Assembly (NCBI GenBank): GCA_007126035.1
Contig: SLCC01000031.1
Span: 1 to 38,422, forward strand
DNA length: 38,422 nt
Source: Gemmatimonadota bacterium
Lineage (GTDB): Bacteria > Gemmatimonadota > Gemmatimonadetes > Longimicrobiales > RSA9
Direction of reading: 5' to 3'
In this document: positions 1 to 38,422 of the stretch, piece by piece
Numbering within the stretch: the stretch's first letter is position 1
How the letters are laid out: each line of letters begins with the position of its first letter
Translations under genes and position numbers: made by a program
Notes under the pieces: generated by a model
What the model was told of the DNA's origin: nothing
The model's input: only the letters and a program-made list of their open reading frames with translations
Databases searched by the model: none

Positions 1-1079
1 GCCACGCCGTGGCGCTGGATGGCCAGGACGGGCACGCCGTAGCGGCCACGGAAGGCCAACTGCCGCAGCGTCCGTCCCACCACTGGCGACCTGGGGGGCA
101 CGATGAGCTCCGCCAGCGGTGACGGGGCTTTTTCGGCGCCCTCCTCGTCGTCTGTGCTCTCCAGTCCCGCGGCGGAGCCGGCAAAACGTAGATGGTCCAC
201 CTCCTCGATGCGTGCCAGGTCGGGGAGCTTGCCGTGTACGATCAGTGCGTCGCCCGGCTCCACAACCGTCTCGGCGCCGGGCATGGGGATCCGCTGGCCC
301 TGGCGCTCGATCCCCACCACCTCGAGCCCGTGGATCTCGCCGAACCGGGACTCACGGAGCGTCTGCCCGGCGATGGACGAGTCGTCCTCGACGATCAGCA
401 CGGACAGGTACTCCCGTATCTCGTACCGGTCCAGCACGTCTGCCGCCGATTCCCGCACGGGCGTCAGCCAGCGGCCCACGGTGAAGAGGTAGAGAAGCCC
501 CACCACGGTGAGCGCCATGGCCGGGGCGGTGATGTCGAAGAGGCGGATCCGGTCCAGGCCCAGCTCCAGGACCAGGCCAGCCACCAGCAGGTTGGTGCTG
601 GTCCCGATGAGGGTCAGCGTGCCGCCCATCTGGCTCGCGAAGGAGATGGGCATGAAGAAGCGGGACGGAGACATCCCCAGGTCGCGCGTGAGCCCCAGCA
701 TCAGCGGGATCATCACCACCACCACCGGTGTGTTGTTGATGAAGGCGCTCATGGGGACCACCAGCAGGCAGGCGACCACGAGCAGTCGCACCTCGCTCTT
801 CCCCGCCAGCCGCGCCACCCATCGGCCCAGCACGTCGATGGCGCCGGTGCGGAGCAGTCCCGCCGAGAGGATGAACATGGCGGCCACTGTGACCGTGGCC
901 TCGTTGGCGAACCCGCTGATCCCCTCCTGCGGTGTGACCAGCCCCAGGAGCATCAGGCTAGCCATCACGATGAGGCCCACCACGTCCATCCGGAGCCGGT
1001 TCCAGACGAAGAGGGCCAGGGCGCCCAGCGCCACGCCCAGGGTCAGGAGGATGTCTATCGTGAGGGCGGGCTGGTTCAC
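1..1079 (-). CDS. SLC13/DASS-type anion permease with TrkA-C domains (C-terminus beyond window)
   Basis: This is a membrane permease, probably for a di- or tricarboxylate or another inorganic or organic anion, driven by Na+. About 359 residues are visible and the C-terminus lies outside the window. The hydrophobic N-terminal half carries the family's two hairpin motifs, FINNTPVV and LIGTSTNLL. After residue ~205 come a soluble RCK_C (TrkA-C) domain and the start of a second one, typical of the large SLC13 proteins whose cytoplasmic domains sit between membrane halves. The GTG start at 1079 is preceded by a TAAGG ribosome site, and an in-frame stop lies just upstream. It follows the decarboxylase beta subunit on the same strand after an 80-nt gap, so it is probably the last or next gene of that operon and may import the acid the pump consumes. 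The substrate cannot be read from sequence. Confidence 0.82.
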   Translation of the reverse strand, partial: MNQPALTIDILLTLGVALGALALFVWNRLRMDVVGLIVMASLMLLGLVTPQEGISGFANEATVTVAAMFILSAGLLRTGAIDVLGRWVARLAGKSEVRLLVVACLLVVPMSAFINNTPVVVVMIPLMLGLTRDLGMSPSRFFMPISFASQMGGTLTLIGTSTNLLVAGLVLELGLDRIRLFDITAPAMALTVVGLLYLFTVGRWLTPVRESAADVLDRYEIREYLSVLIVEDDSSIAGQTLRESRFGEIHGLEVVGIERQGQRIPMPGAETVVEPGDALIVHGKLPDLARIEEVDHLRFAGSAAGLESTDDEEGAEKAPSPLAELIVPPRSPVVGRTLRQLAFRGRYGVPVLAIQRHGV

Positions 1080-1159
1080 GGGCTTAGCCTTACATCATCA
1101 CATGGGCGCCGGCTTCCGGGGTCAGCGAACCGGGCGACCCGCTGGCCGCCCGGTTCCAA

Positions 1160-2287
1160 TCACGCCAGGAGGGCAAGGAACACGCCCGCCGTCACCGCGG
1201 AGCCGACCACGCCTGCCACGTTGGGCCCCATGGCGGGCATCAGGGGGTTGACCCGGCCCTCCGTCTGCTCCGATACGAATTGCTGGACCACCCGGGCGGA
1301 CATGGGCACTGCCGACACACCAGCGGCGCCGATGCAGGGGTTGATACGCCGGCCGTCCCGCAGGAACAGGTTGATGGCCTTGGCGAAGATCACGCCGCCC
1401 GCAGTGCTGAACGAGAACGCCACCGCGCCCAGTGCCAGGATCATGATGGTCTGGTAGGTCAGGAAGTGCTCGGCACCCATGGTCCCGCCCACCACCAGGC
1501 CCAGCAGGATGGTCACGATATCGATCATGGGCCCGCCAGCCGTCTTCTTGAGCCGCTCCGTCACGCCCGACTCCCTGATCAGGTTGCCGAACATGAGTAG
1601 CCCGATCAGCGGCGCGCTGGTGAGGATGGCGAGCGAAGCGACCAGGCCCGTGATGAGCGGGAAGAGGACGACGGTGGTCTTCGACACCGGCCTCGCCTGG
1701 GGCATGTCGATCTCCCGCTCCTTCTTCGTGGTGAGCAGCCGGATGATGGGCGGCTGGATGATGGGCACCAGCGCCATGTAGCTGTAGGCCGCCACCGCCA
1801 CCGCGCCCAGCAGGTGCGGCGCCAGCTGGATGGTGATGAAGATGGACGTGGGGCCGTCGGCGCCGCCGATGATGCCGATGGACGCCGCCTCCTGGGCCGT
1901 GAAGCCCAGCAGGTAGAAGGCGGCCAGCGCCGCGGCGAAGATCCCCACCTGGGCCGCCGCGCCCAGCATGAACGTGAGCGGGCGGGCCAGCAGCGGCCTG
2001 AAGTCGGTGAGCACGCCCACGCCCAGGAAGATCAGGGGCGGCAGGAGCTCGGTCCGGATCCCGGCATCGTAGATCACCGCCATGATCCCATCGGCGTACG
2101 AGCCCATCTCCGCCAGCGGCAGGTTGGCCATGATGGCGCCGAAGCCGATGGGGATCAGCAGCAGGGGCTCGTAGCCCTTGGTGATGGCCAGGAAGATCAG
2201 CACTCCGGCCACCACGAACATGGCGATGTTCCCGAAGGTCAGGTTCGCCAGTCCCGATTGCTGGAACAGCTCGACGAAGATTTCCAT
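1160..2287 (-). CDS. oadB: Na+-translocating decarboxylase, membrane beta subunit
   Basis: This is the integral membrane subunit of biotin-dependent Na+ pumps (oxaloacetate, methylmalonyl-CoA, malonate or glutaconyl-CoA decarboxylases). It decarboxylates carboxybiotin and exports Na+. The 375 residues are the normal family length and almost all hydrophobic. The Na+-site aspartate lies in the GGADGPTS motif (residues 141-148, Asp144), and the second conserved helix motif NPCIGAAGVSAVP is present near residue 316. The ATG at 2287 lies seven bases downstream of the alpha-subunit stop on the minus strand, which indicates co-translation. The family assignment is firm; which acid is decarboxylated depends on the alpha subunit. 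Confidence 0.93.
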   Translation of the reverse strand: MEIFVELFQQSGLANLTFGNIAMFVVAGVLIFLAITKGYEPLLLIPIGFGAIMANLPLAEMGSYADGIMAVIYDAGIRTELLPPLIFLGVGVLTDFRPLLARPLTFMLGAAAQVGIFAAALAAFYLLGFTAQEAASIGIIGGADGPTSIFITIQLAPHLLGAVAVAAYSYMALVPIIQPPIIRLLTTKKEREIDMPQARPVSKTTVVLFPLITGLVASLAILTSAPLIGLLMFGNLIRESGVTERLKKTAGGPMIDIVTILLGLVVGGTMGAEHFLTYQTIMILALGAVAFSFSTAGGVIFAKAINLFLRDGRRINPCIGAAGVSAVPMSARVVQQFVSEQTEGRVNPLMPAMGPNVAGVVGSAVTAGVFLALLA

Positions 2288-2294
2288 GGCCCGC

Positions 2295-4217
2295 TCAGGC
2301 GATGGTGACGATGGGCGCGGAGCTGTCGATCTCGTCGCCCGGCCGGACGTGGATGGCCGTCACCGTGCCCGCCTGCGGAGATCTGATGTCGTGGCTAGCC
2401 TTCATGGCCTCGACCACGGCCAGCACACTGCCCTGTTCCACGCGGTCACCCGTGGACACCCGCACGTCCACCACCTCGACGGAGCCGGCGAAAGTGGAGA
2501 AGACGTCGGTGCCGCCGCCGCCCACCGGAGCCGCCGCTGCGCCCGCCGCCGGAGCGGCAGCCGGAGCCGCTGCCGGGGCCTGTGATGCCGCCGGTGCCTG
2601 CGCCGCGACACCGACGCCGCCGTCGCCAGACGCGCCGCCCAAGGGCTCGAGGGTCACTGTAAAGGTCCGCAGCTTGCCGCCCTCCTCCACCACGCAGCGC
2701 GTGGTGATCGGGCCCGCCGGCGCTGCTGGAGCAGCGGGTTCCGGCTGAGGCGCGGGCGCGGGAGCGGGCGCCTTCTTCTCCTCCTCCTTCGTCTTCAACG
2801 GGATGTCGATCTTGGACCGTCCCGTCAGGAGCCGGATGCCTTCGTTGATGTCCAGGTTCTTGCCCGGCACCATCGAGGCCAGGACCAGAAATATGTTCTC
2901 GTCCGTCACCTCCAGGCCCCGCTCCTCCAGCGCCTGTCTGGCCGCCGGGATGTTGTTGGGCGCCGCCTCCAGCGGATCGCCCTCGAAAACGGGGAGGTCG
3001 AGCTGCTCCGAGGCTATCTCCACCACCTTCGGGTCCGGCGGGAGCGGCGTCTTGCCGAAATAGCCGAGCACGGCCTTGCCGTAACCCGCATCTATCTTCT
3101 CCCACCGGCCGTACAGGACGTTGTTGAACGCCTGTAGCCAGTACTGCTGGCTCCCGGGCGTCACGCTCGTCCAGGCGCCCGCCGACTCCACCACCACCGG
3201 GAACTCCGCCAGCACCTTGCTGTACCGGTCCAGGATCCCCGCCTTCTTCATCATGTGGACGTTGGGACCGATGGCGCCGCCGGGCATGGGGAAGCCCAGG
3301 ACCCGCGGGTCAGGTGTGGTTGTGGTGGGGTCGAACGCGTAGTCGGACAGGAGCTCCTCGAGCATTGACTCGATCTCCGGCAGCCCGTCCACGTCCATGT
3401 CGAGCTGGTAGCCGGTACCCTTCAGAGAGTGGACCAGCGACCGGGCGTCGGGCTGGGAGGTGCCGCTGGCAAGGGGCCGGACCGCCAGGTCCACACCGTC
3501 AGCACCGCCATGGATCGCAGCCAGGTAACAGGCCACGCCCGTGGAGGCGGTGTCATGGGTGTGCATCCACAGCGGCAGCTCGGGCGGCATGATCTTCTTC
3601 AGGCCCACGGCGGTCTGGTAGATGGTGACCGGGTCCGTGGTGCCGCTGGCGTCCTTCAGGCAGATGCTGTCGACGTGCATCCCGCTGTCCAGGATCTGCC
3701 GCCCGATGTCGATGTAGAACTCCGGCGTGTGGACCTCGTCCGACTCGAACGGCAGTCCCATGAGGGCGATGACCGCCTGGTGGTGCATGCCCGCGTCCAC
3801 GATGGGCTTGCCCGTCTTCACCAGGTTCCGGACGTCGTTCATGTAGTCGAAGTTCCGATCCCAGGTGGTGCCGGCGGCCGCCATCAGCCGACCCTGGAGG
3901 GCGAGCGCCTCCGGCGACTGCGTCGTCAACGTCACGCCCGACACCGACCGCGTCAGGATCTGAAGGTCCACGTCCGGACCCACCGCCGCACGCATCCGGC
4001 GCATGTTCTCGAATGGGTTCTGGCCCAGGTAGAAGAGGGGCGCCTGGAACAGCGCACCACCGCCGAACTCGAAATGACGGATCCCGAGCTTCGCCGACGC
4101 CTCCATGGCGGGGAGGAAATCCTCGAGACGGACCTTGCCGCCGAACGTACTCTGGAGCCCGTCCCGGAAGGGCGTGAACATCACCCGGATTCGCCTGGCA
4201 CTCTCTGTGAAGATCAT
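2295..4217 (-). CDS. oadA: Biotin-dependent carboxyltransferase / decarboxylase alpha subunit (OadA/PycB-like)
   Basis: This subunit moves a carboxyl group from a 2-oxoacid to its own biotin, feeding the beta subunit. It has 640 residues. An HMGL-like TIM-barrel carboxyltransferase domain covers about residues 5-290, with metal ligands Asp19 and the HTHDT motif (His219, His221) and the carbamylatable lysine in ICLKDASG (Lys188). A PycA/OadA conserved domain follows to about 480. An Ala/Pro-rich linker (about 500-565) leads to a C-terminal biotinyl domain with EAMK (Lys606). The start at 4217 overlaps the upstream small gene as ATGA; the frame stays open further upstream but is not homologous there. 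The metal motif reads FRDGLQS, not the RDAHQS usual in OadA and pyruvate carboxylase, so the substrate may differ from oxaloacetate. That last point is inference. Confidence 0.85.
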   Translation of the reverse strand: MIFTESARRIRVMFTPFRDGLQSTFGGKVRLEDFLPAMEASAKLGIRHFEFGGGALFQAPLFYLGQNPFENMRRMRAAVGPDVDLQILTRSVSGVTLTTQSPEALALQGRLMAAAGTTWDRNFDYMNDVRNLVKTGKPIVDAGMHHQAVIALMGLPFESDEVHTPEFYIDIGRQILDSGMHVDSICLKDASGTTDPVTIYQTAVGLKKIMPPELPLWMHTHDTASTGVACYLAAIHGGADGVDLAVRPLASGTSQPDARSLVHSLKGTGYQLDMDVDGLPEIESMLEELLSDYAFDPTTTTPDPRVLGFPMPGGAIGPNVHMMKKAGILDRYSKVLAEFPVVVESAGAWTSVTPGSQQYWLQAFNNVLYGRWEKIDAGYGKAVLGYFGKTPLPPDPKVVEIASEQLDLPVFEGDPLEAAPNNIPAARQALEERGLEVTDENIFLVLASMVPGKNLDINEGIRLLTGRSKIDIPLKTKEEEKKAPAPAPAPQPEPAAPAAPAGPITTRCVVEEGGKLRTFTVTLEPLGGASGDGGVGVAAQAPAASQAPAAAPAAAPAAGAAAAPVGGGGTDVFSTFAGSVEVVDVRVSTGDRVEQGSVLAVVEAMKASHDIRSPQAGTVTAIHVRPGDEIDSSAPIVTIA

Positions 4218-4513
4218 CGCTTCTCCTCGATCCTGGTTGCCGTCGTCCCGGGATAGGCCCGCCCCGCCGCCGCCGCGATGGCGGCGAACAGGGCAGCGTC
4301 GGTACCTTCGTCCGCTGGGAAGATCGTGGTGAGCAGGCGTATGATGCCTGCCAGCAACGACAGCAGCAGCAGAACCGCGACGAAGGCAGAAGCGCTTATC
4401 ACCAGGAGGTTGGGTTCGGTCATGGCTTCGGCACTGACGTTTAGTATTCCTAGATTGATCGGGCACGCCAGCGCGAGCACCGCGAGCGCGCGCCTGCGAG
4501 CACTCCCAGACAC
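4214..4513 (-). CDS. oadG: OadG-like small membrane subunit of the decarboxylase
   Basis: This is a small protein with one strong membrane segment (about residues 34-62, TEPNLLVISASAFVAVLLLL) and a short soluble tail, the layout of gamma subunits that anchor the alpha subunit to the beta subunit. Its stop overlaps the alpha-subunit start by four bases (ATGA), so the two are translationally coupled. The start is uncertain. The GTG at 4513 gives 99 residues with an additional N-terminal hydrophobic stretch that looks like a signal sequence. The ATG at 4423 gives 69 residues, closer to a plain gamma subunit. Neither has a strong ribosome site. The assignment rests on size, topology and position, because gamma subunits are poorly conserved. 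Confidence 0.65.
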   Translation of the reverse strand: MSGSARRRALAVLALACPINLGILNVSAEAMTEPNLLVISASAFVAVLLLLSLLAGIIRLLTTIFPADEGTDAALFAAIAAAAGRAYPGTTATRIEEKR

Positions 4514-4564
4514 AAGGCAATAAGATTACCAGCCTGAGGCCGGAGACGAAATAGGAGAATCACC

Positions 4565-4636
4565 ATGAGGGTAGTCCGTATATCCACCACATGTCCGGCG
4601 CCATGGGTCCAGGGTGCGGGAGGAGGAGCGCCATGA
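4565..4636 (+). CDS. Possible 23-residue leader ORF overlapping thiO
   Basis: An ATG at 4565 is preceded at good spacing by AGGAG (4553-4557) and opens a 23-codon frame whose TGA overlaps the ATG of the following oxidase by four bases. The peptide starts MRVVRIST, contains one cysteine and ends in a glycine-rich run. The layout (own ribosome site, ATGA junction) is what a translationally coupled leader would show. No known attenuator peptide is recognised, and the frame is short enough to be chance. Confidence 0.3.
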   Translation: MRVVRISTTCPAPWVQGAGGGAP

Positions 4637-5736
4637 CCGAGGTCGTCGTGATAGGGGGCGGCATAGCTGGCGCGGCGGTGGCTTTGGAGCTCGTCGAGCG
4701 CGGTGTCGCCGTCAACGTCGTGGATGCGGAGCGACCGGGAGCGGCGGCCACGGGCGCGTCAGCGGGGATGCTGGCCCCCCAGTACGAGTCGCCGGGGCGG
4801 TCTCCGCTGTTCGACCTGCTGGTCCAGAGCCGGGATCACTTCCCCGACTTCGCTGCCCGCCTCGAGGCGCTGTCGGGGCACAGTCTTCCCGTGCGCTGGC
4901 CCGGCATGCTGGTGGCCAATGTATCGGCGGAGGAGACGGAGGCGGCGCGAGACGCGGTGCGCTGGCAGGAGGAGGCGGGGCAGCCGTCGGAGATCGTGAG
5001 CCCTGAGGAGGCTGACGGGCTACAGTCCGGCATCAACCAGGGAGTCGACTCCTTCGTCTGGCTCCCGCGGGAGGGGCTGGTGGACAGCCAGGCACTGGCG
5101 GAGGTGCTTCCCGAGGCGCTGACGGCCACGGACGTCCGCCTGATCACCGGCCGCCAGGTGGTGGAGATCATGAGGTCGGCAGGCCGCGTCAGCGGAGTGC
5201 GTCTGGCTGACGGGCGGAGTCTCGACGCCGACGTGGTCGTGGTGGCCGCCGGCGCGTGGAGCGACGGCATCAAGGGGCTGCCGCGGTCACTCCCCGTCAA
5301 GCCGGTACGGGGGCACCTCCTCCGGTTCCCACCCGGCGAGGCACCGCTACAGCGCGTCCTGGCCAGCCATGCCGGCCGCTACATCGTGCCGCGGGACGAC
5401 GGGAGCATGCTGGCCGGGAGCACCATGGACTACGTGGGATTCGACCGGTCCCTGTCAGAAGAAGGGATGAAGACCGTCCACCGCTCGGCGACGGAGCTGC
5501 TGCCGGCGCTTGCCACCGCGGAAGCGGTGGAGCGATGGGCCGACCTGCGGCCCATCTCCACCGACGGCCTGCCCGTCATCGGGCCGGACCCGGAGGTGAA
5601 GGGGCTGCACTACGCCACAGGCTACGGCCGTAACGGGATCCTGCTCGCGCCGCTCGCCGGCAGGGTAGTGGCCGAGCTGATCACCGAGGGCGCTTCGCCC
5701 ACGGACTGGCGCCCGTTCTCCGCAGATCGGCTGTAG
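4633..5736 (+). CDS. thiO: FAD-dependent glycine/D-amino-acid oxidase (ThiO-like)
   Basis: This is a 367-residue flavoenzyme of the DAO family that oxidises glycine or small D-amino acids to an imine. ThiO does this to supply dehydroglycine for the thiazole of thiamine. The Rossmann FAD motif VVVIGGGIAGAA is at the N-terminus, the conserved GASAGMLAPQ follows near residue 45, and the C-terminal FAD-contact motif ATGYGRNGILLAPL is present. The start at 4633 was chosen because AGGAGGAG (4621-4628) sits directly upstream; the upstream ATG at 4591 has no ribosome site. No other thiamine gene lies in the window, so a general D-amino-acid oxidase (DadA/SoxB type) remains possible. It is divergent from the decarboxylase operon. 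Confidence 0.75.
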   Translation: MTEVVVIGGGIAGAAVALELVERGVAVNVVDAERPGAAATGASAGMLAPQYESPGRSPLFDLLVQSRDHFPDFAARLEALSGHSLPVRWPGMLVANVSAEETEAARDAVRWQEEAGQPSEIVSPEEADGLQSGINQGVDSFVWLPREGLVDSQALAEVLPEALTATDVRLITGRQVVEIMRSAGRVSGVRLADGRSLDADVVVVAAGAWSDGIKGLPRSLPVKPVRGHLLRFPPGEAPLQRVLASHAGRYIVPRDDGSMLAGSTMDYVGFDRSLSEEGMKTVHRSATELLPALATAEAVERWADLRPISTDGLPVIGPDPEVKGLHYATGYGRNGILLAPLAGRVVAELITEGASPTDWRPFSADRL

Positions 5737-5747
5737 GCTGCGGCTGT

Positions 5748-5808
5748 GGGCCCAGGTATCCCGTGTTCCCGCTGGCACCGCTGCCGCCGAAAACGGGTAC
5801 CTGGTCCC
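5748..5808. terminator. Large imperfect hairpin after thiO
   Basis: The left arm GGGCCCAGGTATCCCGT (5748-5764) pairs with ACGGGTACCTGGTCCC (5793-5808), with one mismatch, one bulge and a 28-nt loop. It begins 12 bases past the thiO stop, so it may act as a terminator, although no T-tract follows. Its arm sequence recurs at 10850 (see that entry), which also suggests a dispersed palindromic element. Confidence 0.45.
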
Positions 5809-5860
5809 GACCGTCGACCGACCTTGCCCGTGAACCGGCAGTCCCCTATCGTTGCGCGGC

Positions 5861-5879
5861 TCTCCGCGTCGTGCGGAGA
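5861..5879. other. Short hairpin in the leader of the phosphate symporter gene
   Basis: TCTCCGC (5861-5867) and GCGGAGA (5873-5879) form a perfect 7-bp stem with a 5-nt loop, 46 bases before the GTG start of the Na+/phosphate symporter gene. It could be a 5'-leader structure or chance in GC-rich DNA. No riboswitch class is recognised. Confidence 0.25.
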
Positions 5880-5924
5880 CGGTGTGACCCGGAACTCACG
5901 CGATGAAACGCGCGACTCGATCTC

Positions 5925-7070
5925 GTGGCGGCTGAACCCCACCTCCCGGCGGACTACGATGGGAGGCTGGTCCCGGCGCCGCTGCGCGCCATCCTCGTAG
6001 TCTGCCTGCTGTACCTCTTCCTGGTGGGCATCGCCTTCCTCGAGGCGGGCATCGCTGCCACGGGTGAGGGTTTCCAGGCGACGCTGCTCCGATCCGTATC
6101 GCACCCCATCTCGGGTCTTTGCGCCGGGCTCCTGGCCACGGTCCTGGTCCAGTCGTCGTCGGTATCCACGGCCACGATAGTGGGCATGGTGGGGGCGGGC
6201 ACGCTGCCCCTGACCCTCGCGGTGCCCATGATCATGGGTGCCAACATAGGCACCACTGTCACCAACACCCTGGCCTCTCTGGGCAGCATCCGCCGGGCGA
6301 ACGAGTTCCGACGCGCCTTCTCCGCGGCAACTGTCCACGACTTCTTCAACATCATGGCCGTGGCCGTCATCCTGCCCCTGGAGCTGGTGACGGGCTACCT
6401 CAGCACCGCCGCAGGGTGGCTCACGGACCTCTTGCGCGGAGCCGAGTTCGACCCGGCCCAACCAGGCCGCAGCCCGATCCGGGTGGCGGTGCGGATGCCC
6501 GTGAGCTGGGCGGAGGGCCTGGTCGAGCCCGGTCCGGCCACGAGCTTGGTGTTCCTGGCTGTGGGGCTGATCCTCATCTTCATCGCCCTGGCCTTCATAA
6601 CCCGCAACATGCGCCAGCTGATAGCGGGTGGCGTGGAACGGGCCATGAACCGGCTTATCGGTCGTGGTGGCGGCGCCATGGGCATCCTGCTCGGGGTCGG
6701 TCTCACCGTGGCAGTCCAGTCGTCCACCATCACCACATCCATCCTGGTGCCGCTGGTGGCTGCCGGGATCCTCACGCTTCCCAGCGCCTATCCCATCACG
6801 GTGGGCGCCAACGTGGGGACCACCATAACCGCGCTTCTGGCGTCGCTGGCGGTCCTCCGACCTGAAGGCCTGACCATCGCCCTGGTCCACACCCTTTTCA
6901 ACCTATCGGCGATGGCGATAATCTTCCCTGTCCGGCAAGTGCGCATGATCCCCGTCCACCTGGCGGAGAAGATCGCTGACGTCGCCACACGGCGACGTCT
7001 CGTGGTCCTCGTCTATGGGCTGGGACTGTTCATCGTGCTCCCGTTGCTGGGCGTGTTCCTGATCCGGTAG
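5925..7070 (+). CDS. Na+/phosphate cotransporter (NptA/PNaS family)
   Basis: This is an inner-membrane Na+-coupled phosphate transporter of 381 residues. The family's inverted repeat is clear: VQSSSVSTATI at 75-85 and VQSSTITTSIL at 264-274, each followed by a GANIGTT or GANVGTT motif. The soluble PhoU domain often fused to the C-terminus is absent here and is instead encoded by the next gene. The GTG start at 5925 has only a weak ribosome site, but no other start fits the N-terminus. The family can work in uptake or efflux; the direction cannot be told from sequence. Confidence 0.88.
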   Translation: MAAEPHLPADYDGRLVPAPLRAILVVCLLYLFLVGIAFLEAGIAATGEGFQATLLRSVSHPISGLCAGLLATVLVQSSSVSTATIVGMVGAGTLPLTLAVPMIMGANIGTTVTNTLASLGSIRRANEFRRAFSAATVHDFFNIMAVAVILPLELVTGYLSTAAGWLTDLLRGAEFDPAQPGRSPIRVAVRMPVSWAEGLVEPGPATSLVFLAVGLILIFIALAFITRNMRQLIAGGVERAMNRLIGRGGGAMGILLGVGLTVAVQSSTITTSILVPLVAAGILTLPSAYPITVGANVGTTITALLASLAVLRPEGLTIALVHTLFNLSAMAIIFPVRQVRMIPVHLAEKIADVATRRRLVVLVYGLGLFIVLPLLGVFLIR

Positions 7071-7080
7071 GAGTCCTACG

Positions 7081-7758
7081 ATGGTACTACGATTTCTGCG
7101 CAGCCAGGACCGGGAGCGGCTCGATCGGGTCGAGACGAAGGTCCAGACCATGATCGGCCACTGCCGCAAGGAATTCGACCTGGCGATGTCGGCCCTGATG
7201 GGCGAAGTGGACGCCGACAGCGTGAACGACGAGCTCCGCTCCACCGATCACAAGGTGAACCTCCTGGAGCGGGAGGTCCGTCGCGAGCTCGCGGTCCACG
7301 CCAGCGTGTTCGGCGGCATTCACACGCCCGCCATCCTGCTCTACATGTCCATCGTCAAGGACATTGAGCGCGTAGGCGACTACGCCAAGAACCTCCTGGA
7401 CCTGGCCATCGACGGTGCAGACTTCTCCCGGGTCCCCGACGTCGAGCAGTGGCGCCAGCTGGCCAGCGAGGTGTCCCAGTTCATAGAAGAGGCGGGGGAC
7501 GTGTTCCGACGCCGCGACGAGGCCAGTGCCCGTGGCATGCTGACCCGCGGCGGGCAGCTGCTGGACGTCTTCGACGACGCCGTCACCGAACTGGTCCGGG
7601 CGGAGGACCCGGGGGCCCAGGCGGTGGCCAGAGCACTTGCCCACCGCTACCTGAAGCGCGTCGCCGCCCACCTGATGAACCTGCTGTCAGCGGTGATCAT
7701 GCCGCTGGACAGCATAGACTTCTTCTACGAGGACCCCGAGGACCGCGTGGACCGGTAA
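7081..7758 (+). CDS. PhoU-domain protein
   Basis: This is a 225-residue all-helical protein with PhoU-type helical repeats (SIVKDIERVGDYAKNLLDLA near 100-120 is the characteristic E-R-x-x-D motif). In the family, PhoU modulates phosphate transport and signalling and binds metal clusters through its Glu/Asp motifs. It lies ten bases downstream of the symporter with an AGGAG ribosome site, so the pair is probably a split version of the fused NptA-PhoU protein. Its 3' end overlaps the convergent amino-acid permease gene by 34 bp (7725-7758). Confidence 0.85.
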   Translation: MVLRFLRSQDRERLDRVETKVQTMIGHCRKEFDLAMSALMGEVDADSVNDELRSTDHKVNLLEREVRRELAVHASVFGGIHTPAILLYMSIVKDIERVGDYAKNLLDLAIDGADFSRVPDVEQWRQLASEVSQFIEEAGDVFRRRDEASARGMLTRGGQLLDVFDDAVTELVRAEDPGAQAVARALAHRYLKRVAAHLMNLLSAVIMPLDSIDFFYEDPEDRVDR

Positions 7759-9056
7759 GCGCGTACCAACAGCCCCAGGACCAGCAGCCCCAGGCCGCTG
7801 AGCAGAACCACCAGATCCACGAAGAAGGCCAGGCCCAGGCAGGCCGCCAGTCCGGCGGCGGCGATCCAGCGAGGGTAGCGGCGCTCACCGGCGGGCAGTC
7901 GCAGAGCGGCCAGGTTCGTGATGGCGTAGTAGATGAGCACGGTGAAAGCGCTGAAGGACCAGGTGACGCGCACGTCCCCGAGCAGGGCCAGCCCCGCCAC
8001 GATGATGCCGCAGCCCCAGACCGAAGCCACAGGGCTGCTGCGCCGCTCGTCCACTCGCCGGAAGATGGCAGGGGCGTCGCCTCTCCGGGCCATGGCCAGG
8101 AGCACGCGGGACAGGCCCAGGAGCAGGTTGAGCAGGACGCCGACCATAGCGGTGATGGCGGCGACGGCCACGAGTTGGGGTAGGACCGGTAGCCCGATCC
8201 GATCTGCCACCACCCCCAGTGGCGCGGCCGTTTCCTCAGCGGCGAGGCCGAAGCCCTCGGCCCCCAGGACGCCGATCCCGGCGAAGGCCACGCCCAGGTA
8301 CAGCGCGGCCACCATCGCCATGGTCGCGATGATGGCCCGGGGTATGGTCCGCTCCGGCTCCCGCACCTCCTCGCCCAGCGTCGCGATCCTGCCGTAGCCC
8401 GTGTAGGCCACGAACATGAGCGCCGCGCCGTGGAGCAGTGCCGACCAACCGCCGTCGCCCGCCATACCCGGCACCAGGGGCCTGAAGTGGTCCAGCTCGG
8501 CCGGCACCACCAGCGGCGCCGAGGTGGCAACCAGCAGCATGAGGACCAGGACCGTGATGCTCACCACGATTGCGTTGGTCCGGTTCGAGCGCCGGATCCC
8601 ACCGGCCACCAGCGCGGTGATCAGGAGCGTGGCCCCCACGGCCAGCGCCGTCTGGAGCCCGCGGTGCACCGGTCCCCAGAGGTTCAACAGGTAGCCGGCC
8701 AGCCCCAGCGCCGCCGTGGCCGCGGAGGCGCTCTTGGCCAGGACGAAGAGCCAGCCGGCGGAGAAGCCCAGGGCAGGGGTGAGCCAGCGGTAGCCGTACT
8801 CGTATGTGCCTCCGCTCACCGGATGGGCCGCCGCCAGCTGGGCGCTGGACAGGCCATTGGCCAAAGCCACCACCGCGGCCAGCGCAGTCGCCACCATGAG
8901 TGATGGCCCCGCCACGCCGGCGGCTATGCCGATGCTCACGAAGACGCCGGTGCCCAGCATGGAGCCCAGCCCCAGCAGGATGGCGCCGCTGAGCGCCATC
9001 TCCCTGCTGAGCGACTTTCCGGGGCCAGGGCCGGGGTCGGAACCAGGAGCGAACAT
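7725..9056 (-). CDS. APC-family amino-acid permease
   Basis: This is a 443-residue inner-membrane transporter with about 12 hydrophobic segments. The N-terminal motif LGLGSMLGTGVFVSIG (about 28-45) matches the unwound first helix of the APC superfamily where the substrate backbone binds, and FVAYTGYGRIATLGEEVREPERTIP-type sequence (about 215-240) is the classical APC signature with the E-P-x-R-x-I-P ending. It transports an amino acid or amine, likely with H+. The ATG at 9056 lacks a good ribosome site; an internal ATG at codon 20 is a possible alternative. It overlaps phoU tail-to-tail. Confidence 0.85.
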   Translation of the reverse strand: MFAPGSDPGPGPGKSLSREMALSGAILLGLGSMLGTGVFVSIGIAAGVAGPSLMVATALAAVVALANGLSSAQLAAAHPVSGGTYEYGYRWLTPALGFSAGWLFVLAKSASAATAALGLAGYLLNLWGPVHRGLQTALAVGATLLITALVAGGIRRSNRTNAIVVSITVLVLMLLVATSAPLVVPAELDHFRPLVPGMAGDGGWSALLHGAALMFVAYTGYGRIATLGEEVREPERTIPRAIIATMAMVAALYLGVAFAGIGVLGAEGFGLAAEETAAPLGVVADRIGLPVLPQLVAVAAITAMVGVLLNLLLGLSRVLLAMARRGDAPAIFRRVDERRSSPVASVWGCGIIVAGLALLGDVRVTWSFSAFTVLIYYAITNLAALRLPAGERRYPRWIAAAGLAACLGLAFFVDLVVLLSGLGLLVLGLLVRAYRSTRSSGSS

Positions 9057-9273
9057 GGTGATGGTCGGTGAGGGTCGGCCAGGTCATCGCGTGGACAAAC
9101 CGTATCGTCCCAGCCAGCTATTGCGCAACGGGTGGGGCGGACGGCTAGTATGATTTCCGCTCGATCAGGCACCGGCGGTTGGGTCCCGGGAGCGGGAGCT
9201 ACGACTCCAGTTCCAGCTCCTCCTGTGAGCGGGTTACCACCGCGTGGCGAACTCGATTACAGAGATTGCCTGA

Positions 9274-9302
9274 TTGAGTCGACCAGCGTATGTAGGTATA
9301 TC
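9274..9302 (+). promoter_or_regulatory. Candidate sigma70-type promoter for the glutaredoxin-DsbD gene
   Basis: TTGAGT (9274-9279) and TATATC (9297-9302) are separated by 17 bp, each matching four of six consensus bases. The predicted transcript start is about 40 bases before the ATG at 9351. It is the most AT-rich patch in the 294-bp divergent intergenic region 9057-9350, where I see nothing else. Confidence 0.4.
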
Positions 9303-9350
9303 TCCCCCAGATTCGCGATCCAGGAAGCTCGGACAGGATAGGATTTGTTG

Positions 9351-10820
9351 ATGAGGAAGAGGACAGCATCCCGGCGCTGGCTCGTCCGCCGTTTCTTGAC
9401 GGCCGTCGCTCTGCCCCTGCTCATCGCCGGGCTCGGGGCCACCCAGACCCATGCCCAGGCGACGGCTCAGGAAGCCGACGAACGGGTGCCCGACATCATC
9501 ATCTTCACCCACATAACCTGCCCCTACTGCGCCGACGCCAAGGTCTATCTCGAAGACCTCCAGCAACGGAAGCCGGGCCTCAAGGTGTGGGTGCGGGAGC
9601 TGACCGAGGACAGGGCCGCGTCATCGGACCTGCGGGACATCGGCCGGAACGTCGGCGTCCCGAACCCGGGATTGCCGGCCTGGGTCGTGGGTGGCCAGGT
9701 CTTCCTGGTGGGCTTTGGAGGACCGGCCACCACCGGTCGCCAGATCGAGGACCTCCTGGCAGACATGGGGCTACCGCCTCAGGCACAGCGGGTGGGCGGG
9801 GACGAGGCAGCGCCAGCGCCGGCACCACCAGCCCGGGACGCGGAGACGAGGTCGCCCGAGGAGCCTGGGGCCGACCAACCTGCCCGGGACGACGACCGGG
9901 AGGAGGAGTCGGCGGCGCCGGGGCTGCAGATCAGGACCGCCACGCCCACCACCATCTCCCTGCCCTTCATCGGTGAGGTGGATGCGGCGGGCATGTCGCT
10001 GCCCGCGCTGACGGGTCTCATCGCCTTCGTCGACGGGTTCAATCCCTGCTCGCTCTGGGTGCTGACCTTCCTGCTGGGGATCGTGCTCTACTCGGGCTCC
10101 AGGCGGAAGGTGCTGCTGGTGGGCGGGCTGTTCCTCCTGGTCACCGCGTCGGCCTATGGCCTGTTCATAGTCGGCATGTTCGGGACCCTGCGCTACCTGG
10201 CCTACCTGTCCTGGATCACCTTCGCGGTGGCGGGGATGGCCCTCATCTTCGCACTGGTCAACATCAAGGACTATTTCTGGTTCCAGAAGGGCGTGTCGTT
10301 TACCATCAGCGACAAGCACAAGCCCAAGCTCTTCGAACGGGCGCGGAACCTCATGCACCCGGGCCGCTCGCTGCCCGCGCTGCTGATCGGGACCGTGGTA
10401 CTGGCGCTGGGGATCACGCTGGTGGAGCTGCCCTGCACCGCCGGGTTCCCCATGGTGTGGACAGGAATCATCGCCACCCACGGGATCCCACTATCGTACT
10501 TCGGGGCGCTGCTGGCCCTCTATATCTCGGTCTACCTGCTCATCGAGCTGGTGATCTTCGGCTCGGTGGTGGTCACCATGAAGCGGAGTACTTTCGAAGA
10601 AAAGCATGGCCGCATCCTCAAGCTCTTCGGCGGGATGATCATGCTGGCTCTCGGGCTGACTCTGATCTTCGCGCCCGACACCATGCACAGCCTGGGCGGG
10701 ACCCTGGTGGTGTTCGGCAGCGCACTGGCTGCTTCGGTGGCCATCCTCTGGCTCCACCGGCGGGTGCTGCCCCGGTTCGGCATCGTCATCGGCTCGGAGG
10801 ACCTCCAGGTGGCGGACTGA
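9351..10820 (+). CDS. Secreted glutaredoxin-like domain fused to DsbD/CcdA-like membrane domain
   Basis: This looks like a thiol-disulfide relay that carries reducing power across the inner membrane. It has 489 residues: a signal peptide (1-36, ends THAQA), a glutaredoxin-fold domain (48-142) with redox motif CPYC (Cys57, Cys60) and a cis-Pro segment VGVPNPGLPAW, an acidic Ala/Pro linker (150-195), then about six to eight membrane helices. The membrane part holds the DsbD/CcdA-type cysteines in FNPCSLW (Cys233) and ELPCTAGFP (Cys362). The ATG at 9351 was chosen because AGGATAGGA lies just upstream; two in-frame TTG codons precede it. By family analogy electrons flow from cytoplasmic thioredoxin through the membrane cysteines to the exported CPYC. 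The partner is unknown. Confidence 0.82.
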   Translation: MRKRTASRRWLVRRFLTAVALPLLIAGLGATQTHAQATAQEADERVPDIIIFTHITCPYCADAKVYLEDLQQRKPGLKVWVRELTEDRAASSDLRDIGRNVGVPNPGLPAWVVGGQVFLVGFGGPATTGRQIEDLLADMGLPPQAQRVGGDEAAPAPAPPARDAETRSPEEPGADQPARDDDREEESAAPGLQIRTATPTTISLPFIGEVDAAGMSLPALTGLIAFVDGFNPCSLWVLTFLLGIVLYSGSRRKVLLVGGLFLLVTASAYGLFIVGMFGTLRYLAYLSWITFAVAGMALIFALVNIKDYFWFQKGVSFTISDKHKPKLFERARNLMHPGRSLPALLIGTVVLALGITLVELPCTAGFPMVWTGIIATHGIPLSYFGALLALYISVYLLIELVIFGSVVVTMKRSTFEEKHGRILKLFGGMIMLALGLTLIFAPDTMHSLGGTLVVFGSALAASVAILWLHRRVLPRFGIVIGSEDLQVAD

Positions 10821-10849
10821 CGGCAGGCGTCGCCGCGCTGGGCCGCGCC

Positions 10850-10866
10850 GGGACCAGGTATTCCGT
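10850..10866 (+). repeat. Dispersed copy of the thiO-hairpin arm
   Basis: GGGACCAGGTATTCCGT matches the left arm of the hairpin at 5748 at 15 of 17 bases. It lies in the 59-bp gap between two convergent genes. No inverted partner is visible here. Confidence 0.35.
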
Positions 10867-10879
10867 CATACAACTTTCG

Positions 10880-12436
10880 CTAGTCCGTGAACACCGCCGC
10901 CCGGTCGAACGATGCGAGCTGGGCACCGATCACGTTCTCGATGTGCTTGCCCTGCGCCACCGAGCCCAGGTTGTTCCCGATGATGGAGAAGGCAATCCGC
11001 TCCCCGTTGGCGGCGGTCACGTAGCCCGACAGGGAGGACACCCGCGTGATGGTCCCGGTCTTGGCGTGCAGGTTCCCCTCGGCGGGAGTACCCCGCATCC
11101 GGCGGAAGCGCCTGACCTCCCCCGCCACGGGCAGCGAGGCGATGAAATCTTCGGCGTAGGGCGAAGCTGCCACGTAGGTCAGTAGTGCGACGAAGTCGGC
11201 GGCGCTGGCCTGGTTGTAGGGAGAGAGTCCCGAGCCGTCGGCGATGAAGACCTGTGTCGTGTCCACGCCCGCCCGGGCCAGTACCTGGCGCACGGCGTGC
11301 CCCCCGGCAGCGGCGCTCCCCACCCCGACCGCCGCCCGGCCGGTGGCCCGCAGCACCTGCTCCGTGTAGAAGTTGTGGCTCCGCTGGTTGATCACTTCCA
11401 GGATCTCCTGTAGTGGTCGGGACCTGTGCTCGGCCAGGACCCGGAGCTGGCTATCAGGCTCCAGTAGGGGGGCGAAGGCCTGTGGACCCGTCACCGGTGA
11501 CTCGTTCTTGTCCATGATCGTCCGGGCCACCCCGTGCACCACGATATCCCGCTCCTCCAGGATGTCGCGGAAGAGGGCCGCCGTGTACATGGCTGGATCC
11601 CCTACCGGGACCGCGTGCGTGACCGATCCCGTCACAGCCCCGCTGATGTAGATCGGTCCCTCGTACGACGAGCGCACCACGCGCACGCGACCGCTGCCGC
11701 CGGTGACCGCTTCGTTAAGCACCGCCACGCCCGCACCGCCAGGGATGAACTCCAACTCGGGCGGTCCACCGGCTACACCTGGCTCGACCTGGACCTGGAC
11801 CAGGTTCTCGTGGACCGACAGGGCCCCCGAGGGCGTGGCGTACCACGCGTTCATGTAAGCCGGCTGCCAGCCGTAGCCCGCAGACGGTCCGGAGAAGTAA
11901 GAGCCGTCACCAACCACATCGCCCACCACCCGATGGATGCCCAGCAGCTCCAGCGTGTCCGCCAGCGCCCTCAGCGCCGGCGCAGGCATCGACGCGAACC
12001 GGGTACCCAGCGTGGGATCACCGGTGCCGTACAGGTACAGGTTGCCCTCCAGCACGCCGCCCCGGATCGGACCGTCCGCCAGCAGGTACGTACCGAAACG
12101 ATGGCTCACTCCCAGATATTCCAGAGCCGCCGCCGTCGTGAACAACTTGATGTTCGAAGCCGGCGCCAACGCATGATCTGGTGCCCGGGCAAAGAGCGTG
12201 TCGCCCCGATCCAGCGAAACGGCCAGGATGCTCCAACTCTCATTACGCCGCGCCGGATGGTCCACCAGCTCGGTGAGGTTAGCGCGGAGCTCCGTCAGAG
12301 CCACAACCTCGTCCGTTGACCGCGTCTCCGTCGTGCCTGGCGCCGCCAGATCGCTCGCCGCCACCGGCAGCATCGCCGTCACCAAGACAAGGCCGAAAAC
12401 CACACCTGAGACCAGTCCCGCATGATGCTCCCTCAA
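10880..12436 (-). CDS. dacB: D-alanyl-D-alanine carboxypeptidase/endopeptidase (PBP4, DacB type)
   Basis: This is a periplasmic peptidoglycan peptidase of MEROPS family S13, 518 residues, the usual length. It has an N-terminal signal sequence (about 1-28) and the three active-site motifs: SNIK (Ser94, Lys97), SHN (353-355) and KTG (459-461). A large insertion between the first two motifs is typical of PBP4. It removes terminal D-Ala and cuts cross-links. The TTG start at 12436 is supported by GGAGGAG at correct spacing; there is no better start nearby. It is divergent from the beta-barrel gene. Confidence 0.92.
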   Translation of the reverse strand: MREHHAGLVSGVVFGLVLVTAMLPVAASDLAAPGTTETRSTDEVVALTELRANLTELVDHPARRNESWSILAVSLDRGDTLFARAPDHALAPASNIKLFTTAAALEYLGVSHRFGTYLLADGPIRGGVLEGNLYLYGTGDPTLGTRFASMPAPALRALADTLELLGIHRVVGDVVGDGSYFSGPSAGYGWQPAYMNAWYATPSGALSVHENLVQVQVEPGVAGGPPELEFIPGGAGVAVLNEAVTGGSGRVRVVRSSYEGPIYISGAVTGSVTHAVPVGDPAMYTAALFRDILEERDIVVHGVARTIMDKNESPVTGPQAFAPLLEPDSQLRVLAEHRSRPLQEILEVINQRSHNFYTEQVLRATGRAAVGVGSAAAGGHAVRQVLARAGVDTTQVFIADGSGLSPYNQASAADFVALLTYVAASPYAEDFIASLPVAGEVRRFRRMRGTPAEGNLHAKTGTITRVSSLSGYVTAANGERIAFSIIGNNLGSVAQGKHIENVIGAQLASFDRAAVFTD

Positions 12437-12690
12437 ATCTCCTCCACGTCTGGATCAGTGCCAGCCGACCCCAAGATCCGCCCCTTATTGCGCAAATGGT
12501 TTGCCAGCAGAGACATTCTGGCGGAAGTTACACGGACACTCCCACAAGGCCAGGCATTACCGGGAAACTCGGGCTCCGTCCGCCCCGAATCCCACCCCAG
12601 CTGTTGCTAGCGTCAGGGTCATTGCGGTATCTATTCGGAACGGCAGTAGCGTTTCCGCTGGCCATGGTTTCCCCCAACCGGAGCTGGATC

Positions 12691-13236
12691 ATGAGACTGC
12701 GACCCTTATGGGCCCTGATCCCCATCCTCCTCGCCTTCACCATCCCCGCCACCGCTGACGCCCAGATCCCTGGCTTGAGAATAGGCCTCGGTGGAGGGCC
12801 TGCCTTTCCTCTCAGCGACCTGGCCGGCGAAACCGCCACTGGCGTCCACCTGCGCGGGTCCGTGGGACTCGAAATACCACTCATCCCCCTGGGTGTGCGG
12901 GGCGACGTACTCTGGCAGCGCTACCCGGCCGACACCAACGGCAACTTCACCGGCCTGGCCGGGCTCCTGAACGCCACCTTGCGACTCCCCATCCCCGTCG
13001 TTCGGCCGTACCTGATCGGCGGCGTCGGGTTCGTCGATTACTCCGATCCTGAAGTGCCCAACGAGTTGCCCGGCCAACCGATAGACGAGCCGGCCGAGGA
13101 CGGTACCAACTTCGCCTTCGCCGCCGGGGCAGGCCTGGAAATCAGGATCCTCCGCATCGGTGGATTCGTCGAGGCACGTTACATGGACTGGGGGCGCCAC
13201 CGCGCCATACCACTGACCATCGGCATCACTTTCTGA
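12691..13236 (+). CDS. Small outer-membrane beta-barrel protein
   Basis: This is a 181-residue exported protein. A signal peptide (about 1-25, ending TADAQ) is followed by alternating amphipathic strands, with a glycine-rich start (RIGLGGGPAFPL), a PYLIGGVGF turn and a final strand ending in phenylalanine (GITF), the usual C-terminal signal for outer-membrane assembly. This fits the OmpA/OmpW/OMP_b-brl group of 8-stranded barrels. The ATG at 12691 has a GGAG ribosome site; the frame is open upstream but that part has no signal sequence. The function is unknown. The 254-bp upstream region (12437-12690) holds a weak promoter-like pair, TTGCTA (12604) and TATCTA (12628), with an 18-bp spacer. 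Confidence 0.75.
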   Translation: MRLRPLWALIPILLAFTIPATADAQIPGLRIGLGGGPAFPLSDLAGETATGVHLRGSVGLEIPLIPLGVRGDVLWQRYPADTNGNFTGLAGLLNATLRLPIPVVRPYLIGGVGFVDYSDPEVPNELPGQPIDEPAEDGTNFAFAAGAGLEIRILRIGGFVEARYMDWGRHRAIPLTIGITF

Positions 13237-13330
13237 GTGGCTGGTGGACCGAACCCCGCCACCGGACGCTAGGGAATAGTCCTACAACCAGACCCGCAGA
13301 TCTCCCCACATCTCCGTCGTAGTCGGCTAC

Positions 13331-13336
13331 TTGACA
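13331..13336 (+). promoter_or_regulatory. Consensus -35 hexamer before the iron-transport operon
   Basis: A perfect TTGACA lies 49 bases before the ATG at 13385. The expected -10 region (about 13353-13360) is not a good TATAAT match and falls inside the Fur-like site, which would make sense for a repressor-blocked promoter. The promoter call is inference. Confidence 0.4.
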
Positions 13337-13353
13337 TCCGGCCCCCGCATTGT

Positions 13354-13372
13354 GAACGTGAGTCTCATTCTC
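13354..13372. promoter_or_regulatory. Candidate Fur box
   Basis: Read on the minus strand, GAGAATGAGACTCACGTTC matches 13 of 19 positions of the classical Fur consensus GATAATGATAATCATTATC. It contains the perfect palindrome TGAGTCTCA. It sits 13 to 31 bases before the start of the Fe(III)-binding protein gene and overlaps the expected -10 region, the standard position for iron repression. Confidence 0.6.
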
Positions 13373-13384
13373 AACCGAAGGGCG

Positions 13385-14473
13385 ATGAATGTGCTGACAG
13401 GGCGAGCTATTCGACGGGGCGGGCGGGCGGGGCTTCGGCGGCGGCGGTCGCTGGTCGGCCTCTTCTTGCTTGTGGCCGCCGCTGGTCTGGCCGCGTGCGC
13501 TGGCGGCGACACTGGTGGCGGCGACGTGGTGAACGTGTACTCCCATCGTCACTACGAGGCGGACCGGGAGATCTTCCGCCGGTTCACGGCTGCCACTGGT
13601 ATCGAGGTGAACGTGGTGACGGCCAGTGCCGACGAGTTGATCACTCGTTTGCGGAACGAGGGCGCGGCGTCGCCTGCGGACGTGCTGATCACCGTTGATG
13701 CCGGTCGTCTGCATCGGGCGGCGGAGGAGGGACTACTCCAGCCGGTCCGTTCGTCGGACCTGGAGGCGAACGTCCCGGCCCGTTTCCGAGATCCGGCAGG
13801 TCACTGGTACGGTCTGACCCAGCGGGCCCGGGTACTGGTGTACCATCGTGACCGTGTGGACCCGTCGACGCTGACCAGCTACGGGGACCTGGCGTCGCCG
13901 GAGTGGTCGGGTCGTGTCCTGGTCCGGTCGTCGTCGAACGTGTACAACCAGTCGTTGCTGGCCGGTCTGATTGCCCGTGACGGACTCGAGGCGGCGGAGC
14001 GGTGGGCGACGGGAGTGGTGGCGAACCTGGCGCGGGCGCCGAGGGGCGGTGACACGGACCAGATCAAGCTGGTGGCCGCCGGTGTGGGCGACGTGGCGCT
14101 GGTGAACACGTACTACCTGGCGCGCCTGGCCGGGTCCAGCGACCCGGAGGACCGGCGGGCGGCGGAGCGCCTGGCGGTGCGCTTCCCGGACCAGTCCGGC
14201 GGGGGCACGCACGTGAACGTGAGCGGCGCGGGCGTGACGGCCAGCTCCCGTAACGTGGAGAACGCCGTCCGCCTGCTGGAGTATCTGACCGGCGACGAGG
14301 CGCAGCGTCTGTTCGCCGAGGCCAACCAGGAGTACCCGGTGAAGCCGGACGTCCCGTGGACGTCGATCCTGGAGGAGTGGGGCGAGTTTAGGGCCGACAC
14401 CGCGGACCTCTCGGTCCTGGGCGCGCTGAACGCCGAGGCGGTCCGGCTGTTCGATCGAGTGGGATGGAGGTAG
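13385..14473 (+). CDS. fbpA: Fe(III) ABC transporter substrate-binding lipoprotein (FbpA/FutA-like)
   Basis: This 362-residue periplasmic lipoprotein binds ferric iron and delivers it to the permease. The N-terminus is a twin-arginine-rich region plus a hydrophobic segment, ending in a lipobox with Cys38 (GLAAC). The mature domain starts with VNVYSHRHY (50-58), the position of the first iron ligands in FutA proteins, and has the adjacent tyrosine pair NTYYLARL (Tyr243, Tyr244) that coordinates Fe(III) in FbpA/FutA. The ATG at 13385 has a GAAGGG ribosome site; the 18 upstream codons overlap the Fur-like site and are not signal-like. Its stop overlaps the permease start by ten bases. Confidence 0.9.
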   Translation: MNVLTGRAIRRGGRAGLRRRRSLVGLFLLVAAAGLAACAGGDTGGGDVVNVYSHRHYEADREIFRRFTAATGIEVNVVTASADELITRLRNEGAASPADVLITVDAGRLHRAAEEGLLQPVRSSDLEANVPARFRDPAGHWYGLTQRARVLVYHRDRVDPSTLTSYGDLASPEWSGRVLVRSSSNVYNQSLLAGLIARDGLEAAERWATGVVANLARAPRGGDTDQIKLVAAGVGDVALVNTYYLARLAGSSDPEDRRAAERLAVRFPDQSGGGTHVNVSGAGVTASSRNVENAVRLLEYLTGDEAQRLFAEANQEYPVKPDVPWTSILEEWGEFRADTADLSVLGALNAEAVRLFDRVGWR

Positions 14474-16101
14474 CGCTTCGTCGCTGGCTGCCGGCGGTCC
14501 GAGCGCTGCCGGTGGGCTGGACGGCGGCGGCGCTGCTGCTGGTGGCTTTGCTAACGGTACCACTGGCGGTGGTGGCCGTGGGCGCGTTCGCCCCGGCGGG
14601 GGAGGCCTGGGGCCACGTGGCGACCACGCTGCTGCCCGAGTACCTGCTCCACACCTTGATCCTGGCGCTGGGAGCCGGTGGCCTGGCCCTGGTCCTGGGC
14701 GTGGGCACGGCGTGGCTGGTGACCATGTGCGATTTTCCACTCCGCGGCTTCTTCCACTGGGCGCTGGTCCTGCCGCTGGCGGTGCCTGCGTACATGGCGG
14801 CGTACACGTATGCCGGTATGCTGGACGTGACGGGCCCGGTCCAGCGGCTGGTCCGCTGGCTCACCGGCGCGGGGCCGGACGCCTTCCTGTACTGGAACGT
14901 GATGCGGATCGAGGTCCTGGCCCTGATCTTCGGCTTCGTCCTGTACCCGTATATCTTCCTGCTGACCCGTGCCCTGTTCGAGGGCCGCTCGGGCCGGGCT
15001 CTGGAAGCGGCCCGGATTATGGGCCGTGGCCCCTGGTCCATCTTCCTCCGGATCGCCCTGCCGCTGGCTCGCCCCGCCGTGGTCGCGGGCCTGGCGCTGG
15101 TGCTCATGGAGGTGCTGAACGACTACGGCGCGGTGGCCTATTACGGCGTCACCACGTTCACCACGGGCATCTTCCGCTCCTGGTTCGCCATGGGTGACCT
15201 GGACACGGCCATCCGTCTGTCCGCCATCCTGATGCTGGTGGTGCTGGTGGTGTTGGGCATGGAGCGGTGGCAGCGCGGCGCTGCCCGCTACGATGAGGCG
15301 GGTGGTGGTCGCCCGGTGACCCGCTACCGGTTGCGTGGCGGGGCCGCCGCCGCCGCCGTGGTCTTCTGCTTCCTGCCGCTGGTCATGGGCTTCCTCCTGC
15401 CGGTGGGGCAGCTCGGCCTGTGGACGGCCCGGACGGCACCCGCTGTGGTAGACCTGTCATTCCTCCGCATGGCCCTCAACAGCTTTGTCCTGGCCAGCGG
15501 TGCGGCGGCCCTGTGCGTGGGGGTTGCGGTGGTCCTGGCGTACGCCGGCCGGATCGACCGCACGCCGCTGACCTCTTCGGCCGCGAAGCTGGCCATGCTC
15601 GGCTACTCCATCCCCGGCGCGGTGATCGCCGTGGGCGTCATGGTCGCGGTGCTGGGCGTGGACCGGGCCCTCACGGGCGGGACTGCCCTGATCCTGACCG
15701 GCGGCCTTGGTGCCCTGGTCTTCGCTTACTTGGTCAGGTTCATGGCCGTGGGCTACCTGTCGGTGGAGGCGGGGTTCACCCGGATCGGCGCCAACCTCGG
15801 CTCCGCGTCCCGGACCCTGGGGGCGTCACCCCTCCGCACGCTGTTCCGGATCGAGCTGCCGCTCCTGAGGCGGGCCGTTCTGGCGGCGGGCGTCCTGGTC
15901 TTCATCGACGTCCTCAAGGAGCTCCCGCTGACCCTGATCCTGAGGCCGTTCAACTTCGACACGCTGGCTACCAGGGCCTTCGAGCTGGCGTCCATCGAGC
16001 AGGTGCCCCAATCGGCGCCCGCGGCCCTCCTGGTGATCGGGGCGGCGGCGGTGGTGGTGGCGGTCCTGCACCGGACCTTCAGTCTCGAGGCACGGCAATG
16101 A
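14464..16101 (+). CDS. fbpB: Fe(III) ABC transporter permease (FbpB/SfuB-like)
   Basis: This 545-residue inner-membrane protein has about 12 helices and is an internal duplication, as in FbpB/SfuB/AfuB. Both cytoplasmic EAA loops that dock the ATPase are present: EAARIMGRGPWSIFLRIALP (about 180-200) and ASRTLGASPLRTLFRIELP (about 440-460). It overlaps the binding-protein gene by ten bases and the ATPase gene by four (ATGA), so the three are translated as a unit. Confidence 0.92.
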   Translation: MEVALRRWLPAVRALPVGWTAAALLLVALLTVPLAVVAVGAFAPAGEAWGHVATTLLPEYLLHTLILALGAGGLALVLGVGTAWLVTMCDFPLRGFFHWALVLPLAVPAYMAAYTYAGMLDVTGPVQRLVRWLTGAGPDAFLYWNVMRIEVLALIFGFVLYPYIFLLTRALFEGRSGRALEAARIMGRGPWSIFLRIALPLARPAVVAGLALVLMEVLNDYGAVAYYGVTTFTTGIFRSWFAMGDLDTAIRLSAILMLVVLVVLGMERWQRGAARYDEAGGGRPVTRYRLRGGAAAAAVVFCFLPLVMGFLLPVGQLGLWTARTAPAVVDLSFLRMALNSFVLASGAAALCVGVAVVLAYAGRIDRTPLTSSAAKLAMLGYSIPGAVIAVGVMVAVLGVDRALTGGTALILTGGLGALVFAYLVRFMAVGYLSVEAGFTRIGANLGSASRTLGASPLRTLFRIELPLLRRAVLAAGVLVFIDVLKELPLTLILRPFNFDTLATRAFELASIEQVPQSAPAALLVIGAAAVVVAVLHRTFSLEARQ

Positions 16102-17342
16102 GAGGAGCGACGACGGTGAACGACTCTGTTCCTGATGGCTTCGACGGCGTGACGGTGGCCGATCCGGCCCGGCGGACGACGTGCAGGGGCGCGGGCAGCG
16201 CTACCGCTCCGTCGAACGACATGCTCCGCCTGGATGGCGTGGCCAAGACGTACAGCGGCACATCGGCCGCCGCCGTCTCCGGCATCGACCTGTCCGTGGC
16301 GGACGGCGAGGTACTGGGCCTGGTGGGTGAGAGCGGCTGCGGCAAGAGCACCCTCCTGCGGCTGGTGGCGGGTCTGGAGGTGCCTGACCGCGGCGCCATC
16401 CGCCTCGCCGGCCAGCCCGTGGCCGGCCCGCGCGCCTGGACACCGCCGGAGCGGCGGGGCGTGGGCATGGTCTTCCAGGACTTTGCTCTCTTCCCCCACC
16501 TCTCAGCGGCCAGCAACATCATGTACGGCCTGTTCTCTATGCCCAGGGTAGAGCGTCTGGCCCGGACCGACCGGATCCTCGACCTGGTGGGGCTCAGTGG
16601 CCTGGGTTCCCGCTTCCCCCACCAGCTTTCCGGCGGTCAGCAGCAGCGTGTGGCCCTGGCCCGGGCCCTGGCCCCCGAGCCCCGCGTCCTGCTCATGGAC
16701 GAGCCGTTCAGCAACCTGGACTCTGCTCTGAAGCGGGGCCTGCGCGCCGAGCTGGCGGAGATCCTCGGCCGTACGGGCATCACCGCCATCCTGGTGGTCC
16801 ACGACGCCGAGGACGTGATGGCCCTGGCCGACCGGGTGGCCGTGATGCGTGCGGGCCGGATCCGCCAGATCGAGAGCCCCGACTTCCTCTACCAGCAGCC
16901 TCGCGACGAGTACGTGGCCCGCTTCTTCGGCGAGACCAACATCCTCCACGCCCGGCCCCGGGAGGGCGGCTTCGAGACGGCCATCGGTTTCATCCCCTGC
17001 GCCATGGCCGCCGGCAGGTCAGGCACCGTCCGGCTCTGTCTGCGACCCGAGCACTTCCACCTCTCCATCGATGCCAATGGCAACGCGGGCGGCTGCGCGT
17101 CCGGCTGCGGTGACGTGCCCGGTTGCGGGAAAGCAGGGCGACCGGCAGTGGTGCGGCACGTGAGGCAGAGCGGTCTCCACCGGCGCATCGTCCTGATGGT
17201 GGAGACCGGCAGCCCTGGCGGCGCCAGCCTCACCGTGGATGTGGGGCCCGAGCCGCACCTGGTCGAGGGCGACACCGTCTACGTCCAGCCCAAGCCCGGC
17301 TGCCTGCACGTGCTCCAGGGCGAAGTCGCGGGCGAAGTATGA
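16098..17342 (+). CDS. fbpC: Fe(III) ABC transporter ATP-binding protein (FbpC-like)
   Basis: This 414-residue ATPase powers the iron importer. It has Walker A GESGCGKST (77-85), Q-loop VFQDFALFPH, signature LSGGQQQR (177-184), Walker B VLLMDEP (197-203) and H-loop VVHD (233-236). After residue ~285 a C-terminal TOBE-like regulatory domain follows. That domain carries an unusual cysteine cluster (Cys333, Cys337, Cys343, with Cys301, Cys314 and Cys402 elsewhere in it). The N-terminus is about 40 residues longer than usual. The ATG at 16098 overlaps the permease stop and has GAGG upstream; a GTG at 16116 with GAGGAG is a plausible alternative. Confidence 0.92.
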   Translation: MRGATTVNDSVPDGFDGVTVADPARRTTCRGAGSATAPSNDMLRLDGVAKTYSGTSAAAVSGIDLSVADGEVLGLVGESGCGKSTLLRLVAGLEVPDRGAIRLAGQPVAGPRAWTPPERRGVGMVFQDFALFPHLSAASNIMYGLFSMPRVERLARTDRILDLVGLSGLGSRFPHQLSGGQQQRVALARALAPEPRVLLMDEPFSNLDSALKRGLRAELAEILGRTGITAILVVHDAEDVMALADRVAVMRAGRIRQIESPDFLYQQPRDEYVARFFGETNILHARPREGGFETAIGFIPCAMAAGRSGTVRLCLRPEHFHLSIDANGNAGGCASGCGDVPGCGKAGRPAVVRHVRQSGLHRRIVLMVETGSPGGASLTVDVGPEPHLVEGDTVYVQPKPGCLHVLQGEVAGEV

Positions 17343-17366
17343 GGGCCCGCCGGCCCCTGCCACCTG

Positions 17367-18749
17367 TCAGAACCGGCTGATCCCGGCCACCAGTCGCCAG
17401 CCCTCCATGGATTTCCAGCCGGCTTCACGGCCGGCCTCCGCCACCCGGGCCCCGGCCACTCCCAGCCGGAACCGCAGCAGGTCCAGCTCGAGACCGCCGG
17501 CTACCTCGCTGGCGCCGTCCAGGTCCGACGACAGACCTCCGTGGAAGCGCAGGAACCGCAGAGGCCTCAGCTCGCTGCCCAGGCTGAAGCGGCGGTCCCA
17601 GCCCCGGTCCAGATTGCCGTCGCCCATCACGACGTCTGCGCCGGCTGCCAGGACCAGCATCGGGAGAGGCGCCATCGTCGCTGACGCCCGGAGCCGGCGG
17701 GGGAACTGCGGGCTCTCCCGGAGCGCCTCCGCCACCTGCGCCCGCGGGTCGGGCGGGAGCATGGTGGCCGGGTCGTACATTTCGTCTTCACTGCTGAACT
17801 CGAGGCCGTCCACCGTGCCCTCCAGGGTCATGATCCGGAGCAGCGTCTCCTCGGGCCAGCTCATCGTCCCGACCACGTTCTGGAGAGCGAGACCCAACCT
17901 GGCGGGACCCAGGTCCCGCATCAGGCCCACGTCCATACCCCAGCCCCAGCCGTCTGACGGGCTCAAACCCACGAAGCGCTCACCCGGTGAGGCGCCCACC
18001 ATGAGGCCGGTGACCAGCTCCTCCGCCTCGTCCACCACGGGATCGACGGCATGCCAACGGCTGAACGCCCCGCCGCCTATCAGCCGGGCCGTCACTCCTA
18101 CATCGGTCCCCATCAGCCGGCCACCGCGGCCGAAGGCCAGGGTCCAGTAGCCAGTCGTCTCCTGGCTCGTGCCTTCCAGCCGGTACGACGTCCGGCCCTC
18201 CTCGTGCCCGCGCAGCGCGAGCTCCGCCAGGTCACGGGCGATGCTGCCCCGGCTCTCCAGGCTCACCGACAGGCTGAGGGCCGAGCGCTGGCCCACCGCC
18301 GTCTGGACCACCGGAAGGTGTGTCCGGACCCGATGGACCCAGCCCTCGCCCGGTATCGCGCCCAGGATGCGCTCGAACTCGTCCGAGCCGAACGCGTCGA
18401 TAAAGCTCTCCTCGTCCAGGGCATCGCGGAGCTGTCGACGGTGTCGCCACACCTCGCCACCGGCACCATTGTCCAGCGCCTCGATGCCCACCGTGGGCAG
18501 CAGGATCAGGCGCCTGGGAGACTCGCAGGGCCGGGCCAGGGCCGCGGGATTGCCCGCCAGCGCGTCAGGGCCGCAGGCCAGGGCGTCGAACGCCACTCCG
18601 CCCATGGCCATGGCACGTGAGGAGAGAACCGGGGACTGAGCCTCTGCATGGGTGGGCACCAGGTGCGCCACCAGCCCACAAGCAAGGGCCCAGACCAGTA
18701 GGGGGGATGAAGCAATCGCTGCCCTATGCGCGCTCGTCACGCTGTTCAT
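17367..18749 (-). CDS. Predicted outer-membrane protein, PorV/TraF/FadL-like
   Basis: This exported protein of about 460 residues has no assigned function. It has a signal peptide (ends HAEAQS). Right after it, SSRAMAMGGVAFDAL and GNPAALA resemble the start of mature PorV, TraF and FadL-type barrels, where the N-terminus plugs the pore and NPA is conserved. The remainder is rich in alternating strands (repeated GLxLQN- and LRASATMAPL-like segments) and ends in ...GISRF with a terminal aromatic. The ATG at 18749 is preferred; a GTG at 18764 adds five residues, and neither has a strong ribosome site. It could be a lipid or hydrophobic-compound channel, or a PorV-like shuttle, but no type IX secretion gene is nearby. 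Its 3' end is 24 bases from that of the ABC ATPase gene. Confidence 0.6.
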   Translation of the reverse strand: MNSVTSAHRAAIASSPLLVWALACGLVAHLVPTHAEAQSPVLSSRAMAMGGVAFDALACGPDALAGNPAALARPCESPRRLILLPTVGIEALDNGAGGEVWRHRRQLRDALDEESFIDAFGSDEFERILGAIPGEGWVHRVRTHLPVVQTAVGQRSALSLSVSLESRGSIARDLAELALRGHEEGRTSYRLEGTSQETTGYWTLAFGRGGRLMGTDVGVTARLIGGGAFSRWHAVDPVVDEAEELVTGLMVGASPGERFVGLSPSDGWGWGMDVGLMRDLGPARLGLALQNVVGTMSWPEETLLRIMTLEGTVDGLEFSSEDEMYDPATMLPPDPRAQVAEALRESPQFPRRLRASATMAPLPMLVLAAGADVVMGDGNLDRGWDRRFSLGSELRPLRFLRFHGGLSSDLDGASEVAGGLELDLLRFRLGVAGARVAEAGREAGWKSMEGWRLVAGISRF

Positions 18750-18881
18750 GGCTGTCGTCGGCACTTGGTTTGTCCAGGGGTTCTCTGAACCCGTTCTGCT
18801 CTCGGGGATTGCAACCGAACATGCGGGAGGTGGTGAGGCTGCGCAAGCACGCTCCTGTGGCGCTGGCCCCCGGAGGCTGGC

Positions 18882-20423
18882 CTATGCCGCCGGTAACCGC
18901 ACCGTGAAGACCGAGCCCTGGCCCGGCCCGTCGGATTCCACGGACACGTCTCCCCCATGCAGGTGGACCAGCCGGCTCACCAGGTTCAGCCCCAGCCCGC
19001 TGCCCTCCGCCCCCGTCCGCTCCCCGCGGACGAACAGCCCGAAGATCTGGTCCTCGAGCTCCGGATCAATTCCCCTGCCGTTGTCCGCCACGGTGAGGCG
19101 GACCGCTTCTCCCACCCGGTCGGCTCGCAGCGTGATCTGGCCGCCCGGGTCGGTGAACTTGGCCGCGTTCGACAGCAGGTTCACCGCCACCTGAACCAGG
19201 CGAGTATGGTCGCCATCCACCCACAGCGGCTCGCGCGGCGTCTGCACAGTCAGGAAGTGACGCTTCTTCTCAACCTCCACCCGACAATTGGTCACCGCCT
19301 CGTCCACCACCGCCCGCAGGTCCAACCGCGCCTTCTGCAACTGTATGTCCGTCCTGGTCACCGCCCCCTGGTCCTTCACATCGTCTATCAGCTTCACCAT
19401 GTGGCGAATCTGCTGCTCCGCGATCGTCAGCGCCCGGTCCACCGCCGACGGGTCGCCCTGCTTGAGGCGCACGAGCTCGAGACTCGACATGAGCCCGCTC
19501 AGTGGACCCCGGAGCTCGTGGGACAGCATGGCAAGTAGCCGGTCCTTGGCACGACTCTCTCGCTCGAGTGCGGTGCGGCTCGTCAGTTCAGCCTTGACCG
19601 CCGCCTCCACCTTCTCATCGGCGGCAGCCACCTGTTCCCGGGCGTGGTCCAGGACTTCCTGATGCGTGGGCGAAAGAGGCAACTGACTGCCCAGCAGGTC
19701 CAGCACCCCCCGCACCGCGTTCAGAGGGTCCTCCAGACGACCCACTCGCTTCTCCAGCTCCCGGTCGTCGATGACCGCGCCCCGCTCGACCCTCCCCTCG
19801 ATGGCCCGCCCCATGGCCAGGACCCAGCCCCACGCGTGGGCGCTGATGTGCTCGTTGGGGACAGAGAAGTCCAGAGCCCCCACCACCACGCCGTCCGGAT
19901 CCCGCAGCGGCACCCCGATGCAGGTCCAGCCCCCGTACTCGGCCTGGAAGTGCTCCGGCCCCAGCAGCACCACCGGCGCGCCCGTGGCCAGCGCCGTCCC
20001 TACGCCGTTGCAGCCGATCTCTCGCTCGTGCCAACAGGCGCCCCGGAACAGGTTGGCAGCTTCAGCCGTCTCCGCCGTCTCCTCGTCCATGACCAGCCGG
20101 AGAATCACGCCGTCACGGTCCGCCAAAGCCGCCAGGTGCGGCTCATCCTCGAGGGTACGGTGGACCAGGTCCAGATAGGGCTCCGCCGCCTCGATGAGCG
20201 CCCGCGAGCGCGCTCCCGCCCGGTCCGCGCGCGCGGCATCGTACGACTGGGGACGGAGTCGACCGGGATCCACCTCGAACTCCCGGGATCGTAGCCACGC
20301 ATCTCTCACCACCGGGCGAACGCCAGGCTCCACCCCGCCCGTCTCGAGGAAACGGTCACGGGCGGCCGCCAGATCCTCCATCAATGGCGACTGGCCCGGC
20401 GCCTGGAGAAAGTGGGTAGTCAT
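18882..20423 (-). CDS. Histidine kinase with AcoR/DhaR-type GAF sensor
   Basis: This 513-residue cytoplasmic kinase has no membrane segment. Residues 25-215 match the sensor module of AcoR/DhaR-type sigma54 activators: VRDAWLRS, a long helix, DRDGVILRL, then ACWHEREIGCNGVGTALA (129-146) and GVPLRDPDGVVVGALDFS (170-187), a GAF fold. A coiled segment (220-295) leads to a HisKA domain with LSHELRGPLSG (phospho-His302) and an HATPase domain with N box (Asn416, Asn419), DNGRG (447-451) and GSGLGL (474-479). The ATG at 20423 has GGAGG upstream. No response regulator is adjacent, so the partner is unknown. The ligand may be a small metabolite by analogy with AcoR, which is inference. Confidence 0.88.
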   Translation of the reverse strand: MTTHFLQAPGQSPLMEDLAAARDRFLETGGVEPGVRPVVRDAWLRSREFEVDPGRLRPQSYDAARADRAGARSRALIEAAEPYLDLVHRTLEDEPHLAALADRDGVILRLVMDEETAETAEAANLFRGACWHEREIGCNGVGTALATGAPVVLLGPEHFQAEYGGWTCIGVPLRDPDGVVVGALDFSVPNEHISAHAWGWVLAMGRAIEGRVERGAVIDDRELEKRVGRLEDPLNAVRGVLDLLGSQLPLSPTHQEVLDHAREQVAAADEKVEAAVKAELTSRTALERESRAKDRLLAMLSHELRGPLSGLMSSLELVRLKQGDPSAVDRALTIAEQQIRHMVKLIDDVKDQGAVTRTDIQLQKARLDLRAVVDEAVTNCRVEVEKKRHFLTVQTPREPLWVDGDHTRLVQVAVNLLSNAAKFTDPGGQITLRADRVGEAVRLTVADNGRGIDPELEDQIFGLFVRGERTGAEGSGLGLNLVSRLVHLHGGDVSVESDGPGQGSVFTVRLPAA

Positions 20424-20567
20424 GGACCTCCGTCAATCGGTTGGTAATTGCAATTTGCGCTTATCCGTCCGACCCTGCAACAATCTCCTATCCTCGTTGC
20501 ACGGCAACCGGTTCGCGGGTAGCTTTAGAGGCTCGCCGTCGGTAAACCGAATCCGTGGGTAACGAAT

Positions 20568-22001
20568 GTGTCTGCCATTGCGCTGGATCACCCGCTCATC
20601 ATTCAGGGCGGCATGGGCGTGGGCGTCTCGAACTGGGCGCTGGCCCGGGCGGTATCCCTCCGGGGCCAGTTGGGCGTGGTCTCCGGCACGGGCATAGACT
20701 CCGTGTTCGTGCGACGCCTCCAGGATGGCGACGTGGCCGGCCACGTCCGTCGCGCCCTCGAGTCCTTCCCGTTCCCCGAGCTGGTGACCGACGTACTGGA
20801 CCGGTACCTCAAGGCTGGCGGTCGTGCCGAGGGCGAGCCGTACGCCAGTCTCCCGCTGTACCGTCAGGCGGTGACCAGGGCCCGGGACCGGGTAACCATG
20901 CTTGCCTCCTACGCGGAGGTCTGGCTGGCGAAGGAGGGCCACGACGGCCCCGTGGGCCTGAACCTGCTCACCAAGGTCCAGATGCCCAACCTGACCACTC
21001 TCTACGGCGCCATGCTGGCCGGCGTGGACTACGTGCTCATGGGTGCGGGGATCCCCCGTGAGATCCCTGGCGCGCTCGATCGTCTGGCCCGGCTCGACCT
21101 CGCCGCCATCAAGCTGGACGTGGAGGATGCCGCCCGCGGCTCGTCCCACCAGTTGGTCTTCGACCCCGCCGACCACCCGCTTCCGGAAGCCCCCCTGAAG
21201 CGGCCGTTCTTCCTGCCAATCATCTCGTCCCATTCCCTGGCCACGGTACTGGCCAAGAAGGCGACGGGCCGGGTTGACGGCTTTATCGTGGAGGCTCCGG
21301 TGGCCGGTGGCCACAACGCTCCTCCCCGTGGCGAGCTCCAGCTCAATGGCCGGGGCGAGCCTGTCTACGGCGAGCGGGACACGGTAGACCTGGAGAAGCT
21401 CAAGGATCTTGGTCTCCCCTTCTGGCTTGCCGGCGGCGCCGGCAGCCCGGAGAAGTTACGGGAGGCCCGGGCCGCCGGTGCCGCCGGGATCCAGGTGGGC
21501 ACCCTGTTCGCCTACTGCGACGAGTCCGGCTTCAGCGACGAAGTGAAGGAGCCGGTGCGTCGCCAGGCCCTGAACGGCGGGATCGACGTGGTCACCGACG
21601 CCGTGGCGTCGCCCACCGGCTTCCCCTTCAAGGTGGTCCAGGCCCCCGGCACCCTGTCCGACCGGATCCTCTACGAGCAGCGTGACCGGGTCTGCGACCT
21701 GGGCTACCTCCGCAACCCCTACCAGAGGCCCGACGGTCGCCTCGACTACCGCTGCTCCGCCGAGCCCGTGGAGACGTACGTGAAGAAGGGCGGCGCCCGT
21801 CAGGAGACCGAGGGCCGCAAGTGCCTCTGCAACGCCCTGTTCGCCGGTATCGGCCAGGGCCAGCTCCGCAAGGACGGCCGCGTCGAGCAGCCCCTCATCA
21901 CCAGCGGCGACGAGATCAATGCCATCGGACAGCTGGTGGGCGAGAACGGCACCGGCTACACTGCCGCCGACGTCATCGATTACCTGCTCGGCGACGCCTG
22001 A
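20568..22001 (+). CDS. Nitronate monooxygenase / FMN oxidoreductase (NMO, 2-nitropropane dioxygenase family)
   Basis: This 477-residue TIM-barrel flavoprotein belongs to the larger NMO class. Visible landmarks are the N-terminal PLIIQGGMGVGVSNW, AGVDYVLMGAGIP, EAPVAGGHNAPP (about 243-254, the region of the catalytic His in NMOs) and the FMN-phosphate loop LAGGAGSPEKLREARAAG followed by GIQVGTLF. The C-terminal extension has a conserved-looking RKCLCNALF segment. Such enzymes oxidise alkyl nitronates or act as NAD(P)H-dependent reductases; the natural substrate is unknown. The GTG at 20568 begins directly at the conserved N-terminus. It is divergent from the AcoR-type kinase across a 144-bp region. 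Confidence 0.85.
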   Translation: MSAIALDHPLIIQGGMGVGVSNWALARAVSLRGQLGVVSGTGIDSVFVRRLQDGDVAGHVRRALESFPFPELVTDVLDRYLKAGGRAEGEPYASLPLYRQAVTRARDRVTMLASYAEVWLAKEGHDGPVGLNLLTKVQMPNLTTLYGAMLAGVDYVLMGAGIPREIPGALDRLARLDLAAIKLDVEDAARGSSHQLVFDPADHPLPEAPLKRPFFLPIISSHSLATVLAKKATGRVDGFIVEAPVAGGHNAPPRGELQLNGRGEPVYGERDTVDLEKLKDLGLPFWLAGGAGSPEKLREARAAGAAGIQVGTLFAYCDESGFSDEVKEPVRRQALNGGIDVVTDAVASPTGFPFKVVQAPGTLSDRILYEQRDRVCDLGYLRNPYQRPDGRLDYRCSAEPVETYVKKGGARQETEGRKCLCNALFAGIGQGQLRKDGRVEQPLITSGDEINAIGQLVGENGTGYTAADVIDYLLGDA

Positions 22002-22162
22002 CGCACTGGCGCAGCTCGCGCCGGAGACCGCGACACAGACCTGCGACGGCTCCGCCGAGGTCGCGATCACGCCCCCAGCACCGGGCACAGGCACGGCCTC
22101 TGGCGGGTGGGTGTCGGCGGTGAAGCCCGCCCTGGCCCGGATCATGACTGGCACGTAGAGGG

Positions 22163-23806
22163 ATGTTCGAGCTTCCGATCATAGTCGACCTGGGCCTGAT
22201 AGTGGTTGTGGGCGCCGCGTGCCTGGTGGCGGGCCAGCGGCTGCGGACCCCGTCCATTGTGGCGTACATCGTGGCCGGGCTGATCCTGGGTCCGGCCACG
22301 GGTCTGGTCACTGCCGGGGAGGCGGTGGAGCTCATCGCCGAGGTGGGGATCGCGCTCCTCCTCTTCCTGGTGGGTCTGGAGCTCAGCCTGGACCGGATCC
22401 GGGACGTGGGGAAGGTGGCCGTGGTGGCGGGTCTGGGGCAGGTGGTATTCACCGCCGCCGGGGGCCTGCTGCTGGCCGGCCTGCTGGGCTTTGGCTGGCT
22501 GGAATCCCTGTTCATCGCCGTGGCCCTGACCTTCAGCAGCACCGTGGTCGTGGTCAAGCTGTTGGACCAGAAGGGCGAGTTGAACGCCCTCTACGGCCGT
22601 ATCGCCGTGGGCATCTTCCTGGTCCAGGACCTGGTGGTCATCGTGATCCTGACGTTCCTGGCCGGGTTGGGGGAGGCGGAGCAGGCCAACCCCACCCAGA
22701 TGGCCGGTGGCCTGGTCGTCGCCTTTCTAGGGATGGGCGCCCTGGTGGCGACCGCCCTCCTCTCCTCCCGCTACCTCCTCCCCAGGGTGTTCGGCTGGGT
22801 GGCCGGGGCCCCGGAGCCGCTGTTCATCTGGAGCCTCTGCTGGTGCTTCGTGTTCGTCATGGGCGCCGAGGTGATGAACCTGTCCCTGGAGATCGGCGCC
22901 TTCGTCGCCGGCATCAGCCTGGCCCAGCTCCCCTACAACCACGAGTTCCAGCGGCGGGTCCACCCGCTGATGAACTTCTTCATTGCCGTCTTCTTCGTCT
23001 CCCTGGGCATCCAGATGCAGGTGGGCGCGGCGCTGGACCAGCTGTTCTCCGCCAGCGCGCTGTCCCTCTTCGTCCTCATCGGGAACCCCCTGATCTTCAT
23101 GCTCATCATCACCCGCCTGGGCTACGGTGAGCGACCCGCCTTCCTGACCAGCGTGACGGTGGCCCAGATCAGCGAGTTCTCCTTCATCTTCGCCGGCGTG
23201 GGGCTGGCCGCAGGCCTCATCGCCCCGGAGATCCTGTCCCTGATCACCGTGGTGGGCCTCATCACCATCGGTGTCTCGTCGTACATGATCCTCTACAACC
23301 ACCAGCTCTACGAGTGGACGCGGCGGGTCGGCCTGCTACGGCCCTTCCGGCCCAGGTCCGCCTCACCCGCCGACGCCCCTGCGCCCGACGAGGAGGAGCC
23401 GCCCAGCGACCACGTGATAGTGGTGGGCATGAACCACATGGGCCGCCGCATCGTCGAGGGCCTCACCTCTGCCGGGGAGCGGGTCCTGGCGGTGGACACC
23501 GACCCCCGCAAGCTCGAGGGGCTGCCCTGTGACACGCTCCTGGGCAACGTGGAGTACCCGGCGGTACTCGAGGAGGCGGGGCTCCCGGGCGCCAAGCTGC
23601 TGGTCTCCGCCCTCCAGATCGAGGGCACCAACAACCTCCTGGCCTTCCGGGCCCGGGACGCCGGCGTACCCGTCAGCGTCCACGCCTTCGACGGCTCGGT
23701 CGAGGGCAGCCTCCGGCGGCTGGGCGCGGACCACCTGATCCTGTCGAAGAACCTGGGCATCAGGCGGATCGCCGAGCAGCTCCGGGAAATGGGGGTGCTG
23801 GGATGA
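22163..23806 (+). CDS. CPA2 cation:proton antiporter with TrkA-N domain (first of pair, KefB-like)
   Basis: This 547-residue inner-membrane antiporter exchanges K+ or Na+ for H+. About 12 helices fill residues 1-385, with the family motifs FLVGLELSLDRI (about 68-79), FSSTVVVVKLL and FLVQDLVVI (about 151-159, containing the conserved Asp). After a Pro/Ala linker, residues 413-545 form a TrkA-N (RCK) domain. Its nucleotide motif reads VVGMNHMGRRI, so the first GxG is degenerate. GAGG is very close to the ATG (22163). The gene overlaps the next antiporter by four bases. The 161-bp gap before it (22002-22162) shows nothing recognisable. Confidence 0.88.
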   Translation: MFELPIIVDLGLIVVVGAACLVAGQRLRTPSIVAYIVAGLILGPATGLVTAGEAVELIAEVGIALLLFLVGLELSLDRIRDVGKVAVVAGLGQVVFTAAGGLLLAGLLGFGWLESLFIAVALTFSSTVVVVKLLDQKGELNALYGRIAVGIFLVQDLVVIVILTFLAGLGEAEQANPTQMAGGLVVAFLGMGALVATALLSSRYLLPRVFGWVAGAPEPLFIWSLCWCFVFVMGAEVMNLSLEIGAFVAGISLAQLPYNHEFQRRVHPLMNFFIAVFFVSLGIQMQVGAALDQLFSASALSLFVLIGNPLIFMLIITRLGYGERPAFLTSVTVAQISEFSFIFAGVGLAAGLIAPEILSLITVVGLITIGVSSYMILYNHQLYEWTRRVGLLRPFRPRSASPADAPAPDEEEPPSDHVIVVGMNHMGRRIVEGLTSAGERVLAVDTDPRKLEGLPCDTLLGNVEYPAVLEEAGLPGAKLLVSALQIEGTNNLLAFRARDAGVPVSVHAFDGSVEGSLRRLGADHLILSKNLGIRRIAEQLREMGVLG

Positions 23807-25368
23807 CCGGCTTCGCCCTGCTCCTGGCCGGCGCGGCGGTGGGCCTGGGAATCGCCCACTTCATGAGGCTCCCGTCCATCCCACTACTCCTGGTGGTGGG
23901 CGCGCTCCTGGGCTTCACCGGCGCCGTCCCGCCCGAGCTGCTCCAGGACGCCATCGTCCTGGGCGTCACGTTCCTGGTCTTCTTCGCCGGCCTCGAGTTG
24001 AACCCGGAGCGCGTGGGCGAGCAGCGCCGCGCGGTCCTCTGGGTCGGCCTCGTCCAGTTCTTCGTCCTGGGCGTCACCGGCCTGGCCGTGGCGCTGGCGC
24101 TGGGCCACGACCTGACCGCCGCCCTCTACCTGGCCCTGGCCATGACCGCCAGCTCCACCCTGGTGGTTGTGCGGCTCCTCCAGTCACGCCAGCAGCTGTT
24201 CGAGCCCTTCGGTCGGCTGGTCCTGGGCGTCCTGCTGCTGCAGGACCTGGCAATCATCCTCCTCATCCCCGTGGTCACCCGGCTCCCCGAGGGGAGCTGG
24301 GCGGTCGTGGAAGGGCTGCTGGCCGCCGGAGGCCTGGCCGGCGCGGCCCTCCTCTTCGCCCGCCTCGGCGGGCCCCGCCTGGCCCTCAGCTTCCGCCACG
24401 ACGAGGAGACCCTCTTGCTCGTGGTCCTGGGCGTCCTGTTCGCCTTCATCGCCGCCGCATCGTTCCTCGGGCTGCCCCTGATCGCCGGCGCGTTCCTGGC
24501 CGGCGTCGCACTCTCACCATTCCCCACCGGACTCGTGGTGCGGGGGCCCCTCCTCTCCCTCTCCGACTTCTTCCTCGCCATCTTCTTCGTCGCCCTGGGC
24601 GGGCTCGTGGGCCGGCCCGACCTCATCGCTCTGGGCCAGAGCCTGGTCTTCGTGGTGCTGCTCATCGTCGTCACCCCAATCGTGGTAACGGCGGTGGCGG
24701 AGCGTATGGGTCTGTCCACCAGGCCGGCAGTCGAGTCGGGGCTCCTCCTGGCCCAGGCCAGCGAGTTCTCCCTGGTGGTCGGACTGTGGGGGCTCATGGC
24801 CGGCCAGATATCGGTCCGGGTCTTCACCACCGTGGCCCTGGTCACCGTCATCACCATGCTCCTCACGCCCTTCATCGGCACCGACCGCGTCACCTGGCGA
24901 CTGATGCGGCTCCACCCGCTGCGCCGCGAGCCCGAGATCGTCGACCCCCCGTCCGACCACATCCTGCTCCTGGGCTGCGGGGACAGCGGCATGCCACTCC
25001 TCGAGACACTGATAGCCTCCGGCCACCAGATGGTGGTGGTGGACGACGACGCCGCCATCATCGAGCGGCTCCAGGATGGCGACGTGCCCTGCGTCCGCGG
25101 CGACGGCTCCGATCGCGACGTGCTCGAGCGGGTCGGGGCCAGGAACGCCAGGCTCATCATCTCCACCATCCGCCGCGCCCACGACAACGCCGAGGTGCTC
25201 CGCTTCGCCGCCGGCGTGCCCACCGTGGTCAGGGTCTTCGATGGTGCCTCCGCCGATCTGATAAGCAGCCTGGGCGGCACCCCCGTCGTCTACGGCGATG
25301 CCGGCGCCGACGGGTTCCTCGACTGGTTCACCAGGTCCGGGGTCACCGCTGAGTCCCGGCAGGGATGA
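23803..25368 (+). CDS. CPA2 cation:proton antiporter with TrkA-N domain (second of pair)
   Basis: This 521-residue relative of the preceding gene is clearly diverged from it. It has about 12 helices with FFAGLELNPERVG (about 60-72), ASSTLVVVRLL and VLLLQDLAIIL (about 145-155), then a C-terminal TrkA-N domain (about 383-500) with an intact nucleotide motif LLLGCGDSG and acidic VVVDDD. The ATG overlaps the upstream stop as ATGA, so both proteins are made together, and a heteromeric antiporter or two ion specificities are possible. The ion carried is not evident from sequence. Confidence 0.88.
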   Translation: MTGFALLLAGAAVGLGIAHFMRLPSIPLLLVVGALLGFTGAVPPELLQDAIVLGVTFLVFFAGLELNPERVGEQRRAVLWVGLVQFFVLGVTGLAVALALGHDLTAALYLALAMTASSTLVVVRLLQSRQQLFEPFGRLVLGVLLLQDLAIILLIPVVTRLPEGSWAVVEGLLAAGGLAGAALLFARLGGPRLALSFRHDEETLLLVVLGVLFAFIAAASFLGLPLIAGAFLAGVALSPFPTGLVVRGPLLSLSDFFLAIFFVALGGLVGRPDLIALGQSLVFVVLLIVVTPIVVTAVAERMGLSTRPAVESGLLLAQASEFSLVVGLWGLMAGQISVRVFTTVALVTVITMLLTPFIGTDRVTWRLMRLHPLRREPEIVDPPSDHILLLGCGDSGMPLLETLIASGHQMVVVDDDAAIIERLQDGDVPCVRGDGSDRDVLERVGARNARLIISTIRRAHDNAEVLRFAAGVPTVVRVFDGASADLISSLGGTPVVYGDAGADGFLDWFTRSGVTAESRQG

Positions 25369-25481
25369 GGACCTGATCCCCGGGCTGTCAGCCGGGAGCC
25401 GCAACCTGGATCCGCCCGCGGGCAGGGAACAGAAACGGGCGGCCTGGGTTCAATTTGGTCGAACATAACCCGAGGTGGCGG

Positions 25482-25703
25482 TTGAATCGATTGACGCTCA
25501 TTACGGGCATCGTGCTGGCGGCGGTGGTGGTGTTCCTGGTGGCTGCCCTGTTCCACGAAGCGGCCAGCGGCCCGACCTTCAGGGCGGAGGACTACGACAG
25601 TTTCGAGGAGTGCATGCGGAACATCCCCCGCGAATGGCTGCCCAACAGCCTGGAGCGGCAGGGCGCCGAGACCTCGTGCATGTTCGTCCACCAGCGACGC
25701 TGA
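25482..25703 (+). CDS. Small single-pass membrane protein, unknown function
   Basis: This 73-residue protein has one N-terminal membrane helix (LTLITGIVLAAVVVFLVAAL) and a short soluble tail with two cysteines (EECMRNIP and TSCMFVHQ) that could form a disulfide. The TTG start at 25482 is supported by GAGGTGG (25472-25478); an earlier TTG at 25455 has no ribosome site. It lies 113 bases after the antiporter pair. I do not recognise a family. Composition and ribosome site suggest a real gene. Confidence 0.5.
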   Translation: MNRLTLITGIVLAAVVVFLVAALFHEAASGPTFRAEDYDSFEECMRNIPREWLPNSLERQGAETSCMFVHQRR

Positions 25704-25772
25704 GGCTGATCTCTCGGCCCCACCCGTCGGGACGAAGTCCGCACGTTTGCGCCCACCGCGCACCTGCGTCCT

Positions 25773-25800
25773 CCCGTAGCCGCCGATGTAGTGCTACGGG
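25773..25800. terminator. Hairpin between convergent genes
   Basis: CCCGTAGC (25773-25780) and GCTACGGG (25793-25800) form a perfect 8-bp stem with a 12-nt loop. It lies between the small membrane protein and the convergent PAS kinase and covers the kinase stop codon. It could serve as a bidirectional terminator; there is no T-tract. Confidence 0.4.
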
Positions 25801-27755
25801 CTGGAAGGGGGCGGCTGTTGAGGTGGTGTCTCGGGTAAGGTGGCGGTGAACGTGCTCCCCTCGCCTGGCGTCGACTCCAGCGTGACGTCGCCGCCCAGGA
25901 GCCGGGCCAGGGCACGGGCGATGGGAAGGCCCAGCCCCGTCCCTTGCCCCGCCTCTTCCAACTGGACGAACTCGTCGAAGATGTCCGATTGCCGGCTCTC
26001 GTCCACTCCCGGCCCCTGGTCCTCCACGGCTATCCGCACCCCATCGCCGCGCTCGCAGCGCACGTTTACCGGCCGACCTGCGCCGTAGCGGATGGCGTTC
26101 GACAGCAGGTTCAGCAGGATCTGGCGGAGCCTGCGGGGATCGGTCCGCAACGGGCGCTGGCAGCCCGGTCCGAAGTGGAACCGCAGCTCCACCCCCTGGC
26201 TCCTGGCCAGCGGCTCCATGGTCGCTTCCAGGTCCTGGACCAGCGTACCCACGTCAACCTCCTCCGTCTCCACGACCATCTTGCCGGCCTCGATCTTGGA
26301 CAGGTCCAGCACATCGTTGACCAGCTCCAGGAGGTGACCGGCCGCCCGGCGGATTCGCACGACGGCGGGGCGCTGGTCCTCCGTGAGGGGGCCGAAGATC
26401 CCGTCCGCCAGCAGGTCGTTGTAGCCGATGATGGCGTTGATGGGTGTGCGCAGCTCGTGACTCATGCTGGCGTAGAAGCGGCTCCGATGCCGCATCACCT
26501 CTTGTGTCTCGGCCAGCGCCCGGTCCAGCTCCTCCAGCAGCCGCTCCCGCTCCGCCTCCCGCCGCCGCTGGTCCGTCACGTCCCGCAGCGTCAGGACCGC
26601 GCCTATGGCCCGCCCGTTGGCGTCCATGACCGGGGCCGCGCTGCCCTGCGCGTGCACCACCACGCCGTCGGGCCGGCGGATCAGCCACTCCGCGTCCCGC
26701 ACCGTCTCCTTCCTCCGGAGCGCCCGGGCCAGGGGCAGCTCGTCGGGTGGGTAGGGCTCGCCGTCCAGGGTCAGCAGGTTGTACCTCTCGGGCCACTCCT
26801 CGGGCGAGATCCCCACATGCTCGGCGCCGTGGATCCTGGCCGCCTCCTCGTTCACGTGATAGATGCGGCCGTCACGCCCGACAATGATCATGCCTTCGGC
26901 TATATTGCCGAGCACCGCAGTCCGCTCCGCTGCCAGGTCCGCCAGCGCTTCCTGCGCCCGGACCTGGTCCGTCGCGTCGTGCAGGACCATTGCCCTCACC
27001 GGCCGCTCCGATGGCACGCGGGCCACCGTGGCCTCATAGATCCGCTCGCCCCGCGACCCACCGCGCAGACGGAGCTGGCCCCGGGCGACCTCGCTCTCCG
27101 AGCGCTTCAGCAGCTCCCTCAGCTGCCCGGGCTCCGCGGGATCGAGACAGGACATGACGTCCACCGTTTCCTGCTCACCCGGCTCCAGCTCGAAGACCTC
27201 GGCGCCCTCCGGGTTGACGAACAGGATGCCGCCCTCATCGTCCAGCGCCAGCACCGGCTCGGGCAACATCTCCAGCAGCGTGGCCAGGTACTGGTCCGAC
27301 AGACGACGTGAGTGGTCACCCGGCCGCTCCAGGATCTTGACCCGGCCCGCCACCCGGTCCAGTGTCCGGGCATGGGCGCGACGCTGCCTGGTGATCTCCA
27401 TCGCCCGCCGCACCAGCTCCAGGTCCACCTCCTCGGGCCGCACCACCCACGGCTCGCCCAGCCCCGGCGTGAAGAGCAGCGCCCGCTCCACGTCCGCTCG
27501 CTGCTCCGGCTCGGCTACCAGGATGATCTGGACCCGCGGTGCCAGACGCCGCGCCCGGCGAGCAACCGCCATCGGCGCCTCTACCCCGGCGTCGATGAGC
27601 AGCGACTCTGCCCCGTCCAGCGCCGAGCGCAGCTCCGGCGATCCCGGCGCCACCACCCTCCCGTCCAGCCGGCTCGACCAGGGCGGCGCCGTGCCATCGC
27701 TCGCCACCACCAGTGGCGGAGGAGGGACTGGGTGAGCCTCGCGAGGTGAATCCAT
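25794..27755 (-). CDS. PAS-domain histidine kinase
   Basis: This 653-residue soluble kinase has an N-terminal region (about 12-125) that looks like a degenerate receiver fold (strand SLLID with Asp55, then VQIILVAEPEQ). Two PAS domains follow (about 155-275 and 280-395, each ending in a PAC-like LTLRDVTDQ or VLHDATDQ motif). A short coil leads to HisKA with MSHELRTPINAI (phospho-His433) and an HATPase domain with LLNLLSNAIRYG, EDQGPG and GTGLGL. No membrane segment and no adjacent response regulator are seen. The ATG at 27755 lies 11 bases after the acyl-CoA dehydrogenase-like gene and has an AAGGGTG ribosome site, so the two are co-transcribed. Confidence 0.87.
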   Translation of the reverse strand: MDSPREAHPVPPPPLVVASDGTAPPWSSRLDGRVVAPGSPELRSALDGAESLLIDAGVEAPMAVARRARRLAPRVQIILVAEPEQRADVERALLFTPGLGEPWVVRPEEVDLELVRRAMEITRQRRAHARTLDRVAGRVKILERPGDHSRRLSDQYLATLLEMLPEPVLALDDEGGILFVNPEGAEVFELEPGEQETVDVMSCLDPAEPGQLRELLKRSESEVARGQLRLRGGSRGERIYEATVARVPSERPVRAMVLHDATDQVRAQEALADLAAERTAVLGNIAEGMIIVGRDGRIYHVNEEAARIHGAEHVGISPEEWPERYNLLTLDGEPYPPDELPLARALRRKETVRDAEWLIRRPDGVVVHAQGSAAPVMDANGRAIGAVLTLRDVTDQRRREAERERLLEELDRALAETQEVMRHRSRFYASMSHELRTPINAIIGYNDLLADGIFGPLTEDQRPAVVRIRRAAGHLLELVNDVLDLSKIEAGKMVVETEEVDVGTLVQDLEATMEPLARSQGVELRFHFGPGCQRPLRTDPRRLRQILLNLLSNAIRYGAGRPVNVRCERGDGVRIAVEDQGPGVDESRQSDIFDEFVQLEEAGQGTGLGLPIARALARLLGGDVTLESTPGEGSTFTATLPETPPQQPPPSSP

Positions 27756-27766
27756 CGATCACCCTT

Positions 27767-28927
27767 CTATTGGAGCAGCGGCATGCCCAGGAGCGCCCGG
27801 CCCAGCCAGGTCTCCAGCACTTGCGTGGTGGGTGCCATTATGTGGCCAGCCCGGGCGTCCCGCAGGAGCCGGCTCAGATGACTGTTCTCACGGTAGCCCA
27901 GCCCACCGACCAGCGTCATGGCACGGTTCGTCAGGTCCACCGCCGCTTCCGTCGCCGCCGCCTTGCACGCCAGGATCCCTGACAGTCCGTCCGCCGCCGC
28001 CGCGTCGGCGCGGCGCGCCGAGTACAGCACCAGCTGGCGCGTCGACTCCAGCTTGATCCACATGCTCCCCAGCTCGGAGGACAGGATGGGGTTGGCACCC
28101 AGGAGATCACCCGTGTGGCTGTGCCGTCGCGAGCCCAGGTGCTCCGCCGCCAGGTCCACGGCCGCCTCCGCTATCCCCAGGTACGTGCCCGCCATGGCCG
28201 CCAGGAAGTACGGCGTCACAACCTCGAACACGTACCAGAGCTGGTCACCCTCTCGCCCCAACAAGCTGTCACTGCCTACCCGGACGCCCTCGAGCTCGAC
28301 CGTCCGCGAGCTGTTGCCCCGCATCCCGAACCCCTGCCACGGCTCGCCCCATGACAGACCAGCCGAATCCGCCCCCACCAGCACCACACTGAACACGCCC
28401 TCGCCCGCCGCCGCATCCGCCGCCGCCGTCGAGATCACATATGAATCCGCCTGTCCCCCGTTGGTGACGAAGCTCTTCACACCATCCAGAACGTAACCAT
28501 CCGGAGCGGGTCGGACCGCCGTCTCGGGAAAGTAGAACTGGGCGCCCGAGCCAGGCTCGCTCAGCGCCAGCGTCGTGATATGCTCACCCGCGGCAATGGG
28601 CTCCAGGAACCGCTCCTGCTGGACCTTGCTCGCCTTGGCGCCGATTACGGCCGTGCCCACGCAGTGCATGGCGTAGCAGAGGGCGGCGGAGGCGTTCTCC
28701 CGGGCCAGTACTCTGGCCATGCACACCAGCGCCTCCAGCCCCTGCCCCAGACCGCCCGCGGAGACCGGTGCGTTCAGGCCCATCAACCCCGACGCCGCCA
28801 GGGCTCGCATCCCGGGCTCAGGCCATAGCGCCTCCCGGTCCTCCTCCTCCACGTTGGGCCGGAGGACATCCCGCGCCACGATCTCCGCGCGCTCGATCAA
28901 CTCTGTCAGTCGGAGTCGCGTTGCCAT
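27767..28927 (-). CDS. Acyl-CoA dehydrogenase-like flavoprotein
   Basis: This 386-residue protein has the complete acyl-CoA dehydrogenase fold: N-terminal helices, the beta-domain motif TLALSEPGSGAQ (FAD and substrate contacts, about 125-136), and a C-terminal helical domain with LVGGLGYRENSHLSRLLRDA. Where short-chain enzymes carry the catalytic Glu in a YEGT-type motif, this protein has IMAPTTQVL, with Ala365 at the Glu position. The base may lie elsewhere, as in isovaleryl-CoA dehydrogenase, or the reaction may differ. The ATG at 28927 has an AAAGG ribosome site; the frame is open 25 codons upstream, without homology. It forms an operon with the PAS kinase. Upstream 28928-29083 holds nothing recognisable. 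Confidence 0.85.
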   Translation of the reverse strand: MATRLRLTELIERAEIVARDVLRPNVEEEDREALWPEPGMRALAASGLMGLNAPVSAGGLGQGLEALVCMARVLARENASAALCYAMHCVGTAVIGAKASKVQQERFLEPIAAGEHITTLALSEPGSGAQFYFPETAVRPAPDGYVLDGVKSFVTNGGQADSYVISTAAADAAAGEGVFSVVLVGADSAGLSWGEPWQGFGMRGNSSRTVELEGVRVGSDSLLGREGDQLWYVFEVVTPYFLAAMAGTYLGIAEAAVDLAAEHLGSRRHSHTGDLLGANPILSSELGSMWIKLESTRQLVLYSARRADAAAADGLSGILACKAAATEAAVDLTNRAMTLVGGLGYRENSHLSRLLRDARAGHIMAPTTQVLETWLGRALLGMPLLQ

Positions 28928-29083
28928 CAACCGCCTTTCGGGGGGCTGTTCGCCTATCGCAGTGGCAAGATCAGCGCCGGCACGAGCCCGCACCGACGCC
29001 ATCCCGAACAGCAGGCGGGCGATTGCCGGACCTCCGTCGGAAACCGCGGCGACCGACGGTGAGCACGGCGCGCGGCCCGCCGA

Positions 29084-29278
29084 TCACAGGGTCCCCGGCC
29101 CGTCCTTCTTCGGGATCAGGTTCTCGGCATCGGGCTCCGGCTCGACCTCGACGCCCGGCGTCGGCTCCCGCTCAGGCGCGGCCGGCTCCTCCCGCTCCGC
29201 TGGCTCGTCTCGCTCCACGGTCCGACCCGGCTCGTCAGGCCGATCCCGTTCCTCGTCGCGTCGCTGGTCCTCAGTCAT
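29084..29278 (-). CDS. Small highly charged disordered protein
   Basis: This 64-residue protein consists almost only of Glu, Asp, Arg and Pro (for example ERDEPAEREEPAAPERE), with no hydrophobic core, and is probably disordered. It has a textbook GGAGGAAT ribosome site before its ATG and lies 21 bases after the AbgT transporter gene, so it is likely translated from that mRNA. No family is recognised. It could be a small accessory or chaperone-like protein; low complexity prevents more. Confidence 0.55.
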   Translation of the reverse strand: MTEDQRRDEERDRPDEPGRTVERDEPAEREEPAAPEREPTPGVEVEPEPDAENLIPKKDGPGTL

Positions 29279-29299
29279 GCCATTCCTCCGGCCCAGGCA

Positions 29300-30862
<1,563 letters not shown>

Positions 30863-30956
30863 TGTCGCCTCTACAGGTGGGTTGCGTCGCGCCCCAACCT
30901 GTGGCGGGAGAGGGAGGGCGGCAAGGGGCGGCCACCCGGCCGAGGTACTATGGCGA

Positions 30957-31709
30957 TCAGCGGTCGCCGTGGACAGGCGGCCAGATCACCGTGTCCTGAC
31001 GGTCGGAATAATGGAGGAGCGGCGTGGCTCCCGACGGGAGCGGCACGCTCTCCGCCAACGCTAGCGCGCCCGCATCCACGTGCCCCTCCGCCGGCTGGAG
31101 CGGCCACGGCGCGTGGTGCACGTCCGTTCGCAGCACCTTCCCGTTACGGAGCACGGTGAACAGCGCGTACCGCTCCGTCAGGAACGCCTCCCGCGAGCCC
31201 GGCGCCGGAGGCAGCACCGAACCCGTCGGCCGGTACTGCGCCCGGAACCGCGCCACGCCGCCCGGTCGTCTGCTGGCGAATCGCGTCCAGCCCTCGCTCG
31301 TCTCGATCCCCATCCTCGCCCGGCGATAGGGGAGCCGGAAAAACGACCTGGCACCCGCCACCGCTGTCCTGCTGGCGGCGTCCAGGCTGAAGAAGAAGAT
31401 GCCAGCCCGGCCGGCGTACCGGACGTACGTGCGCAGGTTGAGCTCTGGGAACCGCGATGCCCATGGCATGGGCGGCGTCATCCGCACTCGCAGGCCGGTG
31501 AGGAGGAACGGCGTCACCCCGATCCACGCGTCGCCGTCGTGGAGGTCCAGCTCCAGCGGCGCCGGCACCAGGTGCCGGAGCGACGCAGGGTCCACCCGCC
31601 AGTGGACGAACAACAGCTTCTGCCAGCTCTGGAACATCATCCAGGGCCCCCGGGGCAGGGGCCACGGACGATGGGCCGACGTGGACAGGATCAGGCCGAC
31701 ATCGGGCAT
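30957..31709 (-). CDS. DUF2071 (YqjF-like) family protein
   Basis: This 250-residue soluble protein of the DUF2071 family contains the motifs WQKLLFVHWRVDPASLRHLVP (about 28-48), AWIGVTPFLLTGLRVR and LRTYVRY, which are conserved in the family. The fold resembles acetoacetate decarboxylase-like barrels; no function has been shown. Its ATG shares one base with the stop of the upstream universal stress protein (TAATG), so the two are coupled. The frame is open far upstream inside the stress-protein gene, but homology begins at this ATG. Confidence 0.85.
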   Translation of the reverse strand: MPDVGLILSTSAHRPWPLPRGPWMMFQSWQKLLFVHWRVDPASLRHLVPAPLELDLHDGDAWIGVTPFLLTGLRVRMTPPMPWASRFPELNLRTYVRYAGRAGIFFFSLDAASRTAVAGARSFFRLPYRRARMGIETSEGWTRFASRRPGGVARFRAQYRPTGSVLPPAPGSREAFLTERYALFTVLRNGKVLRTDVHHAPWPLQPAEGHVDAGALALAESVPLPSGATPLLHYSDRQDTVIWPPVHGDR

Positions 31710-32683
31710 TACGTCTCCTCGGTGGGCCGGACCAGCATCACCGGCCCGAGCGCCGCCCGTACCACCTTGTCGCTCACGCTCCCCAGTACCAGGCGACGCA
31801 GTCCGCCCCGCCCGTGCGTGGCCATGGCCACCACGTCTCCGCCCTCCGGGTCCGCCGTCTCCAGGATGATCCGCGGTGCCGCACCCTCCTGGACCACCCG
31901 CTCCGAGACCGTCACGCCCAGCTCGGACAACCTGCCCGCCACGGTCTCCAGGTACTCCGTCGCCTCCTGACGGTCCGCCTCGATCAGCTTCTGGTACTCC
32001 GCCGCCGCGTGCGGCAGGTACGTGGACTGGATGTCCATCCCACGACTGATCGCCCGGAGCAGCATCACCGGCACGTCCAGCGCCCGGGCCAGCCAGGCCG
32101 CCGGCTCTACCACGGCCTCCGCCAGCGCCGAACCATCCAATGCCACCAGCACACGCCGTAGCACCGCCAGCTTGCTCAGGTCCGGATCCTCTCCTGGCAC
32201 CGGCCGGGCCAGCAGGACCGGCACCGGCAACTGCCTCACCAGACGGTCCGCGATGCTGCCCAGCCAAGCCCGCTCCATGGGCCCGCGACCGTGCGTGGCC
32301 ATCACCACGAGGTCCGCACCCTCAGATGTCACCCGGTCCATGATCGCCCGGTCGGCTCGGCCCTCCAGCAGTGCCACCTCCGGGTCCACTGTCAGATGCT
32401 TCCTCAGCAGGCCCGCCACATCGTGGAGATACGTCGTACGCTTCTCCCGCAACGACTCCCCAACCTCGCCCGCCGTCACCGGCACCGCACCCAGACTGTC
32501 CGCCTGCACCGGCACCGCCAGGGCCGCACCTTCCGACCCGGACGCCGACGGCGGCGGCAGCGGGTCGTGCGCCGATACCAGCTCCAGCGCCGCGTTAGCC
32601 CGCTTCGCCACCGTGGCCGCAAGCGGAAGCGCAGCCTCGGCGAACTTCGATCCGTCGAGAGGAGTCAGTACTCGCTTGAACAT
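31709..32683 (-). CDS. Tandem-domain universal stress protein
   Basis: This 324-residue protein has two UspA domains (about 1-162 and 170-320). Both have the ATP-binding motif G-2x-G-9x-G(S/T): MATHGRGPMERAWLGSIADR (132-151) and MATHGRGGLRRLVLGSVSDK. Each starts with the usual VLTPLDGS or VLVALDGS strand. Tandem Usps of this kind respond to starvation, redox or oxygen stress in other bacteria. GAGGAGG precedes the ATG. It is coupled to the DUF2071 gene and lies 22 bases after the retropepsin-like gene. Confidence 0.92.
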   Translation of the reverse strand: MFKRVLTPLDGSKFAEAALPLAATVAKRANAALELVSAHDPLPPPSASGSEGAALAVPVQADSLGAVPVTAGEVGESLREKRTTYLHDVAGLLRKHLTVDPEVALLEGRADRAIMDRVTSEGADLVVMATHGRGPMERAWLGSIADRLVRQLPVPVLLARPVPGEDPDLSKLAVLRRVLVALDGSALAEAVVEPAAWLARALDVPVMLLRAISRGMDIQSTYLPHAAAEYQKLIEADRQEATEYLETVAGRLSELGVTVSERVVQEGAAPRIILETADPEGGDVVAMATHGRGGLRRLVLGSVSDKVVRAALGPVMLVRPTEET

Positions 32684-32705
32684 GATATCCTCCTCGGTTC
32701 AGTCT

Positions 32706-33230
32706 TCAGCGCTCTAGCGTCAGCTCCTCCGTCCGGAAATCCAGCGTGACCCGAAACTCTCGGAGGAAGTTCAGCCCCAGCAGTCCCTCCACCTCCAGTC
32801 CCATCGCCCGGAACCGGCCCAGGTCCAGAGCGCAACCTGTCAGACCCATGGCCGTGGCGTTCCCGACCCGCAACGAGTCGATCGACACCAGCTCCAGGCC
32901 CCCCGGCTCCTGCTCGATCCCCATCCCTATACCGATACGACCAGGCTCGGTCGGCAGCTCCAGCTCCTCCGCCACCACCATATCCACACATGTCATGGTC
33001 GCTCCCGTGTCCAGCACGAAGCTGTATGGCCCCTGCCCGTTCACGAAGACCGGGACCAGCAGGGCCGCTTCACCAGGACCCGCCAGCTCGAAGCCCACAC
33101 CCGTGCGACCCGGCTCCTCCGCCTCCGTCCCGATCGCGACCTGCTCTACCTCCTCCCGAGCCCCCGGCGGAGGACAACCAGCCACCACGACCACCATCGC
33201 CAACACTGCCATTACCCTGAGTCTGGACAT
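32706..33230 (-). CDS. Retropepsin-like aspartic protease lipoprotein
   Basis: This 174-residue predicted lipoprotein has a signal sequence with lipobox VVVAGC (Cys19), followed by an acidic linker. Its single retropepsin-like domain (about 50-174) has the catalytic motif FVLDTGATMT (Asp74) and the flap/closing motif GLLGLNFLREF near 155. Like viral proteases it has one active-site Asp and would need to dimerise. Its location would be the periplasmic face of a membrane. GGGAGG precedes the ATG at good spacing. It is the probable first gene of the unit with the universal stress protein. Its substrate is unknown. Confidence 0.82.
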   Translation of the reverse strand: MSRLRVMAVLAMVVVVAGCPPPGAREEVEQVAIGTEAEEPGRTGVGFELAGPGEAALLVPVFVNGQGPYSFVLDTGATMTCVDMVVAEELELPTEPGRIGIGMGIEQEPGGLELVSIDSLRVGNATAMGLTGCALDLGRFRAMGLEVEGLLGLNFLREFRVTLDFRTEELTLER

Positions 33231-33335
33231 GCGCCTCCCACCAGCACTGGAACCGGGAACCGGAGGCGTGCAAGGAGCGAGCCCCCGGCCAGCGGAAGGA
33301 AAGGACGCCAGTCACCCGGAGGAGCGAGGTTGGGG

Positions 33336-34498
33336 TCATTGGGGCGAGCGACGCGCGCCACCCGGGGCAGGGCTCGCACGTCTGGCTGTGGGCCCGGACG
33401 GGGTGGGCCCACGACCACGATTATCGCTCCGGGCGTAGTGCCAGCCCTGGAGGCTGATCTGTTCCGCCTGCTCGAACAGCCGTTTCAGCACCTGCTCCAC
33501 CTCCCGCCCGTCCGCGCCGGCGGGCAGCTCCTGTCGCAGGTCGTTCTCGATCACGTCCCGGAGGATCGTCAGGTCCCGCCGCACGGCGTCAGTGCTCCAG
33601 CCCATGGCGTACCGCTCGGCGCCATGGAGCTCCAGCGTGAGCCGCTGGATGGCGTTGGCGCCCTGGAGGACTGCTGAGATCTCCGGCCCTGAACTCTCCG
33701 CGGGCCCGACGCCTCAGACAGCTGGTGCCCCACCGTCGACTCCGCGAGCTCGCACCGGATCGTGATGGTGCTGCCGTCGTCGCTGAACCGGATCGCGTTG
33801 GCGAGCAGGCTGACCAAGACTTGCCGCGCCCCCATCCCATCGCCGACGAAACGGAGCCGCTCGTCGCTGCGGCTGACCTCGATCGACCGCTCGCCCAGCC
33901 GGGGACGCACAGCCTTGAGGGCCGTGGCCACCACGTCGCTTACCAGGTGGATCTCGTTCTGGACGATCAGTTCGCCAGCCTCCGCCTTCGACAGGTCCAG
34001 GACCCGCGTCACCAGATCCAGCAGGTGCCGGCTGCTCCTGTCCACCCGGTGCAACAGCTCCCGCTGCTCGTCCGTCAGCCTACCGCGGACACCCATGTCC
34101 AGGAGCTGCGTGTAGCCCAGGATCGCCTCCTGGGATATCACCTCGGACCGCCGCGTCCGGGCCACCGCCGGTACGCCCAGCGGGTCCTCGCGACTCGGCG
34201 GCCAGCCGTTCTGGAGCTCCCGCGCCAGCTCCTGCTTCTCAGGGTCAGGGTGCACCACCGCCGGCCGGCGGATGCCCTGATCCTCCACCAGGTCCACCAC
34301 GCACCAGCTCCCCAGGTGAGGAAGCGCGAGCATGGCCACCCTGCTCAGCGTGGTCTCGTAGTCCAGCGAGTCCGCCAGCAAACGGCTGGCCTCGGCAAGG
34401 AGCGAGGCATCTCGGCTCCGGAATCGTGGCTCGTCGCCGCCGGCCGGCGGCTCGCCCGACGACGCGACCTTCCCTCGCACTTCGCCCGTCCTGGTCAT
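33336..34498 (-). pseudogene. Decayed GAF/HisKA sensor kinase with internal deletions and frameshift
   Basis: Reading from 34498, residues 20-118 form the first half of a GAF domain (RLLADSLDYETTLSRVAML, WCVVDLVEDQG). The sequence then jumps from SEVISQ to EAILGYTQLLDMG: the rest of the GAF domain and the phospho-His box (normally SHELRTPLN directly before AILGY) are missing. The dimerisation helix and the N box (LLANAIRFS) remain. The HATPase domain stops after ITIRCELAE without its glycine motifs. In another frame, from about 33700, a helical RsbRD-like segment continues (GWSTDAVRRDLTILRDVIE) to a stop at 33336. No phosphorylation site or ATP lid survives. A local misassembly is the alternative. 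Confidence 0.65.
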
Positions 34499-34645
34499 CT
34501 CCCGCTCGAAGCTTTGACCCGTTCGCTATCGCTTCGCTCCCACACGCATGACGTGGCAGGAAAGATGCCACGGAAGAGGCCCTGAATCGGTTGTGCGAGT
34601 AGCGGATATCTGGCCCGGCGAAGCGCACGCGCACCCTCCCCGACC

Positions 34646-35011
34646 TCACGTCTCGCTCGTCACCAGCAGCACCACCGTGTTCGGGTCGAAATCCATCTGC
34701 CGGAGCTGTTCGTACGTGTAGCCATCGCCTACAGCGGCGTCCGGGTGAGTCGACTCCAGTACCTCCGCCAGCCGGCGCGCGTCCTCGATCAACTGCTGCC
34801 TCGGGATCACCTCCGCAGGGGCCCGGGCCTGCCCCTGGCCAACTGGCGGCGTCTGCGAATTCGCCGGCGGTTGCGCCTGCGCCTCCGCACCTGACGCAAT
34901 ACTGCACAGGAGAATGGTGACCGCGCCGGTCCATGGCGCTGCCGCTGGACCGGGGAGCAGCTCAGGACGGGCAGGCGACGTCGCAGCTGGAGCACGGTGG
35001 CGTTGACACAT
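34646..35011 (-). CDS. Small predicted secreted protein, unknown function
   Basis: This 121-residue frame has a long positive N-terminus and a hydrophobic stretch (GAVTILLCSIASGAEAQA) that looks like a signal peptide with cleavage after AEA or AQA. The mature part is Gln/Pro-rich, then EDARRLAEVLE helix and a tidy end (PNTVVLLVTSET). The only usable start is the ATG at 35011, which directly abuts a very stable hairpin (35012-35051) and has no ribosome site. The start or expression is therefore doubtful. No family is recognised. Confidence 0.45.
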   Translation of the reverse strand: MCQRHRAPAATSPARPELLPGPAAAPWTGAVTILLCSIASGAEAQAQPPANSQTPPVGQGQARAPAEVIPRQQLIEDARRLAEVLESTHPDAAVGDGYTYEQLRQMDFDPNTVVLLVTSET

Positions 35012-35051
35012 CCCCGGGTGCGACCCGTAGCGCCACGGGTCGCACCCGGGG
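35012..35051. repeat. Perfect 17-bp inverted repeat (REP-like palindrome)
   Basis: CCCCGGGTGCGACCCGT (35012-35028) is followed by a 6-nt loop AGCGCC and its exact reverse complement (35035-35051). The stem is extremely stable. It lies 45 bases after the ACT-protein stop on the minus strand, so it could end that transcript, but there is no T-tract. Its form also resembles REP-type extragenic palindromes. Confidence 0.7.
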
Positions 35052-35095
35052 GCGAGGCTCTTCTCAGCGGTCAGCGGCGTGTGGGTCGAGGCCTA

Positions 35096-35509
35096 CTAAA
35101 TGCCCAGCGCCTCCGCTGCCGCCTCGAAGTCGCCAGGGCGGACATAGAGGATGTACCCGAAGCGGCCCTCCCCGTCGCTCACTCCCGTGGAAGCGTACAC
35201 GTTGAGGCCGGACTGGTACAGCCGCTCGTGGATGTCCACCAGCGCACCGGGGGCGTCAGGTCCCTGGACCAGGAACGCCGGGTGCGGGCCATCCAGGGAG
35301 AACCCGCTCTTGCGCCCCTCCTCCTTGAGACGGGCCGGGTCGTCGGGGAACATGGTGAGCTGGGTCTGGTGCAAGCCCACCGGGATCGCGGTGAACGCCA
35401 GCAGATTGACCCCTATCTCACGCAACGCCGAAAGAAATCGGAGTGCTTCGCCGGGTCGGTCCTGGACGGTCGTGTAGAAATAGTCGACGCGTCGGATATC
35501 ATGAGTCAT
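35096..35509 (-). CDS. Tandem ACT-domain protein
   Basis: This 137-residue protein is made of two ACT-like ligand-binding domains (about 8-68 and 72-137), with the typical starts YFYTTVQDRPGEALRFLSAL and FLVQGPDAPGALVDIHERL, where Gly of the PG(E/A) turn contacts an amino acid ligand in known ACT domains. There is no catalytic domain, so it is probably a regulatory subunit or an amino-acid sensor. The ATG at 35509 has the strong GGGAGGTGCA ribosome site; the longer frame upstream has no homology. Confidence 0.8.
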   Translation of the reverse strand: MTHDIRRVDYFYTTVQDRPGEALRFLSALREIGVNLLAFTAIPVGLHQTQLTMFPDDPARLKEEGRKSGFSLDGPHPAFLVQGPDAPGALVDIHERLYQSGLNVYASTGVSDGEGRFGYILYVRPGDFEAAAEALGI

Positions 35510-35572
35510 TGCACCTCCCGATTCGAGTGGAGCGCTGATCCGCGGCCGCTGACCGGTGCCAGCGGCAAGGAC

Positions 35573-35601
35573 AATATACGTCCTGCCCGCGGATTTTCGA
35601 A
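35573..35601 (-). promoter_or_regulatory. Candidate promoter of the ACT gene
   Basis: On the minus strand, TTCGAA (35601-35596) and TATATT (35578-35573) are 17 bp apart. The -10 matches five of six consensus bases, the -35 three of six. The expected start lies about 57 bases before the ATG at 35509. Confidence 0.45.
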
Positions 35602-35653
35602 CTGCCGCACGGCCGCTCCGGTCTCCGACCCGAAGAACCTCCCGGCGCAGCCC

Positions 35654-35673
35654 TGTCCGACACATATTGGACA
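35654..35673. promoter_or_regulatory. Candidate operator palindrome
   Basis: TGTCCGA-N6-TTGGACA (35654-35673) is an inverted repeat with six of seven paired positions. It sits in the 246-bp divergent region between the ACT gene and the second universal stress protein, where a shared regulator would bind. No matching regulator is identified. Confidence 0.3.
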
Positions 35674-35755
35674 AGACAGTGGAAGGCCGGCCGCAGGCGT
35701 GCCGGTAGCCGGCGCGCTGGCGGCCGGGCAGGGATCGCTACAGCAGGAGGCGCCC

Positions 35756-36808
35756 ATGTACCGCGACGTACTGGTCCCACTCGACGGCTCCACGTTCTCC
35801 GAGCGCGCCCTCGCCTACGCCCTGCCCATCGTCCGCCGCTCCGGTGGGACCGTCCGCCTGCTCCTCGTCCACGAGCCCATCGCCCGCTACGCCGTCGAGA
35901 TCGCCCCCACCCGCCTCATCGACCGGTGGGAGGACCAGCAGCGAGAAAGGGAGGTGCGCTACCTGGAGCGCCGCGCCATGGACCTGCGAGCCCTCGGCGT
36001 AGACGCTTCCGCGGAGGTGATCGAGGGTCACCCCGCCGACGAGGTGGTCCGTCGCGCCGACAAAGACACCGACCTGCTCGTCATGTCCATGCAGGGACGC
36101 GGAGGCGCCGACCGGTTCCGCGCCTCCACCGTGGCCGACTCAGTCGTGCGACGGGTACGGCTCCCCGTCATCCTCGTGCCGCGCAAGACCCCCGACCACG
36201 CCGTCGCTGCGGATGCCCTGGCCGTCCAGGGCTTCGATCCCCGCGAGGCCACCGTCAAACACGTCATCGCCGCCACCGACGGCTCCCCCTCCGCCCGCGC
36301 CGCCGTCCAGCACGCCGGCCACCTGGCCCATGTCTTCGACGCCCGCCTCACCATCATCAGGGTCGTCGCCCCCACCGGCCCTGCTCCCATGGCCGTCCCA
36401 CAATTCACCGTGCCCGAGCACCGGGCCGTGCCAGGCGCCGAGGAACCGGGGCCCGAAACAGGCCCCACGAAGGAGCCCGGAACCGGGCACGGGGCGCTCC
36501 CCGACCCCGACCTCGGCGCCCTGGCGGCCGACGACCTCGGCGCCCTGGTGGACCTGCCCCGCTTCCGCCGGCCCGTCCGCGCCAGCCAGGCCGCCCGCCG
36601 GATACTGGCCGCCAGAGCCGACATGCGAGGCGACTTCCTGGCCATCGGCACCCACCGCCGCCGCGGTCTCGTCCGCGCCGCCCTGGGCAGCGTGACGGAC
36701 CAGGTCCTGCGCGGCTCAACGGTGCCCGTCCTGATCGTCAACCTCCCGCGCCGATCGCCGGATCGCGGAGAGCCGCCGGATCACAAGGAGCGGACCAGCC
36801 CCTCCTGA
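35756..36808 (+). CDS. Tandem-domain universal stress protein (second copy)
   Basis: This 350-residue protein has two UspA domains. The first starts DVLVPLDGSTFSE and has an altered nucleotide motif (MQGRGGADRFRASTVADS, with Ala-Ser where Gly-Ser is usual). The second starts VIAATDGSPSARA and keeps ALGSVTDQ but reads THRRRG instead of THGRG. A long Pro/Glu/Gly-rich insertion (about 215-260) separates parts of domain two, which is unusual. The ATG at 35756 has CAGGAGG five bases upstream; the frame is open far upstream, without homology. It overlaps the convergent thioesterase gene by 28 bp. Confidence 0.88.
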   Translation: MYRDVLVPLDGSTFSERALAYALPIVRRSGGTVRLLLVHEPIARYAVEIAPTRLIDRWEDQQREREVRYLERRAMDLRALGVDASAEVIEGHPADEVVRRADKDTDLLVMSMQGRGGADRFRASTVADSVVRRVRLPVILVPRKTPDHAVAADALAVQGFDPREATVKHVIAATDGSPSARAAVQHAGHLAHVFDARLTIIRVVAPTGPAPMAVPQFTVPEHRAVPGAEEPGPETGPTKEPGTGHGALPDPDLGALAADDLGALVDLPRFRRPVRASQAARRILAARADMRGDFLAIGTHRRRGLVRAALGSVTDQVLRGSTVPVLIVNLPRRSPDRGEPPDHKERTSPS

Positions 36809-37635
36809 GCCACCGACGCCACCAGCACACCGTCCCGCGTGAAGAAAGTACCGCGGGCGAACCCGCGCGCGCCCACCGTCGCCGGGCTCTCCATCACGTA
36901 CAGCAGCCACTCGTCCACCCGGAACGGACGGTGGAACCAGAGTGCGTGGTCCAGCGAAGCCACCATCACGTCACGATGCCGGAACGTCAGACCATGCGGC
37001 TGGAGGGCCGCTCCCAGCAGCCCGTAGTCCGACGCGTAGGCCAGGATCGCCCGATGGTGAAGGTCCACCGTCACCGGTGACCCCGCCCGCAGCCACACAT
37101 GCCGCACCGGCGGACGAGGCTCCGGGTCGAACGGGTCCAGCGGGTGCACCGGCCGGATGTCCAGCGGACGGTCCTGCGTCAGGACCTCCCGCAGATGCTC
37201 CGGGATCCGGTCCTTCATCCCCCGCAGCAGCTCCACCTCCGACGTGAGACCCTCCGGACCCGGCACCTCCGGCATGGACGCCTGGTGCTCCACCCCCTCC
37301 TCAGCCCGATGGAACGACGCCGACATGGTGAAGATCGCACGCCCGTGCTGGATCGCCGTCACACGCCGCGTCGCGAAGCTGCCTCCGTCCCGCAGCCGGT
37401 CCACGAAATAGACGGCCGGAGCCTCCAGATCACCCGGCAGGATGAAATAGCCATGCATGGAATGGATCGGCCGGTCCTCGGCCACCGTCCCGCTCGCCGC
37501 CACCAGCGACTGGGCCAGCACCTGACCGCCATAGATACGATCCGTCCCGATGTCCCGGTTCCGACCCTTGTAGATGTTGTGCTCGACCTGCTCCAGCTCC
37601 AGCACGTCCAGCAGACCAACGCCCGACTTGCTCAC
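36781..37635 (-). CDS. tesB: Acyl-CoA thioesterase II (TesB)
   Basis: This 284-residue double hot-dog thioesterase is the normal TesB length and hydrolyses acyl-CoA to free acid and CoA. Recognisable landmarks are GRNRDIGTDRIYGGQVLAQS, SMHGYFILPGD, and the second-domain SLDHALWFHRPFRVDEWLLY with the catalytic Asp, followed by a C-terminal Thr/Gln-containing segment (RGTFFTRDGVLVASVAQEGL). The start is GTG at 37635 with GGAGG about ten bases before it. The protein probably recycles acyl-CoA. Its 3' end overlaps the universal stress gene on the other strand. The gap 37636-37790 shows nothing. Confidence 0.93.
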   Translation of the reverse strand: MSKSGVGLLDVLELEQVEHNIYKGRNRDIGTDRIYGGQVLAQSLVAASGTVAEDRPIHSMHGYFILPGDLEAPAVYFVDRLRDGGSFATRRVTAIQHGRAIFTMSASFHRAEEGVEHQASMPEVPGPEGLTSEVELLRGMKDRIPEHLREVLTQDRPLDIRPVHPLDPFDPEPRPPVRHVWLRAGSPVTVDLHHRAILAYASDYGLLGAALQPHGLTFRHRDVMVASLDHALWFHRPFRVDEWLLYVMESPATVGARGFARGTFFTRDGVLVASVAQEGLVRSL

Positions 37636-37790
37636 GATCCCCGATCCTCCTGCCTGCCATCGTCGGCCGGCCCGTCCGGTCCTTCCTCCACGCCTGGCCC
37701 GTTCATCGATCGCCGCTTACCCCGCCCTACTCAGGCCAGACTACCCCACTGCGCTCAGTCGCACGCCGCACCCGAACCCGACCAGCGCAC

Positions 37791-38258
37791 CTACCGCTCC
37801 ACCGTCACCCGCTCAATCCGCACCTCGTCCACCGGACGGTCACCATGCCCCGTCTTCACCCCGCCGATCTCCTCCACCACGTCGAACCCCTCCACCACCT
37901 TCCCGAACACCGCGTGGCGATTGTCCAGCCACGGCGTGGGCGCCAGCGTGATGAAGAACTGAGACCCGCCCGTGTTCGGACCCGCGTTAGCCATGGACAG
38001 CACCCCCTTGTCGTCATGGCGTAGCTCCGGGTGGAACTCGTCCGGAATCGTGTAGCCCGGCCCGCCACGCCCCGTGCCCTCCGGGTCGCCACCCTGGATC
38101 ATGAAGCCCTCTATGACCCGGTGGAACACCACCCCGTCGTAGAAACCCTTCTCCGCCAGCTCGAGGAAATTGCTCGCCGTCCGCGGTGCCCGGTCCTCGA
38201 ACAGCTCCACCCGGAACGTGCCCTTGTTCGTCTCCAGCGTCGCAGTCGGATTCGCCAT
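37791..38258 (-). CDS. ppiB: Peptidyl-prolyl cis-trans isomerase, cyclophilin type
   Basis: This 155-residue cytoplasmic cyclophilin (no signal peptide) catalyses proline isomerisation. The active-site segment [19 protein letters not shown] (Arg, Phe, Met and Gln) and [22 protein letters not shown] (with the conserved Trp/Phe and His) are complete. The ATG at 38258 fits the family start. AGGAG lies about 12 bases upstream, somewhat far; an ORF extension to 38306 lacks homology. The start lies 33 bases from the tandem-repeat block. Confidence 0.93.
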
Positions 38259-38291
38259 GCCAATCGTCTCTCCTGAAAGTGTCGTCCCCGT

Positions 38292-38422
38292 CGCCCCGGC
38301 GCTCACCCATCACTTCGGCGCGCGCCCATCGCACCGGCGCTCACCCGCCGCCCCGGCGCTCACCCGCCGCCCCGGCGCTCGCCCAGCGCCCCAGTGCTCA
38401 CCCAGCGCCCCAGCGCTCACCC
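38292..38422. repeat. 19-bp tandem repeat upstream of the cyclophilin gene
   Basis: Seven units (the last cut at 17 bases by the window edge) share the consensus CGCCCCGGCGCTCACCCGC. Unit 2 is the most diverged; units 3 and 4 differ at one base. The period of 19 is not a multiple of three, so a long protein repeat is unlikely. The array may continue past the window. Confidence 0.85.

Follow-up and report, generated by a model that had tools for sequence, protein, structure and literature searches.

Introduction

DsbD/CcdA-type thiol relays are generally described as thioredoxin-fed. DsbD of E. coli joins an immunoglobulin-like N-terminal domain and a C-terminal thioredoxin domain, and CcdA has no fused outer domain.

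Several systems built on lipoyl carriers also bear on the locus described here. In M. tuberculosis, a chain is formed by lipoamide reductase, a lipoyl E2 protein, AhpD and AhpC (Bryk 2002, cited in PMC8945050). The LbpA protein of the sHdr sulfur-oxidation system is a GcvH-like lipoyl carrier that acts outside glycine cleavage and has its own lipoylation genes, and its hallmark is two strictly conserved cysteines, some archaeal LbpAs excepted (PMC6067878). The GcvH-L protein of the SirTM operons is likewise a GcvH-like protein independent of glycine cleavage, with the Ex2Kx10G motif and its own LplA and oxidoreductase, the latter binding the carrier only if it is lipoylated (PMC4518038). Among the titles and abstract openings of mostly non-subscription literature we recognised no publication in which a DsbD/CcdA relay is linked to a lipoyl carrier. 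The nearest idea in print is the link to a lipoyl carrier suggested, as a speculation, in the text on the Act complex (PMC3543383), and the main text of a survey of prokaryotic lipoate assembly contains no words beginning with thiol, disulfide or AhpD (PMC10332631).

Here we analyse one gene of a Gemmatimonadota bacterium and its relatives; the window referred to below is the whole stretch of DNA under analysis, 38,422 nucleotides long. We think it probable that the product is a divergent thiol relay of the DsbD/CcdA type, fused to an outer partner of the thioredoxin/glutaredoxin (Trx/Grx) fold, and that a subset of its relatives is fed by a lipoyl carrier.

Results

Layout of the window protein

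The sequence-only reading had placed a signal peptide, a CPYC domain, a linker without order and a two-cysteine membrane domain in a single protein, and the open reading frame, the structural model and the family alignment bear this layout out, the signal peptide as a signal-like N-terminus judged by eye (Table 1). Structure prediction, which it had proposed as a check, returned a Trx/Grx fold followed by a membrane domain of seven helices (AlphaFold2 run on 69 family rows, pLDDT 81.3, pTM 0.73). In this model the signal-like helix covers residues 5–28, pLDDT is 46–57 across linker residues 141–200, the membrane segments start at residue 217 with breaks at most 2 residues from C233 and C362, and the chain ends 13 residues past the last membrane helix, with no C-terminal redox domain.

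Table 1. Positions in the window of the gene and of the features of its product.
Feature	Positions	Strand	Basis or remark
Gene for exported Grx-like / DsbD-CcdA-like membrane protein (P0001)	9351..10820	+	Open frame, ATG at 9351, 489 aa
Signal-like N-terminal residues 1-35, with a basic region, a hydrophobic helix and a possible cleavage site behind THA	9351..9455	+	By eye
Trx/Grx-fold domain, residues 44-142	9480..9776	+	AlphaFold2 model, fold match, PF00462 just below cut-off
CPYC active-site motif, residues 57-60	9519..9530	+	C57 and C60 invariant in 69 aligned rows
Pro109 at the thioredoxin-fold cis-proline position, putative cis	9675..9677	+	Invariant in 69 aligned rows
Linker, residues 143-200, Ala/Pro/Glu/Asp-rich	9777..9950	+	Low pLDDT
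Membrane domain of seven long helical segments (residues 213-476)	9987..10778	+	Model and hhalign to DsbD/CcdA
Cys233 in DGFNPC, near helix break H217-229 / H232-246	10047..10049	+	Invariant; aligns with first DsbD/CcdA Cys
Cys362 in VELPCTAG, near helix break H341-363 / H365-376	10434..10436	+	Invariant; aligns with second DsbD/CcdA Cys
Large basic loop, residues 306-340, KDYFWFQKG-SFTI stretch	10266..10370	+	Predicted cytoplasmic, positive-inside count

The 489 residues contain exactly four cysteines (57, 60, 233 and 362). Together with P109 all of them are invariant across 69 aligned relatives, where the invariance of C233 has to be read as selected for, since the rows were chosen by the motif D[GA]x[NDS]PC. 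A wider set comprises 173 distinct relatives from 200 frames, all of which carry the same motif and with it the first membrane cysteine; a CxxC lies upstream in the same frame in 161 of these and the second membrane cysteine is present in 172.

Lysine and arginine residues number 3, 7, 3 and 1 in the loops predicted to be inside and 1, 0 and 0 in the short loops predicted to be outside. This concentration of basic residues on the predicted inner side places the Grx-like domain outside, and we therefore give it a predicted extracytoplasmic orientation. The large basic loop may be a candidate docking surface for a cytoplasmic donor.

The exported domain

Residues 49–138 of the model follow the order beta-alpha-beta-alpha-beta-beta-alpha. 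When residues 43–140 were compared with solved structures, thioredoxins and glutaredoxins were both matched at Z of about 10 and neither group stood out, 9bxs_E being among the best matches (Z 10.1, rmsd 1.7, 81 aligned). As in the Trx/Grx fold, helix 1 begins with the CxxC, and proline P109 is conserved. The domain had been called a glutaredoxin from the sequence; the fold holds, the family name does so less well, because the score with the glutaredoxin model PF00462 is 22.0 bits against a gathering cut-off of 22.9, and "thioredoxin/glutaredoxin fold" is thus the safer name. The same model matches 32 of the 69 relatives at E ≤ 0.01.

Relation of the membrane domain to DsbD and CcdA

No Pfam or NCBIfam model matches the membrane domain above its cut-off, and only chance-level pieces were returned (E 0.04 and 0.02). 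The DsbD_TM model PF02683 has no match in the window protein at E ≤ 1, and its three matching stretches in the whole window genome fall into two loci, neither of which is the window gene. Among the 69 relatives DsbD_2 weakly touches one (E 0.0076) and PF11139 weakly touches two.

The profile of the membrane family (alignment A5, 73 rows) was aligned by hhalign with canonical DsbD/CcdA (alignment A6, 27 rows, namely 26 of 30 canonical loci and one CcdA-like gene of L032; L233, L237, L245 and L248 were left out owing to contig ends or partial matches) with a probability of 91.3 and E 9.6e-7 over 191 columns, against a probability of 0.1 in a control with an unrelated permease family of five rows. 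Both cysteines are in register in this alignment, DGFNPC with NPC over MPC and ELPCTA over ATPCTA, which upholds the earlier assignment of the membrane cysteines to the DsbD type. The structural evidence is less specific. The structure search with the whole protein probed the redox domain only, and the membrane domain was then folded separately; CcdA (5vkv) matched this model at Z 7.4 (rmsd 4.8, 192 of 224 residues aligned), in a search where unrelated transporters equalled or exceeded this score, with Z values up to 9.0, and Foldseek gave E 3.1 for the membrane domain against CcdA. We take the membrane domain as a remote member of the DsbD/CcdA superfamily, judged chiefly from its profile, which would be neither a DsbD nor part of the Pfam DsbD_TM family.

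The window protein thus shares with DsbD and CcdA a polytopic membrane domain with two aligned cysteines and an outer partner of the thioredoxin superfamily. It differs in having no PF02683 match and in possessing a single Trx/Grx-fold domain, which is N-terminal, and none at the C-terminus; the departure from the architecture of E. coli DsbD that had been read from the sequence, an N-terminal domain of this fold joined to the membrane domain, is therefore real.

The window genome

The suggestion of a self-contained reducing system finds no support in that form. The protein has no cytoplasmic redox domain, so a cytoplasmic donor is needed, and its genome also holds two canonical DsbD_TM loci, a second fused copy (contig C35, 89% identical, with CRYC instead of CPYC) and a stand-alone 171-aa exported protein that is Grx-like (contig C148, 54% identical over the match). 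Canonical DsbD_TM genes were found in 25/25 genomes of the kin sample, the window genome included, which indicates that the window protein works beside DsbD and not instead of it, as a parallel route.

The window gene is flanked on one side by genes for a Na/Pi cotransporter, PhoU and an amino-acid permease and on the other by those for a D-Ala-D-Ala carboxypeptidase and an ABC transporter. No lipoyl genes adjoin it, and the only GcvH of the genome shares a contig with GcvP. The idea that the window gene is itself lipoyl-fed was considered and found unsupported, as the gene stands alone without a lipoyl operon.

Distribution of the family

The architecture is widespread, not rare. A scan of the GTDB genomes gave at least 590 candidate stretches, at least 559 of which encode a relative; the best 80 of these (at least 559) were kept, and they span Anaerolineae, Gammaproteobacteria, Trueperaceae, Nitriliruptoria, Rhodobacteraceae, Bipolaricaulota, Cyanobium and others (names as in the records). 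In a sample of the phylum Gemmatimonadota, 11 of 395 genomes, the window genome among them, had a match at E ≤ 1e-6. Class samples drawn around three operon-bearing genomes gave matches at E ≤ 1e-10 in 28/198, 108/239 and 102/234 genomes, and in the latter two E ≤ 1e-25 was reached by only 77 of the 108 and 29 of the 102; many of the weaker matches in these two, frames of ~230 aa without the redox domain, may be CcdA proper. A protein-level search of 61 genomes matched two, one of them the window genome itself. The match in G026 (E 7e-4, within a frame of 1193 aa) was dropped since it looks spurious. Five pattern matches on viral contigs included no relative, phages gave no match to the window protein, and among plasmids a single record, from Pseudanabaena, carries a relative.

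Neither Pfam nor NCBIfam names such a family, and in the literature searched (titles and abstract openings, mostly non-subscription) we recognised no role or name assigned to it. The sequence-only reading had named an architecture already common and with a defined role as what would speak against it. With at least 559 places in the family the first half of this is the case; a defined role was found neither in Pfam and NCBIfam nor in that literature.

Operons with a lipoyl carrier gene

In 12 small genomes a gene for a GcvH-like lipoyl carrier directly follows the membrane gene. The arrangement was found first by clustering the neighbours of the best 80 loci (L062, L068, L089, L032 and, in part, L077, where a contig end cuts the operon so that just the carrier and the ligase are visible), and a search among class kin added G639, G876, G968, G1025, G909, G1002 and G941. 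By record label they comprise Mollicutes, Falkowbacteria and Nanoarchaeia, joined by kin from the classes to which the latter two belong. In 11/12 the membrane gene and the carrier gene are −11 to +9 bases apart; in the twelfth, L206, the carrier frame, its start provisional, reaches back into the end of the membrane gene. All 12 carriers have the lipoylation motif Ex2Kx10G intact and match PF01597 (GCV_H) above the cut-off, lipoylation itself being predicted, and each has no cysteine or one.

Other genes recur in these operons; some copies were identified by Pfam and the remainder by blastp to those copies. A flavoprotein disulfide reductase lies beside the carrier in 10/12 (not in L077 and L178, both cut by contig ends). 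It is closest to CoA-disulfide reductase, yet falls under the cut-off of that model, and the cysteine of the CoADR type is kept in nine of the ten copies and absent in L205. Lipoate ligase is present in 10/12, none having been found beside L205 or the contig-cut L178, lipoyl synthase in 6/12 (L032, L202, L062, L068, L089 and L207; LipA-type, not LipS1/S2, in the two operons run against NCBIfam) and an AhpD-like CMD protein with CxxC in 5/12 (L203, L204, L205, L178 and L207). Four operons (L062, L068, L089 and L206) encode the Grx-like protein in a separate gene that adjoins the membrane gene, and the membrane proteins there have exactly two cysteines each, both the membrane ones; this arrangement is a natural split form of the proposed relay.

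The GcvH link is not universal in the family. A GcvH-like gene was found at 5/80, 1/29, 2/30, 7/30 and 0/10 loci of the separate samples (three genomes counted twice; flanks of ~1.5 kb in all samples except the 80-locus one), and none of the ten phylum-search loci had such a neighbour within ~1.5 kb. In a tree built from 167 membrane domains, 11 of them operon rows, 6 changes of the operon label are required, and well-supported branches force at least 3 of these, so the link either dates far back or arose repeatedly. The tree omits nine rows (five operon-genome copies under other ids, L214, and the distant L018, L139 and L140), and the relative L178, whose DSFNPC escapes the motif D[GA]x[NDS]PC, is absent from the set of 173 relatives and from the trees. 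In an earlier tree the window gene shared its side of a branch (97 rows, SH-aLRT 99) with 8 of 11 operon-linked rows.

The operon copy is the sole GCV_H domain in 12/12 of these genomes. GcvP (PF02347) was found in 0/12, by a search that was positive in 10/14 controls and in the window genome, and 2-oxoacid-dehydrogenase E2 also in 0/12, by a search positive in 10/14 control genomes; as the operon genomes are small (0.6–1.2 Mb) and partly fragmentary assemblies whose completeness is not given, such absences may be gaps and single ones mean little. The two results of 0/12 are consistent with each other.

Discussion

The analysis establishes the domains, the four invariant cysteines, the remote homology to DsbD/CcdA and the predicted orientation; the direction of electron flow, the exchange of disulfides and the kind of substrate are proposals. 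In the window protein a cytoplasmic dithiol would reduce the membrane pair C233/C362, this pair would then reduce the exported CPYC, and the CPYC would in turn reduce extracytoplasmic disulfides or other sulfur in oxidised form. The donor in the window genome may be simply thioredoxin. In the operon relatives electrons would pass from NAD(P)H to the flavoprotein, the lipoyl carrier and, in some, the AhpD-like protein, and from there to the membrane cysteines and the exported Grx-like protein, which is the simplest reading of the order and content of the genes. Whether these small-genome microbes possess a transmembrane thiol relay that is fed by lipoic acid and is their sole lipoate client, with the window protein a member of the same family that has another donor, is a matter on which we judge the chances evenly balanced.

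The family could instead be an ordinary thioredoxin-fed variant of DsbD/CcdA throughout, the lipoyl genes serving a cytoplasmic peroxide/thiol system of the AhpD kind and being only co-expressed with the membrane gene. The window gene and most relatives, which have no GcvH-like gene in their flanks, agree with such a view, as does the description of AhpD as reduced by a lipoamide protein and serving peroxidases (PMC8945050). We nevertheless find it somewhat doubtful in the face of 12/12 operons, on scattered branches, in which the membrane gene and the GcvH-like gene behind it are all but contiguous, and of operon genomes in which no other lipoyl client was found.

For the operon itself the main rival to the outward, lipoyl-fed relay is that electrons could flow inward: the exported Grx-like domain would oxidise extracellular thiols or reduced sulfur and pass the electrons to the membrane pair, the lipoyl carrier, the flavoprotein and finally NAD+. 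Some members of the family have rhodanese-, DsrE- and cysteine-synthase-type genes in their vicinity, and many isolate names among the listed GTDB matches point to what we take to be soda-lake sediments, which we counted in favour of this direction. It also has precedents in the discussion of LbpA, where NAD+ could receive electrons from the dihydrolipoamide of this GcvH-like carrier (PMC6067878), and in that of the Act complex of Pelobacter, where a cysteine-lined channel feeding the lipoyl carrier LarG was speculated upon (PMC3543383). Against these stand the outward direction of DsbD and CcdA wherever they have been characterised, as is generally held and as the text of PMC8945050 has it, the operons themselves, in which sHdr genes were not noticed (by inspection, without a model search), and the operon carriers, which lack the two-cysteine hallmark of LbpA. 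On this balance we consider an inward relay unlikely. That the membrane domain is transporter-like and has lost the relay, its cysteines being structural, is very improbable: various transporters are matched in structure and PF11139 weakly touches 2/69 members, but all four cysteines are invariant and in the DsbD/CcdA register, and the upstream CxxC is kept in the same frame in 161/173.

The preferred chain, in which a lipoyl carrier feeds the membrane cysteines, has parts in common with each of the described lipoyl systems. Like the mycobacterial chain, 5/12 operons have a carrier and an AhpD-like protein as neighbours, with the flavoprotein in four of the five (L178 ends earlier); unlike it, they have a GcvH-like carrier and not E2, and a membrane relay with an exported Grx-like protein and not AhpC. 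With LbpA the operon carriers share the GcvH-like type, the predicted role outside glycine cleavage and the presence of their own lipoylation genes, as set out in the text of PMC6067878. We nevertheless rejected their identification as an sHdr LbpA, because they lack its pair of cysteines and go with a LipA-type synthase and not with LipS1/S2. The resemblance to GcvH-L of the SirTM operons extends to the companion ligase and oxidoreductase and to the Ex2Kx10G motif, and the difference is the membrane relay, which is not mentioned in the available part of that report (PMC4518038); by inspection, neither a sirtuin nor a macrodomain gene was noticed in the operons described here.

If the proposed relay operates, it would constitute a second route by which extracytoplasmic thiols are kept reduced, through a family unseen by Pfam that has its exported partner built in. 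The operon would give lipoate a likely job beyond the 2-oxoacid dehydrogenases, glycine cleavage and sulfur oxidation, and would explain why cells in which neither GcvP nor E2 was found retain a lipoate ligase and, in half of them, a lipoyl synthase.

The plasmid-borne relative, WP_281009911.1 ("glutaredoxin family protein", plasmid pPg_03 of Pseudanabaena galeata), has the same two-domain architecture and 32% identity over residues 212–445; it differs in an extra hydrophobic stretch ahead of the membrane domain, seen by eye, and is named by its redox domain only. Its gene adjoins DsrE, katG and cysK genes. Elsewhere in the family, genes named by eye as hydrogenase-type lie near L046, L051, L054 and L060, arsenic-type genes near L026, L033 and L043, and rhodanese-type genes near L030, L075 and L103.

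Redox Proteins in the Same Genome

The genome holding the window encodes two proteins related to the window protein on other contigs. In the second fused copy, on contig C35, the CPYC motif of the glutaredoxin (Grx)-like domain is replaced by CRYC; the gene preceding it is M1-peptidase-like, with a PF01433 score slightly below the cut-off. The solo exported protein on contig C148 is 54% identical to the window protein in the matched part. Further downstream of its gene, on the same strand, lie genes for a protein of 636 aa whose N-terminus is signal-like, a cysteine-synthase-type PLP enzyme (PF00291) and a hexapeptide protein (PF00132).

Features of the window, its genome and related loci
Feature	Location	Strand	Details
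Second fused Grx-membrane copy	C35 7294-8877 (L006)		89% identity to window protein
Solo exported Grx-like protein	C148 20898-21413 (L007:10899-11414)	-	171 aa, CPYC
Plasmid-borne family member	locus L005, Pseudanabaena galeata plasmid pPg_03, 47318-60064
Thioredoxin-type gene, separate, and CcdA-like gene	L032:1119-2283		PF00085, PF00578 (thioredoxin-type); directly upstream of Grx-membrane gene
Two Na/H-exchanger genes in tandem	window 22163-25368		TrkA_N domain in each
Carboxylase-like protein, C-terminal biotin/lipoyl domain	window 2298-4520	-	PF02436, PF00364

Domain Variants and Gene Neighbourhoods of the Relatives

The position of the thioredoxin-type and CcdA-like genes at L032, a small-genome locus with a lipoyl-carrier operon, places a canonical-type and a divergent relay side by side. 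In the members at loci L058, L070, L077, L202 and L203 two CxxC motifs precede the membrane domain, and these possibly represent tandem redox domains.

The surroundings of the family gene on pPg_03 are a sulfur and peroxide neighbourhood, the gene adjoining annotated DsrE, cysteine synthase A and katG genes. Other neighbours were assigned by eye. They comprise a rhodanese-like sulfurtransferase gene immediately 3' of the family gene at three gammaproteobacterial loci (L030, L075, L103) and, close to it at L026, L033 and L043, arsenic-type genes (ArsR-like, permease, ACR3-like), some of these loci also having ArsC-like and small thioredoxin genes. At four loci of related Gammaproteobacteria (L046, L051, L054, L060), NiFe-hydrogenase and HypB-type genes, likewise assigned by eye, lie close to the family gene.
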